Below are positions 1 to 64,000 of a stretch of 64,000 nucleotides of DNA, piece after piece. The notes under the pieces are model-generated. The model did no database searches, was not told where the DNA came from, and saw nothing but the letters and a program-made list of their open reading frames with translations. Origin of the DNA: Hymenobacter puniceus (GTDB taxonomy: Bacteria > Bacteroidota > Bacteroidia > Cytophagales > Hymenobacteraceae). Location of the stretch: positions 496,001-560,000 of the forward strand of contig NZ_JACSCX010000003.1 of the NCBI RefSeq assembly GCF_014333525.1, written 5' to 3'. The position numbers were made by a program, and so were the translations under genes. Position 1 is the first letter of the stretch. Every line of letters begins with the position of its first letter.

Positions 1-2
1 CG

Positions 3-155
3 GAAAACTTCTTCGGCCACGATACCTATGTGGGCGGCTACAACGTGGACGCCACCAACTCCGACACCGGCGGCAGCGGCTTCTCGGTGGGTACCGACTA
101 CGGCGGACTGCCCCTGACCAAATCAATGACTGTGGGCCTCAACCTTACTTTCTAG
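3..155 (+). CDS. C-terminal end of SusC/RagA-type TonB-dependent outer membrane transporter (partial)
   Basis: The reading frame is open from the window edge to a TAG at 153-155 and gives the last 50 residues of a protein. They end in TKSMTVGLNLTF, a terminal beta strand closing on phenylalanine, as expected for an outer membrane beta barrel and typical of SusC C-termini. Twenty-one bases after the stop begins a SusD-family lipoprotein, which by established Bacteroidota gene order makes this the SusC partner. SusC forms the TonB-driven barrel that imports oligosaccharides delivered by SusD. The rest of the protein, including plug and CarboxypepD-like domains, lies outside the window. The assignment rests mainly on context. 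Confidence 0.8.
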   Translation, partial: ENFFGHDTYVGGYNVDATNSDTGGSGFSVGTDYGGLPLTKSMTVGLNLTF

Positions 156-176
156 CCGGCTGGCTGCTCTGATACC

Positions 177-1709
177 ATGAAAAAGACCTTCCTCTCGCTG
201 CTGGCTGCCAGTGTACTTGTGCTGAGCGCCTGCGAAAAAGACCTCGACCAGGCTCCGATTTCCAGCGGCTCGGTCCCGACTTTCTACCGCACGGCCGACG
301 ACTTCACGCAGGCCATCAACTCGGTGTACAGCAACCTGCGCGACTACCCCGACCGGCAGCTGACCATGTCGGAAACCCGCTCCGACAACATTTACGGCGT
401 GAGCACCCAGGGCATCCGCACCTGGGAGCCCATCAACAACTTCTCTACTACCATTGCCTCCAACGAGTACCCGGCTGACACCTGGACCACCGACTACGTG
501 GGCGTGTTCCGGGCCAACATCGTGCTCGACCAGCTCTCCAAGAATGGCACGGTCCTGACCGACACCGACCGCACCCGCATCGAGGGCGAGGCCAAGTTTC
601 TGCGGGCCCTGTTTTACTTCGATTTGGTGCGCTACTTCGGGAAAGTGCCGCTGATTGACCGGCCGCTGGAGCCGCAGGAGGTGCTGAAGATTCCGCGCAC
701 GCCGGTGGCGGAGGTGTATAACCTGATTATTGCCGATTTGCAGGACGCCGCCACCAAGTTGCCCGACACCCATACTGCCGCTAACCTAGGTCGCGCCACC
801 AACAACGCCGCCAAAAGCCTGCTGGCACTGGTGTACCTCACTCGCTCCGGCCCGACGTACGGCATCCAGGGCCCCGGCCTCGGCACCAGCGACTACGACG
901 CGGCCATCACGCTGCTCGACCAAGTAATTGCCAGCGGCAAATACCAGCTCATCACGGCGGCTGGCACTGCGGCCAGCCCCTACGCCAACGTGTTTTCCTA
1001 TACCAACGAAAACAACCGGGAAGTTATCTTCGATGTGCAGTACGTAAGCGGCGGCACCGGTATTGGCGGCTCATTTCCCTCGATTCTGCTCACCAACAAC
1101 TACTTCCAGTCGATTGGGGCCGGCACCGGCTTCGGCACCGGCGACGAACTGCGCCCACCGTCTGACAACCTGGTAGCCAGCTACGCCACCGCCGATACCC
1201 GCAAGGCAGCTACGTTGCAGGTGGGCTTCACGACCACCACCACGCCGGTGGCCGTGGAAACCCGTCCAGCTTTCAAAAAATACGTGAACGGTGCACTGCG
1301 CGGCACATCCCGCACCGACTGGCCCATCAACTTCATTGTGATGCGCTACGCCGACGTGCTGCTGCTCAAGGCCGAAGCCCTCATTCGCAAAGGCGGTACT
1401 TCGGCCGTGGCCGACGGACTGGTGAAGCAGGTGCGCGACCGGGCCGGCCTGACGGCCTCGCCGCTGACCGGCGTGACGCTGGCGCAGTTGATGGAAGAGC
1501 GCCGCCGCGAGTTTGCCGGTGAGGGCCTGCGGTGGCACGATTTGGTCCGTTCGGGCCAGCTTGTGACTATTATGAACAACTGGGCCAGCACCGAGGACAC
1601 CCGCAACCGGATCCGCAAGCCCATCGTGGCCAACGACATCCTGTATCCGGTACCGCAAAATGAGCTGGCGGCTTCGTCGTATCTCTACGAGCAAAACCCT
1701 GGCTACTAA
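177..1709 (+). CDS. RagB/SusD family nutrient-uptake outer membrane lipoprotein
   Basis: A 510-residue protein with a lipoprotein signal ending in lipobox LSAC, lipidated Cys at residue 19. SusD-family hallmarks are visible: an N-terminal segment with PISSGSVPTFYRTADDF, a helical TPR-like core (ARFLRAL-type segment EAKFLRALFYFDLVRYFG), and the characteristic C-terminus with ERRREFAGEGLRWHDLVR followed by YPVPQNEL. SusD proteins cap the SusC barrel at the cell surface and bind the glycan. The gene follows susC by 21 bp and precedes secreted glycosidases, so the likely ligand is a pectic oligosaccharide; that substrate is inferred from the neighbours only. Length is normal for the family. Confidence 0.96.
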   Translation: MKKTFLSLLAASVLVLSACEKDLDQAPISSGSVPTFYRTADDFTQAINSVYSNLRDYPDRQLTMSETRSDNIYGVSTQGIRTWEPINNFSTTIASNEYPADTWTTDYVGVFRANIVLDQLSKNGTVLTDTDRTRIEGEAKFLRALFYFDLVRYFGKVPLIDRPLEPQEVLKIPRTPVAEVYNLIIADLQDAATKLPDTHTAANLGRATNNAAKSLLALVYLTRSGPTYGIQGPGLGTSDYDAAITLLDQVIASGKYQLITAAGTAASPYANVFSYTNENNREVIFDVQYVSGGTGIGGSFPSILLTNNYFQSIGAGTGFGTGDELRPPSDNLVASYATADTRKAATLQVGFTTTTTPVAVETRPAFKKYVNGALRGTSRTDWPINFIVMRYADVLLLKAEALIRKGGTSAVADGLVKQVRDRAGLTASPLTGVTLAQLMEERRREFAGEGLRWHDLVRSGQLVTIMNNWASTEDTRNRIRKPIVANDILYPVPQNELAASSYLYEQNPGY

Positions 1710-1793
1710 CCTGACCTCCAACTAACGGCCTCGGCCTGGGCGCTTTCGCACGGTTGCGGAGGGGTTCAGGCCGAATCTGTTACTGCGCCCCGC

Positions 1794-4700
1794 ATGATTC
1801 TATCTGCTTCGTCTTTTCCTGCTGCTGTGCGATGCGTACGTCGGGCTTTGCTGCTCGGCGGCGTGGTGGCGGGCGGGCTGTGCCCTGAGCCCGTTCAGGC
1901 CCAGCAGGCCAACCCCGCCGCGCCGCTTTGGCACAACGAGGCCCGCACCCTGCGCTACCGCCCCGACGGCCCGGACTTCGTGATTCAGAATGGCAGCAAG
2001 CGGTTCACGCGCGCCCTGTATGGCACCAACACCGCCTTCCGCGTGGAAGCCGGCGACCTGCCGGAGTTTGCGCTCTACCTGCCCGGCATGGGCGGCAACC
2101 TGAAGTTCGGGCTGCTAGCCGGCGGGCACAGCAAGTGGCTGATCAAGGCTGAAAGCATTGAGGCCCGCTACCGGCCCGGCGCCATGCGCTACCGCCTTCA
2201 AGACCCGCTGCTAGGCGGCGGCACGCTGCACCTGGAGGTGCTGGCCATGGCCGATGCCGAGGGCGTGCTGGTGAAGGCGCAGTTCGAGAACGTGCCGGCC
2301 GGCCGTGTGCGGTTGCTGTGGGCGTTTGGCGGCGTCACGGGCCGCAAGTTCAGCCGCGACGGCGACATTGGGGCCGACCCCGAATCCAGCTTCTATCTAA
2401 AGCCGGAATACTGCCAGGGCAACACGTTTGCGTTGAAAAACAACAGCTTCGCGCTGGAATACGGCCTGCCTGGCAAAGCCAAGCCGGGCGAGTCTGCCCC
2501 AAAAGCTGAGCGCAAAACCCTGCTGGGCGTGGTGCCGGCAACGTCCGAGATGCACGTTGCCGATGCCACGCAGCAGGAGTCGCCGCAGCAGTTGTGGGCT
2601 TCCGGGGCCTCTGCCACGCCTGCCCTGGCCGGCGCCGTGAAGGCCAAAGCAGCAGAGACGCTGTACTTCGCGGTGCAAACACCCGGCAGTGGCGCCGCGT
2701 TGCGCACTGCCGACCTGCCGGCTGCCTGGGCGAAAGCCGAAGCTGCCCGGCAGGTGTTGGCCGGCCGCATTCAGGTAACCACGCCCGACCCCTATATCAA
2801 CACGCTGGGCGGCGCGCTGGGCGTAGCTGCCGATGCCATCTGGGAAACTCCCACGTATCTGCACGGCTCGGTGGCCTGGCGCATGCGCCTCAACGGCTGG
2901 CGCGGCCCCTACGCCGCCGACGCCCTGGGCTGGCACGACCGGGCCCGTACGCACTTTCGGGCCTACGCCCAGTCGCAGCTGGCCAGCCCCGCTGTGGGCG
3001 TGCTGGCCATGGACACGGCCCTGAACCTGGCCCGCTCGCAGGAAATGCTGGGCACCAGTGTCTACAGCAGCGGCTACATCAGCCGCAACCCCGGCGGCGA
3101 CTTCCGGCCCCACCACTACGACATGAACCTGGGCTACATCGACCAGCTGCTGCGCCACTTCCGCTGGACCGGCGACCTGGCGCTGGCCCGCGAGCTGTGG
3201 CCCGTGCTGACCCGCCACCTGGCCTGGGAGAAGCGCAACTTCGACGCCGACAACGACGGCCTCTACGACGCCTACGCCGCCATCTGGGCCTCCGACGCGC
3301 TGCAGTACAGCGGCGGGGCCGTCACGCACACCTCCGCCTACAACTACTGGGCAAACCGCGTGGCCGCCGAGCTGGCCGCCAAAATAGGGGAGAACCCAAC
3401 CCCGTATCAGCAGGAAGCCAACAAAATAAAGGCGGCGCTGAATGCGCAGCTGTGGCTGCCGGCGCAGGGTTGGTACGCCGAATACCAGGACGCTCTGGGC
3501 CAGCGGCAGCGCCATCCCGCCGCTGGCCTCTGGACCGTCTACCACGCCCTCGACTCGGAAGTGGCCGACCCGTTCCAGGCCTACCAGGCGCTGCGCTACG
3601 TGGACAGCGAGATTCCGCACATTCCGGTGCGCGCCGCGGGCCTGCCCGATGACGGCTACTACCTGCTTTCGACCACCAACTGGCAGCCCTACGACTGGTC
3701 CATCAACAACGTGGCGCTGGCCGAGGTGCTGCACACCACCCTGGCCAACTGGCAGGCGGGTCGGGCCGAAGAGGCCTTTAAACTCTGGAAAAGCGCCTTG
3801 CTGGAAAGCATGTACCTGGGCAGCAGCCCCGGCAACTTCCAGCAGGTGTCGTTCTACGATGCCCACCGCGGCGAGCTGTACCGCGACTTTGCCGACCCCA
3901 TCGGCATGGCGGCGCGCAGTCTGGTGGAGGGCTTGTTCGGGATTCAGCCCGATGCGCTGGCCGGCGTGCTGATGGTGCGGCCTGGCCTGCCCGCCGCCTG
4001 GCCCACCGCCGCCCTGACTACGCCCGACGTCACGTTCAACTTCCGCCGCGCTGGTCAGCAGGACACCTACACGCTCACGCCGCGCTTCGCCCAGCCGTTG
4101 CAGCTCCGGCTGCAGGTGCCGGCGCGGGCAGTGCAGGTGCAGTCCGTGACGGTGAACGGGCAGCCGGCCCAGTGGCGCAACCTGGATGCGGCGGTGGGTA
4201 CGCCGGCCATTGAAATCAGCAGCGCCCCGCAGGCGAAATACGTGGTGGAAATCCGGTGGCAGGGCGATGCGCCGGACGTGGCCGCGCCGGCTGCCCGCTA
4301 CGCGCCCGGCGAAGACTTTGCCGTGTATTTCCGCCATGCCACTATTAAGAATGTATCTGATCCTCAGCACGCCTTACTTAATGTAGCTCCGACGGCCTAT
4401 AACGGACAGTGGTTGAAAGCCCAGGTGGCTGGCCTGCCCGGCAGCCGCACAGCCTTCGTGCAGCTCCGGCAAGGCGACCTGACGTGGTGGGCACCGATCC
4501 ATCTGGAAGTGCAGCCCGCTGCTCCGGTCGCTGCAGTAGCCGCGTTGCCGGCCACCAAAAGCGAAACTGTGGACCTCACGGCCTACTTCAACGACAAGCT
4601 GACCAACATCTTCCAGCCTAACAAGTACCTGACGCCCCGGACGGCCGGCCCAACCTTGCAACTGCCCACTCAGGGCATCGGCAACTGGTGCTACCCGCTC

Positions 4701-5288
4701 ATCCAGGCCGACATCAACGATGCGGGTTTGCGCCAAGCGGCGGGTTCCGACAACGAAATCCAGACCCCCTGGGGCGCGCCCTTCCGCACGCCTGGCGCGG
4801 CCGCCGCCCCCAACGTGCTGTTCGTATCGCGCTGGGACAACTACCCCGACGCCGCCACCGTGCCGCTCAAGGGCAAGGCGCGGCACGCCTACCTGTTGAT
4901 GGCCGGCTCCACCAATCCCATGCAAAGCCAGCTCGATAACGGCGCCATCGTGGTGCAGTATACCGACGGTACGGCCGACACGCTGGCCTTGCGCAACCCC
5001 ACCAACTGGTGGCCCATTGAGCAGGATTTGTTGGACGACGGGTTTGCCTTCAGCACCGGCGCGCCGAGGCCGTACCGGCTGTATCTGCAGTTGGGGCAGC
5101 TGAGCCGGGAGGCGCCGGAGAGCTACTCCAGTATCAAGGGTTTCAGCACCCGCGCCATTGCGGGCGGGGCCGCCACCATCCTCGACATGCCGCTAAACCC
5201 CAAAAAGAAACTCAAAAGTCTCACCGTGCAGTCCCTGGCCAACGACGTGGTCATTGGCCTGCTGAGCGTGACGCTGGTGCGCCAGTAA
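1794..5288 (+). CDS. Large secreted (alpha/alpha)6-barrel glycosidase-like protein, DUF4450-like
   Basis: An 1164-residue protein with an N-terminal signal ending near VQAQQ (about residue 37). The centre (about 330-760) looks like a six-hairpin glycosidase barrel, with aromatic and acidic clusters such as RMRLNGWRGPYAADALGWHD, DADNDGLYDAYAAIWASD, and DDGYYLLSTTNWQPYDWSINN. N- and C-terminal parts look beta-rich and carry no motif I recognise. Size, secretion and PUL position resemble DUF4450-family proteins, from memory and unsearched. It lies 84 bp after susD. Its substrate is unknown; a pectin-related glycan is inferred from GH28 and GH105 nearby. Catalytic residues cannot be assigned by eye. 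Confidence 0.7.
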   Translation: MILSASSFPAAVRCVRRALLLGGVVAGGLCPEPVQAQQANPAAPLWHNEARTLRYRPDGPDFVIQNGSKRFTRALYGTNTAFRVEAGDLPEFALYLPGMGGNLKFGLLAGGHSKWLIKAESIEARYRPGAMRYRLQDPLLGGGTLHLEVLAMADAEGVLVKAQFENVPAGRVRLLWAFGGVTGRKFSRDGDIGADPESSFYLKPEYCQGNTFALKNNSFALEYGLPGKAKPGESAPKAERKTLLGVVPATSEMHVADATQQESPQQLWASGASATPALAGAVKAKAAETLYFAVQTPGSGAALRTADLPAAWAKAEAARQVLAGRIQVTTPDPYINTLGGALGVAADAIWETPTYLHGSVAWRMRLNGWRGPYAADALGWHDRARTHFRAYAQSQLASPAVGVLAMDTALNLARSQEMLGTSVYSSGYISRNPGGDFRPHHYDMNLGYIDQLLRHFRWTGDLALARELWPVLTRHLAWEKRNFDADNDGLYDAYAAIWASDALQYSGGAVTHTSAYNYWANRVAAELAAKIGENPTPYQQEANKIKAALNAQLWLPAQGWYAEYQDALGQRQRHPAAGLWTVYHALDSEVADPFQAYQALRYVDSEIPHIPVRAAGLPDDGYYLLSTTNWQPYDWSINNVALAEVLHTTLANWQAGRAEEAFKLWKSALLESMYLGSSPGNFQQVSFYDAHRGELYRDFADPIGMAARSLVEGLFGIQPDALAGVLMVRPGLPAAWPTAALTTPDVTFNFRRAGQQDTYTLTPRFAQPLQLRLQVPARAVQVQSVTVNGQPAQWRNLDAAVGTPAIEISSAPQAKYVVEIRWQGDAPDVAAPAARYAPGEDFAVYFRHATIKNVSDPQHALLNVAPTAYNGQWLKAQVAGLPGSRTAFVQLRQGDLTWWAPIHLEVQPAAPVAAVAALPATKSETVDLTAYFNDKLTNIFQPNKYLTPRTAGPTLQLPTQGIGNWCYPLIQADINDAGLRQAAGSDNEIQTPWGAPFRTPGAAAAPNVLFVSRWDNYPDAATVPLKGKARHAYLLMAGSTNPMQSQLDNGAIVVQYTDGTADTLALRNPTNWWPIEQDLLDDGFAFSTGAPRPYRLYLQLGQLSREAPESYSSIKGFSTRAIAGGAATILDMPLNPKKKLKSLTVQSLANDVVIGLLSVTLVRQ

Positions 5289-5432
5289 GCGGCCACCCGC
5301 CCGCTGGCAAAACGCGGCGCTTGGCGTCTGCGCACCCGCGCTGCCTGGGCTGGTAAGGCTACCAACATTCGCAATGCCGAGACGCCAGCTAGTGCGTCTC
5401 TACACCGTCCTCCTAAAGCCAGAATCACTTCT
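5289..5432. other. Intergenic segment with short degenerate GACGC repeat
   Basis: This 144-bp gap inside the polysaccharide locus holds GC-rich sequence with several GCGTCT/AGACGC words. A small hairpin can be formed at 5380-5399 (AGACGC, eight-base loop, GCGTCT). Similar GTAGAGACGCG words appear at 18215-18225. I see no gene or convincing promoter, so this may be a decayed copy of a dispersed repeat. Confidence 0.35.
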
Positions 5433-7574
5433 ATGCTTTCCTTTCCTCGAATCCTTTCGTTGAGTATACTGCTGGCCGGGGCGCTGCCGCTGGCGGCGCA
5501 GTCGGGCGCGCCCATTAACCGCCAGGCGGTGGTGGAGCGCCACAAGGTGCGCCTGACTTCCACCGATTCGCTGTCGGCGCTGTCGGTGGGCAACGGGGCC
5601 TTTGCCTACACCGTGGATGTCACGGGCCTGCAGACGTTTCCGGCGCACTACGAGAAGGGCGTGCCGCTGGGCACCCAGTCGGAGTGGGGCTGGCACAGCT
5701 TTCCCAACCCAAAAGGCTACCAGTTCGAGCAAAGCTTGCGCGACTACGACCTGAACGGGCGCAAGATCAGCTACGCCGTGCAGCGCAAGGAGCCCGCCAA
5801 TAAGGATGCCGTGGACTACCTGCGTGCCAACCCGCACCGGCTGCAGCTCGGCAACCTCGGCTTCGTACTCACCAAACGCAACGGCCAGCCCGCCACCATC
5901 CAGGATCTGCGCGACATCCAACAGGAGCTCAACCCCTGGACTGGTGAAATCAAGAGCCACTTCACCCTGGAAGGCACCGCCGTGGATGTGCTGACAGTGG
6001 GCCACCAGCAGCAGGACGTGGTGGCCGCGCGTGTCGAGTCGGAGTTGCTGAAAACCGGCCGCCTGCAGGTATTGCTGCGTCTGCCGTGGCCTACCGCCGG
6101 CTGGGCCGACATGGGCACCGACTACTCCCACGCCGACCAGCATAAGTCGACCCTTAGTGCCCAGACCAAGACCGGTGCGCTCGTCTCGCACCAGCTGGAC
6201 TCCACCACCTATTACGTGGCCCTGAGCTGGGCGCCAGGCGCCACGCTGGCCGCCACCAAGCCCCACGAATTCGTGCTGACGCCCGGCAAGAAAAACAAGG
6301 TGCTGGAAGTCAGCGCCCGGTTCTCGTCGCGGCCTCAGGGCGCGGTGCCGACTTTCGCGGCCACCCGCCTCAACAGCCAGCAGCAGTGGGCGGCGTTCTG
6401 GAAAAGCGGCGGCGCCGTGGACTTCGGCGGTACCACCGACCCGCGCGCCAAGGAGCTGGAGCGCCGCGTGGTGCTCTCGCAATACCTCACCAAACTCTAC
6501 AACGCCGGCTCGCAGCCACCCCAGGAAACCGGCCTGCTCACTAACAGCTGGTACGGCCGGCCGCACCTCGAAATGCACTGGTGGCACTCGGCGCACTTTG
6601 CGCTGTGGGGCCGCTCGCCGCTGCTGGAAAAAAGCCTGGTGTGGTACGCCCGCCCCGACGTGCGCGCCGAGGCTCGCAAGATTGCCCAGCGCCAGGGCTA
6701 CGAGGGTGTCCGCTGGCAGAAAATGACCGACCCCTGGGGCCAGGAAGGGCCGTCGTCGGTGGGCGCGTTCCTGATCTGGCAGCAGCCCCACATGATTTAC
6801 TTTGCCGAGGAAGCCTACCGCGCCCACCCCGACAAGGCCACGCTGACTTTGTACCAGGACCGGGTGGCCGCCACCGCCGACTTCATGGCGTCCTTCCCGT
6901 TTTATGAACAGGACAAGGGCCGCTACATATTGGGGCCGGGCGTGATTCCGGCGCAGGAGCGGTTCAAGGCCGAGCAGACCTTCAACCCCACCTTCGAGCT
7001 GGTGTACTGGCACTGGGCCCTGACCACCGCTCAGCAGTGGCGCGTCCGCCAGGGCTTGCCCCACAGCGCCAAGTACGACGACGTGCTGGCCAAGCTCTCC
7101 AAGCTGCCGCAGGCCGGTGGCGTGTACCTGGCCGCGGAGTCGGCTTCCGACTCCTACACCAACCCCGAGTTCAAGACCGACCACCCCTCGGTGCTGGCGG
7201 CGCTGGGCGTGATGCCCGCCACCGGCCAGCAGGATGCGGCCACCATGCGCCGCACGTTTGATCTGGTGTGGAAAGGCTGGAGCTGGGACAAAACCTGGGG
7301 CTGGGACTTCCCGATGACCTCCATGACGGCCACCCGCTTGGGCCTCCCCGACAAAGCCGTGGACGCCCTGCTGATGCCCGTGCGCACCAACACCTACCTG
7401 CCCAACGGCCACAACTACCAGGAAGGCCGGCTGCCCGTGTACCTGCCCGGCAACGGGGGGCTGCTGGCGGCCGTGGCCCTCATGTGCGCCGGCTACGACG
7501 GCGCGCCATCCCCCAACCCCGGCATCCCGAAGGGCTGGCAGGTGAAGTGGGAGGGACTGAGCAAGATGCCGTAA
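5433..7574 (+). CDS. Secreted glycoside hydrolase-like protein of (alpha/alpha)6 type, GH65-like
   Basis: A 713-residue protein with a clear signal peptide (cleavage after about residue 22, LAAQ). After a beta-sandwich-like N-terminal half comes a helical half with conserved-looking signatures: TGLLTNSWYGRPHLEMHWWH, WQKMTDPWGQEGPSSVGAFL, and FNPTFELVYWHWAL. The layout of a beta sandwich followed by an alpha-helical barrel, and the HLEMHWWH region, resemble GH65-related proteins. I cannot place it firmly in a CAZy family. It is collinear with susCD, GH28 and GH105, so it probably trims oligosaccharides in the periplasm. The exact bond cleaved is unknown. Confidence 0.7.
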   Translation: MLSFPRILSLSILLAGALPLAAQSGAPINRQAVVERHKVRLTSTDSLSALSVGNGAFAYTVDVTGLQTFPAHYEKGVPLGTQSEWGWHSFPNPKGYQFEQSLRDYDLNGRKISYAVQRKEPANKDAVDYLRANPHRLQLGNLGFVLTKRNGQPATIQDLRDIQQELNPWTGEIKSHFTLEGTAVDVLTVGHQQQDVVAARVESELLKTGRLQVLLRLPWPTAGWADMGTDYSHADQHKSTLSAQTKTGALVSHQLDSTTYYVALSWAPGATLAATKPHEFVLTPGKKNKVLEVSARFSSRPQGAVPTFAATRLNSQQQWAAFWKSGGAVDFGGTTDPRAKELERRVVLSQYLTKLYNAGSQPPQETGLLTNSWYGRPHLEMHWWHSAHFALWGRSPLLEKSLVWYARPDVRAEARKIAQRQGYEGVRWQKMTDPWGQEGPSSVGAFLIWQQPHMIYFAEEAYRAHPDKATLTLYQDRVAATADFMASFPFYEQDKGRYILGPGVIPAQERFKAEQTFNPTFELVYWHWALTTAQQWRVRQGLPHSAKYDDVLAKLSKLPQAGGVYLAAESASDSYTNPEFKTDHPSVLAALGVMPATGQQDAATMRRTFDLVWKGWSWDKTWGWDFPMTSMTATRLGLPDKAVDALLMPVRTNTYLPNGHNYQEGRLPVYLPGNGGLLAAVALMCAGYDGAPSPNPGIPKGWQVKWEGLSKMP

Positions 7575-7661
7575 CGGAACCCGAAGATTAGAACCTAAGA
7601 AGCTGTTTCCTAACTCACAGAAGTTGGAACCGGCCACCCAAATCAACATACGTTGCTTCTC

Positions 7662-9317
7662 ATGCTGAAATACCTGTTGCCTGTTGCGTTGCTGAGTTTT
7701 TCCGGCGCTTATGCTCAGTCCTTCGTGCCTAATCTGCCGCCGGTTCGTGCCACCAGTTTTCCCCGGGACACTGTGCGCATCACCCAGTTTGGGGCCGTGG
7801 CCGATGGCCTTACTGCCAACACCAAGGCATTCACCGACGCCATCGACGCCTGCAGCCGCAAGGGCGGGGGTGTGGTGCTGGTGCCGCGCGGCCACTGGCG
7901 CACCGGTCCGCTCACCATGCGCTCCAACGTAAACCTGCACCTGGCGGCGGGCTCCTTCGTGCAGTTCAGCAACAAGCGCGCCGATTATCAGCTGATCAAA
8001 ACCAACTGGGAGGGCCTCGACGCCGTGCGCAACCAGCCGCTCATCTACGGCCAGAACCTGGAGAACGTGGCCATCACCGGCCACGGCATCCTCGACGGGG
8101 CCGGCGAGGCGTGGTGGATGGTGCAGAAAGGCCGCACGCCCGAGGGCGAGTGGAAGAAGCTGGTGGCCTCCGGTGGCTTCCTCAACGAAAAGCAGGACCG
8201 TTGGTATCCATCGGCGCAAAGCCTGAAGGGGACCACCGTGAAGGAAGCTGGCGTGCTGACGCCCGAGAAGCCGAACGTGCAGGACTTCGCCGACCTGAAA
8301 GACTACCTGCGGCCCGACTTTCTGGTGCTTGACAATTGCAAACGGTTGCTGCTGGAAGGCGTGACGTTCCAGAACTCGCCGGCCTGGACGGTGCACCCCA
8401 TGCGCAGCCAGGACGTGACCGTGCGCAGCCTGACTGTACGCAACGGCCCCTACACTCCCAACACCGACGCCCTGGACCTGGAATCCATCAACCGCGCCCT
8501 CGTGGAGAACTGCACCTTCGACGTGGGCGACGACGCCATCTGCATCAAGAGCGGCCGCAACGAGCAGGGCCGGGCGCGGGCCATGCCCACCGAAAATGTA
8601 CTGATCCGAAACTGCACCGTGTACCGGGCGCACGGCGGCTTCGTCATCGGCTCTGAAATGTCGGGCGGGGCGCGCAACATCTACGCCCAGAACCTCACCT
8701 TCCTCGGCACCGACATTGGTATCCGGTTCAAGACCACGCGCGGCCGGGGCGGGGTGGTGGAGAACATCTTTATTGAGAACGTGGACATGAAGGACATTGG
8801 GGGCGAAGCCATCTTGTTTGACATGTACTACATGATCAAGGACCCGTCGCCGCAGGTGGCGGGTTCCAAGGAGCGGCCCGTGTCGCCGGCCAAGCCCGTG
8901 GATGAGAGTACGCCGCAGTTCCGCAAGATTGCCATCCGCAACGTCACCTGCAACGGCGCCAAAACCGCCATCCTGGTGCGCGGCCTGCCCGAAATGGCCA
9001 TCAAGGATATCAGCATCGAAAACGCCGTGCTGCAAGCCGAAAAGGGCCTGGTGTGCATCGAGGCCGACAACATCCAGCTGAAAAACGTGACGCTGCTGCC
9101 TACCAGCACCGACCCGGTGCTGGAAGTGCACAACAGCCGCAACATCACCCTCGACGGCATCAAGTACCCGGTTGGCACGGCCACGCTGCTGCGCGTGTCG
9201 GGCGCCGAAAAGGCCAAAAACGTGCGCCTGCTCAACACCGACCCCGCCCAGGCCAGGCAGCCGCTGGAGCTGGGCGAAAAGGTGTCGAAGAAGGTCGTCA
9301 CGGTGGCCAAGAAATAG
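7662..9317 (+). CDS. Glycoside hydrolase family 28 protein (polygalacturonase-like)
   Basis: Using the ATG at 7662 gives 551 residues with a signal peptide ending at AYAQ (residue 19). A TTG 9 bp upstream is in frame but less likely. The right-handed beta-helix repeat is evident. GH28 signature residues appear in order: NTD (267-269), DD in VGDDAICIKSG (290-291), a His in AHGGFVIGSE (324), and RFK (355-357). These are the two-Asp inverting catalytic centre and substrate contacts of polygalacturonases and rhamnogalacturonan hydrolases. The pairing with GH105 argues for attack on a galacturonate- or rhamnogalacturonate-containing backbone. Whether it acts in endo or exo mode cannot be read from the sequence. 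Confidence 0.93.
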   Translation: MLKYLLPVALLSFSGAYAQSFVPNLPPVRATSFPRDTVRITQFGAVADGLTANTKAFTDAIDACSRKGGGVVLVPRGHWRTGPLTMRSNVNLHLAAGSFVQFSNKRADYQLIKTNWEGLDAVRNQPLIYGQNLENVAITGHGILDGAGEAWWMVQKGRTPEGEWKKLVASGGFLNEKQDRWYPSAQSLKGTTVKEAGVLTPEKPNVQDFADLKDYLRPDFLVLDNCKRLLLEGVTFQNSPAWTVHPMRSQDVTVRSLTVRNGPYTPNTDALDLESINRALVENCTFDVGDDAICIKSGRNEQGRARAMPTENVLIRNCTVYRAHGGFVIGSEMSGGARNIYAQNLTFLGTDIGIRFKTTRGRGGVVENIFIENVDMKDIGGEAILFDMYYMIKDPSPQVAGSKERPVSPAKPVDESTPQFRKIAIRNVTCNGAKTAILVRGLPEMAIKDISIENAVLQAEKGLVCIEADNIQLKNVTLLPTSTDPVLEVHNSRNITLDGIKYPVGTATLLRVSGAEKAKNVRLLNTDPAQARQPLELGEKVSKKVVTVAKK

Positions 9318-9371
9318 GTTCCACCTGTCTGGCTGTCCTACCGCCTGGTTCTCCCTCTCTTTCCCTGCCCT

Positions 9372-10562
9372 ATGATTTTTCGCCTGTTTGTTCTGCTGTT
9401 CCTCTTGGTGGCCACCGCGGCCCCGGCCCAGCAAAAGCCCAAAGCCTCGGCGCCGCTGGTCCGCCAGATGGCCGACTCCTTCATGCGCCGCTACCCCGAC
9501 TCGCTGGGATTGGCCGACAACAAGGCGGCCCGCTGGGGCTACGAGCAGGGGCTGATGCTCAAGGCTATCGAGCGGGTGTGGCAGCAAACCGGCGAGCGGA
9601 AATACCTGGACTATATGGTGCGGATTCTGGACTACTCCATCGGGCCCGACGGCGCCATCCAGCGCTACAAATACGAGGACTTCAACCTGGACAACATTAA
9701 CACCGGCCGCGCCTTGCTCACGCTCAGCCAGCAGCCCGGGCTGGCGCCCGACAAGTACCGCCTGGCCGCCCAACGCCTGCACCAGCAGCTGGCGGCGCAG
9801 CCCCGCACCAAGGAGGGTGGCTACTGGCACAAGAAGCGCTACCCGCACCAGATCTGGCTTGATGGCCTGTACATGGCCGAGCCCTTCGCGGCCGAATACG
9901 CCAAGGTGTTCAACCAACCCGCCGACTTCGACCACGTGGCGCTGCAGTTTGCGCAGGTGGAAAAGCACCTCGTGGATTCTAAAACCGGCCTGCTCTACCA
10001 CGGCTACGACGAAAGCCGGGAGCAGCGCTGGGCCAACAAGACCACCGGCCTCTCGCCCAACTTCTGGGGGCGCGGCATGGGCTGGTACGCCATGGCCCTC
10101 GTGGACGTGCTCGACTACTTCCCCCAGGACCATCCCGAGCGCGCCAAGCTGGTGCAATACCTGCAGCGCCTCGCGCCGGTGCTGGCCCGCTACCAGGACC
10201 CCAAAACCGGCGGCTGGTGGCAGGTATCCGACCAGGCGGGCCGCGCCGGCAACTACATCGAAACCTCGGCCTCGTGCATGTTTGTGTACGCCCTGGCCAA
10301 AGGCAGCCGCCTCGGCTACCTCGACAAGAAGTACAACAAAGTGGCCCGCAAAGGCTACGAGGGCATCGTGCGGCAGTTTGTAGTGCAGGAGCCAACCGGC
10401 CTGCTGACTCTCAACGGCACCGTGAGCGTCGGCGGCCTCGGCGGCTCGCCCTACCGCGACGGCAGCTACGAGTACTACCTCTCCGAGCCACTCCAGCAGA
10501 ACGATTTCAAGGGCGTGGGCCCTTTCATCATGGCCGGCGTGGAGATGGAAATGAGCAAGTAA
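9372..10562 (+). CDS. Glycoside hydrolase family 105: unsaturated rhamnogalacturonyl hydrolase
   Basis: A 396-residue secreted protein (signal ends near PAQ, residue 20). Family landmarks of YteR/YesR-type enzymes are present: LDNINTGRALL with D107, HQIWLDGLYMAEPF with D164, NFWGRGMGWYAMALVDVLDY, and GNYIETSASCMFVYALAKG. GH105 removes the unsaturated uronic acid left at the non-reducing end by pectate or rhamnogalacturonan lyases, via hydration of the double bond by the conserved Asp. No lyase lies in the window, so one may be encoded upstream or elsewhere. The gene follows GH28 by 54 bp and is probably cotranscribed. Confidence 0.94.
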   Translation: MIFRLFVLLFLLVATAAPAQQKPKASAPLVRQMADSFMRRYPDSLGLADNKAARWGYEQGLMLKAIERVWQQTGERKYLDYMVRILDYSIGPDGAIQRYKYEDFNLDNINTGRALLTLSQQPGLAPDKYRLAAQRLHQQLAAQPRTKEGGYWHKKRYPHQIWLDGLYMAEPFAAEYAKVFNQPADFDHVALQFAQVEKHLVDSKTGLLYHGYDESREQRWANKTTGLSPNFWGRGMGWYAMALVDVLDYFPQDHPERAKLVQYLQRLAPVLARYQDPKTGGWWQVSDQAGRAGNYIETSASCMFVYALAKGSRLGYLDKKYNKVARKGYEGIVRQFVVQEPTGLLTLNGTVSVGGLGGSPYRDGSYEYYLSEPLQQNDFKGVGPFIMAGVEMEMSK

Positions 10563-10602
10563 GCCGGGGCCACCTGAGAGGAGGCCATACTGGTAATCAG
10601 AC

Positions 10603-10695
10603 CGTCATGCTGAGCCTGCCGAAGCATCTCTCCCGCTTCGTTTGATTACCATTCAGGCAAAGCGGGAGAGATGCTTCGGCAAGCTCAGCATGACG
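10603..10695. repeat. GTCAT-type intergenic palindrome, copy 1
   Basis: Arms 10603-10638 and 10660-10695 are 36 bp each and complementary except at one position, with a 21-base loop. The ends read CGTCATGC and GCATGACG. It lies between convergent genes (GH105 and GH2), where it could act as a bidirectional terminator or mRNA 3' end structure. It belongs to the dispersed family found again near 17.8, 32.2, 35.0, 36.8, 40.2 and 56.1 kb. Confidence 0.9.
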
Positions 10696-10729
10696 TTTTA
10701 CAGTATTCAATATTTACTCTCCGCCGGCC

Positions 10730-13606
10730 CTAAAACAGGTCGTCCTTGGCGGGGGCGGTGTAGGGCTGGGGCTGACGGTCGGTTTTGGGGAGGCCGAAGT
10801 AGAAGAACAGGGTGCGCTGGCGGGTGCCGCGCAGGTGGTTCAGCTCGCTGGCCGGGCCCAGGTTGGCGGTGTTGGCGTCGATGTTGAGCGCCAGCTTGGT
10901 GCCCAGCGGCGGAATGGCGTCCAGAAACGACAGGTTGCCGACGGGTAGGACGGGGGAGGGCTGCACGCCCGACAGGCCGTAGAAGTCGAACAGGCGCACG
11001 TAGAGGCCGGGGTCGGGGCTGGCCACCAGGAACTTGCCTTCTACAGTGTTCATTTCCAGCCAGGCAATGTCGGCGAAGTAGCCCTTGAATTCCGGGTAAA
11101 TCCAGGGGGCGGCGCCGGTCTGGGTGTTGTTGTAGGCGTTTTCCCACACGTTGTCGGCCACGCCCAGCAGGCGGTTTTTCCACACCCGGTACGGCCCCTT
11201 GCCCAGCCACTTCGCCCCGATGACGTAGTTTTCAGGATAGGTGAAGCTCAGGCCGGCAAAGGCATAGTCGGTGGGCGGCAGCGCGTACTCGTAGGTGAGC
11301 TGCAGCCAGCCCGAGGCATACATCTTCCAGCGCACCGTTTTCAGGTCGCCGGAGTAGCGCGCCTCCACCACTTCACCGTCGGCCTCGGTGTGGTGCTGCA
11401 GGCCCAGGAAGGCAGCCGCGCCACTCACCAGCACCGGGCCGTTGCCGAAGGAAAGCTTGTCGCCATTGTTGCCCCTGATGCCGGTGAGCTGGCCGGTGGT
11501 TTTGCTGAAGCCCACGCTGATATTGCCGGCCTTCAGCGTTAGCAGCGAATCGGTATCGGTGGCGGCTACGGCGCCGGGCGCGGTCAGGTCCAATAAGCCG
11601 GCCAACACCTTAGCGTTGCCGCCGGTTTTCCAGGTCCATTTGTACACTAGGTTCTTCTGCGCATCAAAAGCCGACAGCACCAACGCGTCGTACTGCTGCC
11701 AGTTTTTGGGCAACCCCAGCTGCAAGCGCCCGGTGCCTAGCGGCTTCACATCAGGACTTTTGAGGCGGTTTTTCTGCTGCGTTATCGCGCCCGGAAAGGC
11801 GTCGGTGGGCGAGCGGAAGTTCACTAGCTCCCACTGGAAAAAGCACTGGTTGAGGTTGGTGAAGTGGTAGCGGTTTTCCACCGGCAGCGTGCCGTTGAAC
11901 TTGGCCGGCAGCTCCGGCAGCGCAATGCGGATGGGCGAAAAGATTTCCCGGATGGCGTAGAAGCTGCCTTCCTTTTCGCGGTGCGGGCCCACCACGCCGT
12001 CGGGCGCATTCACCCCGTTTACGTCGATGATGTTGCGCTGATCGGTACGCACCACACCCTCGTCCAGCAAAGCCCACAGAAAGCCGCCGCCGCTGCGTTT
12101 GGCGTTCCAGTGCAGCTCCCAGAAGTCGGCCAGGCCGGTGCCGCCGCCGCCGTCGTCCTGGCAGTGCAGAAACTCGGTGGGCATGTAAATCAGGGAGTCG
12201 GCCAGGAGCTGACGGGTGCTGTAGTAGTTCTCGTAGTGGTTGCCGTCGATGCCGTTGTGGGCGTTGCCGGGCCGGTGGTGGGCGTGGATGACGGGCCGGT
12301 TACTAAGGTCGTAACGGCCAAAATCGTCGTCGAGCTCCTTGTTGGTACCGCCCTCGTTGCCGTTGCTCCAGAACAGGATGCTGGGGTGGTTGGCGTCGCG
12401 CTGCACCATTTCGCGCACCAGCTTGGCGCCGGCCGCGGTGCTGTAGGCTTTCTGCCAGCCGGCTAGCTCATCCAGTACATAGAGGCCCAGCGAGTCACAG
12501 AGGTCCAGGAACTTCGCGTCGGGCGGGTAGTGGGCCATGCGCACGGCGTTCAGGTTCATTTCTTTGAGCAGCTTCACGTCGAGCAGCTGGATGGAGTCGT
12601 TGAGCGTGCGGCCGGATTCGGGCCACCAGCTGTGCCGGTTGATGCCCTTCATCTTCACCTGCGTGCCGTTCACAAAAATGCCCTGCCTGCGCCGCACCTC
12701 AATGGTGCGAAACCCAAACCGGCTGGTGGTTTCGTGCAGCGTGGTGCCGCCCGCCCGCAAGCTGGTGCGCACCCGGTAGAGGTAGGGCGTTTCGGCGGTC
12801 CAGCGCCGCGGCTGGCGCACCTGCGTGCGCACCATCACGACGGTATCCTGTGGGTTGGCCGCGGCCTGCGCCGTGCCCATCACCTGGCCCGCAGCATCCA
12901 GAATTTCGGCCTGCACCTGCGCCCCGGCCGGTGCGTTGCGCACAAACACGTTCATGCTGAACGCGCCACTAGCCTGCGCATTGATGGCGGTGCGTGCAAT
13001 AAACTGCCTCGGGTACGCGGCCAGGTACACCGGCCGGAAAATGCCCCCGAACACCCAGTAGTCGGCCAGCCGCTCGGCGTTGTTCACGGTTTTGTCGGCC
13101 GACATCTTGCTCACCGTCACTTCCAGCAGATTGGGCCGGCCGGGTTGGAGCTTGTCGGTGATGTCGTGTTGGAACTCATAGAACGCGCCCTGGTGCACCG
13201 GCCCCGCTGCCTGCCCGTTGATTTTTACCTCGGTATCCGTCATCGAGCCCTCAAACACGATAAACACCTGCTTATCCTGCCACGCGGCGGGCACCTGAAA
13301 CGAGTGCCGGTAGCGGCCCTGCTCGTCGGCGAAGCGGAAGTTCTTGCCGTAGGTTTTGTAGTCGCGGCCGTAGTTGTAGCTCCCGAAACCCATCTGTTCC
13401 CAGCACGAAGGCACCGCAATTTTGGTCCAGAAGCCGCTTTGACGCCCCCCGGTGCAGAAGAAGTCCCACTGCACGGTCGGGTGGTTGTCGCGCCCCGAGA
13501 GGTACTGCACCTGCGTTTGCGGCGCCGGCTGGGCCACGGCTGGGGTGGGTGGCAGGAAAGCTAGCCAAAGGAACAGTAGCAGAACGAGGGAAGCAGGAAG
13601 GCGCAT
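10730..13606 (-). CDS. Glycoside hydrolase family 2 protein (beta-galactosidase-like)
   Basis: A 958-residue protein with a signal peptide ending at PAVAQ (residue 26). The order is jelly-roll sugar-binding domain (about 50-200), Ig-like domain, TIM barrel (about 310-560), then C-terminal beta domains. The acid/base motif FWSNGNEGG places the catalytic Glu at 418; the likely nucleophile is Glu478 in YMPTEFLHC. KGINRHSWWPESG is a typical start of a GH2 barrel. It is convergent with GH105, facing the polysaccharide locus, and could remove beta-galactose or a related sugar from pectic side chains. Substrate identity is inferred; beta-glucuronidase- or mannosidase-like activity cannot be excluded. 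Confidence 0.9.
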   Translation of the reverse strand: MRLPASLVLLLFLWLAFLPPTPAVAQPAPQTQVQYLSGRDNHPTVQWDFFCTGGRQSGFWTKIAVPSCWEQMGFGSYNYGRDYKTYGKNFRFADEQGRYRHSFQVPAAWQDKQVFIVFEGSMTDTEVKINGQAAGPVHQGAFYEFQHDITDKLQPGRPNLLEVTVSKMSADKTVNNAERLADYWVFGGIFRPVYLAAYPRQFIARTAINAQASGAFSMNVFVRNAPAGAQVQAEILDAAGQVMGTAQAAANPQDTVVMVRTQVRQPRRWTAETPYLYRVRTSLRAGGTTLHETTSRFGFRTIEVRRRQGIFVNGTQVKMKGINRHSWWPESGRTLNDSIQLLDVKLLKEMNLNAVRMAHYPPDAKFLDLCDSLGLYVLDELAGWQKAYSTAAGAKLVREMVQRDANHPSILFWSNGNEGGTNKELDDDFGRYDLSNRPVIHAHHRPGNAHNGIDGNHYENYYSTRQLLADSLIYMPTEFLHCQDDGGGGTGLADFWELHWNAKRSGGGFLWALLDEGVVRTDQRNIIDVNGVNAPDGVVGPHREKEGSFYAIREIFSPIRIALPELPAKFNGTLPVENRYHFTNLNQCFFQWELVNFRSPTDAFPGAITQQKNRLKSPDVKPLGTGRLQLGLPKNWQQYDALVLSAFDAQKNLVYKWTWKTGGNAKVLAGLLDLTAPGAVAATDTDSLLTLKAGNISVGFSKTTGQLTGIRGNNGDKLSFGNGPVLVSGAAAFLGLQHHTEADGEVVEARYSGDLKTVRWKMYASGWLQLTYEYALPPTDYAFAGLSFTYPENYVIGAKWLGKGPYRVWKNRLLGVADNVWENAYNNTQTGAAPWIYPEFKGYFADIAWLEMNTVEGKFLVASPDPGLYVRLFDFYGLSGVQPSPVLPVGNLSFLDAIPPLGTKLALNIDANTANLGPASELNHLRGTRQRTLFFYFGLPKTDRQPQPYTAPAKDDLF

Positions 13607-13710
13607 GGCAGGCGGAAGGCAGGGAGACGATGTAACCTAGCTATCCGGCGCGTGGTTGCCCCCCTGTAGTATCCTGTATGCCAATTTGCTGCAGCCTTAT
13701 GATCAGAGGA

Positions 13711-14247
13711 TCAGGGCTTTTGTATGAAGTAAAATAGGTTTCGCTCCAATTCAAACGCTGTTTTCTGCAGGCGTCTTCGAGCTATTATGTACGGAATGCC
13801 TACCACCAAAAGCCCCTGGAATAACAGCATGGCCATTGTAATCAGCGCGTCAGCTAAGGTGGTGCTTTCATCCCGCACCAGCAGTGATACAAAAGCAAAA
13901 AGCACGAAAGCCAGATAGAAAAAAGCAGGAAATAGAAGCATACCGGAGGCCCCGTTCAACTCACCCTCCAGGCGTGTGCCCGCTTGGATTGACAGCACGG
14001 CACCTTCAAAAGCGGGAAAAAAGAGGTGGTTGCCATCGGGGAGCGGCTTTAGCCGCACATAGTTGGCCTGCACTATCCCGTTGTAGGGTGCAATAGTGGG
14101 AGAAAAGAGGCGGCCCAGCCGGCCGAATGGATTCAGGTTAGGAGGCGCCACGTGAGGCTGTAGCCGCAACACAAACTGGGCTGCATCAACCGGAAATTCC
14201 AGCGCAAACGGCGTAATCAGCCAGACCCAGCGAAATAGTTCTTTCAT
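13711..14247 (-). CDS. Hypothetical membrane protein
   Basis: Taking the ATG at 14247 gives 178 residues; a longer frame to 14358 exists but would run into the promoter of the divergent methyltransferase gene. The N-terminal two thirds look soluble, with FPVDAAQFVLRLQP and GRLFSPTIAPYNG segments. Two hydrophobic segments follow (about 104-126 and 133-155). I do not recognise the family. A TATCTTTA on the minus strand (14302-14295) could be its -7 box, giving a leader of about 40 nt. It is divergent from the THUMP methyltransferase gene, with no obvious functional link. Confidence 0.6.
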   Translation of the reverse strand: MKELFRWVWLITPFALEFPVDAAQFVLRLQPHVAPPNLNPFGRLGRLFSPTIAPYNGIVQANYVRLKPLPDGNHLFFPAFEGAVLSIQAGTRLEGELNGASGMLLFPAFFYLAFVLFAFVSLLVRDESTTLADALITMAMLLFQGLLVVGIPYIIARRRLQKTAFELERNLFYFIQKP

Positions 14248-14294
14248 TGGAATAAAGTCGTTAGCCAGCTCGGCCAACCGTGGCTGGCTACAGG

Positions 14295-14342
14295 TAAAGA
14301 TAGAGCCGGTGGGGCTGAAGCCCGTTACTTTCCCGACCTTTG
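14295..14342. promoter_or_regulatory. Divergent promoter region with two -7 box candidates
   Basis: The minus strand carries TATCTTTA at 14302-14295, facing the membrane protein gene. The plus strand carries GACCTTTG at 14335-14342, one base off the Bacteroidota TAnnTTTG consensus, 30 bases before the methyltransferase ATG. No clear -33 TTTG is visible for either. This is motif matching only. Confidence 0.45.
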
Positions 14343-14372
14343 CACCTTCAACCTCCACGCAACACCCCGCAT

Positions 14373-15557
14373 ATGGCCCAGGCCCGCCGCTCCGCCCCGT
14401 TCTACATGACCGCCACCACCCAGTTTGGGCTGGAAGAAATTCTGGCGGAAGAGCTGTATCAACTGGGTGCCAAAATCGAGAAGGTGGGCCAGCGGGCTGT
14501 AGAATTTATCGGCGACATGCAGCTGTGCTACGAGGCCAACCTGTGGTGCCGCACCGCCGTGCGCATCCTGCGTCCCTTCGCCGGCTTCTACGCCCCCGAT
14601 GAAAAAGGCCTCTATCGTGAAGTAGGCCGCATCGACTGGGCCGACTACATTCAGCCCGACCAGACGTTTGCCATTACGGCCGTCGTCAACAAGTCCACCT
14701 TCGAGCACTCGTTGTTTGTGGCCCAGCTCACCAAGGATGCCATCGTGGACCAGTTCCGCAACCGCACCGGCAGCCGCCCCAGCGTGGACGTGAAGAACCC
14801 CGACGTGCGCCTGCACCTGCACATGCTCGACAACGAGGTGGTGCTCAGCCTCGATTCTTCGGGCGAGTCCTTGCACAAGCGCGGCTACCGCCAGCAAACC
14901 AACGTGGCCCCGCTCAACGAAGCCCTGGCCGCCGGCATCCTGCTGCTCGCCGACTGGGACGGCAAAAAGACCCTTGTAGACCCCATGTGCGGCTCCGGCA
15001 CGCTGCTCACCGAGGCCGCCCTCATCAGCCAGCGCATTGCGCCGGGCCTCTACCACCAGGGCAAGTTTGGATTCGAGAACTGGGCTGACTTTGACAAGGC
15101 GCTTTGGGAATCGGTGCGCCTTGATGCCGAGCAGGCCCGCTTCGACGAGCCCCAGGCTATGCTCTACGGCTCCGACCTCTCGCCGGAGTTCATCGAGCTG
15201 GCCCGTGAAAACGTGGAAGCCGCCGGCCTCGAAGACTTCATCCGCTTCGCTGTGCGCGACGTGAAGGACGCCACCGCCCCCAAAGGCGAGCCAGGCATTG
15301 TGGTGATGAACCCGCCCTACGGCGAGCGAATCGGGGAGGAAGCCGAAATGGATGCCCTCTATAAAACCATCGGCGACACGCTCAAAACCGGCTTTCAGGG
15401 CTACGACGCCTTCATCTTCACCGGCAACCTGGAAGCGGCCAAGCGCGTGGGCCTGAAAACCTCGCGGCGCATTCCGCTCTATAACGGCCCCATCGACTGC
15501 CGCCTGCTGAAGTACGAACTATACCAGGGTAGCCGGAGAGCGAAAACGGACTTATAA
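14373..15557 (+). CDS. rlmL: THUMP-domain class I rRNA methyltransferase (RlmL-type)
   Basis: The ATG at 14373 gives 394 residues. An N-terminal THUMP region (about 50-160) is followed by a Rossmann methyltransferase domain. Motif I is DPMCGSGTLLTEAAL (about 203-217), and the catalytic NPPYG tetrapeptide of N2-guanine or N6-adenine methyltransferases is at about 313-317. This is the COG0116 layout of E. coli RlmL, which makes m2G2445 in 23S rRNA, but without the RlmK half of the E. coli fusion. That is common outside gammaproteobacteria. The target base is inferred from the family. The gene stands alone, divergent from a membrane protein gene. Confidence 0.88.
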   Translation: MAQARRSAPFYMTATTQFGLEEILAEELYQLGAKIEKVGQRAVEFIGDMQLCYEANLWCRTAVRILRPFAGFYAPDEKGLYREVGRIDWADYIQPDQTFAITAVVNKSTFEHSLFVAQLTKDAIVDQFRNRTGSRPSVDVKNPDVRLHLHMLDNEVVLSLDSSGESLHKRGYRQQTNVAPLNEALAAGILLLADWDGKKTLVDPMCGSGTLLTEAALISQRIAPGLYHQGKFGFENWADFDKALWESVRLDAEQARFDEPQAMLYGSDLSPEFIELARENVEAAGLEDFIRFAVRDVKDATAPKGEPGIVVMNPPYGERIGEEAEMDALYKTIGDTLKTGFQGYDAFIFTGNLEAAKRVGLKTSRRIPLYNGPIDCRLLKYELYQGSRRAKTDL

Positions 15558-15573
15558 TCTCCGACATCAAAGA

Positions 15574-16113
15574 TTAAAATGCGGTGCCGTCGCAGTTGTC
15601 AGGGCATTTGTCGTCTGTTTCTATCACTGTACATTCTATTGGCACGAGTTGCTTGCTGGTGTAGTTTGCGTCCATGTCTCTGTTTTTGCCGCTGGGGCCA
15701 ATTTCCACCCCTACAATTATCATTCGGGGTTTATAAGGGGGAATTCTGTTTTTATATGCAGGATAGATGCGAATGCCGATACAGCCGGTTTGGGCTAGGA
15801 TTTTGGCAATGGTATCCTTGGCAACGTAATAGATTTTGGGATCTTCTTCTGAAGGCCTTGTAGAGCCTGGAAAATGCACTGCTGCATAGTTCCGAGTTAA
15901 GTCCTTTAACTTAATTTTATCGGCTGGCTTACCAAATCCTCTGCCCCCCGGGTAGTCAGGGCGTATGGGCACTGCTGCCTGGGTGGTAGGTAATATAGTG
16001 GGTGGCTGAGAATCAGAAGCCTTAGATGTGGAAGGGTTAGAATTGCAACTTGCCAAGCAGAAAATTACTGGTAGCAAAGGAAGTGCAGCCACTGGGTAGA
16101 TATATTTTCTCAT
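15574..16113 (-). CDS. Hypothetical lipoprotein, AT-richer than neighbours
   Basis: A 179-residue protein with a lipoprotein signal, lipobox LASC (Cys 23), then a Ser/Thr/Pro-rich linker. The mature part contains YPGGRGFGKP, GCIGIRIYPAYKN, and ends with VIETDDKCPDNCDGTAF. I do not recognise the family. Base composition is clearly lower in GC than the flanking genes, and the upstream 100 bp is strongly AT-rich, suggesting recent acquisition or low expression. It is convergent with the methyltransferase gene, 16 bp apart. Confidence 0.65.
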   Translation of the reverse strand: MRKYIYPVAALPLLPVIFCLASCNSNPSTSKASDSQPPTILPTTQAAVPIRPDYPGGRGFGKPADKIKLKDLTRNYAAVHFPGSTRPSEEDPKIYYVAKDTIAKILAQTGCIGIRIYPAYKNRIPPYKPRMIIVGVEIGPSGKNRDMDANYTSKQLVPIECTVIETDDKCPDNCDGTAF

Positions 16114-16316
16114 TGTTGTTGGGAAATCTGGTGAGAATAGGTGCGGGATAGCCGCTATGGCTCGGACTTTATTGTATCGATAATTTAATAAATAATAAAT
16201 AAATAATTATAAAAAGTGATAATCAATGAATATGCTGAATGATACTTGGGGTCATGCATAGGTGTCTGGTTAGCGCTACACTCCCTGCCATCTGAGGGGA
16301 GGCCCTTAGAACTGCG
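16114..16316. other. AT-rich intergenic segment
   Basis: Between the divergent lipoprotein and helicase genes lies a strikingly AT-rich tract (about 16175-16225) with repeated AATAAATAATAAATAAATAA-like words, unlike anything else in the window. No gene is visible. It may contain the lipoprotein promoter or an AT-rich curved region. Confidence 0.5.
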
Positions 16317-16324
16317 TACCTTTG
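16317..16324 (+). promoter_or_regulatory. -7 box TACCTTTG of DEAD-box helicase gene
   Basis: An exact match to the Bacteroidota -7 consensus TAnnTTTG. The ATG at 16343 lies 18 bases after the box, predicting a leader of roughly 12 nt. No good -33 TTTG is seen. Confidence 0.6.
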
Positions 16325-16342
16325 CAGGCTAATTCCAAGTTT

Positions 16343-17725
16343 ATGACCTCCTTTGCCGACCTCGGCCTCGCGCCCTTTCTGTTGCAAGCCCTCGAAGAGC
16401 TGCAGTTCACCCAGCCTACGCCCGTGCAGGAGCAGGTGCTGCCCCTCACGCTCGCCGGCCAGGACGTAGCCGGGCAGGCGCCCACCGGCTCCGGCAAAAC
16501 CGCCGCCTACGGCCTTGGCCTGCTGCAACAGGTTGACGTAACAAACGACGCCGTGCAGATGCTGGTGCTGGTGCCCGCCCGCGAGCTGGCCCTGCAGGTG
16601 CGCGACGCCCTCAAGAAAATGGGTAAGTTTCTGCCCAACCTGCGCGTAGCGGCCTTCTACGGCGGCCACGCCTTCGGCGAGGAAAAGGCCTCCCTCACGC
16701 AGGCTCCGCACATCGTGGTAGCCACGCCCGGCCGTTTCCTCGACCACCTGGAGCGCCGCACCATCATCCCGAACCAGCTCAAAAGTCTCGTGCTCGATGA
16801 GGCCGATAAGCTGCTGGAGCTGGGCTTCCAGGACGAGCTGGTGGAGATTGTGAAGCGCCTGCCGCGCCGCCGCCAGACGTTGCTATTCTCGGCTACCATG
16901 TCGGATAAGGTGCTGGAGCTGATCCGTAAGAACCTCACCCGGCCCCGCGTGATAAACCTGGGCGAGGACGACGACCAACTGCCTGAGAACCTCACGCTGC
17001 TCGGCCACGTCGGCCCGATTGAGCTGAAGCCGGCGGCTTTGCTGCACATCCTGCGCCAGCCCGAAACCGGCCGCGCCCTCATCTTCTGCAACACCCGCGA
17101 CCGGTGCATGGAGCTGGCCCGCTTCCTGCAGGGCCGCGAAGTGGCGGCCGAGGTGCTACACGGCAAAATGCCCCAGCCCGAGCGCGACAAAGCTCTGCTC
17201 AAGCTGCGCAACGGTTCCAGCCAGGTGCTGGTAGCCACCGACGTAGCCGCCCGTGGCCTCGACGTGACACTGCTTGACACCGTGGTACAATACGACGCCC
17301 CCGACAAAGCCGACGGCTTCCAGCACCGCGCCGGCCGCACGGCCCGCGCCGGCGCTGCCGGCACGGCCCACATCCTGGCTACCCCCAAAGAGCAGGACCA
17401 CGTGAAAAAGTGGCCCATTGCCGAAAGCATCAAGTGGAGCCAAATGGTGGCACCCAAGCTGCCACCCGCTGCGCCCAAAGCGCCCAAGCCCGAAAACGTG
17501 ACTCTGCACGTCACGGCCGGTAAGAAAGACAAAGTCAGTGCCCACGACCTGGTAGGGGCTTTCGTGAATGTGGGCGGCGTGGCCCGCGAGCAGGTCGGCC
17601 ACATCGAGGTGTTCGACTACTACAGCTACGTGGCTGTGCCGCGCGGCCAGGTGCAGGACGTGGTGCAGCGCCTGCTGGGTGCTAAAGTGAAAGGCAAAAA
17701 AGTGCGCGTGACGGAAGTACGGTAG
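16343..17725 (+). CDS. DEAD-box RNA helicase with DbpA-type C-terminal domain
   Basis: The ATG at 16343 gives 460 residues. Motifs in order: Q motif with QPTPVQEQ, Walker A APTGSGKT (46-53), TPGRFLDHLE, Walker B LDEADKLLELGF, SATMSDK, ATDVAARGLDV, and QHRAGRTARAG (the usual HRxGRTxR). A short C-terminal domain (about 390-460) ending in VKGKKVRVTEVR resembles the DbpA/CsdA RNA-binding fold. It unwinds short RNA duplexes, probably in ribosome assembly or mRNA turnover. It is one of two DEAD-box genes in the window; unlike the one at 56464 it lacks a Gly/Arg tail. It has its own promoter. Confidence 0.93.
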   Translation: MTSFADLGLAPFLLQALEELQFTQPTPVQEQVLPLTLAGQDVAGQAPTGSGKTAAYGLGLLQQVDVTNDAVQMLVLVPARELALQVRDALKKMGKFLPNLRVAAFYGGHAFGEEKASLTQAPHIVVATPGRFLDHLERRTIIPNQLKSLVLDEADKLLELGFQDELVEIVKRLPRRRQTLLFSATMSDKVLELIRKNLTRPRVINLGEDDDQLPENLTLLGHVGPIELKPAALLHILRQPETGRALIFCNTRDRCMELARFLQGREVAAEVLHGKMPQPERDKALLKLRNGSSQVLVATDVAARGLDVTLLDTVVQYDAPDKADGFQHRAGRTARAGAAGTAHILATPKEQDHVKKWPIAESIKWSQMVAPKLPPAAPKAPKPENVTLHVTAGKKDKVSAHDLVGAFVNVGGVAREQVGHIEVFDYYSYVAVPRGQVQDVVQRLLGAKVKGKKVRVTEVR

Positions 17726-17753
17726 AACCAGTAAAAAACGGGTACACTCCAGA

Positions 17754-17850
17754 ACGTCATTCCGAGCTTGCCGAGGAATCTCGCGTGCTGATGTCTGAAT
17801 AGTATTTCAACCTCAGCACGCGAGATTCCTCGGCAAGCTCGGAATGACGT
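17754..17850. repeat. GTCAT-type intergenic palindrome, copy 2
   Basis: Arms 17754-17791 and 17813-17850 are 38 bp and perfectly complementary, with a 21-base loop. The core is the TTCC/GGAA flavour (CGTCATTCCGAGC). The second arm ends 17 bases before the ATG of the next gene, so it would sit in or just before that gene's leader. Confidence 0.92.
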
Positions 17851-17867
17851 GCTATCTAGGCGCTATT

Positions 17868-18200
17868 ATGCCCCACCAGCTCCTCTTTATTTGCAGCCAG
17901 AACCGCTGGCGTAGCCTCACAGCGGAGCGGCTCTTTGACGGGCATCCAACCTACGAAGCCCGCTCGGCCGGCACCGAGCCGGGGGCGCGGGTGCGCGTCA
18001 CGGCCGGGCACCTGGGCTGGGCCGATGTGGTGTTTGTGATGGAGCGCAAGCACGCTGACATTCTACGGCAGAAATTCCAGGCGGAGTTGGCTGGCAAGCC
18101 ACTGGTAGTGCTGCGCATCCCCGACAAATTTCAGTTCATGGACCACATCCTGCAGGACTTGTTGCGCGAGCGGCTGCGGGAGCACCTGCCGGAGTTGTAG
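17868..18200 (+). CDS. Low-molecular-weight phosphatase-like protein
   Basis: The ATG at 17868 gives 110 residues. The N-terminal strand and P-loop LLFICSQNRWRS fit the CX5R signature of low-molecular-weight tyrosine phosphatases, with Cys9 and Arg15. Further along are YEARSAGTEPGA and ADVVFVMERKHAD, which match the family's strand order. The protein is short and lacks the C-terminal DPY-type acid motif, so it belongs to the small COG4551-like subgroup whose physiological substrate is unknown. The start was chosen over an in-frame ATG at 17844 that lies inside the preceding palindrome. Confidence 0.8.
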   Translation: MPHQLLFICSQNRWRSLTAERLFDGHPTYEARSAGTEPGARVRVTAGHLGWADVVFVMERKHADILRQKFQAELAGKPLVVLRIPDKFQFMDHILQDLLRERLREHLPEL

Positions 18201-18214
18201 CCTTCCGATTTCCT

Positions 18215-18317
18215 GTAGAGACGCGTATTCTTGTCTGGTTGCTGAACGGCCCGAACCGCGCCAGCTAAACAACATCCCCAACCAAAGGCCAGGGAGCTAA
18301 CGACAAGACGCGAGTAG
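18215..18317. other. Intergenic segment with degenerate GACGCG repeat
   Basis: GTAGAGACGCG at 18215-18225 and CAAGACGCGAGTAG at 18304-18317 look like remnants of one repeat, but their arms pair poorly. The words resemble those near 5.4 kb and 58.6 kb. A TACTTTTA near 18324 could be a weak -7 box for the peptidase gene. Confidence 0.3.
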
Positions 18318-18363
18318 GGGCATACTTTTATAACCAAACGCTCTTCCGGCCGTTTAGCCGGCC

Positions 18364-19311
18364 ATGCCTTACCTTATTTTTGCGGCCATTGTAGCCGTAG
18401 TGCTCTTCCTGTTTTACCGCTATCTTACCGCTGATTCGCGCCGGAAGGCCGCCGCATTAGCCGAAGACTTTTCCGAGGGATGGCGCCAGATTCTTGCGGA
18501 GCGAGTTGCCTTCTACGGTTCGCTCACGCCCGTGGAAAAAAGCCGGTTTGAAAAGCGCCTGCAGGTATTTCTGGCCCAGACGCGCATCACCGGCATCCAG
18601 ACCGACATCGACGACACTACGCGGGTGCTGGTAGCCGCCTCGGCTGTAATTCCGGTATTTGGTTTCCCTGATTGGGAGTATGGCAACCTGAGCGAGGTGC
18701 TGGTAGTGCCTGATGCCTGGAAGGAACAGCAGGACCCCAACAAGGAAACTGCGCCGCTGGCTGGCACGCTGCTGGGCTCGGTGCGCAACTTCCAGACTTC
18801 GCACTACATGCACCTCTCGAAGGCCTCGCTGGAGCGTGGCTTTCAGGACTCGATGGACAAGCAGAACGTAGGCATTCATGAGTTTGCCCACCTGCTGGAT
18901 GAGGCCGACGGCGTGATTGATGGCGTGCCCGCCACGGTATTTCCGGCGGCGCTACGCCCGGAGTGGGAGGCCGTTATGGCGCGCGAAATTGCCGCCATCC
19001 GGGCCGGCCATTCAGAAATCAACGACTACGCCGGCACCAACGAGGCCGAGTTCTTTGCCGTCGTGACGGAGTACTTCTTTGAGAAGCCGGAGAAGCTGCA
19101 AGAGCACCATCCGGAGCTGTACGGCCTGCTGCTGCTGGCTTTCCGCCAGAATCCAAAGAGCCGCTTTCAGCGCTGGCGCATCGACCCGCGGCAGTGGCTA
19201 AAGACCCTGCGCAGCCGCCGCAAATTCGGCCGCAACGACCCATGCCCCTGCGGCAGCGGCAAGAAATATAAAGAGTGCCACATGCAGCAACACGCAGCGC
19301 AGGCCGCGTAG
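18364..19311 (+). CDS. MtfA-type zinc metallopeptidase with N-terminal membrane anchor and C-terminal SEC-C motif
   Basis: A 315-residue protein. Residues 2-18 form a hydrophobic anchor. The central domain matches MtfA (Mlc titration factor A) peptidases: zinc motif HEFAH (172-176) followed by LLDEADG, and the downstream acidic NEAEFFAVVTEYFFEKP. The last 30 residues contain a complete SEC-C motif, GRNDPCPCGSGKKYKECH, a zinc finger known from SecA. In E. coli MtfA is cytoplasmic and inactivates the repressor Mlc by binding it; here the anchor and SEC-C tail suggest a different partner. The gene is flanked by a phosphatase-like gene and an M2 peptidase gene on the same strand, with gaps of about 100-160 bp. 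Confidence 0.9.
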   Translation: MPYLIFAAIVAVVLFLFYRYLTADSRRKAAALAEDFSEGWRQILAERVAFYGSLTPVEKSRFEKRLQVFLAQTRITGIQTDIDDTTRVLVAASAVIPVFGFPDWEYGNLSEVLVVPDAWKEQQDPNKETAPLAGTLLGSVRNFQTSHYMHLSKASLERGFQDSMDKQNVGIHEFAHLLDEADGVIDGVPATVFPAALRPEWEAVMAREIAAIRAGHSEINDYAGTNEAEFFAVVTEYFFEKPEKLQEHHPELYGLLLLAFRQNPKSRFQRWRIDPRQWLKTLRSRRKFGRNDPCPCGSGKKYKECHMQQHAAQAA

Positions 19312-19363
19312 CGGCGCATTCGGTTAAGAATGGCCTGCTTAGGCCTGAACTGGAGCGTTGTTT

Positions 19364-19371
19364 TATCTTCG
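19364..19371 (+). promoter_or_regulatory. Probable -7 box TATCTTCG of M2 peptidase gene
   Basis: One mismatch from TAnnTTTG, 25 bases before the ATG at 19397. Motif match only. Confidence 0.4.
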
Positions 19372-19396
19372 TTCGATTTCCTGCTTTTCCAGCTCT

Positions 19397-21250
19397 ATGA
19401 AACGCTACTTCCTGCCCACCCTTACAGCGGCGGCTTTGCTGACGGCCTGCGCGCCCACTGCCCAAACGCCCACCGCCACCGCGCCCACGGCTACGCCCGA
19501 GCCGGCCACCCAGCCCGCCGTGCCCCGTTGGGATGAGCGGGCTGAAACCTTCCTTACGGCTTATTCTACCGAATATCAGCGCCTCTACACCCAGGCCACA
19601 GAGGCCGAGTGGCGCTCCAATACCCGCATTGTGCCCGGCGACACCAGCAACGCCGGCGCCACGGCCCGCGCCAACGAGCGGATGGCGGCCTTCACGGGTT
19701 CGGCGACCAATATCAAGGAGCTCCGGGAATTACTTGACCACAAAGACCAGCTCACGGAGCTGCAGGTGAAGCAGCTGCAAACGGCCCTCTACAACGCCGC
19801 CAACTCGCCCCAGACCATTGCCGACGTAGTGAAGCGCCGCATCAAGGCCGAAGCCGCCCAAACCGAAAAACTCTACGGCTTCGACTACAAATACGCCGGC
19901 AAATCGGTGACGACCAATGACCTGGACGAGCTGCTGCGCAAGGAAAAGAATCCGCTCAAGCGCCAGCAGATCTGGGAAGCCAGCAAGGAAATCGGCCCTA
20001 CACTCAAAGACGGCCTGCTGAATCTGCGCGACCTGCGCAACCAGACCGTGCAGGCCCTCGGCTACCCCGACTACTTCACTTACCAGGCCTCCGATTACGG
20101 CTTGAGCCGCGAGGAAATGCTGGCTTTGGTGCGCAAAATCAACACCGAGCTGCGGCCCCTGTACCGCGAACTGCACACCTACGCCCGCTACGAGCTGGCC
20201 AAAAAGTATGGCCAGAAGCAAGTTCCCGACTACCTGCCGGCTTCCTGGCTGCCCAACCGCTGGGGCCAGGACTGGAGCGCCATGGTGGACGTGAAGGGCC
20301 TCAACCTCGACCCCGTGCTAGCCAAGAAGGGCGCCGAGTGGCAGGTGAAGCAGGCCGAGCGGTTCTACCAGAGTCTGGGCTTTCCGGCCCTGCCGCCAGT
20401 GTTCTACGAGAAATCCAGCCTCTACCCGCTGCCGAAAGATGCGGCGTATAAGAAAAACAACCACGCCTCGGCCTGGCACATGGACCTCAACCAGGACGTG
20501 CGCAGTTTGATGAGTGTGGAAGGCAACACTGAGTGGTACGAAACCACCCACCACGAGCTGGGTCACATCTACTACTACCTCACCTACACCAACCCCGACG
20601 TGCCAGTGCTGTTGCGCGGCGGCGCCAACCGCGCCTACCACGAGGCCATGGGCAGTTTGATGGGGCTGGCGGCCACCCAGAAACCATTTCTAGCGGGCCT
20701 GGGCTTGGTAGATGCCAAGTCGAAAACCGACCAGACGCAGACGCTGCTCAAAGAAGCCCTCAACTATGCCACCTTCATTCCGTTTGCGTCGGGCGTGATG
20801 AGCGAGTGGGAAAACAGCTTCTACGCCGACAAGCTGCCCGCCGACCAGCTCAACGCGAAGTGGTGGGAGCTGGCCAAAAAGTATCAGGGCATTGTGCCGC
20901 CCACCCCGCGCGGCGAGCAGTACCTCGACCCGGCCACCAAAACCCACATCAACGACGACCCCGCGCAGTACTACGACTACGCCCTGAGCTACGTCATCCT
21001 GTTCCAGCTCCACGACCACATCAGCAAAAACATCCTCAAGCAGGACCCGCACGCCACCAACTACTACGGCAGCAAGGAAGTGGGCGCGTTTCTGGCTGAC
21101 ATCATGCGGCCCGGCGCCAGCAAAGACTGGCGTACCGTGCTGAAAGAGAAAACCGGCGAAGAACTTTCGGCCCGCGCCATGGTAAAATACTTCCAGCCCC
21201 TGATGGCCTACCTGAAAGAGCAGAACAAGGGCCGCAAATACACCATGTAG
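19397..21250 (+). CDS. M2-family (angiotensin-converting-enzyme-like) peptidyl-dipeptidase lipoprotein
   Basis: The ATG at 19397 gives 617 residues with a lipoprotein signal, lipobox LTAC (Cys 18), followed by a Pro/Thr/Ala-rich linker. The zinc motif HELGH is at 386-390 within TTHHELGHIYYY, with the third ligand expected in NRAYHEAMGSLMG. WHMDLNQDVR and the C-terminal EWENSFYAD region fit the largely helical M2 fold. These enzymes remove C-terminal dipeptides and probably recycle peptides in the periplasm. Length is normal for bacterial M2 enzymes. A strong terminator follows the stop by 37 bp, so it is a single-gene unit. Confidence 0.93.
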   Translation: MKRYFLPTLTAAALLTACAPTAQTPTATAPTATPEPATQPAVPRWDERAETFLTAYSTEYQRLYTQATEAEWRSNTRIVPGDTSNAGATARANERMAAFTGSATNIKELRELLDHKDQLTELQVKQLQTALYNAANSPQTIADVVKRRIKAEAAQTEKLYGFDYKYAGKSVTTNDLDELLRKEKNPLKRQQIWEASKEIGPTLKDGLLNLRDLRNQTVQALGYPDYFTYQASDYGLSREEMLALVRKINTELRPLYRELHTYARYELAKKYGQKQVPDYLPASWLPNRWGQDWSAMVDVKGLNLDPVLAKKGAEWQVKQAERFYQSLGFPALPPVFYEKSSLYPLPKDAAYKKNNHASAWHMDLNQDVRSLMSVEGNTEWYETTHHELGHIYYYLTYTNPDVPVLLRGGANRAYHEAMGSLMGLAATQKPFLAGLGLVDAKSKTDQTQTLLKEALNYATFIPFASGVMSEWENSFYADKLPADQLNAKWWELAKKYQGIVPPTPRGEQYLDPATKTHINDDPAQYYDYALSYVILFQLHDHISKNILKQDPHATNYYGSKEVGAFLADIMRPGASKDWRTVLKEKTGEELSARAMVKYFQPLMAYLKEQNKGRKYTM

Positions 21251-21287
21251 CCAGGAGCAGCAGCTGCCCGGCTATATTCGACAAGCT

Positions 21288-21320
21288 AAAACGGCGTTGG
21301 ACTCAGTCCAACGCCGTTTT
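21288..21320 (+). terminator. Intrinsic terminator after M2 peptidase gene
   Basis: AAAACGGCGTTGGACT pairs with AGTCCAACGCCGTTTT across a single-base loop, followed by CTTAAT. The stem is perfect over 16 bp and its A/T ends make it potentially bidirectional. Confidence 0.85.
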
Positions 21321-21396
21321 CTTAATAAGACAATGCACAGCGTCATTCTTATTGGCGCCACCTTTTCTATTGTCGAGAGAGTAAAATCCAGATTCT

Positions 21397-22257
21397 ATGA
21401 CTTTCCTTTCAAGCGCCATACGGCTGATGCTGGCCGCAGCCTTAGTTACGTGCTTTCCTCTGGCAGTATCCGCTCAAAATGCCGCCTCAGTTAGCAATGC
21501 CCTAACCATCGGACAGACGTTTACGCTGAACTCGCGGGTGCTCAGCGAAACGCGCCGTATCAACGTGTATCTGCCGGCCGGCTATGCCGAGCAGGGTACA
21601 GAACGGTTGCCGGTGCTGTACATGCCGGATGGTGGAATGGGAGAGGATTTTCTGCACGTAGCGGGCTTGATGCAGGTACTGATCGGCAATGGCACGATGC
21701 GGCCGTTTCTGCTGGTGGGCATCGAAAATACCGAGCGCCGCCGCGACCTGACCGGCCCTACTACCAATGAAAAAGACAAGAAGATAGCGCCTCGCGTAGG
21801 CGGCTCAGTGGCCTTTCGGCAGTTTCTGCGCACCGAACTGATGCCCGAAATCAAGCGCCGCTACCGCACTACCGACGAAAAGGCCATTGTGGGCGAGTCG
21901 TTGGCGGGGCTATTCGTGGTGGAAACCCTGTTTCTGGAACCCGACCTATTCGATACCTACCTAGCCTTCGACCCCAGCCTGTGGTGGAACAACGAACTGC
22001 TGGTGCAGCAGGTGCCAGCTCTGCTAGCCGCATATAAGGGAAGCCCTAAAACGCTGTTACTGGCCACCAGCAATGAGCCTGAAATTGTGGCCGGAACCGG
22101 CCGCCTGACCCGCGCCTTGCAAGCATCTGCCAACCAAGTCATCAGTTGGAACTACGTGCCCATGCCGCAGGAAACCCACCTGACTATCTATCACCCGGCC
22201 GCCCTCCACGCCTTCAGAGCCGTGTTCAAGCCCCGGCCGGCGGTGCCCGCTAAGTAG
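21397..22257 (+). CDS. Secreted alpha/beta-hydrolase esterase (PF00756 type)
   Basis: A 286-residue protein with a signal peptide ending at AVSAQ (about residue 27). INVYLPAGY and PVLYMPDGGMGEDF are typical of the esterase D/Fes/IroE group; the nucleophile elbow is GESLAG with Ser168; a late His in ETHLTIYHPAALH completes the expected triad. Relatives act on siderophore, feruloyl or acetyl esters; nothing here identifies the substrate. It is convergent with the GAF-domain gene, 12 bp apart, with no clear terminator between them. Confidence 0.85.
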   Translation: MTFLSSAIRLMLAAALVTCFPLAVSAQNAASVSNALTIGQTFTLNSRVLSETRRINVYLPAGYAEQGTERLPVLYMPDGGMGEDFLHVAGLMQVLIGNGTMRPFLLVGIENTERRRDLTGPTTNEKDKKIAPRVGGSVAFRQFLRTELMPEIKRRYRTTDEKAIVGESLAGLFVVETLFLEPDLFDTYLAFDPSLWWNNELLVQQVPALLAAYKGSPKTLLLATSNEPEIVAGTGRLTRALQASANQVISWNYVPMPQETHLTIYHPAALHAFRAVFKPRPAVPAK

Positions 22258-22269
22258 GCCCGGCGCTGA

Positions 22270-22989
22270 CTAGGCTGCCTTGGACAAGTCTGCCATTCGC
22301 CGGTCCAATACTTTCGTCACGCTCTTGAGGCGGCGCTGCACTAAAGCCAGCACGTCCTCGTCGTCGAGGTCGATGCGGCCGTTGCGGGAAGTGAGGTAGC
22401 GGGCCAGAGCAGCGTTTTCGTCGAGGTTCTCAGCTAGTTCTTCCTGCGCGGCTTCCCAGACGGCGGGCTGCTGCGAGTTGAGATACTTTAGCCGCAGTTC
22501 AATTGTGCGGCTTACCAGTCCGGCCAACTCCGTCAACACCCCTGTTTCCACCGGCGACAGGCCGCGGGCTTCGCGCCCGATTACAGCCAGCATCCCGATG
22601 CGGGAGCCATCAGGCATGCGCAAGGCCGAGCCGGCGTAGAAGTTCAGCCCCAGGGCCTGCGCCACATCAGTGCTGATCAGGCTGCAACTCTGCGCCGAAT
22701 AGTCGCCTGTTACCACAGGTGTATCCAACAGGATAGCGGCCGAGCACATACTGTCGCCGCGCACGAGGCCGGGTACGCCCTCGGCCCCGGTTAGAGCTTT
22801 GAAGTGCACATAGTCGTCATCTACCAGGGAAATCAGCGAAATGGGAGTGTTAAACAGCTGGGCCGACCACGCTACGTAGTCGTCAAAAATCGGCTCAGCA
22901 GTGGTATTTACAATCTGGTAATGATGGAGCGTCCGCAGGCGCGCCGCCTCATTTTCAGGAATCAAGGACTTTGGAAATTCTAGCGACAT
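22270..22989 (-). CDS. GAF-domain protein
   Basis: A 239-residue soluble protein. Residues about 25-175 form one GAF domain: LFNTPISLISLVDDDYVHFKA, DSMCSAAILLDTPVV, FYAGSALRMPDGSRIGMLAVI. A helical tail follows (LKYLNSQQPAVWEAAQEELAENLDEN to RRLKSVTKVLDRRMADL) that may form a coiled coil. There is no histidine kinase, GGDEF or HTH output domain, so it is probably a free-standing sensor or dimerisation module. It lies 9 bp downstream of the pirin gene and is almost certainly cotranscribed with it. Confidence 0.85.
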   Translation of the reverse strand: MSLEFPKSLIPENEAARLRTLHHYQIVNTTAEPIFDDYVAWSAQLFNTPISLISLVDDDYVHFKALTGAEGVPGLVRGDSMCSAAILLDTPVVTGDYSAQSCSLISTDVAQALGLNFYAGSALRMPDGSRIGMLAVIGREARGLSPVETGVLTELAGLVSRTIELRLKYLNSQQPAVWEAAQEELAENLDENAALARYLTSRNGRIDLDDEDVLALVQRRLKSVTKVLDRRMADLSKAA

Positions 22990-22998
22990 GCCGTAAGG

Positions 22999-23718
22999 TT
23001 AATAGTTGGCTTCACTGCCGGGCAGGTCGATGAGGATAAACTGGGCATCCTTGGTGGCTCGGATTTCCAGCACATGCTGGTCGGTGGCCCGGATCTGGTC
23101 ATTGGCTCCAATGTCCACGCCATTAACGTAAAGTGTGCCTTCTTTTACGTAAAGGAAAGTGTTGCGAATAGGAAACGTCTTGAACGTAACCGTTTTATCT
23201 TCTCCCAGATTGCACCAGTATACAGTGCTGTTGGAATTCATATACACAACGTCTTCCAGCACTTTTTGGCCGGACACCAGTGGCACCAACTCGTTTTTTG
23301 TATCCAGAAAGTCGACGTCCTTCTGCTCATAGCTGGAGGCCAGCCCCTTTTGGTTAGGCAAAAACCACAGCTGATAGATGTGCGCTGCCTTATCGGTATC
23401 GTTGAGTTCGGAATGAGCCAGACCAGTGCCAGCTGTCATGCGCTGCACTTCTCCTTTTTTGATGGTTGCCTTATTGCCCATCGTATCCTGGTGAGTTAGC
23501 TCACCCTCTAATACCAGCGTCACGATTTCCATTTCCGAGTGTGGGTGCTGCGGAAAGCCTGATTTTCCCTGAATGGTATCGTCGTTGAAAACCCGCAACG
23601 GACCGAAGTGCACGTTCTGTGGATCATAATAATCGGCGAAGCTGAAGAGGAAGTAGCTGCTAAGCCATTGAACAGGGGCAGCGTGGTGGCGGTCTGTGGC
23701 TGGAATAATTTGAAGCAT
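22999..23718 (-). CDS. Pirin family protein
   Basis: The ATG at 23718 gives 238 residues. The N-terminal cupin carries the pirin signature: DDTIQGKSGFPQHPHSEMEI, then GEVQRMTAGTGLAHSELN, supplying the metal-binding His/Glu set. The C-terminal cupin is shorter, as in YhaK-type pirins. Members bind iron and some act as quercetin 2,3-dioxygenases, but the physiological role is usually unknown. An in-frame codon at 23760 gives a longer N-terminus without homology-like sequence, so I prefer 23718. The gene heads a pirin-GAF operon. Confidence 0.9.
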   Translation of the reverse strand: MLQIIPATDRHHAAPVQWLSSYFLFSFADYYDPQNVHFGPLRVFNDDTIQGKSGFPQHPHSEMEIVTLVLEGELTHQDTMGNKATIKKGEVQRMTAGTGLAHSELNDTDKAAHIYQLWFLPNQKGLASSYEQKDVDFLDTKNELVPLVSGQKVLEDVVYMNSNSTVYWCNLGEDKTVTFKTFPIRNTFLYVKEGTLYVNGVDIGANDQIRATDQHVLEIRATKDAQFILIDLPGSEANY

Positions 23719-23811
23719 GGCGGGAGAAAACAGGTTGGTACATGCACGTACGCATCCCACTCCCGGGAAGTTGATATGTAGCCGTCAGGCGCTGGAGCTT
23801 AGGCTTTTAAA

Positions 23812-23853
23812 AAAATGAACCGGGCTTCCCTTATGGGAAGCCCGGTTCATTTT
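23812..23853. terminator. Bidirectional terminator hairpin
   Basis: AAAATGAACCGGGCTTCCC and GGGAAGCCCGGTTCATTTT form a 19-bp stem with a four-base loop. It lies about 30 bp downstream of the XRE/S24 regulator stop (minus strand) and just upstream of the pirin gene, so it mainly insulates the pirin operon from the regulator. Confidence 0.9.
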
Positions 23854-23882
23854 GTAGAGGTCACAGATGACAGCTGGCCAGC

Positions 23883-24689
23883 TTACACTTTTTTCATCGT
23901 TGAGACCTGCTGCTGCAAGTCCAGAACAATGCTAGCCAGACGGTTCAAGGAGAGGTCAGCAATCGGGAAGGTGCTGCTGATATAGGCTTTGGCTTCCCAG
24001 ATTTCCACTACGTCTTCTACGTCAATCTCGTAAGGAGAGTAGACCGGGTTATCGGAGTGGAGGGCCAGCATGGCGCCTTCCTTAAGGCGGTTGAATACGC
24101 GCTTAAAGACGATGCCCTCTTTGCTGCTCACCACAATGCAGGGCGTACCATCCTTGAGGCTCATCCAGTCATCAATGTAGCGGCCCACAATAACGGTGCC
24201 GCTGGCAATGGGCAGCATGGAGTCGCCGGCAATTTCGAAGGCGCGGTAAGTACCGGTGGTGCCCAGCATGGGCAGACGAAACTTAGGCAGCTCCTCCAGA
24301 TACTCCGGGTCGGCGTAGCCATTGAGGTAGCCGGCCGCTGCCTTCTGTGGTACCAGCTCAATATTTTCGTTCTGCTCTTTATCAACGGTAAGCGCCAGAA
24401 TACGCAGGCTACCGCCGGGACGGGTAGGGGTAGTGCCAGGCGTACCGGACGCTTCCAGCTGACGGACAGCCGCTTTGGCGTTCTTTTTCTTGCTAAAGTC
24501 GGTAGTGACCAGCTGGTCGAGCGAAATGCCGAATAGCCGGGCCATATTGACCAGGGTTGTGAGCTTTGGTTCGGCACGGCCTTCCTCGTAGGCGCCTACC
24601 AAGGAACGCTTGATACCCAGTTTTTCGGCCATCTGGGCCTGCGTCAGGGCCAGTTCGCGCCGCCAGAATTTGAGGTTTGTGTTAATCAT
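23883..24689 (-). CDS. XRE-family regulator with S24 (LexA/CI-like) C-terminal domain
   Basis: A 268-residue protein. Residues 5-62 are an XRE helix-turn-helix (LALTQAQMAEKLGIKRSLVG, then EPKLTTLVNMARLFGIS). After a linker rich in Pro/Thr, the C-terminal half is S24-like: EIAGDSMLPIASGTVIVG carries the nucleophilic-Ser position and GIVFKRVFNR the Lys position. Related Bacteroidota proteins act as transcription factors, and the peptidase site may mainly serve dimerisation. No clear Ala-Gly cleavage site stands out in the linker. Its own promoter is probable at 24749-24742. Targets are unknown; no phage genes are nearby. Confidence 0.88.
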   Translation of the reverse strand: MINTNLKFWRRELALTQAQMAEKLGIKRSLVGAYEEGRAEPKLTTLVNMARLFGISLDQLVTTDFSKKKNAKAAVRQLEASGTPGTTPTRPGGSLRILALTVDKEQNENIELVPQKAAAGYLNGYADPEYLEELPKFRLPMLGTTGTYRAFEIAGDSMLPIASGTVIVGRYIDDWMSLKDGTPCIVVSSKEGIVFKRVFNRLKEGAMLALHSDNPVYSPYEIDVEDVVEIWEAKAYISSTFPIADLSLNRLASIVLDLQQQVSTMKKV

Positions 24690-24741
24690 GTCGCAGGGGG
24701 AGCCAGGTAACAGGCTTCAACGGTAAAGAATAACCGGCTCA

Positions 24742-24749
24742 CGAAGATA
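24742..24749 (-). promoter_or_regulatory. Probable -7 box TATCTTCG of XRE/S24 gene
   Basis: Minus-strand TATCTTCG, one mismatch from TAnnTTTG, 52 bases before the start codon. Motif match only. Confidence 0.4.
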
Positions 24750-24816
24750 CGAACCCATCTACGCGAATACTAATTCAATTAGCTGAAATTTTTAGCAAAT
24801 TTTTTCTGTAACGCAA

Positions 24817-24917
24817 AGTGGCACTCCGCGCAGAAGCAAAGCGAGTAGTTGGCACCACGCCGCTGGCCCACGCGAAGGCATACTCGCTTCCTTCGTGCGC
24901 GGAGTGCCACTCCGCGC
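24817..24917. repeat. Palindromic repeat with GGCACTCCGCGC arms
   Basis: Arms 24817-24847 and 24881-24911 (31 bp) pair with about five mismatches. A second, shorter palindrome at 24897-24917 (GCGCGGAGTG and CACTCCGCGC) overlaps the right arm. It ends 8 bp short of the recQ stop codon. It shares the GTAGCGCG core with repeats at 38.9 and 50.9 kb. Confidence 0.75.
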
Positions 24918-24925
24918 TACTGCGG

Positions 24926-27181
24926 CTACTCGCCCTTCAGCTTCTTGAAATACATCAAAGCCAGGCGCAGGCGAAAGTAGTCGTACTTCTCGCGCAGGTG
25001 GTCGAACAGGTCGCGTAGCAGGGGGCCGCCGCCAAGCTGCGCCTGCGCCGTCTGGATTTCGGCCAAGGCCTCCGGGGTGAGAAAGTCGCTGATGCGCAAG
25101 TCCTGGCCACTGGCGTAGCAGGTAGTTAGGTGAGTTTGTATGGTGGAGGCGGCTAGGCCGCGGCGCTCGGCAATGGCTTCCACGCTCAGCCCCATGCGGT
25201 GCAGCTGAAACGAGGTTTCGGCGGTACTGCCGGCTTCAGTGTTGGCTTCGCGCTTGCGGGCCAGGCGGGGCGCACCCGGGTCGTCGGGGTCGAGGCTGGC
25301 CAGCGGCAGCGCGTCCTCGTCCAGCTCAGCCAGGGCAGCGGGGTTGCCACCGTGTGCAAGCACCTCCCGAATAAACGCTTCGCCGTAGGTGTCGAACTTC
25401 TTCATGCCCACGCCCGAAATGCTCAGCATAGCCACCCGATTGATGGGGCGCTCCTGGGCCATTTCCTGCAGCGTGGCATCCGTGAAGATGACGTACGGCG
25501 GCACGCCCTGCTCGTCGGCGATGCGCTTGCGCAAGCTGCGCAGGGCTTCGAACAGCTGCGCTTCGCGGCTGGCGGGCGCGGCGGCTGCGGCCGCGGCTTT
25601 GCGGCCCCGGGTGGGTTTTTCGGCTTTCTCGGAAGGCTGGAATTTTTTGAGCGCCAACGGCCGCTGGCCCTGCAGCACCTCGCGGCCCAGGTCCGTGATT
25701 TTCAGCGCGTAGCCTTCTTCGTAAGCAATGTATAGCAAGCCATCATTCAGCATTTGATGAATGTAGCTGTACCAGTCGAGGTAGGGCAGGTCGGAGCCGG
25801 CGCCGTAGGTTTTGATCTGGTCGTAGCCACCCGACAGCACGGCTTGGTTGCGCATACCGCGCAGCACGTCAATCAGCAGGCCAATGCCGGCCCGCTCGCG
25901 CATACGCACCACCGCCGACAGCGCCTTCTGGGCAATGAGGCTGCCGTCGAAGGTAGTGGGTGGGTTGCGGCAGATGTCGCAGTTGCCGCAGTCGGTGGCC
26001 AGGGTTTCGCCGAAGTAGTTGAGCAGGATTTTGCGGCGGCAACTGGCGGCCTCGGCAAACTGCTGCATACGCTCCAGCTTGGTGAGGTTGAGCTGGGTGA
26101 GCTGCGGATTGTCCTTGGAAAGCATCTCGCGCAGCTGCATTACATCAGCGAAGCTATAGAACAGCACGGCCGTGGCCGGAGTGCCGTCGCGGCCGCCGCG
26201 CCCGATTTCCTGGTAGTAGCCCTCGATGTTCTTGGGCAGGTTGTAGTGAATCACCCAGCGCACATTGCTCTTGTCGATGCCCATGCCGAAGGCAATAGTG
26301 GCCACAATCACCTGCAGATCATCTTTCAGGAAGCCTTCCTGCACCACGCTGCGCTGGTTGGGCGTGAGGCCGGCGTGGTAGAAACCGGCCTTGATGCCCT
26401 TGGCCTGAATCTTCTGAGTGAGGGTTTCGCACTGCTTGCGCGAGAGGCAGTAGATGATGCCGGCCTCGCCGGGGTGGCGGCCCAGAAAGTCGAGGATGCC
26501 GCCTACGCGGTCCTGGCCGGGGCGCACAATCAGGTTGAGGTTGGGCCTATCGAAGCTGGAGAGGAACACCTGCGGCTCGCGCATGCGCAGCTGCAGCTGG
26601 ATGTCGCGCTGGGTGAGGCGGTCGGCGGTAGCGGTGAGGGCAATGATGGGTACCTGCGGAAACTGCTCACGCAGCACCCGCAGCTGGGTGTACTCGGGCC
26701 GAAAATCGTGGCCCCAGGAACTGATACAGTGGGCTTCGTCGATGGCGAACATGCTGATGCGCATGCGCTTGAGAAACTGCAGAAACCCGTCGGAAAGCAG
26801 TTTCTCGGGCGAAACGTAGAGCAGCTTCATGTAGCCGTTGAGGCAGTCGCCGCAGATGGCGTTCTGTTCACTCTGGCCCACGCTGCTGTTGATGTAGGCC
26901 GCCGAAATGCCGTTGGCTTTCAGGGCTTCCACCTGGTCTTTCATCAGCGCAATCAGCGGCGATACTACCACGCATACACCTTCGCTAACGACGGCCGGAA
27001 TCTGAAAGCACACCGACTTGCCACCGCCGGTGGGCATGAGCACCACCGTGTCGCGCCCGCCCAGAATGCTCTTGATAATGTCTTCCTGCATGGGCCGGAA
27101 GGTATCGTAGCCATAGTATTGCTTGAGGACCTTGCGGGCAGAGGCGAGCGTAGGGGCGAGGGGTTCGGTAGCGAATAACAT
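24926..27181 (-). CDS. recQ: ATP-dependent DNA helicase RecQ
   Basis: A 751-residue protein with superfamily 2 motifs: MPTGGGKSVCFQIP, DEAHCISSWGHDFRPEY, ALTATAD, and the late motif QEIGRGGRDG. The RecQ zinc domain shows CRRKILLNYFGE then CGNCDIC. An HRDC domain lies at about 550-630, and the C-terminus (about 660-750) has an extra helix-turn-helix-like helicase-associated region (LSVEAIAERRGLAASTIQTH). It unwinds DNA 3' to 5' in recombination and replication restart. It is longer than E. coli RecQ (about 610) because of the C-terminal extension, which is common in Bacteroidota. A -7 box 4 nt upstream of the ATG predicts a leaderless message. Confidence 0.96.
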   Translation of the reverse strand: MLFATEPLAPTLASARKVLKQYYGYDTFRPMQEDIIKSILGGRDTVVLMPTGGGKSVCFQIPAVVSEGVCVVVSPLIALMKDQVEALKANGISAAYINSSVGQSEQNAICGDCLNGYMKLLYVSPEKLLSDGFLQFLKRMRISMFAIDEAHCISSWGHDFRPEYTQLRVLREQFPQVPIIALTATADRLTQRDIQLQLRMREPQVFLSSFDRPNLNLIVRPGQDRVGGILDFLGRHPGEAGIIYCLSRKQCETLTQKIQAKGIKAGFYHAGLTPNQRSVVQEGFLKDDLQVIVATIAFGMGIDKSNVRWVIHYNLPKNIEGYYQEIGRGGRDGTPATAVLFYSFADVMQLREMLSKDNPQLTQLNLTKLERMQQFAEAASCRRKILLNYFGETLATDCGNCDICRNPPTTFDGSLIAQKALSAVVRMRERAGIGLLIDVLRGMRNQAVLSGGYDQIKTYGAGSDLPYLDWYSYIHQMLNDGLLYIAYEEGYALKITDLGREVLQGQRPLALKKFQPSEKAEKPTRGRKAAAAAAAPASREAQLFEALRSLRKRIADEQGVPPYVIFTDATLQEMAQERPINRVAMLSISGVGMKKFDTYGEAFIREVLAHGGNPAALAELDEDALPLASLDPDDPGAPRLARKREANTEAGSTAETSFQLHRMGLSVEAIAERRGLAASTIQTHLTTCYASGQDLRISDFLTPEALAEIQTAQAQLGGGPLLRDLFDHLREKYDYFRLRLALMYFKKLKGE

Positions 27182-27185
27182 CAGG

Positions 27186-27193
27186 CAAAAATA
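27186..27193 (-). promoter_or_regulatory. -7 box TATTTTTG abutting the recQ start codon
   Basis: Minus-strand TATTTTTG fits TAnnTTTG. Only four bases separate it from the ATG, so transcription would begin at or next to the start codon. Confidence 0.55.
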
Positions 27194-27343
27194 CGACGCA
27201 GCAGAGGGACTTGAAGCTTGAAGGTAACCACATCAGGGCGGAAATGGTGCATGGCACCGGCCGAATCCTGCACGGCCATGCGAGATAGATATGCGTAAGA
27301 CTACCCGTGCCAACGGCTCATCTCTCACCAATACACACTTGTT

Positions 27344-27697
27344 ATGAATCAGTCAACGAATCAATTACCGTCCTCCATCGACAAGCAGATTCTACTCGAT
27401 GCGCTCAACCGGTGCATAGCAGCCTGTGAGCATTGCGCTACTTTGTGCTTGGCCGAAGAGCACGTGCAGCATATGGCCGGCTGCATCCGCCTAGACCGGG
27501 ACTGTGCCGACATTTGCGCCCTGACGGCTCGGCTGGTAGCCCGCGGTTCTGAGCATGCCAAGCACATTATGAAAGAGTGCATTGAAGTGTGCCAGCTATG
27601 CCAGAATGAATGCGCCAAGCATGAACACGAGCATTGCCAACAATGTGCTGCGGCCTGCATGGCTTGCGCCGACGCCTGCCGGGCCTATCTGGGATAA
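27344..27697 (+). CDS. Cysteine-rich four-helix-bundle copper-binding protein (DUF326/Csp-like)
   Basis: A 117-residue cytosolic protein with 16 cysteines, mostly spaced as CxxC or CxxxC along amphipathic helices: CIAACEHCATLC, CIEVCQLCQNEC, CQQCAAACMACADAC. It is also His-rich (HAKH, KHEHEHC). This is the layout of the copper storage proteins (Csp), in which Cys line the core of a four-helix bundle and bind many Cu(I) ions. There is no signal peptide, so it would be a Csp3-like cytosolic form. No copper ATPase or sensor gene is adjacent. It is divergent from recQ across 160 bp in which I see no clear operator. Confidence 0.9.
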   Translation: MNQSTNQLPSSIDKQILLDALNRCIAACEHCATLCLAEEHVQHMAGCIRLDRDCADICALTARLVARGSEHAKHIMKECIEVCQLCQNECAKHEHEHCQQCAAACMACADACRAYLG

Positions 27698-27698
27698 G

Positions 27699-27722
27699 AA
27701 GCCAAGCAAGCAAGCAAGCAAG
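27699..27722. repeat. Short AAGC tandem repeat
   Basis: Four to five AAGC units follow the copper-protein stop codon directly. It lies outside any reading frame in the convergent gap before the DUF2254 gene. Confidence 0.6.
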
Positions 27723-27824
27723 GCGTCATCACAATGCTCTGTGGTGCCAACGTCGCTTCGCATTACGGATTGCCGTTCATAGCTAATGTGTATCGTAAGC
27801 TCTTTCAATCACGCCGGCAGGCAA

Positions 27825-29150
27825 TCACGCCCGCAGGCTTGGCAGGAGTTGCGCTAGTTGCGTGCGTACTTGCTCCCGCTCGTAAACAGTAGGTAGTGTG
27901 CGATGCGCTGCTTCGCCTGCTAGCTCGGCTTGCTGGCGTAGGGCGGCCAGCCGCTCCGGGTCCCGCGTGCGCTGGCCCACCGTGGTCAGCACCGTGAGCA
28001 GGCGTTGGTACACGCCTACGTTGCCGTCGGCGCTGCTGCGAATCTGGTCGAAGGCGCTGGCCAGTAACTGCGCAAACGATGGACGAACGGCAATAACGCG
28101 CACCCGATTTTTGGCCACGCGAAGCGGACCAGGTAGGTGGCGGTCGGCTAGCTGGGCCAGTAGCGCCCCTAGGTGGTCGACGCAGATGATGGCCGTGGTG
28201 GTGTCGTTGATGCCCGGTGAGAGGGCCTTGAGGGCAATGTCCACAATCTGGCGTATGCCAAAGCCCGCATCCTGCTCAATGGTTCGGTAACGGCCGAGGC
28301 TGAATAAGCCATTGAGCTGCGTGGTCAGCTCCGAGCCTGGGGCGTCAGCCGGGCCGTCGTAGCTAGCCAGGGATACTAGTGTTGCCCCGCGGGCTATAAA
28401 GCCACCAATGCCATGCTCTAGGCGCACCACGCCACCCAGCGTGCGGGCCAGGGTCAGCAGGCTTTCCTCATCAATGCTCTGCACGTAGCCCATGGCCGTG
28501 GAAGGGACTGGCTGCCAATTGAGCTGGCCCGCCTGCCGGAGAAGGTCTTCGGCTTCGGCGGCGCTAGCCGGCTCTCCCAGTTCATCAGGAAATAGGCGCG
28601 TGATGGCCGTGGCGGTTTCGTCGGCGGCGTTGCGGATGATGTTGGCCGCCTGCATAGCGGAGGCCATGTGATGGATAAAGAAAATCAGTACCCCGATGCT
28701 TACTAGCGCCAGAATTAGCCCCATACCCACGGCCAGGGATGGAATAAATCGGCCTTCATCGCCGCCCCGAATGGTGCGTAGCACGATGAGGCAGTAAGCA
28801 AAAATGCTTACGAAAAACCCCAGCACCACTTGGTTGGCCCGGTCGCGCATGAAGTTGCGCAACACCCGCGAGGTGTACTGGCTCGACACCTGGGCCAGCG
28901 TGTTCAGCGTCAATGAGAAAATAAGGCCTGCTACCGTCACCATGGAGCCCGCAATGGCCGTGAGCATGCCCCGCGCTCCGTCGGCCCCAGCCCCGAACAG
29001 CAGCGGGTAGTTGTGCAGGCCGTCGTAGTGCATCCTCGACTCGGCAATTACCAGCCCGAAAGCCAGCACACTAGCGCCCGCTACCATCAGCGCGGGCACA
29101 AACCAGAGGCTGGCATTCAGGCTTTGCCACAAGGTTCGGAGGCGGTTCAT
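27825..29150 (-). CDS. DUF2254 membrane protein
   Basis: The ATG at 29150 gives 441 residues; longer in-frame extensions overlap the antiporter gene and are rejected. About four transmembrane segments occupy the first 160 residues (WFVPALMVAGASVLAFGLVI, MVTVAGLIFSLTLNTLA, VVLGFFVSIFAYCLIVL, and one near residue 145). A large soluble C-terminal domain follows, with LSPGINDTTTAIICVDHL, a segment I associate with DUF2254. Function is unknown for the family. It starts 14 bp after the NhaP-type antiporter gene, so the two form an operon and may act together in ion or envelope homeostasis; that link is inference. Confidence 0.85.
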   Translation of the reverse strand: MNRLRTLWQSLNASLWFVPALMVAGASVLAFGLVIAESRMHYDGLHNYPLLFGAGADGARGMLTAIAGSMVTVAGLIFSLTLNTLAQVSSQYTSRVLRNFMRDRANQVVLGFFVSIFAYCLIVLRTIRGGDEGRFIPSLAVGMGLILALVSIGVLIFFIHHMASAMQAANIIRNAADETATAITRLFPDELGEPASAAEAEDLLRQAGQLNWQPVPSTAMGYVQSIDEESLLTLARTLGGVVRLEHGIGGFIARGATLVSLASYDGPADAPGSELTTQLNGLFSLGRYRTIEQDAGFGIRQIVDIALKALSPGINDTTTAIICVDHLGALLAQLADRHLPGPLRVAKNRVRVIAVRPSFAQLLASAFDQIRSSADGNVGVYQRLLTVLTTVGQRTRDPERLAALRQQAELAGEAAHRTLPTVYEREQVRTQLAQLLPSLRA

Positions 29151-29164
29151 AGGTGCAGGAAAAT

Positions 29165-30445
29165 CTAGTGAGCGGAGCTCTCGGGGTGACCATCGGCAGG
29201 AGGAGCAGTGCTTAAGCCCAACTTTTTCACCAGTGGCCCGATGCTGAGGCCTTGCACGATGATGCTGAAAATCACCACCACGTAAGTCACGCCCACCAGC
29301 AGGTCGCGGGGCATGGACTCGGGCAACGATAGGGCCAAAGCCACCGAGATACCGCCCCGAAGTCCACCCCAGGTCAGCACCCGCAACATCTGACGGTCGA
29401 AGGGGTAGAAGCGCTTGAGCAGCACCAGCGGCACGCCCACCGACACCCAACGAGCCACCAGCACCAGCCCAATCGACACGCAACCCACCAGCAGTGTGGT
29501 GCGGCTGATGTCGAGCACCAGCATTTCCAGGCCGATGAGCACGAACAGCACTGCGTTGAGAATCTCATCCAGGATTTCCCAGAACTTGTCGAGGTACTCG
29601 CGCGTGATGTCCGACATGCCCAGGCTGCGGCCCTTGCTGCCCACAATCAGGCCCGCTACCACAATGGCCAGCGGCCCCGAGGTGTGCAGGCTGGTGGCCA
29701 GCGCCGTGCCGCCCATTACGAGGGCCAACGTAATCATCACCTCCACCTGGTAGTTGTCGATGGTGCGCAAAGCCCAGTAAGCTGCGTAGCCCAGTGCCGC
29801 GCCCAGCACGATTCCGCCCACCGCTTCCACCAGAAAAAGCTCGCCAATAACGGCTGGCGTGGCCTGCTCAGCCCCGAATTTGGCAATCTGAAACAGGCTG
29901 ATGAACACCACCACGGCAATGCCGTCATTGAACAGCGACTCGCCCACAATCCGGATTTCCAAAGACTTATCAATACGGGCTTCCTTGAGAATGCCCAGCA
30001 CGGCAATTGGGTCGGTGGGGGAGATGAGCACCCCAAACAGCAGGCAGTAGATGTAGTCGATAGGTTGTCCGAACAGCGGTAGTAGGTAGTAGAAGGCGGT
30101 GCCAATCAGCAATGTGGATAGCAGAATCCCGACCGTGGCCATCGTACCGATGGCCACGCCCTGCCGGCCCAGGGCCTGCACATCTACGTGCAGTGCCCCG
30201 GCAAACAGCAGAAAGCTTAGCATCACCTCCATGAGCACAGTGTGGAAATCGATACCGCGCACTAGCTCGCTGGCTTGCACCACCCACCCCACCCCCAGCT
30301 TACCTAGCCCAATGGCTCCCAAGGACGATACCAGCGCCAGAATCATTAGCCCGATGACGCCCGGTAGCTTCAGAAATCGATGGTTGAGGTAGCCGAAAAT
30401 GGCGGCCACCACGATAAGCAGGGCCAGGGTATTGTATAATTCCAT
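29165..30445 (-). CDS. CPA1-family sodium/proton antiporter (NhaP-like)
   Basis: The ATG at 30445 gives 426 residues with about 12 hydrophobic segments. CPA1 landmarks are FGVLISPTDPIAVLGIL, RIVGESLFNDGIAVVVF with the conserved acidic pair region, and WGGLRGGISVALALSLP near the C-terminal end. It exchanges cytoplasmic Na+ or K+ for protons across the inner membrane. DUF2254 follows in the same transcript. It differs from the antiporter at 40486 in that region (WGGLRGG versus APKGL), so the two are not recent duplicates. Confidence 0.93.
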   Translation of the reverse strand: MELYNTLALLIVVAAIFGYLNHRFLKLPGVIGLMILALVSSLGAIGLGKLGVGWVVQASELVRGIDFHTVLMEVMLSFLLFAGALHVDVQALGRQGVAIGTMATVGILLSTLLIGTAFYYLLPLFGQPIDYIYCLLFGVLISPTDPIAVLGILKEARIDKSLEIRIVGESLFNDGIAVVVFISLFQIAKFGAEQATPAVIGELFLVEAVGGIVLGAALGYAAYWALRTIDNYQVEVMITLALVMGGTALATSLHTSGPLAIVVAGLIVGSKGRSLGMSDITREYLDKFWEILDEILNAVLFVLIGLEMLVLDISRTTLLVGCVSIGLVLVARWVSVGVPLVLLKRFYPFDRQMLRVLTWGGLRGGISVALALSLPESMPRDLLVGVTYVVVIFSIIVQGLSIGPLVKKLGLSTAPPADGHPESSAH

Positions 30446-30580
30446 GGAAGAAGCTTGGTGCAGAAGAGTTCTGCTAGACGCGAATCGAGCGGCCAGGGTT
30501 CGGACCGTAGTGACGCCGTGGCCAAATTGTTGCCCAACCAAAAAGGTATCAGACCGAGCAACGGCGAACCAAATACCGCC

Positions 30581-31516
30581 CTATTCTACCACGTCTACCA
30601 GCTGGTAGCGCACCGCTGACTTCTTGGGCTTGATGTCGATATTGGCGTAGTGAGCGTAGGCTTTCGTAAAGCAGGCGCCGAAGTAGAAAATCATGGCTGA
30701 ATAGAACACAAACAGCAGCACCAGCACAATGCTGGAAGCCGGCCCGTAGATGGGGCCCAGGTTGCGCGGCACCAGCAGATAGCCCAGCACAAATTCGCCC
30801 AAATCGATAAGCACGGCCGTGAGAGCGGCGCCGCGCAACACCGCCCGCCACGGCACCCGCGCGCTGCTTAGGTTACGGAACGTAACGGCAAACCATGCCG
30901 CCAGAATCAGTAGCGAAGTGAGCTGGTTGAAAAACTGAAACAGATAATAGCCGAAGCTGGCATCAAAGTCGCGCACGTAGTCGCCAAGAAAGGCCAGCAC
31001 CGCATCCGTCAGGAACGCCAGCAACGACAATACGCCGGTGGCGAATAGCACGCCCAAGGAGCGGCTGCGCTCCTTCAGCACTTTGCCGAGGCGCCCACCG
31101 CTGCGCCGTGGCCGGATTTGCCAGAGTTGGTTCAGCGAGTTCTGAATAACGACGAATAGGGTGGTAGAGATAAACAGCAGGAAGCCAAATCCCAGCCACG
31201 TTACGAGGCGGCTACGTTCTACATTGGTTACGTTCTGCAGAATCTGCTCCACCAGTCCGGCTGCTGCCGCGCCCAGCAGATTGGAAAGCTTGCCGAGCAA
31301 CATCACCCGTACTGTGGAGGCCGGATACAGGGAGCTGAGGCCCTGAATCAGAATAATGAAGATGGGTGGCAGGGCAAACGTGGTGAAAAACGCCGTGGCT
31401 GCTCCCAGGCGCAACGGGTCGTTGGCGCCCAGCTCGCGGGCCGCGCGGCGCAGCAAAATCAGGATATCGAGGAAGAGGCGGCGGCGGGCTGGCCCCGGCG
31501 CGTGTACTTTTGTCAT
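30581..31516 (-). CDS. YihY/BrkB family inner membrane protein
   Basis: The ATG at 31516 gives 311 residues with six hydrophobic segments. Family features are the N-terminal amphipathic helix with DPLRLGAATAFFTTFALPPIFIIL, the middle NSLNQLWQIRPRR segment, and the late motif FVLGYLLVPRNLGPIYGPASSIVLVLLF. YihY proteins were once called ribonuclease BN by mistake and are now regarded as membrane proteins of uncertain transport function. It is divergent from the DUF2062 gene with about 95 bp between, long enough for back-to-back promoters. Confidence 0.9.
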   Translation of the reverse strand: MTKVHAPGPARRRLFLDILILLRRAARELGANDPLRLGAATAFFTTFALPPIFIILIQGLSSLYPASTVRVMLLGKLSNLLGAAAAGLVEQILQNVTNVERSRLVTWLGFGFLLFISTTLFVVIQNSLNQLWQIRPRRSGGRLGKVLKERSRSLGVLFATGVLSLLAFLTDAVLAFLGDYVRDFDASFGYYLFQFFNQLTSLLILAAWFAVTFRNLSSARVPWRAVLRGAALTAVLIDLGEFVLGYLLVPRNLGPIYGPASSIVLVLLFVFYSAMIFYFGACFTKAYAHYANIDIKPKKSAVRYQLVDVVE

Positions 31517-31612
31517 CTGGCCGGCGTGCTGGTTGTGTGGCCGTAGGCCAGTGGGCAACGTACGAAGGTAGCGCCCTGTCCTGATTCGTGTACGTCTGTT
31601 TTTTGTTTGCCT

Positions 31613-32155
31613 GTGCCTGTTTCCAAGCTGCCTGATTCGTGTGAGCCTGTAGAGGTGTCGGCTGCCCCCGTCAGTTGGTGGCGCCGCCGCCTCGTGGGGC
31701 CAGTGCTGAACGTGCTCCGCCAGGGCCTCACTCCCGCGCAACTGTCGCTGACGGTAGCGCTGGGCGTAATCTTCGGGTTGGTGCCCACGCTGGGCGTCAC
31801 CACCCTGATGTGCAGCATTGCCGCCGTGCGCCTGCGCCTGAATGTGGCTGCGCTGCTGCTGGTGAGTCACTTGCTGAGCCCGCTGCAGTTGCTGCTCATT
31901 ATCCCGGCCATGCACGCTGGCGCCAAGCTGCTGGGCGGCAGCACCGGCCCCGAGCTGACACTGGAGCAGCTGCAGTACCTGTTCGGACACGACTGGCTGG
32001 CAGCGTTACACTTGCTCTGGCATGCCATGCTGGGGGCGCTGCTGCTCTGGGCGCTGGCCTCGGTGCCGGTGGGGCTGGCCCTGAATTTTGCGCTACGCCC
32101 GGTGTTCCGCCGCGTGCTGGCCAGGCAGCAGGGTGATGGAGAAAAAAACGAGTAA
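31613..32155 (+). CDS. DUF2062 membrane protein
   Basis: The start is uncertain: GTG at 31613 (180 residues) or TTG at 31607 are the only codons upstream of the domain, and no in-frame ATG precedes it. The DUF2062 core is clear: LRQGLTPAQLSLTVALGVIFGLVPTLG followed by LNVAALLLVSHLLSPLQLL and a final hydrophobic segment, giving about three transmembrane helices. Function is unknown; family members are often fused or adjacent to glycosyltransferases, which is not the case here. A palindrome separates it from the convergent SseB-like gene. Confidence 0.8.
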   Translation: MPVSKLPDSCEPVEVSAAPVSWWRRRLVGPVLNVLRQGLTPAQLSLTVALGVIFGLVPTLGVTTLMCSIAAVRLRLNVAALLLVSHLLSPLQLLLIIPAMHAGAKLLGGSTGPELTLEQLQYLFGHDWLAALHLLWHAMLGALLLWALASVPVGLALNFALRPVFRRVLARQQGDGEKNE

Positions 32156-32162
32156 ATAAAGG

Positions 32163-32254
32163 CGTCATGCAGAGGCGGAGCCGAAGCATCTCGCCAGAGT
32201 AGTAAATGATGCTACTACACCAGCGAGATGCTTCGGCTCCGCCTCTGCATGACG
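32163..32254. repeat. GTCAT-type intergenic palindrome, copy 3
   Basis: Arms 32163-32194 and 32223-32254 are 32 bp and perfectly complementary; pairing continues outward with a one-base bulge. The loop contains GTAGTA and TACTAC words that can pair again. It lies between the convergent DUF2062 and SseB-like genes. Confidence 0.92.
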
Positions 32255-32270
32255 GCCTTACGGACCCAGG

Positions 32271-33257
32271 TTAGCTGCGCTTATAGAACGGCTCCTGCTG
32301 AGCGAAATACTGGTTGAGCGGCTCGTCGCTGGCGGGGTTGAGCAGCATCATATCCACGAACTGGAAGCCTTCGAGGCGGCCTTCAATCACGGGGCCCAGC
32401 TCCTGCAGAAACTCCGGGTTCTGGTCGGGGCTGTCGGCCTGGAAGGCTAGCAGCAGTCGCGGCGGTACGTCGCTGTTTTCAAGGCGCATCTCCGCCAGAT
32501 AGGCTTGCGCTACAAACTCTTTGCTGGCGCAGAACTCACGCAGGGCTTCGAGCAGCACGGTGGGCTCGATGGAAGGCGGGCCCAGCTGTACGGGCACCTG
32601 GTCACCTTCAGCATTAGCAGGTAGGTTCACCAGGTCGGACACCAGCAGATCCTGAATTTCCTGGCTGGTGAGCAGCTTGCCAGCGGGCGAGAAGGGGTTG
32701 AGCACGCAGTTGGTGGCCTGCACCATCTGCAGCAGATCGAGGCCGCGCACGTGGAGGTAGGAAACCGAGCCGGGCGTTACGCCGCCCTCAAAAATGCGCT
32801 CGGCCGACGAAAACAGCGGAATATTGCCATCGTGCAGCACCTGCAGCTGGATTTCCATACCGGGCTCAATCTGTATTTCGCCGCCGGGCTGGCCTTCCTG
32901 GGGCAGCGTTACGGCGTACAGCTGCTCGTGCAGCAGCGCCTGGTAGAAGGCGGGGCGTAGGTTGGGCTCGTGCACGGCGCGCATCAGCAGCTCTTCCAGC
33001 ACGTTGGTGGGCTGATACGGGAATTCCATCATCTGCTCGTCGCTGGCTTCGTCGGCGGGCATCATGGGCATCATCGGCATCATGGGGGCCGCGGGGGCTT
33101 CCTCTACAGGCAAGGTGTAGTTGGAGCCTTTGTAGCGCGGGCCGGCCGGGGCTGGGGCGGCAGCAGAATCGGCGGCGGGGGCAGCCGGCGAGGCCGATGG
33201 AGCGGAGAAGGTTTCCGGTGTTTCCGGCTTCTTTTTCAGAAAGTCAAACAGACCCAT
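32271..33257 (-). CDS. SseB-like protein with Pro/Ala/Met-rich linker
   Basis: A 328-residue soluble protein. It begins MGLFDFLKKKPETPETF, then a low-complexity linker (about 18-70) rich in Pro and Ala and containing tandem MMP units. The rest has the two-part layout of SseB (enhanced serine sensitivity): an N-terminal domain with EELLMRAVHEPNLRPAFYQALL, and a C-terminal domain beginning around VPVQLGPPSIEPTVLLEALREF. The molecular function of SseB is not established. Start MGLFDF is typical of small cytosolic adaptor-like proteins. The gene is alone on its strand. Confidence 0.8.
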   Translation of the reverse strand: MGLFDFLKKKPETPETFSAPSASPAAPAADSAAAPAPAGPRYKGSNYTLPVEEAPAAPMMPMMPMMPADEASDEQMMEFPYQPTNVLEELLMRAVHEPNLRPAFYQALLHEQLYAVTLPQEGQPGGEIQIEPGMEIQLQVLHDGNIPLFSSAERIFEGGVTPGSVSYLHVRGLDLLQMVQATNCVLNPFSPAGKLLTSQEIQDLLVSDLVNLPANAEGDQVPVQLGPPSIEPTVLLEALREFCASKEFVAQAYLAEMRLENSDVPPRLLLAFQADSPDQNPEFLQELGPVIEGRLEGFQFVDMMLLNPASDEPLNQYFAQQEPFYKRS

Positions 33258-33399
33258 ATCAATACGAAAGATGAAAGTGCAATCTACTCAGAAGTGGTGA
33301 GGTGGGGAAATAGTGAAGCCCGGAGTTTTGACTTTCATCGACGGAAATACCGCTGTCAGAGCGTAAGGCGCACTATATCACCACCTCAGCGCCGGCCGT

Positions 33400-33834
33400 C
33401 TACTGGCCGTCGGAACCATGGCAGGGCTGCAGCAGCTCCGATACCTCCCGCACCGTGTAAGGCTCGTTCTGGTTGCCCCAGTTGCGCTGCACGAAGTTGA
33501 GCAGGTTGGTGATCTGCGAGTCGGTGAGGTCCTCGTGGCCGGGCATCACCTGGTTGTAGTGGATGCCGTTCACCACCACGTCGCCCTTCATGCCGCGGCG
33601 GATCAGGCAGGGCAGGGCGGCGCGGTTGCGGGCCACGTAGTCGGAGGCGGCCACGGGCGGAATCAGGCGGCGCAACCCCTCGCCCTGCTCACCGTGGCAG
33701 CTGGAGCAGTGGTTTTGGTAGAGCGTGGCGCCTTCGTTCTGGCGGTTGGAAAAGCAGCCGGCCGTGGCCGTAGCCAGTACGGTGCCGGTAGCCAGCACCG
33801 CACTCAGGCGCAGCAAAGGCAGCAGCGGCTTCAT
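33400..33834 (-). CDS. c-type cytochrome lipoprotein
   Basis: A 144-residue protein with lipobox-like TAGC (Cys 27), then one haem-binding motif CSSCH (43-47) and the axial Met in YNQVMPGHEDLTD. It is a class I monohaem cytochrome c. The C-terminus carries another Cys-His pair (QPCHGSDGQ) that lacks the CxxCH form. It overlaps the SCO1-like gene upstream by four bases (ATGA), implying translational coupling. The probable role is electron transfer near a cytochrome oxidase, as inferred from the SCO partner. Confidence 0.9.
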   Translation of the reverse strand: MKPLLPLLRLSAVLATGTVLATATAGCFSNRQNEGATLYQNHCSSCHGEQGEGLRRLIPPVAASDYVARNRAALPCLIRRGMKGDVVVNGIHYNQVMPGHEDLTDSQITNLLNFVQRNWGNQNEPYTVREVSELLQPCHGSDGQ

Positions 33835-34526
33835 TTAGCGGCCGTCTGGCGGGTTTCTGCTTCCTCTTTCAGCAAAATGGGCAGGTCCTTGATCAGCTGA
33901 TCCACCTGGCTTTTTTCCATGCCATCATACACGCCCCGGATGCGGCGCTTGGAATCGACGAGGGCGAAGGTGCCGCTGTGCGCGTAGCCGCCCTGCACGG
34001 TGGAATCCTTCAGAGCGCCGGTCATATAGGCTTTGGCCAATGCAAACACCGTGTCGTGTGGGGCCGTGGCAAAGTGCCAGCGCGAGGCATCCTTGATGCC
34101 CAGGCGCTCGGCGTAGTCGCGCAGAACCGGAATGGAGTCGTGGGCCGGGTCGATGGTGTGGCTCAAAAACAGTACGTCGGGGTTGCCTTTGAACTGCTCG
34201 TACACGCGCAGCAGCTCGCTCTGCATTTTGGGGCAGATACTGGGGCAGGTGGCAAAAAAGAAATCCGTGACGTAGACTTTGCCGGCAAACGTCTGGTTGG
34301 TGATAACCTGGCCTTCTTGGTTGGTGAGCCGGAATGCCGGCACGGGGTCAGGCAGCGTGTCGGAGGGCGAAGTCGGCTCAGAGTATTTAAGCCCCTGGAT
34401 GGGCAGGCGCTCCGGCTGGGTGGCTGCCGTATCGGGTGAGGAGCAGGCGAGGGGCAGCAGGGCGCTGGCGGCCAGCAGGCTGGCGGCTACGGCGCGGCCC
34501 AAGGAAAAACGCAGGTTCAAAGGCAT
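33831..34526 (-). CDS. SCO1/SenC family copper chaperone lipoprotein
   Basis: A 231-residue protein with lipobox LPLAC (Cys 28). The thioredoxin-like domain carries the copper-binding CPSIC motif (94-98, within TDFFFATCPSICPKM) and the conserved His in GGYAHSGTFALVD. SCO proteins deliver copper to the CuA site of cytochrome oxidase. It sits between a small lipoprotein gene (49 bp upstream) and the overlapping cytochrome c gene, forming a three-gene operon. No oxidase genes are in the window. Confidence 0.94.
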   Translation of the reverse strand: MPLNLRFSLGRAVAASLLAASALLPLACSSPDTAATQPERLPIQGLKYSEPTSPSDTLPDPVPAFRLTNQEGQVITNQTFAGKVYVTDFFFATCPSICPKMQSELLRVYEQFKGNPDVLFLSHTIDPAHDSIPVLRDYAERLGIKDASRWHFATAPHDTVFALAKAYMTGALKDSTVQGGYAHSGTFALVDSKRRIRGVYDGMEKSQVDQLIKDLPILLKEEAETRQTAAK

Positions 34527-34575
34527 CGGGTTAAGTCAAGAAGAAAAAGCCAAACCAAGTAGCGGAAGCTTGCGG

Positions 34576-34977
34576 TTACTTGGTCCTTAATACTAACCGG
34601 GCCGAGTCGAGGCTGGTTCGAAACAAACCGGCCACCGAATCCATGCGGTGCTGCTGGGCGGCGAAATAGGCCAGGCGCCGGCTGACGGCCACGGTGTCGG
34701 CAGGCTTCTGGTAGCGGTGCATCCAGTCTATCATGGCGGCATCGGCGGCGAGCAGAGCGCGGCGGTGGCGGCCGGCAGCCACAGTGTCGGGGCCGGGCGT
34801 TTTCTGCAGCTGCTGGCGCAGGGTGGTGAGCTGGTCCATCTGGGCCATCAGCTCGTCGTGCTTGGCCAGCACGGCTTTTTCGGCGGCTTCGGCCTGTTGC
34901 TCGTCGCTGTTCAGCGAGAGGCAGGAAGAAAGGCAGGCTACCACGGGCAGCACCAAGAATAAACGGAGGTTTTTCAC
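34576..34977 (-). CDS. Small helical lipoprotein heading the SCO1-cytochrome c operon
   Basis: A GTG at 34977 gives 133 residues with lipobox CLSSC (Cys about 19). The mature part is helical and charged (EAAEKAVLAKHDELMAQMDQL) and probably a coiled coil. A longer frame back to 35028 would read through the -7 box and a palindromic repeat, so it is rejected. The -7 box TACCTTTG lies 5 nt before the GTG. Small coiled-coil lipoproteins next to SCO1 and cytochrome c are, from memory, often seen in Bacteroidota. Function unknown. Confidence 0.75.
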   Translation of the reverse strand: MKNLRLFLVLPVVACLSSCLSLNSDEQQAEAAEKAVLAKHDELMAQMDQLTTLRQQLQKTPGPDTVAAGRHRRALLAADAAMIDWMHRYQKPADTVAVSRRLAYFAAQQHRMDSVAGLFRTSLDSARLVLRTK

Positions 34978-34982
34978 GCCCG

Positions 34983-34990
34983 CAAAGGTA
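34983..34990 (-). promoter_or_regulatory. -7 box TACCTTTG of the lipoprotein-SCO1-cytochrome c operon
   Basis: Exact TAnnTTTG match on the minus strand, five bases before the GTG start at 34977, predicting a leaderless operon transcript. Confidence 0.6.
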
Positions 34991-35004
34991 GCGTGTAAGC
35001 TGCT

Positions 35005-35163
35005 GTCATTGCGAGCAGCGCGAAGCAATCCTTCCTCTGCTTGCTCTAAATCTTCCTATGCAGAAAGCCCTCCGGCACCAGGTTAGCAACCTACTGTCAG
35101 AGGGCTTGTCTGTAAGGGGCGTTTGTCTCAGCGAAAGGATTGCTTCGCGCTGCTCGCAATGAC
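35005..35163. repeat. GTCAT-type intergenic palindrome, copy 4 (TTGC flavour), with internal hairpin
   Basis: Arms 35005-35033 and 35135-35163 (29 bp, GTCATTGCGAGCAGCGCG core) are perfectly complementary and 101 bases apart. Inside lies a second stem, AAGCCCTC at 35065-35072 with GAGGGCTT at 35100-35107, which could be a terminator for the DUF4112 gene. Similar GTCATTGCGAGC repeats are known from many unrelated bacteria. Confidence 0.88.
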
Positions 35164-35170
35164 AAATGGC

Positions 35171-35692
35171 CTACACCCATTGTTGGCTTTCGCCAAGGTG
35201 CCAGAGCCAGACGCCCGCGACCCACAAACCCCAGATCAGCAGGCCAAACAGCGCTATTAGGCCCAGCAGCGCCACCAGCAGCAGGCCTTTGCCGCTGCCC
35301 TGATGCTTGCCTTCCTGGTAGTGGGCGCGCAGCAGCCGCACGTTCCGGTCATTGGCTTTATAGGCGAAGTCGAAGATGGTGCCCAGGATGGGAATGGCGC
35401 CTATCAGCGTATCCAGCAGCACGTTGAGCACCATGCGAACCACCACCTGGCCGCTGGCGCCGTGGCGCATCATGGTGAGAATGAGCACGCCCGACACGGC
35501 CAACGACGGAATGCCGCCCACAATTGGGATGAAGCTCATGAGCGGGTCGAGGCCGAAGCGCCACTTGGTGCCGGGAACGCTAAACTGGCTGTCGAGCAGG
35601 TGCGAAATACGTTCCACCCAGCGCAGGCGCTCATCGTTTTCGAAGGGAGTGGCAGCGGTGGTGCGGGCCGGAGAGTAGCGGGAGGCAGTCAT
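35171..35692 (-). CDS. DUF4112 membrane protein
   Basis: The ATG at 35692 gives 173 residues. The DUF4112 core is recognisable: RISHLLDSQFSVPGTKWRFGLDPLMSFIPIVGGIPSL, then LNVLLDTLIGAIPILGTIFDFAYKANDRNV. About three hydrophobic segments follow the family pattern, including a C-terminal one (GLLLVALLGLIALFGLLIWGL). Function is unknown. It is divergent from the aldo/keto reductase gene with about 130 bp between. Confidence 0.88.
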   Translation of the reverse strand: MTASRYSPARTTAATPFENDERLRWVERISHLLDSQFSVPGTKWRFGLDPLMSFIPIVGGIPSLAVSGVLILTMMRHGASGQVVVRMVLNVLLDTLIGAIPILGTIFDFAYKANDRNVRLLRAHYQEGKHQGSGKGLLLVALLGLIALFGLLIWGLWVAGVWLWHLGESQQWV

Positions 35693-35820
35693 GGGGAAGA
35701 GGGTTTGGCGGTTAAACGCAACATAGGCCCGCGCAGGTTGTGCAGCCGAACCCAACCCTGCTGCCGGCCGGCCGTTGTGGTAAGCTCCAGTTACGTCTTA
35801 ACCCCTACACTACCTCCGTT

Positions 35821-36810
35821 ATGCAACACCGCACACTGGGCCGCTCCGGCCTTACCGTTTCTGCCCTGGGCCTCGGCTGCATGGGCATGTCGGATTTCTA
35901 CGGCCAGCCCAACGATGCCGAAAGCATCCGGACGCTGCACCGCGCCACCGAGCTGGGCGTCACGTTTTTCGACACAGCCGATATGTACGGCCCTTACAAG
36001 AACGAGGAGCTGGTAGGCAAAGCCCTGAAAGACCGTCGCCAGCAGGTGGTCATTGCCACCAAATTCGGGATTCTGCGCGACCCAAGTGACCCCAGCAAGC
36101 GCGGCATCAGCGGCCGGCCCGAGTACGTGCGCCAGGCCTGCGACGACTCCCTGCGCCGCCTCGGTACCGACTACATCGACCTATACTACCAGCACCGCGT
36201 TGATCCGGCCACGCCGATTGAGGAAACCATTGGGGCCATGGCCGAGCTGGTGAAAGCCGGCAAGGTGCGCCACCTGGGCATGAGCGAAGCTGCCCCCGAC
36301 ACGCTGCGCCGCGCCAGCGCTGTACACCCGATTGCAGCCCTGCAAACCGAATACTCACTCTGGAGCCGCGACCCCGAGGACGGCGTGCTGCAAACCTGCC
36401 GCGAACTGGGCATCGGGTTTGTGCCTTATTCGCCGCTGGGCCGCGGCTTCCTCACCGGCCAGATTCAGCAGTTCGAAGATTTGGCGCCCGACGACTACCG
36501 CCGTTTCACGCCCCGCTTCCAGGGCGAAAATTTTCAGAAAAACCTGGACCTCGTGGCGCGCATCAACGAGCTGGCCACCCAGAAAAACTGCACGCCCGGC
36601 CAGCTGGCCCTCGCTTGGGTGCTGGCCCAAGGCGACGATGTAGTGCCCATTCCCGGTACCAAGCGCGTGGCGTATCTCGAAGAAAACCTGGGCGCCCTCG
36701 ACGTGCAGCTGAGCGCTGATGAGCTAACCCAGCTCGATGCCATTGCACCTCGTGGAGCCGCCGCCGGCCCCCGCTACCCCGAGCAGATGATGAAGTCGGT
36801 AAACGGCTAA
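35821..36810 (+). CDS. Aldo/keto reductase
   Basis: The ATG at 35821 gives 329 residues. AKR motifs: [43 protein letters not shown] with catalytic Asp and Tyr, VIATKFG with Lys, and [11 protein letters not shown] with His. The C-terminal NADPH site is seen in [20 protein letters not shown]. It resembles the AKR13/YajO-type group acting on small aldehydes and ketones. The substrate cannot be deduced, and neighbours give no pathway. A degenerate palindrome follows the gene. Confidence 0.94.
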
Positions 36811-36831
36811 CGAGCGGTCAGATAGAAAGAC

Positions 36832-36926
36832 CGTCATGCCGAGGCGTAGCCAAAGCATCTCGCTAGTGTGGTAAATTCATTTATTACTACACTGGCTAGA
36901 TGGTTCGGTTGCGCCTCTGCATGACG
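36832..36926. repeat. GTCAT-type intergenic palindrome, copy 5 (degenerate)
   Basis: Arms 36832-36874 and 36884-36926 (43 bp) pair with about eight mismatches. It retains the CGTCATGC and GCATGACG ends. The mismatches suggest an older copy. It lies between convergent genes. Confidence 0.85.
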
Positions 36927-36941
36927 TTCTTGGTATGCGTA

Positions 36942-38393
36942 TTAGCGCCGCATGGGCGGGAGCAGGTCAATCAGGCCATCCTCGCTGACCACCACAGCCA
37001 GGCAGGCGTAGCGGCTGCTTTCCACGTAGCGTAGGGCCGAGTTGTAGCGGGAGCCGCGGGAGGAGTCGCCTTTTTCAGTGGCGAGGCCGTCGAGGATGGC
37101 GCCGATGGCGTGGCAGGTGCCGTCGGGGGCCACAAACACGGCTCCGTCGATGTTGGTGACCAAACGCAGCACCGACGGCGTCATCAGGCGCGGAGCCACC
37201 CGGAAGCACTGCCGTGTGAGGCGCACGGCCTCTTGCGCGGCGCCCTCCGAGATTACCAGAATAGTACCGTTGGTTTGCTCGGTAGCCCGCTGAGTCAGCT
37301 CCCAGAGGTAAGAAACAGCGTCAGTGTCGAGGTACGGGAAGATGCGGACAATGGCGCGAGCGAAGTTTTCGGCATCGACGCGGCCTTGCGGCAGGCGCGG
37401 CGTGTTCGACACTACCTTCATCATCACCTGCTCGTTGTGGCTGAGCTCCCAGCTGTAGTGGCGCGTGAAATGCACAGTAAACAGCGGCTCATACGCGGGG
37501 TCTTCAGGTGATACAAGGTAACCCAAACCGAAAACATCGGTGGCATCGGAAACCAGGGCCGTATGGTCTTCACTAAGCTCCAGCAGCTTCCGGATGCGGC
37601 GGTGGTCGCGCAGTGGAATAGGGCTTTCCAGCGTGAGGACCGGCACAATGGCCGGATGATGACGGCGTGCCAGCAGCATCAGCCCCACACCTTCGTCGCC
37701 TTCGTGGCGCAGGGCTGCCACACCGTTGCAGGCATCGTAGAGGCCGTGAGTCCCGGCGGCGGCGCGCAACATAAAACTACGGCCCGCGGCCCGCAATACT
37801 TCATTGTAGTCTCGGTCCAGCACGGGCCGGTCATCATCGGTATCGGATTCGCGGAGGGCCCGGCTGCAGTCAAGCAGAAATTCCTGCACAGCAGCATGCA
37901 CCAAAGAAGTAGGACGGTTGCCAGGCCCCGGAACCGGCAGCGAATAATAGGCTTGATAAGATTCAGCAGAAAGCTGCAGAATTACGACCACCTGATAACC
38001 GTAGAGGCTGACAGGCGGCGAGCAAAAGCTTAGGCGTTCTTCGCCGCGGCTGGCAGTCAGGTCGTGCAGGGTTTGCTCGGTGGCGCGGCGCAGCAGCTCA
38101 TACCAGCGCAGCTTTTCGTATCGGTCGTGGTCAGCAGGGTGCAGGTGGTACACTACATCCCGTGGGCCATCGGGTTCCAGAGCAAAGGCGCGAGTTTTTA
38201 CCCCGGCAAAATCAGCGGGGGTGTAGCGCAGCGTGGCTGGTTCCACCACCACGGCCTGAGGCGCATCAGTTTCTTTGGCTGAGGCAAGCCCCAGCAGGAA
38301 CACTTCCGGTTTAAGCGTACGGTCGAGCAGATTGAAGATTCCCTCCGCAAAAAGCTGAGCTGAAACGCGAAAAAGGCTTTGGTGGTCCCACAT
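36942..38393 (-). CDS. DisA_N-like (diadenylate cyclase-related) protein with N-terminal sensor region
   Basis: The ATG at 38393 gives 483 residues; the longer frame to 38579 has a low-complexity Ser/Pro stretch and is rejected. The C-terminal 120 residues resemble the DAC (DisA_N) fold: NIDGAVFVAPDGTCHAIGAIL holds the DGA motif, and SRGSRYNSALRYVESS occupies the place of the GTRHRAA segment, followed by LAVVVSEDG. The canonical RHR is thus altered. The N-terminal 340 residues may be a DACNV-like sensor domain, named from memory. It may make or bind cyclic di-AMP or another nucleotide; activity is uncertain. Confidence 0.75.
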   Translation of the reverse strand: MWDHQSLFRVSAQLFAEGIFNLLDRTLKPEVFLLGLASAKETDAPQAVVVEPATLRYTPADFAGVKTRAFALEPDGPRDVVYHLHPADHDRYEKLRWYELLRRATEQTLHDLTASRGEERLSFCSPPVSLYGYQVVVILQLSAESYQAYYSLPVPGPGNRPTSLVHAAVQEFLLDCSRALRESDTDDDRPVLDRDYNEVLRAAGRSFMLRAAAGTHGLYDACNGVAALRHEGDEGVGLMLLARRHHPAIVPVLTLESPIPLRDHRRIRKLLELSEDHTALVSDATDVFGLGYLVSPEDPAYEPLFTVHFTRHYSWELSHNEQVMMKVVSNTPRLPQGRVDAENFARAIVRIFPYLDTDAVSYLWELTQRATEQTNGTILVISEGAAQEAVRLTRQCFRVAPRLMTPSVLRLVTNIDGAVFVAPDGTCHAIGAILDGLATEKGDSSRGSRYNSALRYVESSRYACLAVVVSEDGLIDLLPPMRR

Positions 38394-38591
38394 AGATGGG
38401 AGCTGAGGGCTGGGCGAGGGTGGCAAAGAGGATGGGGCAGAAGAAGCAGATTGGCTAGATACGGGAAAAGAGCTTCCGAAGATAAGCCTACTACCCCGCA
38501 ACTTGCCGCCGACGTGGCAACTTCCGGCCCCATGCGGGGTTGTGTAAGCAAGAAGCCCGCATTTTGCCTTGCAAGGCATGGCCGGAACCTG

Positions 38592-38599
38592 TATCTTAG
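38592..38599 (+). promoter_or_regulatory. Possible -7 box TATCTTAG
   Basis: One mismatch from TAnnTTTG, 18 bases before the ATG at 38618. Weak motif evidence. Confidence 0.35.
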
Positions 38600-38617
38600 A
38601 AAGTAGTTGCTACTGCC

Positions 38618-38878
38618 ATGCTCGCCTACTTTGTCTTGTCCGGAATAGGGTTTCTGTGCGCCTTCTCGGTGCTGCCGCTGGTTACGGGCTACTGCGCCGT
38701 CAGCTATGGCTACTCGTTCTGGCGGTGGTTTGCGCTGGGCTGGGCGCTGCCGATTGTGTCGTTTTTTATTTTGGTGGCCCTGATTGCCCGCCGCCAGCTC
38801 AACCCTGGCGAGCGGCTGCTGGCTGAGGCTAAAGCTATTCTGGCCGAAGCCGAAGCTAAAGCAATTGTCAACGAGTAG
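38618..38878 (+). CDS. Small membrane protein with charged helical tail
   Basis: An 86-residue protein with two hydrophobic segments (about 3-22 and 33-57) and a short Ala/Glu/Lys-rich C-terminal helix with repeated AEAKA units. I do not recognise the family. Start ATG is preceded by a possible -7 box, and the gene ends just before a small palindrome, supporting a real independent unit. Function unknown. Confidence 0.65.
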   Translation: MLAYFVLSGIGFLCAFSVLPLVTGYCAVSYGYSFWRWFALGWALPIVSFFILVALIARRQLNPGERLLAEAKAILAEAEAKAIVNE

Positions 38879-38880
38879 GT

Positions 38881-38910
38881 AGTAGCGCGAACATTGTAGT
38901 TCGCGCTACT
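38881..38910. repeat. AGTAGCGCGAAC palindrome
   Basis: AGTAGCGCGAAC at 38881-38892 pairs perfectly with GTTCGCGCTACT at 38899-38910 across six bases. It directly follows the stop codon of the small membrane protein and probably forms its 3' end. A longer relative is at 50859-50946. Confidence 0.8.
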
Positions 38911-38941
38911 CCTACTTCATACACGCCAACCTGAACGTCCG

Positions 38942-40153
38942 TTATCCGCTATGCATGGCAACGCTGCGGGCCACCCAGGCGCCCGTGCTGAAGCAGCCCT
39001 GCAGCAGATAGCCGCCGGTGGGCGCTTCCCAGTCCAGCATTTCGCCGGCCACGTAGGTGCCGGGGCGGCGGCGCAGCATCAGGTGCTCATCCACTTCCTC
39101 CCACGCCACGCCGCCCGCCGTACTGATGGCCTCATCGAGGGGGCGCAGGGCATGTACGGGCAGCGGTACGGCGCGTAGCAGTTGGGTTAGCGCTTCCGGC
39201 GTGGCAGTATCTTCCGTTGAGGCGGTTTCGCGCAGCAGCGTCGGGATGGGGTTGCTGAGGCGCAGGGTCTGACGCAGGAAATCGGCGAGGGAGCGGCCGG
39301 CGCGGGGTTTTTGCAGCTTCTGCAGCAGCTGGGCATCGGAAAGGTCGGGCTTGAGGTCGAGCAGGAGCGGGGCCAAGCCACCCTGCGCCAGCGCCGCCCG
39401 CAAAGCCGGCGTGAGGGCGTACACGGGCGTGCCTTCAACGCCGTACTCAGTAAACATTATCTCGCCCCGCTCCATGTGGCTGCCGCAGCGCAGCGCAATG
39501 TTTTTAAGCGGTGTGCGGCCCACTTTCGCCCGGAAAAATTCCGACCACGCTACCTCGGCCCCGCAATTGGCCGGCGCAAATGGCACGCACTGCACCCCGA
39601 TGGTTTGCAGCGCGGCTACCCATTGGCCGTCGGAGCCGGTTTTCTGCCAGCTGGCCCCGCCTAGTGCCAGTACGGTAGCGTCGGAGCTGATGCAGAGGGT
39701 TTCGTTGGTGGCTTCGTTGCGCAGCTGCAGGCTGGTTTCTCCCACGAAGCCCAGCCACCGGTGCCGCAAATGCAACACCACGCCCAACGCGCGTAGCCGC
39801 GCCACCCAGGCCCGCAGCAAATCGGCCGGCTTGTGCTGCTCCTGCGGAAACACCCGTCCGCTGGTGCCTACAAATGTGGCAATGCCCAGATCGTCGGCCC
39901 AACGGCGCAGGTCGGTGGGGGAGAAATGGGCCAGCAACTCCTGAAAAGCCGGGTGGCGGGCCCCGTAACGCGCGGCGAAACCGGCCGGCTCCTCGGAGTT
40001 GGTGAGGTTGAATCCGCCGTGGCCGGCCACTAGAAACTTGCGCCCTACGGTTGCCTGCGCCTCATACACAGCTACCTGGCAGCCAGCCTCCGCCAGCCGC
40101 TGGGCTGCCAGTAGCCCCGCCGGACCGCCCCCGATGATGGCAACGTGTTTCAC
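38942..40153 (-). CDS. HI0933-family FAD-dependent oxidoreductase (TIGR03862-like)
   Basis: A 403-residue protein starting at GTG 40153. The N-terminal dinucleotide-binding motif is IIGGGPAGLLAAQRLAEAG, followed by GRKFLVAGHGGFNLTNSE. The C-terminal FAD contact is TAGGVAWEEVDEHLML plus YVAGEMLDWEAPTGGYLLQGCFSTG. This is the TIGR03862-like branch of HI0933 flavoproteins. Reaction unknown; some relatives are annotated as aminoacetone or bile-acid oxidoreductases. A paralogue of the other branch lies at 59487. It is divergent from the antiporter at 40486. Confidence 0.9.
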   Translation of the reverse strand: MKHVAIIGGGPAGLLAAQRLAEAGCQVAVYEAQATVGRKFLVAGHGGFNLTNSEEPAGFAARYGARHPAFQELLAHFSPTDLRRWADDLGIATFVGTSGRVFPQEQHKPADLLRAWVARLRALGVVLHLRHRWLGFVGETSLQLRNEATNETLCISSDATVLALGGASWQKTGSDGQWVAALQTIGVQCVPFAPANCGAEVAWSEFFRAKVGRTPLKNIALRCGSHMERGEIMFTEYGVEGTPVYALTPALRAALAQGGLAPLLLDLKPDLSDAQLLQKLQKPRAGRSLADFLRQTLRLSNPIPTLLRETASTEDTATPEALTQLLRAVPLPVHALRPLDEAISTAGGVAWEEVDEHLMLRRRPGTYVAGEMLDWEAPTGGYLLQGCFSTGAWVARSVAMHSG

Positions 40154-40169
40154 TTGGTTGAGGTGATGG

Positions 40170-40379
40170 AGTGGTGAGGTGATGGGGTGATGAGGTTAGA
40201 GCGTCATTCCGAGCGTGCGAGGAATCTGACGTGCTGACATTGCCAAACTAACCTAATGGAACCGGTAGAGATGCTTCGACAAGCTTAGCATGACGTGCTT
40301 TTTCCAACAACGTCAGCACGCCAGATTCCTCGCACGCTCGGAATGACGGCCTTATATTATCACTTGTCACCTCACCACT
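40170..40379. repeat. Three-layer nested palindrome in divergent promoter region (GTCAT copy 6)
   Basis: The 332-bp gap between divergent genes is mostly repeat. Outer arms AGTGGTGAGGTGA (40170-40182) and TCACCTCACCACT (40367-40379) are exact. Middle arms 40202-40238 and 40312-40348 (37 bp, TTCC flavour) have one mismatch. Inside lies a single arm of the other flavour at 40264-40299 (GATGCTTCGACAAGC core), nearly identical to the right arm at 56.2 kb. I see no other feature in the gap apart from room for the two promoters. Confidence 0.88.
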
Positions 40380-40485
40380 GTAAAACCCAAAGGTACGGCC
40401 GATTCGGCGCTGGGGGCGCTTTTGTCGTATAGCGTGGCATTGCCGGGCCGAGGACGGGTGTTCTGCGCGGCCTTAGCTTGCACGT

Positions 40486-41676
40486 ATGGGCTCCTATTCT
40501 ATCCTCATCGGCCTCAGTGCGGCCGTCATTCTGTCCTACCTCTTCGACCTGATAGCGCGGGCCACCAAAGTGCCATCGGTGCTGATGCTACTGCTTACGG
40601 GCATTGCCCTGCGCCAAGCCGCCGACTACTTCGACTTCACACTGGGTATCCCGAAGGTGGTGCTGGAAATATTCGGTATCATCGGCCTGATTATGATTGT
40701 GCTGGAAGGCGCCCTAGACCTGGAGCTGACCCGCGAAAAAGCCCCGCTGATTCGTCGCTCGTTTCTGGCGGCGGTGCTGATGCTGGTGGTGCAGTCGGTG
40801 GCTATTGCGCTGCTGCTGCAGTGGTATCTGGGGGCGTCGTTTCAAACCTGCCTCGTGAATGCCGTGCCGCTGGCTGTCATCAGCTCGGCCATTGCTATTC
40901 CCAGCGTGGCCAACCTGATGGGAGAAAAGCAGGAGTTTATTGTGTACGAAAGCACGTTTTCGGACATCCTGGGCATTATGCTGTTCAACTTCGCGCTGCA
41001 GGACAATTTCGCGCAGGGCATCTCCGTCGTTACGTTCTCGCGCGACGTGGTGGCGGTGCTGGTGGTGGCGGTGCTGAGCACGGCGGCGCTGGCGTTTCTG
41101 CTGGGCCGCATCCGGCTGCACGTTAAGTTTTTCCTGATTCTGGCGTTCCTGGTGCTGCTGTATAGCCTGGCCAAGAAGCTGCACCTGTCGTCGTTGGTGC
41201 TGGTGCTGGTATTTGGGCTGGCCGTGAACAACGCCTCCCTGATTTTGCGCGGCCCACGCCTACAACGGTGGCTGCACCCCGAGCAGCTGGCCGCCGAGCT
41301 GCACCCGCTCAAGAGCATCACCGCCGAATCGGCCTTCCTGATCCGCACGTTCTTTTTCCTGCTGTTCGGCTTTAGCATCACGCTCAGCACACTTATTAGC
41401 GGCACGCTGCTGCTGCAGGGGCTGCTGATTGTGGCCGTGCTCACCGTTATCCGCTACCTCTACCTGCGCTTCGTCGCCAAATCCGATTTGATTCCGGAGC
41501 TGTTTATTGCACCCAAAGGCCTCATTACAGTGCTGCTTTTTTACAGCATTCCGGCGCGCCATCACCTCGGCGAAGTGGGGGAAAGCCTGCTGTTTGTGGT
41601 AATTCTGCTGACTGGCGTGCTGATGATGATCGGGCTGCAGCTCACCAAAAAAGACCCGCAGATAGGCGAATATTAG
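40486..41676 (+). CDS. Cation/proton antiporter
   Basis: A 396-residue protein with about 11-12 transmembrane segments. The frame starts MGSYSILIGLSAAVILSYLFDL. NhaP/CPA-like features are RATKVPSVLMLLLTGIALR, VLEIFGIIGLIMIVLEGALDLEL, VISSAIAIPSVANLM, and FIVYESTFSDILGIMLF with the conserved acidic residues. The C-terminus lacks a TrkA nucleotide-binding domain. It exchanges monovalent cations for protons. It is convergent with the ClC gene, the stops only 7 bp apart and without a hairpin, so transcripts probably overlap. Confidence 0.9.
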   Translation: MGSYSILIGLSAAVILSYLFDLIARATKVPSVLMLLLTGIALRQAADYFDFTLGIPKVVLEIFGIIGLIMIVLEGALDLELTREKAPLIRRSFLAAVLMLVVQSVAIALLLQWYLGASFQTCLVNAVPLAVISSAIAIPSVANLMGEKQEFIVYESTFSDILGIMLFNFALQDNFAQGISVVTFSRDVVAVLVVAVLSTAALAFLLGRIRLHVKFFLILAFLVLLYSLAKKLHLSSLVLVLVFGLAVNNASLILRGPRLQRWLHPEQLAAELHPLKSITAESAFLIRTFFFLLFGFSITLSTLISGTLLLQGLLIVAVLTVIRYLYLRFVAKSDLIPELFIAPKGLITVLLFYSIPARHHLGEVGESLLFVVILLTGVLMMIGLQLTKKDPQIGEY

Positions 41677-41683
41677 ACGCCGC

Positions 41684-43462
41684 CTACTCGGTTTCCTTGA
41701 GCAACTGGCGGCGGTAGCCGGCCAGAATGCTGGATTTAAGTAGGAAACCTATATAGTGGCCCTGGTCCACTACCGGCAGTGCAGGCACACCGAGTTGTTC
41801 CATGCAGCGCAGCGAATCAAGCAGCGAGTCGTCGGAGTTGACGACGGCGGCGGGGTCGGTCATTAGGTCGCGCACGCGGGTGGTGGTGTAGTGTACGTCG
41901 TCGAAGAGGGCGTCGCGCACGGTATCGAGCGTGACTACGCCTACCAGCAATCCGTCTTCATCCACTACCGGAAACAGGTTGCGGGTGGCGTGCCGAAAGG
42001 TATCTACAAGTGTGCCGAGCGTGTCGTCGGGGTGTACGGGTTCGAAGTCGGTCTGCACCAGCTTTTGCAAATCTAGCTGCGAAAGTAGGCTCCGGTCGCG
42101 GTCCTGGTGCATATACACGCCTTTCTGCACCAGTTTCCGGGTATACACAGAGTAGGGTTCGAAATAGCGGGTAATCAGGTACGATGAGCTGGTAACGACC
42201 ATTAGCGGCACGAACAGCGCGTAGCCGCCCGTTATTTCGGCAATCAGGAAGATGGCCGTGAGCGGAGCATGCACCACGCCGGCCAGCACGCCCGCCATGC
42301 CCAGTACAATAAAATGCACCTCCGTGACGCTGGTCAGGCCGCTGAGGTTGATGAGGCGGGCAAACACGAAGCCCAGCAGCGCCCCCGCAAACAGCGACGA
42401 GCCGAACATGCCGCCGTTGCCGCCGGCGCCCACTGTAATGGTGGTGGCAAATACTTTGAGCAGCATACTGGCCGCCGCCACACCCAGCAGAATCCACACG
42501 TTTTCGTCGCGGTAAACAGCGAAAATGGAGCCGCTCACCAAATCCTCGCCCTTGCCGGCCAGCAGCAGCTGCACAATGTTGTAGCCCTCGCCATACAGCG
42601 GCGGAAACAGGAACACCAGCACGCCCAGCACTAAACCACCTACCGCCACCTTGCGGAACGTGCCTGGCCAGCGTTCAAAAAACTTGTCGGCCGCGAAGTA
42701 CACCCGGATCATGTACACCGACAGCAGCGCCGTGCACAAGCCCAGCATCAGGTAAAACGGCACTGCATCCACGGGCCAGCTGGTGGTGATGAGCACGAAT
42801 GGCTGGCCTTCAAACAGCGCCTTGGACACCACCGTAGCGGTGGCCGTGGAAATTAAAAGCGGAATAAAGTAGGGTGCGGCTAACTCGCTGAGCACCACTT
42901 CTACGGCAAACAGCACGCCCGCAATCGGCGAGTTGAAGATGGCCGCCACGCCCGCCGCCGCGCCGCAGCCCACCAGCAGGCGCCGCTCGCGCCGGCCCAC
43001 GCGCAACAGCCGCCCCAGGTTGGAGCCCTGCGCCGCACCCGTCACCGAAATCGGGGCCTCCAGACCGGCCGAGCCGCCAAACGAAACTGTGATAAACGAC
43101 GTGACAAACTGCGAATACAGCTTGCTACGCGGTACAATGCTACCCTGCCGGGCAATGTTGTAGATGATGGGCCCCAGCCCTCGGCTTAGGTTGCCGTCGA
43201 GGAAGTAGCGCGTGAACAGCACCGACAGCGCAATACCAATGATGGGGTAGAGGAACAAAGCAAACACGCGCTTCTCTTCCGGTACCCAGGCATACAGCAT
43301 TTCCTGCGAGCGGTGCACCGAATTTTTGAGCAGTACCGCTGTCAGGCCGGCCATCAAACCCACCAGCACACTCACCAGAATCAGATATACCCGGTCGTTG
43401 ATATGGCGCAACCGCCACAGCAACAGAGGGCTAAGAATCCGATGAACAATATTCTTGGGCAT
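41684..43462 (-). CDS. ClC-family chloride channel/transporter with C-terminal CBS pair
   Basis: A 592-residue protein. ClC landmarks are GGSAGLEAPISVTGAAQGSN with the gating Glu in GLEAP, GVAAIFNSPIAGVLFAVEVVL, and GAGGNGGMFGSSLFAGALLG. The C-terminal 130 residues hold two CBS domains (LFPVVDEDGLLVGVVTLDTV and GVPALPVVDQGHYIGFLLKS). CBS pairs often bind adenine nucleotides and gate transport. Whether it is a channel or a Cl-/H+ exchanger is unclear; the proton glutamate of exchangers was not located. The next gene upstream encodes MscS, about 180 bp away. Confidence 0.94.
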   Translation of the reverse strand: MPKNIVHRILSPLLLWRLRHINDRVYLILVSVLVGLMAGLTAVLLKNSVHRSQEMLYAWVPEEKRVFALFLYPIIGIALSVLFTRYFLDGNLSRGLGPIIYNIARQGSIVPRSKLYSQFVTSFITVSFGGSAGLEAPISVTGAAQGSNLGRLLRVGRRERRLLVGCGAAAGVAAIFNSPIAGVLFAVEVVLSELAAPYFIPLLISTATATVVSKALFEGQPFVLITTSWPVDAVPFYLMLGLCTALLSVYMIRVYFAADKFFERWPGTFRKVAVGGLVLGVLVFLFPPLYGEGYNIVQLLLAGKGEDLVSGSIFAVYRDENVWILLGVAAASMLLKVFATTITVGAGGNGGMFGSSLFAGALLGFVFARLINLSGLTSVTEVHFIVLGMAGVLAGVVHAPLTAIFLIAEITGGYALFVPLMVVTSSSYLITRYFEPYSVYTRKLVQKGVYMHQDRDRSLLSQLDLQKLVQTDFEPVHPDDTLGTLVDTFRHATRNLFPVVDEDGLLVGVVTLDTVRDALFDDVHYTTTRVRDLMTDPAAVVNSDDSLLDSLRCMEQLGVPALPVVDQGHYIGFLLKSSILAGYRRQLLKETE

Positions 43463-43640
43463 TGCCGCGCAGCAAAAGGAGAAGCCTGCCTACCACACGG
43501 CACGCAGGGCTAATAGCACAACGCAGGATAGTGAAAAAGCGGCGTCAGTGCCCCATAAAAATAGAAAAAAGAAGCACCGAAACTCTGCGGCCAACCGTTG
43601 GGCAAGCTGTGGAGCGGGCGTTTTGCGGTCTTCCGGAAAC

Positions 43641-44468
43641 CTATTGCGTCAGGCCAGGCGCCGGGTAGCCGGTGCTTTGCAGCAGGTCTTTCACTTTCTG
43701 CATCAGCCCGCTTTTTATCAACAGCGTACCGCTGCGGTACTCCTCGGCCGACGTCCAGAAGTACACGCGCAAATCGGCGGTGGTGCCGGTGGTTTTTTCC
43801 AGGATGATGTAAGGCAGACGTGGCGAATCGTGCTGCACTTCGGGCTGCTGCCGCAGAAAAGCCAGCAGCTGCTCCTGCACGGTGCTGGGGTTGCTGTCGG
43901 TGCCGTAGTCTACGCTCACCAGGAAGTCTTGGCGCAGGTTGCCGTCGCGGGTGAAGTTGATGAGCGGCTCTTTGAGCACCAAGGAGTTGGGCAGGAATAC
44001 GTGCTTGCCGTCGAAGGAGCGGATGAGCGTGGTGCGCAGGTTGAGGGCCTCCACGTGGCCCACCTGGTCTTTGATCTGCACAGTGTCGTTGATATGAAAC
44101 GGGCGGTTGAAGGCCAGAATCACGCCGGCCAAGAAGTTCTCAGCAATGTCCTTGAAGGCAAAGCCCACGATGAACGCCGACAGCCCGGCCCCGGCCAGCA
44201 ACCCACTCACAATCCCGGAAAGCCCTACCACTTCCATCGCCAGCAGCAGGCCCAGCAGCACCAGCACCCACTTGCTGATGCGGGTCAGGAAATCAGCCAG
44301 CAGCGGGTCGTGGGAGCGGCGGCGCAGGCGGCTGCCCAGCAGGACACTCAGGCGGTTGGCCACGAAAATGGCCACAATCAGCAGCACCAATGCCAAGGCC
44401 AGCTTGGGCAACACGTATAAAAACTGCTGCCAATACGTGGACAGCACCCGGTTCAAATCATTCAGCAT
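43641..44468 (-). CDS. MscS-family mechanosensitive ion channel
   Basis: The ATG at 44468 gives 275 residues. Three N-terminal hydrophobic segments end in the pore helix GLLAGAGLSAFIVGFAFKDIAENFLAG, the MscS TM3 signature. The beta domain follows with FHINDTVQIKDQVGHVEALNLRTTLIRSFDGKHVFLPNS. Length matches E. coli MscS (286). It releases solutes on osmotic downshock. With the ClC gene it suggests an osmotic or ion-balance cluster. Confidence 0.95.
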   Translation of the reverse strand: MLNDLNRVLSTYWQQFLYVLPKLALALVLLIVAIFVANRLSVLLGSRLRRRSHDPLLADFLTRISKWVLVLLGLLLAMEVVGLSGIVSGLLAGAGLSAFIVGFAFKDIAENFLAGVILAFNRPFHINDTVQIKDQVGHVEALNLRTTLIRSFDGKHVFLPNSLVLKEPLINFTRDGNLRQDFLVSVDYGTDSNPSTVQEQLLAFLRQQPEVQHDSPRLPYIILEKTTGTTADLRVYFWTSAEEYRSGTLLIKSGLMQKVKDLLQSTGYPAPGLTQ

Positions 44469-44563
44469 ACACAGTCGGTCAGCAACTAAAATCAAGCGCC
44501 CCGCGGCACGGGCCGGCGGGGCGTTTAGATGGTTCTACGCAAAAACGGGGCGGGCAGGTTCGG

Positions 44564-44968
44564 TTAGCGCGGCGCTGGGCGGTTGAGTGAGCGCCAGAAA
44601 ACCAGCCCGCCGAGGCCGTAGGCCACCACATCCAGCCAGTCGGCGGTGAAGGCGCGCGGGCGCAGCAGTGGCAGCAGCAGCTCAAAAAGCAGGGAGACGC
44701 TTAGCCAGGTGCAAACCACCCAGCTGCCGGGCAACACAAAAGCCGGCTGCCGGAAGTAGTAGCGCCGCATGATGCTAAGCGTGATGGACAGCAGCAGCGG
44801 AAGTGCCAGTAAATCGGCAAGGTGTGAGTTGAGGGCGGCAGGCAGCGCCCAGAAGTGCCAGTGGCGGTTGAGCAGCGAGAATAAATAGAGTGCGGACAGC
44901 GCTAGAAACAGCGGCTGGCGCAGCTCCGGCGGCCACCACCTTAGCCCGCGAGCATTGCCACCAGCCAT
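44564..44968 (-). CDS. Small polytopic membrane protein
   Basis: The ATG at 44968 gives 134 residues with about four hydrophobic segments (LFLALSALYLFSLL, LADLLALPLLLSITLSI, FVLPGSWVVCTWLSVSLLFELLLPLL, and a C-terminal VVAYGLGGLVFW). I do not recognise the family with confidence; the spacing is VanZ-like but no key motif is seen. It overlaps the end of the zinc-ribbon gene by 28 bp, so the two are translationally linked. Confidence 0.65.
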   Translation of the reverse strand: MAGGNARGLRWWPPELRQPLFLALSALYLFSLLNRHWHFWALPAALNSHLADLLALPLLLSITLSIMRRYYFRQPAFVLPGSWVVCTWLSVSLLFELLLPLLRPRAFTADWLDVVAYGLGGLVFWRSLNRPAPR

Positions 44969-45246
44969 AGCAGAAACGAAACGATGGCGCCGAAAGCCAG
45001 CTGCCCACCCCGAATAATGTGTTTGGCAAACCGCATCAATGGCCCATCCTCGGGCTTGAACTCCACTTGCATAAACGACGGCAGGGGCTTGTCGGCCAGT
45101 TCCTGCCGCTGCTGCTCGCTGCGCATGCGGGGCGCATCGAGGTGGAGGCCGCACCGCTCGCACCGGTCGGTAGCCAGCTGCTGCCACGGGCTCCAGAACC
45201 CACAATGTGGGCATTTCTTGGTGGCGGTAAGCGGCTTGTTTTCCAT
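44941..45246 (-). CDS. Zinc-ribbon membrane protein
   Basis: The ATG at 45246 gives 101 residues. Cys12-x2-Cys15 (CPHC) and Cys29-x2-Cys32 (CERC) form a zinc ribbon; a C-terminal hydrophobic segment (about 83-99) anchors it. I do not recognise a named family. A -7 box TACCTTTG sits 5 nt before the ATG, so the message should be leaderless. It overlaps the next membrane protein gene by 28 bp, forming a two-gene operon. Confidence 0.75.
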   Translation of the reverse strand: MENKPLTATKKCPHCGFWSPWQQLATDRCERCGLHLDAPRMRSEQQRQELADKPLPSFMQVEFKPEDGPLMRFAKHIIRGGQLAFGAIVSFLLWLVAMLAG

Positions 45247-45251
45247 GCGAA

Positions 45252-45259
45252 CAAAGGTA
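45252..45259 (-). promoter_or_regulatory. -7 box TACCTTTG of zinc-ribbon operon
   Basis: Exact TAnnTTTG match, five bases before the ATG at 45246; predicted leaderless start. Confidence 0.6.
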
Positions 45260-45358
45260 ATGACTAACGGCCGGGCCTGCTGTCGGATGGTTTCCAACAG
45301 CAGACCCGGCCGCTAGATAACCGCTGCCGGCGTGTTCAGTTACGCAGCAATAGGCATT

Positions 45359-45793
45359 CTATAGCTCCATAATATCCTCGTTCCAGAGCGTAGGCTCGGC
45401 CTCGATGAACTCGCGCATCATTTCCACGCACTCTTCGGAGTCCAGAATCACCACTTCCACGCCGTGGCTTTCCAGGAAGGCCCTGGACTCGCCGAAGGTG
45501 CGCGCCTCACCGACCACCACTTTCGGAATTTTGAACTGCACGATGGTGCCGGCGCACATGTAGCAGGGCATAAGCGTGGTGTAAAGCACCGTGTCGCGGT
45601 AGGTGCGCTGGCGGCCGGCGTTGCGCAGGGCGTCCATTTCGCCGTGGGCAATGGGGTCCAGCTCCTGCACGCGCTTGTTGTGGCCGCGGCTCACGATGTC
45701 GTTGCCGCGGCGCAGCACCGAGCCAATCGGAATACCGCCTTCCTTGCGGCCTTGGCGGGCTTCGTCGATGGCAGCCTGCATGAATTCGTCCAT
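45359..45793 (-). CDS. Cytosine deaminase of the yeast FCY1 type
   Basis: A 144-residue protein with the cytidine-deaminase zinc site: His50 and Glu52 in IAHGEMDAL, Cys77 and Cys80 in LMPCYMC. Its length and sequence pattern follow yeast cytosine deaminase rather than tRNA adenosine deaminase TadA: GGIPIGSVL, RGHNKRVQ, YRDTVLYTTLMPC, VVVGEARTF, and the C-terminal PTLWNEDI matching the yeast PxDWxEDI. It would convert cytosine to uracil for salvage. No uracil phosphoribosyltransferase or permease is adjacent. Confidence 0.88.
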   Translation of the reverse strand: MDEFMQAAIDEARQGRKEGGIPIGSVLRRGNDIVSRGHNKRVQELDPIAHGEMDALRNAGRQRTYRDTVLYTTLMPCYMCAGTIVQFKIPKVVVGEARTFGESRAFLESHGVEVVILDSEECVEMMREFIEAEPTLWNEDIMEL

Positions 45794-45908
45794 AGGATGA
45801 TTGTTAAGAGTTGGAGGATGATTGTTGAATCTGTAATCGTTAATGGGAGGTGAGGATGCCAGGAGCAGATGCCTGAGCAGACAGCAATCAACTCCCAGCC
45901 ATCAACAA

Positions 45909-48900
45909 TCACCTGGCACAGATGCCTTTGTAGGGGCAATACTGGCACTTGTCGAGGTCGTCGGTTTTGCGGATGGGCTCCTGCGGGTCGAGGATGCGGT
46001 TGATAATGCGGCTCAGCAGCTCCTCGCTGCGAGGCAGGAACTCCTGGCCGTCGTCGGTGAGGAAGCCCATATCGGCGGGCATGGGGCCGGCGGGCAGGTT
46101 GCGCAAAGATATGATGGCCGCATCGGCAGCAGGGCGGCCACTCTGGGCCAGCATGAAGCGGTAGAGCCACAGCTGGCGCACCTTGTCGGCGGAGTAGGTG
46201 GCGTCGAGCACGAGACGCTCGGCAGCGTCGGCGGCGGTTTCGTTGCGCTTCTGCAGCTTCAGCTCGTGGGCCTGCACGAGGCCGGTTTTGTAGTCTACCA
46301 CGCGCAGGCGGCCGTCGGGCAGCTGGTCTACCCGGTCGGCAAAGCCGATAAGCCGCACGGGCAGCTTTTCGCCGCTGGGCAGGGGCACAAACACCGTGGC
46401 GTGCAGCTCTTCCTCCAAGCCCTGAATCTGCAGCGGCAGACCGTCTTTCTCAGCCACCAGTCCTTCCAGATAGCGCCGTACCAGCTGCGAGGCCACCTGG
46501 CCCAGCACATGGTTAAGGCCTTCGTCGGCGCGGGCGTGGCGGTCTTTTTCCTCTTTGCGCAGCGCCTTGGCTACCATCACGGGAGCCAGTGCCACCAGGG
46601 CCGGAATGTCGTTGGCCGTGAGGGCCGGTGCTTTGGGGTTTACCACTTCGCGCCGGATGGTGTGGGCAAACGGCGTGAGCAGGTCTTCCAACGCCTCGTG
46701 CACTACCGTTCCGAAACCATCGGCTCCCAGGGCTTCCTCCACTTCGTCGGCCTCCCGGAACTTGGCTACGCGGTTGAAGTAGAACTTCAGCGAGCAGGCC
46801 AGGTATTCGTTGAGGGCCGTGGGAGAGAGGCCTCTGTCGAGCAACGAGCGCAAAGCCTGGAGCATGCCGGCGTCTTTGTCGAGGACCAGGTCACCTAATG
46901 AGGCCTCACCGCCAGCCGATACCTCACCCCCTAGCCCCCTCGCCAAAAGAGAGGGGGGACTAGTCTCTAGCTTTTTAAAGCCTAGTTCTAACTCTAATTC
47001 CCCCTCTCTTTTGGCGAGGGGGCTAGGGGGTGAAGTCACCGCCACCATATCCTCCAGTACCATCTGCGGGCTTTGGGGCAGCAGGTCGTTCTGGAGCTGC
47101 AGCAGGAAACGGCTTCGCTCGCCGGTGCGGGTGCCTTCGGCGCCGGGCAGCACGTGCACCAAATCTACGCGGCGGGCACGCTGCAGCAGACGCCAGAAAT
47201 GGTAGGCAGTGGCGGCTTCGTGGTCGGCGTAAGTAGGCAGGCGGAACTCGGTCAGCACGTCGTACGGAAATAGCGAGGTGTGGCGCTTGGGGGCCGGCAG
47301 CACGTTTTCGTTGCAGCTGAGCAGGATGATGTGGTCGAAGTCAAGGGCGCGGGTTTCCAAGAGGCCCATTACCTGCACATCGGCAATTGGCTCACCGCTG
47401 AAGGGCAGCCGGGTGCGCGTCATCTGCTCGTAGAGAAACCGCCGAAACGAGCGTACCGACAGCCGCTGCTCCCGGCAGTCGAACACCGAGTCCAGGCGCT
47501 TGACGAGCGTATAAAACAGGTACAGGTACTCGGCCTCTATGGCGGAATGCTGCTCCTGGTACACCTGTTTCAAGAGGTCAATCAGCGTGTAGCAGGCTGC
47601 AATGATGTCGTCGCAGGTGTCCCATGTCTTGAACAGGGCCTGTAGGAGTGGGTGCTCTTTGCCCAGCTCCAGCAGTTCGGTGGCGGGCAGCAGCACGGCG
47701 TTGCGCTTCACAATGGCGCGGCAAATGTGGTCGAGCAGGCCGTGGTACTCGGGGTTGGGCTGCTTGTCGAGCCACTGCTGGTAGCGGCGCAGAAACGGGT
47801 GCCCTAGCAGCTTGGCTACGGCCAAGTGGTGGTAGCGCGGCACGCCGTAGCCGGTTTCGCTGGATCCTTCCCGAATGCCGGTCAGGTGCACCTCAAACAG
47901 TAGGTCCACGAGATTGAACAGCGGCGTGCTTTGGAAGCTGAGGCCCATAGTCACGTTGTAGTCGGGCACGGCATCGGGCGGCAGGCCGTGCAGCACGGGC
48001 AGCAGCAGGGTCTCGTCGGGTAGCACCACGGCTACGGTGCCGGTGGGGTGGGCCAGGCGGGCGGCGGCCAGCAGCTGGCCGGCTACTTTGCCCTGCATGC
48101 TGGCGTTGGCCACGCCCACAAAGCGCACGTGGCGCGGTAGCCCGCGCAGCAAATCGGCCGGCCCGCCAAACGCTTCCAGCGGCAGCTCCCAGCGCGTGAG
48201 GTAGCGGCGCAGGTGCTGGCCGGCGCGGTTGGGCGTGTCGGCATCCATATAAAACGAGTCGCCGTCGAAGCGCACCTCGGCCAAGCCGGCTTTCAGCAGC
48301 AGCTGGATCAGGCGCTCCTCGGCTTTCGAGAGGAAGCCGAGCCCCAGAAAGACGTGCCGCGCCAGCGGTTTGCCCTGTTCCAGCAACTGAGCCACACGCT
48401 CGGCCGCGCGCCGGTATGCCAGGCCGGGATAGGCCACGCGCTGCGCCAGCATGCGTTGGCGCAAGCGGTAGTACACCTTGCTGAGGTCGTCCCAGAAGCG
48501 GAAGTAGCCGGCCGTCATCGACTCCGGCTTCGGCGCTTCGCCCAAATCCCAGCGCTCCAGCGCCTTGGCCTGCGACAGATATTCAAACACTTTGTCGGCG
48601 TTGGCCAGGTTTTGGTCGAGGCTGGAAAAGTCTTCGAGTAGTAAACCTGCCCAACTCACGAAACGATCGAAATCCAGCTTGGGGTCAATGTCCTTAAGGA
48701 TATCGTAGAGCAGTAACTGCAGCGTTATGGGTTCTTCGACCTGCACGCCGGCCAGCTCCACCATGTAGTCTTCCATAGCTGCCACGCGCGGGCTCCACAG
48801 CGCCTCACCGGCATCGGTGGCCATGGCCAACTCGTTTTTGAGGTACACCACCGCCCGCCGCGTGGGTACCACCACCACCAAATCCGACAGCTCCTCGGGG

Positions 48901-48995
48901 GCATAGCGCGCAGTCAGGTCGCGGGCCATCTGGCTCAGAAACGACTCGGTGGAAACAGAAGCAGGCGAAACGAGTGGCGGCAGGAGCGAATTCAT
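45909..48995 (-). CDS. AddB-like PD-(D/E)XK nuclease subunit with in-frame palindromic insertion
   Basis: The ATG at 48995 gives 1028 residues. The N-terminal half is a degenerate helicase fold (DLVVVVPTRRAVVYLKNELA). The C-terminal nuclease shows LRVVDYKTGLV (Asp and Lys of the active site) and a probable 4Fe-4S cluster: Cys in YLACSLKFYFNRV plus CQYCPYKGIC at the end. This is the AddB architecture, working with the AddA-like protein at 50955 to resect double-strand breaks. Residues about 650-690 (TSPPSPLAKREGELELELGF onward) are encoded by a palindromic repeat and look foreign to the fold. A -7 box 5 nt upstream predicts a leaderless mRNA. Confidence 0.9.
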   Translation of the reverse strand: MNSLLPPLVSPASVSTESFLSQMARDLTARYAPEELSDLVVVVPTRRAVVYLKNELAMATDAGEALWSPRVAAMEDYMVELAGVQVEEPITLQLLLYDILKDIDPKLDFDRFVSWAGLLLEDFSSLDQNLANADKVFEYLSQAKALERWDLGEAPKPESMTAGYFRFWDDLSKVYYRLRQRMLAQRVAYPGLAYRRAAERVAQLLEQGKPLARHVFLGLGFLSKAEERLIQLLLKAGLAEVRFDGDSFYMDADTPNRAGQHLRRYLTRWELPLEAFGGPADLLRGLPRHVRFVGVANASMQGKVAGQLLAAARLAHPTGTVAVVLPDETLLLPVLHGLPPDAVPDYNVTMGLSFQSTPLFNLVDLLFEVHLTGIREGSSETGYGVPRYHHLAVAKLLGHPFLRRYQQWLDKQPNPEYHGLLDHICRAIVKRNAVLLPATELLELGKEHPLLQALFKTWDTCDDIIAACYTLIDLLKQVYQEQHSAIEAEYLYLFYTLVKRLDSVFDCREQRLSVRSFRRFLYEQMTRTRLPFSGEPIADVQVMGLLETRALDFDHIILLSCNENVLPAPKRHTSLFPYDVLTEFRLPTYADHEAATAYHFWRLLQRARRVDLVHVLPGAEGTRTGERSRFLLQLQNDLLPQSPQMVLEDMVAVTSPPSPLAKREGELELELGFKKLETSPPSLLARGLGGEVSAGGEASLGDLVLDKDAGMLQALRSLLDRGLSPTALNEYLACSLKFYFNRVAKFREADEVEEALGADGFGTVVHEALEDLLTPFAHTIRREVVNPKAPALTANDIPALVALAPVMVAKALRKEEKDRHARADEGLNHVLGQVASQLVRRYLEGLVAEKDGLPLQIQGLEEELHATVFVPLPSGEKLPVRLIGFADRVDQLPDGRLRVVDYKTGLVQAHELKLQKRNETAADAAERLVLDATYSADKVRQLWLYRFMLAQSGRPAADAAIISLRNLPAGPMPADMGFLTDDGQEFLPRSEELLSRIINRILDPQEPIRKTDDLDKCQYCPYKGICAR
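46924..47033. repeat. C-rich palindrome inserted in frame in the AddB-like gene
   Basis: Arms 46924-46957 and 47000-47033 are 34 bp and perfectly complementary (TCACCCCCTAGCCCCCTCGC core), with a 42-base spacer. The whole is read through as about 40 residues rich in Ser, Pro, Glu and Gly. The same CACCCCCTAGCCCC word occurs in the AddA-like gene. Confidence 0.93.
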
Positions 48996-49000
48996 AGCTA

Positions 49001-49008
49001 GTAAAGAT
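49001..49008 (-). promoter_or_regulatory. -7 box TATCTTTA of AddB-like gene
   Basis: One mismatch from TAnnTTTG, five bases before the ATG at 48995; predicted leaderless start. Confidence 0.45.
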
Positions 49009-49111
49009 ACCCTGTAAGCGGCCAGCAAGGGCGCTGTCAAGCATAGAATTGAGCGAATAACCTGTGGCCGCCACGACTATTGCCCCTAAGCGCCCTCATT
49101 TTCAATTAATC

Positions 49112-49375
49112 ATGAGTACCACTGAGACACTTTGGGCGGATGCCGAAGAAGTTGGAACCCTCATCAACTACACAAGTATGAAAGTCAAACACTTTCTCGT
49201 TTTACTCTTTCTTGGTTTCTGCGTTGATTTTGTTGGCGCGCTGTTCAAGATTCAGCATTGGGCCGGGGCCGACTTGCTGCTGATAAGCGGCATGGCGCTG
49301 AAAGCCTTGGGCGTAGTAGGCTTACTGCTGAAGCTGCTCACGCACCCGAAACTCCGGGAGTTTCTGAACTGGTAG
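49112..49375 (+). CDS. Small membrane protein resembling the N-terminal segment of GldL
   Basis: The ATG at 49112 gives 87 residues; an internal ATG at 49178 would give 65 and begin right at the membrane region. Two hydrophobic segments surround VGALFKIQHWAGADLLLISG, which closely resembles the membrane segment of GldL (GALFKIxHWPGA), the inner-membrane motor part of Bacteroidota gliding and type IX secretion. The long cytoplasmic coiled coil of GldL is absent. No gldK, gldM or gldN is nearby. It could be a stand-alone relative or a remnant. Confidence 0.7.
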   Translation: MSTTETLWADAEEVGTLINYTSMKVKHFLVLLFLGFCVDFVGALFKIQHWAGADLLLISGMALKALGVVGLLLKLLTHPKLREFLNW

Positions 49376-49448
49376 CGGGTGCTGGCCGTGCTTGAGGCGC
49401 TGAAGAACCTACGGAAGCTGCCGGGTAGTCAGTAGATAAGCACACTGC

Positions 49449-49530
49449 TGTCATTCCTAGCGTGACGAGGAATCTGAAAAAAGCTGCTCAGTGGTCCTCA
49501 TCCAGCTTCCTCCCGCGTCGGAACGATGGT
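49449..49530. repeat. Degenerate GTCAT-type element
   Basis: GTCATTCCTAGCGTGACGAG at 49450-49469 followed by GAATCTGA matches one TTCC-flavour arm. A partner, CTTCCTCCCGCGTCGGAAC at about 49505-49523, is recognisable but poorly complementary. It appears to be a decayed copy, in a 157-bp gap with no gene. Confidence 0.55.
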
Positions 49531-49532
49531 TG

Positions 49533-50792
49533 CTAGTGGCCGGGAGCGGTTTCCACGACCTGCTCCAGCGGCTCGGCCGGGGCCGCGTAATGGCGCAAAG
49601 AGCGGGTCACCAGCAGCAAACTGATGAGCGTGAGGACGGAGCCGGTCAGGAAGGCCGCGCCGGGGAAATGCACCGGCGCATTTGGGCTGGTGAAGAACGA
49701 AAACAGGTTGGTCATTAGTGGCGGCCCGATGATGGACGTGAGGCTTACCAGGCTGGTGAGGGCGCCCTGTAGCTCGCCCTGCTCGGAAGGCGGCACTTGC
49801 CCGGCCATGATGCTTTGCAGCGCCGGCATAGCAATGCCGCCCAGGCAGTAAGGCACCAGGAAGGCAAACATCATCCAGGGCTGCCCGGCAAACGCAAACA
49901 GCGCAAAGCCCAGCGTGTACAGCCCTAGTCCGATAAACACCGAGCGTTTGTTGCCGAGCCAGGGGTTGAGGTATCGGATCAGCACGCCCTGCACCAAGCC
50001 CGTAAGCAGCCCGACGGCGCCCAGTGAGTTACCTACCTGGTCTTCGGTCCAATGAAACTGGTACATGGTGAAGTACGACCAAGTGCTCTGGGTGGCGTGG
50101 GCGGCAACATAGATGGGTACCATGGCCACCACCAACCCCATGATTACCGGGTACTTGCGCAGCTGCCGGAGCGAGCCGATAGGGTTGGCCCGCTTCCAGT
50201 CGAAGGGGCGGCGGTTTTCCTTGGCCAGGGACTCGGGCAGCACAAAGAAGCCGTAGAGCCAGTTGAGCAGCGAGAGGGCGGCGGCCGCCAGAAACGGCGC
50301 TTGGTGCCCAAACTGCGCCAGCTTGCCCCCCAGCACCGGCCCGATAATAAAGCCCAGCCCGAACGCCGCCCCAATCATGCCGAAGTTTTGCGCCCGGTTT
50401 TCGGGCGTGCTGATATCGGCAATGTAGGCCGAGGCGGTGGAGAAGCTGGCCCCGGTGATGCCCGCAATAATGCGTCCTACAAACAGCCACGCCACCGACG
50501 GCGCAAAGGCCAGAAACAGGTAGTCGAGGCCGAAGCCGAACAGCGCAAACAGCAGCACCGGCCGCCGCCCGTACTGGTCGGAAAGGTTGCCGAGGATGGG
50601 CGAAAATAGGAACTGCATGCTCGCAAACGCAAAGCCCAGCCAGCCGCCGTAGCGCGCCGCTGCACTCAGCGGCTCGCCGGTGAGGTGTGTAATCAGCTTG
50701 GGCAGCACCGGAATGATGATGCCAAAGCCAATGACATCGAGCAGCAGCGTGATAAAAATAAACGCCAGGGCAGGCTTGCGGGCAGCAGACAT
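49533..50792 (-). CDS. TetA-like MFS exporter
   Basis: The ATG at 50792 gives 419 residues with 12 transmembrane segments. MFS motif A is [14 protein letters not shown]; the antiporter motif C region is [43 protein letters not shown], typical of the TCR/Tet drug-proton antiporter group. It starts [21 protein letters not shown], as in TetA. Chromosomal relatives often have unknown substrates, so resistance cannot be inferred. It lies between the AddA-like and AddB-like genes without an evident link. A possible -7 box TACTTTCG is at 50820-50813. Confidence 0.92.
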
Positions 50793-50812
50793 AGAATACA
50801 GGTTGGGCCAGA

Positions 50813-50820
50813 CGAAAGTA
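50813..50820 (-). promoter_or_regulatory. Possible -7 box TACTTTCG of MFS gene
   Basis: One mismatch from TAnnTTTG, 20 bases before the ATG at 50792. Weak evidence. Confidence 0.35.
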
Positions 50821-50858
50821 CGGCATGCCACCCCGGCCGCAAGCCGGGGTTGGGCAGC

Positions 50859-50946
50859 AGTAGCGCGAACTTTGCAGTTCGCGCCCCCACGCCGTTCGGA
50901 TAGCTATAACAGCGCGGAGACGCGAACTGCAAAATTCGGTGCTACT
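50859..50946. repeat. GTAGCGCGAAC palindrome pair
   Basis: CAGTAGCGCGAAC and TTTGCAGTTCGCG form a short palindrome at 50859-50884. Its mirror lies at 50920-50946 (CGCGAACTGCAAAATTCGGT core) with small differences. A separate hairpin CCCCGGC/GCCGGGG lies at about 50832-50849. The repeat fills the gap between the AddA-like stop and the MFS promoter. Confidence 0.75.
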
Positions 50947-50954
50947 GGCCCGCG

Positions 50955-53900
50955 CTAAAACAGCACCACTTCCTCGGAGCCGAAATAGTAGAGCACGCAC
51001 ACCACTTCGCGGTAGCCGAGCTGCCGGAACAGCTGCGCGTACTGCTGCAGCGGCAGGCGGTGGGTGGGGCTGGGCGGCGGCACCTTGAAATCGAGGAGCG
51101 TGACGCGTACCTCACCACGGCCAGTGGCGCCGGGCAGTGTCTCAAACACCACCCGGTCGGGCTTGTAGTCGCGCCGCTTCACGCCGCCCACCAATATTTC
51201 GCGCTCCGTCTCTACGCTTACGTCGGCGCTGAAGTAGCGGGCCAGCTCGGGGTGCGCCACTACCTGCTGCAGACGCTGCTCCAGCGCCGCCCGCTCCCGC
51301 CCGCTGATGAAGCCCTCGGCGGCCAGCTGCCGGCCTACACGCTCCACATCCTCAGCCAGCAGCAGGCGGCGCAACCCATAGTGCAGCTTGCGGTTCCACT
51401 CGCCTAGCTGCCCCTGCCGGTCGAAATCGAACACGGTAGTGGCGTGGCGGCGCAACCGCAGCCGCTCTTCCCAAGGCGCGGTTTCGAGGTTGGTGAGGTG
51501 GAAGTTATGGGTGGTCGGCTGGTCGTTTTTCAGGTCAGCTTTGGCAGCGGTGCCCTGCGAAACCACAAATGATACCTGCTCTTCATTCCACAGCTGTTGC
51601 TGTTTGAGGTAGCTGTGCAGCAGCTCGGCCACGTTTTTGGCGGGCCCTTCCGGAGCGGTGTCATCGGTGGCTTTCCTGCTGGGCTCGGGCCGTTTGCTGA
51701 GGATGTAGAGCCGGTGCCGCGGCCGGGTGAGGGCCACGTACAGCATGTTGAGGCCTTCGAGGAAGGTTTTTTCGCGCTCCTGCAGCAGCTGCCCGGCCAG
51801 GGCCGTACGGCTCAGGTTTTTGGTGAGCGGCACCACTGCCACGGCTGGCATGTCGGCCACCGGCTTGTCGTCTTCATTGAGGCGGCCCCACAGCAGCGTG
51901 CCCCGGTGCGGCTCCAGGCTCCAGTCGGCGAAGGGCACAATCACCACTCCGTAGGCCAGGCCCTTGGCCTTGTGCACCGTGGTGATGGTAATGGCGTCGC
52001 GGCCGGCGGGGGCGTTGATGCTGAGGTTGCTTTTGCGCTGCTCCCAATAGGCCAGAAAGTTGTTGAGGTTGTTGCCGTAGCGCAGACTGTATTCCAAAGT
52101 CAGGTCCAGAAACCGGAACAGGTACTCACTCTCGCCGTTGCGGCCCAGCAGACCAAACAGCCCAATCAGCCGCTCGGTCAGCTCATACAGGCCCAGGTTG
52201 CCGGTTTCCTGCTCCTGAAGGTCGTAGCCCAGCGTTCGGAACTCCTCGAAGAAATCCGCCGCCGACTCCGCATTGGCCAGCTTTGCCAAATGGCGCACGC
52301 GGGCCGGGGTGGGGGCCACGCGGCGCACCACTCTATCCAGCAGCAGCAGCGCCTCGGCCCGGGCCAGCGTGTCGGCTGGCTGGTTGAGCACCCGGTAGAT
52401 GGCCACCAGCAGGTTCACCACCTCCGCAAATTCCAACGACAGCGAATCGGCGGAAATAATATCGTAGCCGCGCTCCTTCAAAAACTTGGCGACCAGCCGG
52501 CTGCCCCGCCGCGTGCGGCTCAGCACCGCCACGTCGCGCGGCCGGAATCCGTCGCGCAGCGCCTGCTGCACCAGCGCCAGGGTCAGATACAGCGTGCTTT
52601 CGTCGTAGTCGAGCGTGGCCTCCGGCAAATAGCCCGGCAGCGGCCCCGCGTCGTAGGTGCCATCCTGCGGGTGGTAGGGCCGAGCCGGCGCCTCGTTGCC
52701 GGTGAACAGAATTTCCACGTGGCCGGCCGGGGCCTCACCCCCTAGCCCCAGGCCGGGCGCCTCACCCCCCCGGCCCCCCTCTCCCTTTGGAGAGGGGGCT
52801 AGGGGGTGAGGCGCACGGGAGAGGGGGCTAGGGGGTGAGGTCCGGCCCGGCACCGTCTGCCGGAACCCTGGCTCAAACAAGTCCTGCACCAGCGCAAAAT
52901 CGGGGTGTTGGGTACGTAGGTGGCTGAAGAACTCGTTATTGAAATCCACGATTGCGGCCGCCGAGCGGTAGTTCACGTTCAGCGACTTCGGCTCTAGGCG
53001 GCCCTGCAGGCCCTGGTAGCGCTCCTGTAGCAGCCGCTGGGTTTCGGGTTCGGTGGCGCGGGCGGCCAGGGCATCGGTGTTGTCTTGGTGCAGGCGCAGA
53101 ATCTGCTCCATCTCGCCGCCGCGCCACCGGTAGATGGCCTGCTTGGCGTCGCCCACGGCCAGGTTCAGGTTGTCTTTGCCCACCGAGTTTTCCACCAGCG
53201 GCAGCAGGTTGTTCCACTGCAGCACCGACGTATCCTGAAACTCGTCAATCAGCAGGTGATTGTACCGCTCGCCCAGCCGCTCGTACAGAAACGGCACCGG
53301 CTCCTTCAGCACGATGGCGGCAATGCGGCGGTTGAATTCACTGATAAGCACTACGTTCCGCTCGCGGCTCACCTGCTCCACTATCTTGTTCAGCTCACTC
53401 AGCAGCGAGGCATGGAACAGGTAGGGCTGCATGGCCGTGAGCAGCAGATACTGGGGCAGCAGCACGTCGCGCAGCTTCTCAAACTGCTCGTAGGCGGTCT
53501 GCAGCACAGGTTTGGCGGCGTCTACGCGCTGGCGGTCCGCTTCGGTTTTCACTTTGCCGCTGTACCATTTGTCCTGGTCGAGGGTGATGCGTACGTAAGA
53601 GTTGGCTTCCTTGTCGGGCAGCAGGCGCTCCTCCCATTTGGTGGCGTACCCAAAGATGCCACTGCGGCCCTGGTAGAGGTCGGCGTCCGTTACGCCGGCT
53701 TCGGTTAGCGCCTCCGCGGCCAGCGTGCCCACGTCCCGGAACAGGTTCTCAATGACTTCGCGGCGCTGGCGCATGGTGTCGTGCAGGCGGCGGAAGTCCT
53801 GGAGCGTGAGCGTCTGGAGCTGCGCCACGGCCTCGTGCACAGTTTCGTTGAAGAGGAACTGCCCGAAACCGGCCAGCTCGTCGGGCAGGTTGTTCCAGCT

Positions 53901-54479
53901 TTTGCCTTCGTCGGCGCGGCTCAGGGCGTACTCGGTGAGGGTGCGGGCCAGCAGTTGGGAGTTTGGGTCGCGGTTCACTTTGTCGAGCAGGGCGGCCACG
54001 GCGGTTTGCAGCACGGCGTCGGTGTCCAGCTCCACCTCAAACGTGGCCGGCAGCTCCAGCTCCCGCGTGAAGGCCGTCACGATGCGCTGCACAAACGAGT
54101 CGATGGTGCTCACCGCAAAATCGGCGTAGTGGTAGAGCACCAGCCGAAACGTTTCCTGAGCCCGGCGGCGCACTTCCTGCTGGCGTTCCTCGGCGGTTTC
54201 GGTGCGGCGCGGCAGCAGCCCTTCGGCGGCCAGCTCCTCGGCCACTTCGGCCAGCAGCGCATCCGTTTCGCCGGCTTTGGGGTAAGCAAACTTGCGCAGC
54301 GCCCCAATGATGCGCTGCTTCATCTCGCCCGCCGCGTCGTTGGTGAACGTAATGGCCAGCACCTGCTTGAAATACGCCGGGTCCTCGCTGCCCAGCGCCA
54401 GCTTCAGATACTCCTTGGTAAGCTGATACGTTTTGCCGGAGCCGGCAGAAGAAGAGTAGATGCGGAAGGTTGCGGGCAT
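50955..54479 (-). CDS. AddA-like UvrD-family helicase-nuclease with in-frame palindromic insertion
   Basis: A 1174-residue protein. Superfamily 1 motifs: Walker A SSSAGSGKTYQLTKEYL, ITFTNDAAGEMKQRI, Walker B HLLIDEFQDTSVLQWNNLLPL, AVGDAKQAIYRWRGG, ITTVHKAKGLAYGVVIVP, and NMLYVALTRPRHRLYIL. The C-terminal 150 residues contain YKPDRVVFE and VTLLDFKVPP, consistent with a PD-(D/E)XK nuclease. It is the expected partner of the AddB-like protein. Residues about 545-580 (RTSPPSPLSRAPHPLAPSPK onward) come from a palindromic repeat inside the helicase region. Between AddB and AddA lie an exporter and a GldL-like gene, so they are not one simple operon. Confidence 0.92.
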   Translation of the reverse strand: MPATFRIYSSSAGSGKTYQLTKEYLKLALGSEDPAYFKQVLAITFTNDAAGEMKQRIIGALRKFAYPKAGETDALLAEVAEELAAEGLLPRRTETAEERQQEVRRRAQETFRLVLYHYADFAVSTIDSFVQRIVTAFTRELELPATFEVELDTDAVLQTAVAALLDKVNRDPNSQLLARTLTEYALSRADEGKSWNNLPDELAGFGQFLFNETVHEAVAQLQTLTLQDFRRLHDTMRQRREVIENLFRDVGTLAAEALTEAGVTDADLYQGRSGIFGYATKWEERLLPDKEANSYVRITLDQDKWYSGKVKTEADRQRVDAAKPVLQTAYEQFEKLRDVLLPQYLLLTAMQPYLFHASLLSELNKIVEQVSRERNVVLISEFNRRIAAIVLKEPVPFLYERLGERYNHLLIDEFQDTSVLQWNNLLPLVENSVGKDNLNLAVGDAKQAIYRWRGGEMEQILRLHQDNTDALAARATEPETQRLLQERYQGLQGRLEPKSLNVNYRSAAAIVDFNNEFFSHLRTQHPDFALVQDLFEPGFRQTVPGRTSPPSPLSRAPHPLAPSPKGEGGRGGEAPGLGLGGEAPAGHVEILFTGNEAPARPYHPQDGTYDAGPLPGYLPEATLDYDESTLYLTLALVQQALRDGFRPRDVAVLSRTRRGSRLVAKFLKERGYDIISADSLSLEFAEVVNLLVAIYRVLNQPADTLARAEALLLLDRVVRRVAPTPARVRHLAKLANAESAADFFEEFRTLGYDLQEQETGNLGLYELTERLIGLFGLLGRNGESEYLFRFLDLTLEYSLRYGNNLNNFLAYWEQRKSNLSINAPAGRDAITITTVHKAKGLAYGVVIVPFADWSLEPHRGTLLWGRLNEDDKPVADMPAVAVVPLTKNLSRTALAGQLLQEREKTFLEGLNMLYVALTRPRHRLYILSKRPEPSRKATDDTAPEGPAKNVAELLHSYLKQQQLWNEEQVSFVVSQGTAAKADLKNDQPTTHNFHLTNLETAPWEERLRLRRHATTVFDFDRQGQLGEWNRKLHYGLRRLLLAEDVERVGRQLAAEGFISGRERAALEQRLQQVVAHPELARYFSADVSVETEREILVGGVKRRDYKPDRVVFETLPGATGRGEVRVTLLDFKVPPPSPTHRLPLQQYAQLFRQLGYREVVCVLYYFGSEEVVLF
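52731..52840. repeat. Nested C-rich palindromes inserted in frame in the AddA-like gene
   Basis: An outer pair, GGCCTCACCCCCTAGCCCC at 52731-52749 and its counterpart ending GGGGGCTAGGGGGTGAGG at 52823-52840, encloses an inner palindrome at 52759-52812 (GCCTCACCCCC arm, TTTGG loop region, GGGGGTGAGGC arm). The frame stays open and encodes a Pro/Gly/Ser-rich stretch. It shares its core with the insertion in the AddB-like gene. Confidence 0.9.
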
Positions 54480-54549
54480 TGGAGGGTAGACCTATAACTG
54501 CTAATTCAGCAATATACCGTAGGTTGGCAGGGATATAAGCATGCAAGAC

Positions 54550-55182
54550 ATGAGACGTTTTTACCTGGAGATGCTTATTGCTTTATTAGCAGGTGCTTGC
54601 AGCGACGACTCGGCCGCCAGGGAAGTGAGACAAGCTTACCGAGCAGACTCGCTGGTTGCGTCCACTGGCTTTGATACCACCCGACACTACACGCAACCGC
54701 TGTGCCTACAGTTCCGCGGCAAACCATTGCTTTCCATCGGCAGCCAGTCAAGTGCGCTTGACACATCTCTGACGTTTAATTTTGATCCGAACAGCGGCTA
54801 CAACTATTGGTATCCTCAAATCAGTGATTATATATCTACGCACCCCCAATTGTCAGTGCAGCTTGAAGATGGCGCCGTAAATGGCGCCGTGAACTTCTCC
54901 GCTGACCGCAAAGGAAGGGTATTCGAGGTGCAGGGTACTTGGCTACTGAATGTTGATTCGTCTCAACAAGCGACACAAGCCGCAGTGCGCTCTGTGGCCA
55001 AGCGGTTGTTCCCCTGTCTGCAAGCAAAAATTCCTTCAACCCGCAAGTGGAAGCTCACTTTAGACGGGCCGCAGTTCAAGGAGGTGTTTGAGTTGTCTCC
55101 AGCTGATTCCAGTGGGTTTCCCAATTACTTGCTTACCTATCAACTTACCTACCAAGTAGTCTTTACCAAACAGGCCGACTAG
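54550..55182 (+). CDS. Hypothetical lipoprotein
   Basis: About 210 residues from the ATG at 54550 (an in-frame ATG at 54541 is equally possible). A short hydrophobic signal ends in lipobox LAGAC (Cys 17). The mature part contains FNFDPNSGYNYWYPQISDYI, LEDGAVNGAVNFSADRKGRVFEVQG, and a late TYQLTYQVVFTK strand; it looks beta-rich. I do not recognise the family. GC content is lower than its neighbours. It is divergent from the AddA-like gene and convergent with the thioesterase gene, 9 bp apart. Confidence 0.65.
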   Translation: MRRFYLEMLIALLAGACSDDSAAREVRQAYRADSLVASTGFDTTRHYTQPLCLQFRGKPLLSIGSQSSALDTSLTFNFDPNSGYNYWYPQISDYISTHPQLSVQLEDGAVNGAVNFSADRKGRVFEVQGTWLLNVDSSQQATQAAVRSVAKRLFPCLQAKIPSTRKWKLTLDGPQFKEVFELSPADSSGFPNYLLTYQLTYQVVFTKQAD

Positions 55183-55191
55183 AAGCCTAAG

Positions 55192-55602
55192 CTACACTGC
55201 TCCCCACAGCCGCTCCACCATTTCCGAAGTAACGCGCACCGGGCGCTTGGTTTGCGGGTCCAGCAGCACCCACTGCGTCTCGGCTTCGCAGAGCAGCTTG
55301 CCATCCTCAGCCCGCTCGATGCGCACGAAGCGCTGGCTCTGGGCGCCACGCACCTCGCCAATCCAGGTAGTGCAGCGCAGCTGCTCACCCAGCAGGGCCG
55401 GGTGGTGGTAGCGGATGCGGTGCTCCCGCACCACCCAGATAAAGGTATGGCCGTCGGCGGGCGGGTAGGCGGTGTGCCAGTGCGCGGCGGCCGTGTCCTG
55501 TACCCAGCGCACGTACTGCACGTTGTTGGCGTGGTCCAGCTCGTCGATGTCTTCGGGCTGGACGGTGAGCAGGTACGAAAAGCGAAAAGCGGGCGTGGTC
55601 AT
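55192..55602 (-). CDS. Acyl-CoA thioesterase of the hotdog (4HBT) fold
   Basis: The ATG at 55602 gives 136 residues. The active-site segment DIDELDHANNVQYVRWVQD matches the YbgC/FadM-type 4HBT motif, with the catalytic Asp in DHANNVQY. VVREHRIRYHHPALLGEQL and LLCEAETQWVLLDPQTKRPV fit the remaining strands. It hydrolyses acyl-CoA thioesters, chain length unknown. The 20-odd residues of a longer in-frame start do not fit the fold and are rejected. Confidence 0.9.
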   Translation of the reverse strand: MTTPAFRFSYLLTVQPEDIDELDHANNVQYVRWVQDTAAAHWHTAYPPADGHTFIWVVREHRIRYHHPALLGEQLRCTTWIGEVRGAQSQRFVRIERAEDGKLLCEAETQWVLLDPQTKRPVRVTSEMVERLWGAV

Positions 55603-55719
55603 GGCAGCAGCGGGTTGGCCGCCGTAAAGGAACGCTGAAACCGGCGCTTCTGAAACTGCACCTGCCCGCAACTATATACAAGTTCTTGGCTTGAGGTAAG
55701 CTAAACTCAAAACTTCCAC

Positions 55720-55727
55720 TATCTTTG
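55720..55727 (+). promoter_or_regulatory. -7 box TATCTTTG of cold-shock gene
   Basis: Exact TAnnTTTG match. The ATG at 55840 lies 112 bases after it, predicting a leader of about 105 nt, as known for many cold-shock mRNAs. Confidence 0.6.
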
Positions 55728-55839
55728 ACACAGTTTAAGAATGGTGGCTACCACAGGCCTGTTGAGTACTTTCGATGAGAAGGGGAAAGCAGCGTTTCGT
55801 ACTGCTTTTCTTAGAGAACCATCCATCATCACAAGTACC

Positions 55840-56031
55840 ATGCAGACAGGAACTGTAAAATTCTTCAACGAAACCAAAGGTTTCGGCTTCATCAAAGTTG
55901 ACGGCACCGGCGAAGACATCTTCGTTCACGTTACGGAGTGCATCGACGAGATTCGCGACAACGACAAAGTTCAATTCGAAATTGCTCAGGGCCGCAAAGG
56001 CCTGAATGCTGTAAAAGTGAAGCTGGCTTAG
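55840..56031 (+). CDS. Cold-shock domain protein (CspA family)
   Basis: The ATG at 55840 gives 63 residues beginning MQTGTVKFFNETKGFGFI. RNP1 is KGFGFI and RNP2 is DIFVHV, the nucleic-acid-binding motifs of the OB-fold cold-shock domain. It acts as an RNA chaperone. An upstream in-frame extension back to 55741 is open but lies in the predicted long leader; the domain starts exactly at 55840. A terminator follows directly, and a DEAD-box helicase gene with its own promoter lies downstream, a natural cold-adaptation pair. Confidence 0.95.
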   Translation: MQTGTVKFFNETKGFGFIKVDGTGEDIFVHVTECIDEIRDNDKVQFEIAQGRKGLNAVKVKLA

Positions 56032-56055
56032 TCCATTCCTTTTTCGGATATCTAG

Positions 56056-56090
56056 AAAAGCAGGTTCCCACTCGGGAGCCTGCTTTTTTT
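56056..56090 (+). terminator. Intrinsic terminator after cold-shock gene
   Basis: AAAAGCAGGTTCCC pairs with GGGAGCCTGCTTTT (one mismatch, four-base loop) and is followed by a run of T. It is a classic rho-independent terminator 24 bp after the stop codon. Confidence 0.9.
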
Positions 56091-56117
56091 ATGCGGTTGA
56101 GGGACTATAAGAGAAGA

Positions 56118-56220
56118 AAGCACGTCATGCTGAGCTTGTCGAAGCATCTCTACCGCTTCACCGGATTAGCACTGCAACGAAGCGGTAGAGATGCTTCGAC
56201 AAGCTCAGCATGACGTGCTT
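56118..56220. repeat. GTCAT-type intergenic palindrome, copy 7
   Basis: Arms 56118-56159 and 56179-56220 (42 bp) are perfectly complementary, the longest perfect arms of the family here. It lies between the cold-shock terminator and the helicase promoter. Together with the terminator, promoter and leader it accounts for the 432-bp gap between the two genes. Confidence 0.93.
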
Positions 56221-56275
56221 GAAGTGTCTGCATTGAAATGATTATCTGTTATCTGGATTCCCAATAAATAATCCG

Positions 56276-56283
56276 TACCTTTG
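56276..56283 (+). promoter_or_regulatory. -7 box TACCTTTG and long leader of cold-shock helicase gene
   Basis: Exact TAnnTTTG match 180 bases before the ATG at 56464, predicting a leader of about 175 nt. The leader contains a small hairpin GCAGCTTGTGAGCTGC at about 56313-56328. A long structured leader is consistent with cold-responsive control, by analogy to csdA/deaD and csp genes. Confidence 0.55.
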
Positions 56284-56463
56284 CAGCCGCATTTGAGAAC
56301 GGCCACGTTCCGCGCAGCTTGTGAGCTGCCTTAAAGAAACTTGTTGGGCCGGCTTTGTCTTCCGTCCGTTGCTTCCGTCACTTGTCGTTGTGTTGAGTGG
56401 GAGAGAAGAGCGTCGCTGAATCCGCTGTTTTCAGAGCTATTCACTCCACTCCATTCAACCGAC

Positions 56464-58386
56464 ATGGAAAACGAAACCGTTAAGACCAAGTTCAGCGAGC
56501 TGACCCTCTCTGAAGAAATGCAGCGTGCCATCACCGAAGTTGGCTACGAAGAAGCATCCCCCATCCAAGCCGCCGGCATTCCGGTCCTGCTCCAGGGCCG
56601 CGACGTAATCGGCCAGGCCCAGACCGGCACCGGCAAAACCGCCGCCTTCTCCATTCCCGCCATTGAGCGCATCGACACCGATTCGCGTGAGGTGCAGTGC
56701 TTGGTACTTTGCCCCACCCGTGAGCTGGCAGTGCAGGTATCCGGCGAAATCCAGAAGCTAGGCAAATACAAGCGTGGTCTGGCCGTAGTGCCGATTTACG
56801 GTGGCTCTAGCTACGACCGGCAGTTCCGCGCCCTAGAGCGTGGCGTGCAGATTGTAATTGGTACGCCCGGCCGCGTAATGGACCACATTGAGCGTGGTAC
56901 GCTCAAGCTGGAGCATTGCAAAATGATCATCCTCGATGAGGCCGACGAAATGCTCGACATGGGCTTCCGCGACGACATCGAGACGGTGCTCAAGAAAATG
57001 CCCGAAGACCGCCAGACGGTGTTCTTCTCGGCTACCATGAGCAAGCCGATCATGGAGATGACCAAGCGCTACCAGAAGGATCCGCAGATCGTGAAGGTAA
57101 ACCATCAGGAAATGACGGTTACCAACATCGAGCAGAGCTACTTTGAGGTGCGCGGTCCGCAGAAAAAAGACGTGCTGACCCGTCTCATCGACATGTACAA
57201 CATCAAGTCGGGCATCGTCTTCGCCAACACGAAGCGCATGGTCGACGAGATTGTGGGCGATTTGCAAGCCAAAGGCTACTTTGCCGAAGGTCTGCACGGC
57301 GACATGGGCCAGCAGCAGCGCCAGAACACGCTCGATAAATTCCGCAAAGGCACCCTCGAAATCCTGGTAGCTACCGACGTAGCCGCCCGCGGTATCGACG
57401 TGGACAACGTGGAAGTGGTGGTAAACTACGACCTGCCCGCCGACGAGGAATACTACGTACACCGCATCGGCCGCACCGGCCGCGCCGGCAAGCAGGGCAA
57501 GGCCTTCACCTTCGTGAGCGGCCGCGACATCTACAAGCTGCGCGACATCATGCGCTTCACCAAAGCCAACATCAAGCAGGAGCGTGTGCCGTCCTTCGAA
57601 GATGTGTCGGAGGTGAAAACCACGCTGATGCTCAACTCCATCAAGGAGGTAATTGAGAAAGGCAACCTCGACAAGTACGTGGCCCGCGTGCAGCGCCTCA
57701 TCGACCAGGACCAGGAGGATGGCATTACGTCGCTCGACGTGGCTGCTGCTCTACTAAAAATGACGATGAAGGAAGACAAGCGCGCCCAGGAAAGCCTCGA
57801 CGCCAGTCGCACCCAGGGTGCCGCCCGCGCCGGCTTCACGCGCTTGTTCGTGACGATGGGCAAGAAGGACCGTCTGCACCCCCGCGACATCGTGGACCTG
57901 ATTGCCGAAAACACCAGCCTCACGGCCAGCAAAGTCGGCGATATTGCGCTCTACGACAAGTTCAGCTTCGTGGAAGTACCGAATGAGTTCGTGGAAGAAG
58001 TGGTAAGCCAACTCGGCCGCAGCTCCATCCAGGGCCGGCCAGTGGCCTTCAACATTGCTACGCCCCGCCAGGAAGGTGATGCGCAGCAGGAAGGCGGCAA
58101 CCGCGGCGGCTTCGGTGGCGGTGAGCGTCCGCGCCGCACCGGCGGTTTCGGCGGTGGTGAGCGTCGGGAAGGCGGCTTCGGCGGCGAGCGTCGGGGCGGT
58201 AGCTCCTACGGGGGCGGTAGCTACGGTGGCAACCGCGGCGGTGGCTCCTACGGCGGCGGCGAGCGTCGCGAGGGCGGCAGCAGCTACGGTGGCAACCGCG
58301 GTGGCGGTAGCTACGGTGGCGGCAACCGCCGCGAGGGAGGCAGCAGCTACGGCGGCGGCTACAAAGGCAAGCGCAACGACGACTAA
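56464..58386 (+). CDS. Cold-shock-type DEAD-box RNA helicase (CsdA/DeaD-like) with Gly/Arg-rich tail
   Basis: The ATG at 56464 gives 640 residues. Helicase motifs: SPIQAAGIPV, AQTGTGKTAAF, PTRELAVQV, TPGRVMDHIE, LDEADEMLDMGF, FSATMSKPI, ATDVAARGIDVDNV, and HRIGRTGRAGKQG. A DbpA-like RNA-binding domain lies at about 475-545 (FTRLFVTMGKKDRLHPRDIV). The final 95 residues are a disordered RGG-like tail of GGSYGGG and GERREGG units, typical of RNA chaperones. It probably works in cold-stress ribosome assembly and mRNA remodelling with the cold-shock protein upstream. Confidence 0.95.
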   Translation: MENETVKTKFSELTLSEEMQRAITEVGYEEASPIQAAGIPVLLQGRDVIGQAQTGTGKTAAFSIPAIERIDTDSREVQCLVLCPTRELAVQVSGEIQKLGKYKRGLAVVPIYGGSSYDRQFRALERGVQIVIGTPGRVMDHIERGTLKLEHCKMIILDEADEMLDMGFRDDIETVLKKMPEDRQTVFFSATMSKPIMEMTKRYQKDPQIVKVNHQEMTVTNIEQSYFEVRGPQKKDVLTRLIDMYNIKSGIVFANTKRMVDEIVGDLQAKGYFAEGLHGDMGQQQRQNTLDKFRKGTLEILVATDVAARGIDVDNVEVVVNYDLPADEEYYVHRIGRTGRAGKQGKAFTFVSGRDIYKLRDIMRFTKANIKQERVPSFEDVSEVKTTLMLNSIKEVIEKGNLDKYVARVQRLIDQDQEDGITSLDVAAALLKMTMKEDKRAQESLDASRTQGAARAGFTRLFVTMGKKDRLHPRDIVDLIAENTSLTASKVGDIALYDKFSFVEVPNEFVEEVVSQLGRSSIQGRPVAFNIATPRQEGDAQQEGGNRGGFGGGERPRRTGGFGGGERREGGFGGERRGGSSYGGGSYGGNRGGGSYGGGERREGGSSYGGNRGGGSYGGGNRREGGSSYGGGYKGKRNDD

Positions 58387-58444
58387 CCCACAGCACAAAT
58401 TGTGCAGATTGAGTTGATTTCGCAGATTTCAAGTTGAACTGCAA

Positions 58445-58486
58445 AACGCAAAAGAGCCACTTCATTTGAAGTGGCTCTTTTGCGTT
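58445..58486. terminator. Bidirectional terminator after cold-shock helicase gene
   Basis: A perfect 20-bp stem, 58445-58464 with 58467-58486, with a two-base loop and A/T-rich ends on both sides; suited to terminate transcripts from either direction. Confidence 0.88.
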
Positions 58487-58694
58487 GATTGGGGTTTGAT
58501 GAGCAGCTTTCTTCAAGTTATAGCGGTTTCCCGAACGGTACAGAGACTCGACCCTTCGCGTCTTCTCGTGCCGAGCCGCCTCCGCAAAACCGTTCAATGC
58601 CAAGACGCGAAGTGTCGCGTTTCTACAGTAGCCGTACACTGTTTACAAAACCGCTCTATTTACTGCTACCAATTCTGTATTCAGAGAAACGCAT

Positions 58695-58729
58695 AAAGAA
58701 AGCCGCCCCACTACGGAGCGGCTTTCTTT
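58695..58729. terminator. Terminator hairpin downstream of DUF2383 gene
   Basis: AAAGAAAGCCGC (58695-58706) pairs with GCGGCTTTCTTT (58718-58729). The minus-strand DUF2383 gene ends at 58785, so this is its likely terminator. Confidence 0.8.
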
Positions 58730-58784
58730 GTGTCGATAAAAGTCGAAATCTGCGAAATCAACTTAATCTGTACAATATGTGCTG

Positions 58785-59234
58785 TTACTTCTTGGCAGCG
58801 TCGCGCAGGTCACGGATTTCATCGTGGCCCTGCTTGATGCCGGCCGCCTGCTTCTCAATGATAGTTTTGATGGCAGCCGGCACGTCCTGAATCTTCTGGG
58901 CTTTCTCGTAGGCCGCTTTGGCGTAGTCTTCGCCCCGCTCGCACTCGGCGAGGATGCTGTGCCGGTCTTTGCTGGTTACCAGGCCTTTTAGGTTAATGAA
59001 CGCGCGGTGAATGGTACCGGTGATAGACGACTCTTCCTCGGGATGCAGGTTGAGCTTGTGCATCTGGTCTTCCAGCTCGGTGATGTAGGCAGAGCGCTGA
59101 GCGGCGTATTTTTTGAAGGTTTCCTTCAGGTCAGCGTCCTCAACGTCGGTCAGTGCTTCGGCGTAGCCTTTTTGGCCGTCCTTCAGGGTTTCAAGTAGTT
59201 CGTTGAGGCCGGCTTGCAGTGCTTTAGCTTCCAT
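58785..59234 (-). CDS. DUF2383 (PA2169-type) four-helix protein
   Basis: The ATG at 59234 gives 149 residues, all-helical: LNELLETLKDGQKGYAEALTDVED, FKKYAAQRSAYITELEDQM, SSITGTIHRAFINLKGLVT, and SILAECERGEDYAKAAYEKA. The GxxGY and ECERGEDxA segments fit DUF2383, a ferritin-like family found in general stress contexts. Function unknown; iron binding is only a fold-based guess. The outer arm of the neighbouring inverted repeat reaches its stop codon. Confidence 0.87.
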   Translation of the reverse strand: MEAKALQAGLNELLETLKDGQKGYAEALTDVEDADLKETFKKYAAQRSAYITELEDQMHKLNLHPEEESSITGTIHRAFINLKGLVTSKDRHSILAECERGEDYAKAAYEKAQKIQDVPAAIKTIIEKQAAGIKQGHDEIRDLRDAAKK

Positions 59235-59486
59235 GGAGAGGGGTGTTTTGGTGTTTAAGAAAGAACAAGTATGGCTTCCTTTACTGCCAAAAGTGCTGCA
59301 AGGTTGCAGCACAGTGAAGGAGCACCATTCCCCGGTTAGGTGGCCAATGGCTTAAAATGTTATGCCTCGAATAGCTTGGGATAAAGCTCTTCCTGATAGC
59401 AGGGAGTAACTATTCAACCAAGCGGCGCAAAATTTTACTGCTCTAAAGCCAGGCATTGCACTGGCAAATTGAAGCTTTACAGCTCA
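59235..59486. other. Intergenic region without recognised gene
   Basis: 252 bp between two minus-strand genes. A small hairpin GTGCTGCA/TGCAGCAC lies near 59291-59310. It must contain the DUF2383 promoter; I see no clear -7 box. Confidence 0.4.
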
Positions 59487-60749
59487 TTACGCCGTTTGTG
59501 CTGCCAGCATCAGCTTGCCCACCGCCTGGCCAGCCAGGTAGCCGGTGGTCCAGGCCGCCTGAAAATTGAAGCCGCCCGTTATACCATCAATATCCAGTAC
59601 CTCGCCCGCGAAATGCAGGCCCGGCACGCGGCGGCTTTCCATGGTTTTCATGTCAATTTCGCTGAGCACTACGCCGCCACAGGTTACAAATTCGTCTTTG
59701 TAAGTGGTTTTGCCGCGCACAGTGAGGGCCGTGTTCAGCAGTGCCTCAATGAGGCGGTTTTGGGGTTTGGCTGGCAGCTCATTCCAGCGCACTTCGGGCT
59801 CCACGCCGGCCTGGTCGGTGAGGGTGCGCCACAGGCGCTGCGGCAGCCCGAACAGCGGATTGGAAGCTACTACTTTACGGCTGTTCTGCTCGCGGTACTC
59901 GTGCAGCCAGGTACGCAGCGTGGTTTCGGTGTGCGCTGGTACCCAGTTGATGAGGGCCGTACTTTGGTAGTTGAGCTCGTGGAGGCGGCGGGCACCCCAG
60001 GCCGAGAGCTTGAGCACCGCCGGTCCGCTCACTCCCCAGTGCGTTACGAGCACCGGGCCTTCGTATTCCAGCTTCTCGCCGGCCACCCGCACGCGCGCCA
60101 GCGGCACGCTCACTCCTGGCAGCTCGCGTAGCGGCGAGGACGGCACATTGAAGGTGAACAAGCTGGGAACCGGGGCCGCAATGGTGTGGCCCAAGCCTCG
60201 TAGCCAGTCGTACTGCTCGGATTTGGGGGCGCCACCCGTGGCAATCAGCAGCCGTGCTACGTGCATTTCGCCGGCGTGAGCACCTGTGAGCTGCAACCGA
60301 AAGCCACCTGCCGGCAGGCCTTCGATCAGCTCGGGTGAAGTCTGGGTGAGGATGCGCACCCCGGCCTGCCGCGCGGCTTCCAGCAAGCACTGCGCAATGG
60401 TTTCCGAAGAATCAGTGACCGGGAACATACGGCCGTCGGGCTCGGTCTTGAGAAGCACGCCGCGCTTGGCAAACCATTGGATGGTGGCCTGGGCATCGAA
60501 CTGCCGGAAAGGCTCTTTGAGCTGCTTGGCCCCGCGCGGGTAGTGCTGCACCAACTGCGCCGGCGTATCGGCGGCGTGCGTCACGTTGCAGCGGCCGCCA
60601 CCCGAAATCCGCACTTTACTGAGCAGCTTGCCCGTTTTTTCTATCAGATACACTGTCAGGTGCGGGTTGGCCTCGGCGCAGGCAATAGCCCCAAAAAAAC
60701 CGGCTGCTCCGCCACCCAACACTGCCACCGTCGAATTGATATCCTTCAC
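59487..60749 (-). CDS. HI0933-family NAD(P)/FAD-dependent oxidoreductase
   Basis: A GTG at 60749 gives 420 residues. Features: VAVLGGGAAGFFGAIACAEANP (FAD-binding Rossmann), GKLLSKVRISGGGRCNVTHA (the HI0933 signature), LLIATGGAPKSEQYDWLRGLGH, and the C-terminal GLHFAGEVLDIDGITGGFNFQAAWTTGYLAGQ. It belongs to the same superfamily as the flavoprotein at 38942 but to the longer BaiN-like branch. Its reaction in this organism is unknown. A TAAATTTG -7 box stands 4 nt before the GTG, so the message is probably leaderless. Confidence 0.92.
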   Translation of the reverse strand: MKDINSTVAVLGGGAAGFFGAIACAEANPHLTVYLIEKTGKLLSKVRISGGGRCNVTHAADTPAQLVQHYPRGAKQLKEPFRQFDAQATIQWFAKRGVLLKTEPDGRMFPVTDSSETIAQCLLEAARQAGVRILTQTSPELIEGLPAGGFRLQLTGAHAGEMHVARLLIATGGAPKSEQYDWLRGLGHTIAAPVPSLFTFNVPSSPLRELPGVSVPLARVRVAGEKLEYEGPVLVTHWGVSGPAVLKLSAWGARRLHELNYQSTALINWVPAHTETTLRTWLHEYREQNSRKVVASNPLFGLPQRLWRTLTDQAGVEPEVRWNELPAKPQNRLIEALLNTALTVRGKTTYKDEFVTCGGVVLSEIDMKTMESRRVPGLHFAGEVLDIDGITGGFNFQAAWTTGYLAGQAVGKLMLAAQTA

Positions 60750-60753
60750 GGTG

Positions 60754-60761
60754 CAAATTTA
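60754..60761 (-). promoter_or_regulatory. -7 box TAAATTTG abutting HI0933-type gene start
   Basis: Exact TAnnTTTG match, four bases before the GTG at 60749, sitting in the 20-bp gap after the upstream epimerase-like gene; predicted leaderless start. Confidence 0.55.
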
Positions 60762-60769
60762 CGCACAGA

Positions 60770-61633
60770 TCAACAGTGTTCCAGGGCAGCCAGCAAATCG
60801 TCGTGCTGGAACTGGTAGCCGGTGGTTTCGCGCAAAAGCGTGCTGTCGATGGTTTTGCCGCTTTGTTGGGTGCCTTCCGGCTGAAAGGTTGGAGCCTGCA
60901 AGCCAAGATGCGCGGCGGCGGCTGTATAGAATGCGCGGCGCGACGGATGGTGACTGGCGCAGGCATTGAAGGTGTAGCCCCAGGCTTTCTCGCGAATGAT
61001 GTGCTGCAACAGCCCAATACAGTCGTCTAAGTGAATAAGGTTGACGGGGGCATTGGCCTGCGGCAGGTTGTGGCGCCCTGCCAGGAAACGGCCCGGCGGA
61101 CGGTCGGGGCCGAACAGGCCACCCAGGCGCACCACCGTTGTCAGCCATTGGCCCCAGCGCGGGGTAAACTGTCCTTCGGCCCGCAGCAAATCACCGGGAG
61201 CATCCGGCGATGAAACGGCGTCTGATTCGTGCATCAGCCGGTCCTCGTTGGGATAGACGCCGGTGGAGCTTACGAATAGCACGTGCCGCACGCCGGCTGC
61301 CGCCACCGCCGAGCCCACCGGGCGCAGCAAGGCCGGATAGGCCCCGGCAGCGGCGGCACGAGGCGGCACGTTCAGCACCAGCACATCCACGCCGGCCAGC
61401 AGCGCGTGCAGCGAGTCGGCATCGATCTGAGAAAATTCCGGGCCCAGGCGCAGCAAATAGGGCCGAATACCTGCGTCGCGCAGCGTGAGCATGTGCGTGG
61501 GCGTGGTAGTGGAGCCATTTACGGCATAGCCTTCAGCCACCAGGGCCTTCGCCAGGGGCAGCCCAAGCCAGCCGCAGCCGAGCACGGCAACGGTTGTAGG
61601 GGTGGGGCGAGCAGAATGTGAGGAGTCTGGCAT
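60770..61633 (-). CDS. NAD(P)-binding Rossmann protein, extended SDR type (YeeZ-like)
   Basis: A 287-residue protein. TVAVLGCGWLGLPLAKALVAEGY is the dinucleotide-binding loop; VLFVSSTGVYPNEDRLMHESD and VVRLGGLFGPDRPPGRFLAG are typical of the YeeZ-like atypical SDR group, which lacks the usual YxxxK. VNLIHLDDCIGLLQHII completes the pattern. Substrate unknown. It ends 20 bp before the HI0933-type gene on the same strand. Confidence 0.87.
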   Translation of the reverse strand: MPDSSHSARPTPTTVAVLGCGWLGLPLAKALVAEGYAVNGSTTTPTHMLTLRDAGIRPYLLRLGPEFSQIDADSLHALLAGVDVLVLNVPPRAAAAGAYPALLRPVGSAVAAAGVRHVLFVSSTGVYPNEDRLMHESDAVSSPDAPGDLLRAEGQFTPRWGQWLTTVVRLGGLFGPDRPPGRFLAGRHNLPQANAPVNLIHLDDCIGLLQHIIREKAWGYTFNACASHHPSRRAFYTAAAAHLGLQAPTFQPEGTQQSGKTIDSTLLRETTGYQFQHDDLLAALEHC

Positions 61634-61875
61634 CGAGGGTAAAGGTGCGGAATTTTCCTGCGTGGAGCGGCAAAGGCCTCCGCAGGCGGCCTGCTGAAGT
61701 AGCGTACCCGAGGCTATGTTAGGAGTTTTTTTGAACTTGCCCGCCGGTTGGCCTGAAAAACCAAACGACTCAGATTGTGAAAATTAGTTTTTTGCAATAT
61801 TCAGCGACGTAGGCTGCGTTTTGCTTCAGCCGGCTGCTGAAATTCTTTCTTTCCCACCTTCCATTCTTCTGCTTT
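61634..61875. other. Divergent intergenic region
   Basis: 242 bp between divergent genes. Contains a T-rich stretch with TTAGTTTTTTGCAATATTC around 61786-61804, where the SDR promoter may lie. No gene or repeat recognised. Confidence 0.35.
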
Positions 61876-62754
61876 ATGTCAGCTCATCCGTACGCTCAGC
61901 CTATGCTTCGCGACAATGCACTCCAAGGTAAAACCATCGTCGTGACGGGCGGCGGCACTGGCCTGGGGCGCGCCATGACTACTTATTTTCTTGAACTGGG
62001 GGCCAACGTAGTTATCAGCAGCCGCAAGCTGGACGTGCTGGAGAAAACAGCCGCCGAGCTGCGTGAGCAAACCCAAAACCAGAATGTGCTGGCTGTGCAG
62101 TGCGACGTGCGCAAGTACGACGAAGTGGAAGCCATGCTGCAGCGCACCATCGACACGTTTGGCGGCGTGGATGTGCTGCTCAACAACGCGGCCGGCAACT
62201 TCATCAGCCCTACGGAGCGCCTGAGCCATAAGGCGTTTGACGTGATAGTGGACATCGTGCTGCGCGGCTCCTACAACTGCACGCTGGCCTTTGGTAAGCG
62301 CTGGATTGCCGACAAAAAGCCCGGCACCATCCTTAACATCGTCACGACCTATGCCTCCGTAGGCTCGGCCTACGTGGTGCCTTCGGCTGCTGCCAAAGCC
62401 GGCGTGCTGGCCATGACCCGCTCGCTGGCCGTGGAGTGGGCCAAGTACGGTATCCGCTCCAACGCCATTGCGCCCGGCCCATTCCCGACGGAAGGTGCCT
62501 GGAGCCGCCTGTTTCCGGAGCCGCTGGCCAAAAAGCTCGATCCGGCGGCCTCCGTGCCCCTCAAGCGCGTCGGCGACCACCAGGAACTGGCCAACTTGGC
62601 GGCTTACATGGTGTCGGATTTCTCGGCCTACATGAACGGCGAAGTTGTGACCCTGGACGGCGGCGAGTGGCTCAACGGCGCCGGCGAGTTCAACAAGCTC
62701 GAAGCTATTCCGGCCCCGATGTGGGATGAGATTGAAAAAGCCATGCGCCGATAA
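61876..62754 (+). CDS. 2,4-dienoyl-CoA reductase-type SDR oxidoreductase
   Basis: A 292-residue protein. The NADPH-binding VVTGGGTGLGRAMTTYFLELGA and LLNNAAGNFISPTERLS are standard SDR. The active-site region reads YASVGSAYVVPSAAAKAGVLAMTRSLA, with Ser in place of the catalytic Tyr of YxxxK, as in mitochondrial-type 2,4-dienoyl-CoA reductases. APGPFPTEGAWSRLFP is also typical of that group. It would reduce polyunsaturated enoyl-CoA during beta-oxidation. It is convergent with the DUF1571 gene across an inverted repeat. Confidence 0.9.
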   Translation: MSAHPYAQPMLRDNALQGKTIVVTGGGTGLGRAMTTYFLELGANVVISSRKLDVLEKTAAELREQTQNQNVLAVQCDVRKYDEVEAMLQRTIDTFGGVDVLLNNAAGNFISPTERLSHKAFDVIVDIVLRGSYNCTLAFGKRWIADKKPGTILNIVTTYASVGSAYVVPSAAAKAGVLAMTRSLAVEWAKYGIRSNAIAPGPFPTEGAWSRLFPEPLAKKLDPAASVPLKRVGDHQELANLAAYMVSDFSAYMNGEVVTLDGGEWLNGAGEFNKLEAIPAPMWDEIEKAMRR

Positions 62755-62927
62755 ATCACGGATTTCCACGGATTTTACGCGGATTTTGTAGTCGGCGCTA
62801 TTCCGCATTGTTTGACCATAATACATAAAAAGAGGCTTGCCGTTTGGCAAGCCTCTTTATTTTAAGTGAACGGCAATCGACTACAAAATCCGTGTAATCC
62901 GCGTAAAATCCGTGGAAATCCGTGATT
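62754..62927. repeat. Stop-to-stop inverted repeat enclosing a terminator
   Basis: Left arm 62754-62794 and right arm 62878-62927 are identical in reverse complement apart from one extra 9-base unit on the right. Arms consist of GGATTT-containing units (CACGGATTTCCACGGATTTT). The left arm starts on the last base of the SDR stop codon; the right arm ends inside the stop codon of the DUF1571 gene. Confidence 0.93.
62826..62864. terminator. Bidirectional terminator between convergent genes
   Basis: AAAGAGGCTTGCC (62829-62841) pairs with GGCAAGCCTCTTT (62846-62858), flanked by A and T runs on both sides. Confidence 0.9.
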
Positions 62928-63792
62928 AAAGCTTGTATCCCGGAAATCCTTTCGTGAACTCAGCGGCGGGAATGGGCTGGTTAGCGACTATGTCGCTGAA
63001 CTCAAACTTTTCGAACAAGCCTTTGTCGTCGTGCACCTGCACGACCAGGGGCAGCATAAGCTTCTGGTCGACGCAGACGAGGGTGCGGCGCCCGTAGCTG
63101 TTGGGTACCTGCAGCGTGCGGCCGGCTTCTACTTTTTCGCCGGGCGACAGGTTGTTGCGCTCCATCACGCGGTACTCACCACAGCCAAACTTATCGGCAA
63201 TGCGTTTTGGGGTGTCGCCGGCCACGGCTTTGTACGATACGTAGCGGAACTGCGGGAAATCGGCGCGCAGCAGGTAGCAGGGCCGGCCGGCCACGGTGGT
63301 GTCGCCAGCGTAGCGGAAGCTTTTCTCGAAGCTATGGTCGCGGCGCTGGCTGGAGCCCCGGATCAGGTCGGTGATGGTACCGTAGCCGGCGTCCAGTACG
63401 CTGTGGTGCTGGTTTTTGTGCATCACTGCGCCTTCGGGGTCCAGGCTCAGCGTCACGTAGGGGAAGCTGTTGGGATACACCCAGGCGTCGCCGTCGTTCT
63501 GGCCCGTCACCCAGAGCACCTCAATGCCCTTGGCGTTTTTCAGGTACACTCGAAACGGGCTGAACGTCATTTTCATGGCGGTGCGGGCTTGCTGGTAGCT
63601 GCCGCCCGTCAGGCGTTCCTGGGCGCGCACGTTGCAGCGCAGGGTTTTCAGGTTTTCGATGGAAGTGGTGAGCCGGCTCAGGAGCTGCTCGGTGGTAATG
63701 CGGTCGGCGGCGGGAGCCGGGGAGAAAGAAGCGGCGGCCAGCGCCACGGCTGGCAGTAAAGAAGCGGCCGAAAGCCGGGTAAAACGCGTCAT
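62926..63792 (-). CDS. DUF1571 exported protein with LysM-like insert
   Basis: The ATG at 63792 gives 288 residues with a signal peptide ending near APAAD (about residue 30). The core resembles DUF1571: LSRLTTSIENLKTLRCNVRAQER, VYLKNAKGIEVLWVTGQNDGDAWV, and DLIRGSSQRRDHSFEKSF. Residues about 190-240 (VSYKAVAGDTPKRIADKFGC to GRTLQVPNSYG) look like a LysM module embedded in the domain, suggesting peptidoglycan contact. Function of the family is unknown; an outer-envelope or lipid-binding role is a guess. The longer start at 63807 adds five residues. Confidence 0.82.
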   Translation of the reverse strand: MTRFTRLSAASLLPAVALAAASFSPAPAADRITTEQLLSRLTTSIENLKTLRCNVRAQERLTGGSYQQARTAMKMTFSPFRVYLKNAKGIEVLWVTGQNDGDAWVYPNSFPYVTLSLDPEGAVMHKNQHHSVLDAGYGTITDLIRGSSQRRDHSFEKSFRYAGDTTVAGRPCYLLRADFPQFRYVSYKAVAGDTPKRIADKFGCGEYRVMERNNLSPGEKVEAGRTLQVPNSYGRRTLVCVDQKLMLPLVVQVHDDKGLFEKFEFSDIVANQPIPAAEFTKGFPGYKL

Positions 63793-63981
63793 GAAGCAGG
63801 TGGGCAAAATCGTAGAGTCGGTTGGCCGCTACGCATAAACCGGGCCGGAACAAGCAGCAAGATAAGGATAGGACCGTAATGCCGCGTAACAGATTGGAGT
63901 TGGGGGGTAGAGGACGGTTCGGCAACTTTTTCGCCCTAAAACCGGAATAACCAACGCACCTTTTCTTTCAAGCACCACACC

Positions 63982-64000
63982 ATGCGCTTCACAGTTATTA
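63982..64000 (+). CDS. Possible gene start at window edge (partial)
   Basis: An ATG at 63982 opens MRFTVI and runs off the window. Only six residues are visible, so neither the product nor the start can be confirmed. It is divergent from the DUF1571 gene, 189 bp away. Confidence 0.35.

Follow-up and report, generated by a model that had tools for sequence, protein, structure and literature searches.

The window analyzed here, a stretch of 64,000 nucleotides from Hymenobacter puniceus (contig NZ_JACSCX010000003.1, positions 496,001 to 560,000), contains the genes for two partner subunits on its reverse strand. The AddB-like gene (45909..49040, minus strand) is an open reading frame of 1043 amino acids with a PD-(D/E)XK nuclease domain (PF12705 at residues 738-1041) and a weak match, below the cut-off, to the NCBIfam AddB model. 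The AddA-like helicase gene (50955..54479, minus strand) is an open reading frame of 1174 amino acids with UvrD-helicase and UvrD_C domains. Inside the AddB-like gene lies a short REP-dimer-like element (46921..47036). It consists of a 34-nt arm that is itself a C-rich hairpin (CCCCCTC..GAGGGGG; 46924..46957, plus strand), a 42-nt A+T-richer loop with CTAG words and no stop codon in the AddB frame (46958..46999), and a second 34-nt arm (47000..47033, minus strand). The original prediction of two perfect arms around a 42-base spacer was borne out by a reverse-complement check. The hairpin repeat spans 110 bases between the outer ends of the perfect arms, and extended arms (46921-46963 and 46994-47036) of 43 nt each are 93% complementary.

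The palindrome has inserted in frame in the AddB-like gene, in a disordered linker that joins the helicase-like part of the protein to the nuclease. That it is coding and in frame at this position had been claimed from the sequence, and both points hold: the reading frame remains open for 1043 amino acids, and the nuclease begins only at residue 738. The insert itself, previously placed at residues of about 650-690, falls at residues 670-706 when recomputed. In an AlphaFold structure prediction built from 29 orthologues, residues 671-715 form the sole long internal disordered stretch, with pLDDT values in blocks of 26-38 between neighbors at about 80-90.

We fetched and aligned about 70 Hymenobacter orthologues of AddB. 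As had been anticipated, most of them are without the palindrome and have a short or unrelated linker, including the AddB of H. duratus, which is 87% identical overall. Conservation of the segment in distant genera would have pointed to an ancestral part of the protein, and in three distant relatives (L091-L093) the linker is short. Several Hymenobacter species have similar C-rich arms at this linker. For example, in G002, H. psychrotolerans, and H. telluris, whose AddB proteins are 94% (residues 3-683), 91%, and 81% identical to that of the window, similar arms surround an in-frame DUF559 domain (PF04480). This nuclease-bearing form of the family in sister species was absent from the original prediction. 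Because the linker varies in sequence among orthologues and carries similar arms or unrelated palindrome-like peptides in different species, it is a place where insertions repeatedly land or survive; repeated use of the same linkers may reflect mere tolerance. Other palindrome-like peptides (QLPVA../TTDNQQ.., EELGM../PHSSL, NTQHRIPNTQHP) occupy the linker in L033, L050, L075, L080, L082, L101, L102, and L106. The AddB genes of H. qilianensis (L086) and G010 (C1 around 3816886-3819860) are spread over several frames, reflecting either a broken gene or sequencing errors.

The AddA-like gene contains a second, rearranged copy of the element (52730..52848), in frame and encoded from residue 547 onward. 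This site is clean and empty in the two nearest species, H. psychrotolerans and H. duratus, and is occupied by a regular dimer in G002 and by the DUF559 form in G003 and in Hymenobacter sp. BT18, whose chromosome is closed (NZ_CP050954). Long and short forms of the element share the AddB and AddA linkers in different species. The reading frame across the AddA site is preserved (mod 3 = 0) in all loci read, and comparison with empty AddA sites, where host sequences are too diverged, gave no clear target-site duplication. An assembly error at the AddB palindrome is unlikely, because similar in-frame elements are present in AddB of other species and in AddA of the closed BT18 genome. In G003 (L166) the frame of AddA is lost past the right arm of the DUF559 element; in BT18 it is intact.

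The arms have an outer end CCTCACCCCC and a 10-bp stem CCCCCTCTCC; CTAG is found at their inner ends, and CGTC in only some copies. The hairpin units occur as inverted dimers in many copies per genome, with 30 arms in the genome of the window (G000) and 11 to 119 in six Hymenobacter genomes; these are copy counts alone, since a reversed-pattern control is an unfair null for palindromic arms and was not used. Within the window, the 18-mer TCACCCCCTAGCCCCCTC occurs exactly four times, and five matches with up to three mismatches were found compared to 0.08 expected from shuffled sequence. REP dimers, or BIMEs, of the GTAG and CGTC superfamilies (Di Nocera 2013, PMC3733652) are likewise inverted hairpin pairs, mostly intergenic and in some cases in frame in repair genes. 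The Hymenobacter element differs from them in its outer end and stem and in having DUF559 rather than RAYT as partner protein, and we rejected membership in either superfamily: there is no GTAG, and the stem departs from the CGTC rule of A-T pairs first. A RAYT-driven REP was ruled out by the absence of any match to the RAYT-type (Y1) transposase family PF01797 in G000. Large palindromes of another type (CGTCATGCTGAG../GTCATTCCGAGC..), with arms 86-100% complementary and a resemblance to CGTC-tagged REPs, lie in the window at 10603-10695, 17751-17853, 32157-32260, 35004-35164, 40187-40363, and 56118-56220. Inverted repeats of other sequence, for example 32-nt perfect arms around 110 nt, are found at 58390-58785 and 62754-62927.

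The original prediction regarded in-frame behavior as unusual for a C-rich element, a view that the analysis does not support. REPs in frame in genes, recB included, had already been described (PMC3733652), as had in-frame Rickettsia palindromic elements (PMC3733652, PMC10969869), and similar in-frame elements occur in many genes of related genomes. Short copies were found in PBP1C (two species, at a nearly identical position), a CoA-transferase fusion (two species), a glycosyltransferase (three species), methylmalonyl-CoA mutase, GcpE, an ABC ATPase pair, an RND pump, and AddA, although the intragenic copies retrieved with the AddB protein as query are biased toward the AddB frame. Enumeration of dimers from DNA in G002 served as a less biased check. 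In G000 and G002, intragenic dimers spanned by a gene measure about 105-130 bp and have an open frame, whereas intergenic dimers are mostly longer and mostly without one. This difference fits filtering after insertion rather than ribosomal bypass.

The nuclease-bearing form is also present in the genome of the window. One complete DUF559 copy in G000 (C8:907836-908159) forms a C-terminal fusion with a PurQ-type protein and lies exactly between arms at 907765 and 908286; a second PF04480 match is weak and partial. At the level of the family, the short elements share their terminal repeats with the DUF559-coding element, in G000 and at the AddB and AddA linkers elsewhere, but the subfamilies differ: the arms in the window are of the CCCCCTAGCCCCC type and those of the genome's own DUF559 element are of the CCCCCCGGCCCCC type. 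In G009 (L160), a DUF559 copy does have a TAG-type arm beside it. Because arm subfamilies differ, simple internal deletion of the long form seen in G002 AddB was rejected as the only route to the copy in the window.

Matches to PF04480 were found in 170 of 296 Bacteroidota genomes, and in this phylum DUF559 is usually bracketed by C-rich hairpins and often lies in frame inside host genes. With a stem of at least 9 required on both sides and Fisher p values computed, hairpins flanked 33/48 loci from Hymenobacter and its order and 26/47 from a phylum sample (59/95 in total; these fractions are estimates from mostly strong matches). The corresponding values were 1/53 and 1/93 (2/146 in total) for controls shifted by 1 kb and 2/30 and 0/28 (2/58 in total) for YraN (PF02021), a small nuclease-fold gene used as a matched control. 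Among loci in large open reading frames, two-sided hairpins were present at 7 of 20 compared to 0 of 40 controls. Inverted arms shared between the two sides (at least 33.4 bits) were detected at 56/115 DUF559 loci, 0/186 shifted controls, and 0/58 YraN loci; at several DUF559 loci no arms were detectable. Hairpin-bracketed examples also occur in Cyanobacteriota, Alphaproteobacteria, and Deinococcota, and 5 of 12 plasmid loci from Cyanobacteriota, Pseudomonadota, and Deinococcota had two-sided hairpins compared to 1 of 24 controls. On two Deinococcus plasmids (L379, L382), DUF559 occupies different intergenic spots in the same hpa gene cluster, with hairpins flanking.

Hosts of in-frame DUF559 domains include LeuRS (just before the editing domain), MetH (between the B12-binding domains), HsdR (at two different sites), HsdM, and type ISP and Eco57I-type enzymes. 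Sites in AddA, AddB, PurQ, MetH, LeuRS, and HsdR are common to several species and patchily occupied. In one HsdR (L226:175-3315), a GIY-YIG domain is inserted in frame as well, at a position other than that of the DUF559 domain. Purifying selection acts on the DUF559 nuclease domain, with dN/dS of 0.02-0.14 for host-embedded copies where measurable. Its nearest solved relative outside DUF559 is the homing endonuclease I-Bth0305I, which we take to come from a group I intron. The PDB entry for that enzyme (3r3p) calls it a mobile intron protein, and it resembles DUF559 in sequence (E=0.002) and in fold, the DUF559 structure model itself being of low confidence (pLDDT 61). The nearest PDB entry overall is 3hrl, the DUF559 protein NGO0050 of Neisseria gonorrhoeae (E=3e-26), which belongs to the same family and differs in being a stand-alone structure entry. 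An intron or intein was ruled out, as Pfam scans gave no Hint (intein) domain among the hosts and Rfam gave no match in L072, L074, and L159.

The tree of DUF559 domains is discordant with host relationships. At the AddB site, the nuclease of G002 has that of H. telluris as its sister (100/98), that of H. psychrotolerans clusters with nucleases from the AddA site (96/66), and those at the PurQ site belong to at least three lineages. A comparison of G000 with G013 shows 85-95% identity over about 13 kb, with the PurQ element near the middle of this tract, and 66-81% in the flanks. Homing with co-conversion would leave this pattern; ordinary transfer would look alike, and this is one case.

We favor a homing-like nuclease element with REP-like ends as the source of these insertions, because DUF559 is kin to I-Bth0305I and because no intron, intein, or RAYT was found. 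The palindrome in the window would then be a short, REP-dimer-like copy, non-autonomous, of a mobile element that bears a nuclease and is not spliced out, a reading to which we assign a probability of roughly 0.6. The proposed element ends in a C-rich, REP-like hairpin arm on each side, the two being inverted relative to each other, and its long form carries between them the small Vsr-like PD-(D/E)XK nuclease domain. We infer that the nuclease cuts alleles that lack the insertion or have diverged, and that the element then spreads through repair templated by the copy that bears it, as in homing. The arms may serve as structures for recognition or repair, and copying of the arms without the nuclease gene would yield the short copies. 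Without splicing, an insertion would persist only if it is in frame, free of stop codons, and in a linker that tolerates it, so the peptide is presumably made as part of AddB. Chances seem to us about even that DUF559 is the mobilizing enzyme of a broad, unrecognized class of hairpin-ended, nuclease-bearing elements that stay in frame and unspliced in host proteins, essential ones among them, and that REP-like short copies are their non-autonomous offspring.

Alternatively, the short element could be an ordinary REP or MITE moved by an unrelated transposase, with DUF559 a passenger that landed at hairpins or was captured between two REPs. Short copies far outnumber the nuclease-bearing ones, as this explanation would have it, and REPs in other organisms have been linked to RAYT transposases (PMC3733652, PMC2817692). 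We nevertheless consider it unlikely, given that G000 has no match to the Y1/RAYT family and that matching hairpins on both sides of DUF559, across Bacteroidota with examples from other phyla, exceed what chance landing would give. It is considerably less probable that the insert is removed or skipped, by RNA excision, intein-like splicing, or ribosomal bypass, and that the peptide is never part of AddB. Folded as RNA, the element does form an extreme hairpin (-96 kcal/mol, z = -13.9). However, intragenic copies stay in frame and stop-free, which would be needless for bypass or excision, host-embedded DUF559 is selected as a protein, and the Rfam and Pfam scans described above gave no intron and no Hint domain. 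Selection of the insert for tuning of the AddAB complex in repair, a role suggested speculatively where REPs lie in repair genes (PMC3733652), is least credible of all: both subunits carry elements here and in sister species, and recB REPs occupy an identical site in two Xanthomonas species (PMC3733652), but close species differ by gains and losses of elements, which are also found in the unrelated PBP1C, GcpE, and methylmalonyl-CoA mutase, and the AddB insert is predicted to be disordered.

The homing-like element that we favor resembles several known systems in part. The likeness to Rickettsia palindromic elements noted in the original prediction is apt, as the palindrome is translated in frame and is absent from most orthologues; those elements, known from work by Ogata and Claverie, are palindromic mobile repeats of about 100-150 bp translated in frame in unrelated genes (PMC10969869, PMC3733652). 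They are described as differing in sequence and phylum, and the available excerpts of these sources mention no nuclease-bearing relative at the same site. MITEs of insertion sequences (PMC10969869) are also short, non-autonomous copies that share terminal repeats with a coding element; here, however, the coding element encodes a Vsr-like nuclease and no recognized transposase. Homing endonuclease genes such as that of I-Bth0305I share the small PD-(D/E)XK, Vsr-like nuclease, fixed host sites, and patchy presence. They differ in that no intron or intein was found here, the nuclease stays in the host protein, and REP-like hairpins mark its bounds.

In-frame REPs and Rickettsia palindromic elements lacked an explanation for mobility where RAYT is absent, and DUF559 provides a testable candidate. 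No report linking REPs to DUF559 was found in the literature searched, which consisted mostly of titles and abstracts. If our interpretation is correct, C-rich REPs would have in DUF559 a nuclease equivalent of RAYT, many of the long chimeras that databases list as "DUF559 domain-containing" would be invaded host proteins, and selfish nucleases could persist in genes without splicing. In two genomes (G110 and G160, both estimated to be 100% complete), a nuclease with a homing endonuclease fold is tolerated inside the only leucyl-tRNA synthetase, which is 1127-1142 amino acids long with the insert compared to 1000 amino acids in two relatives without it.
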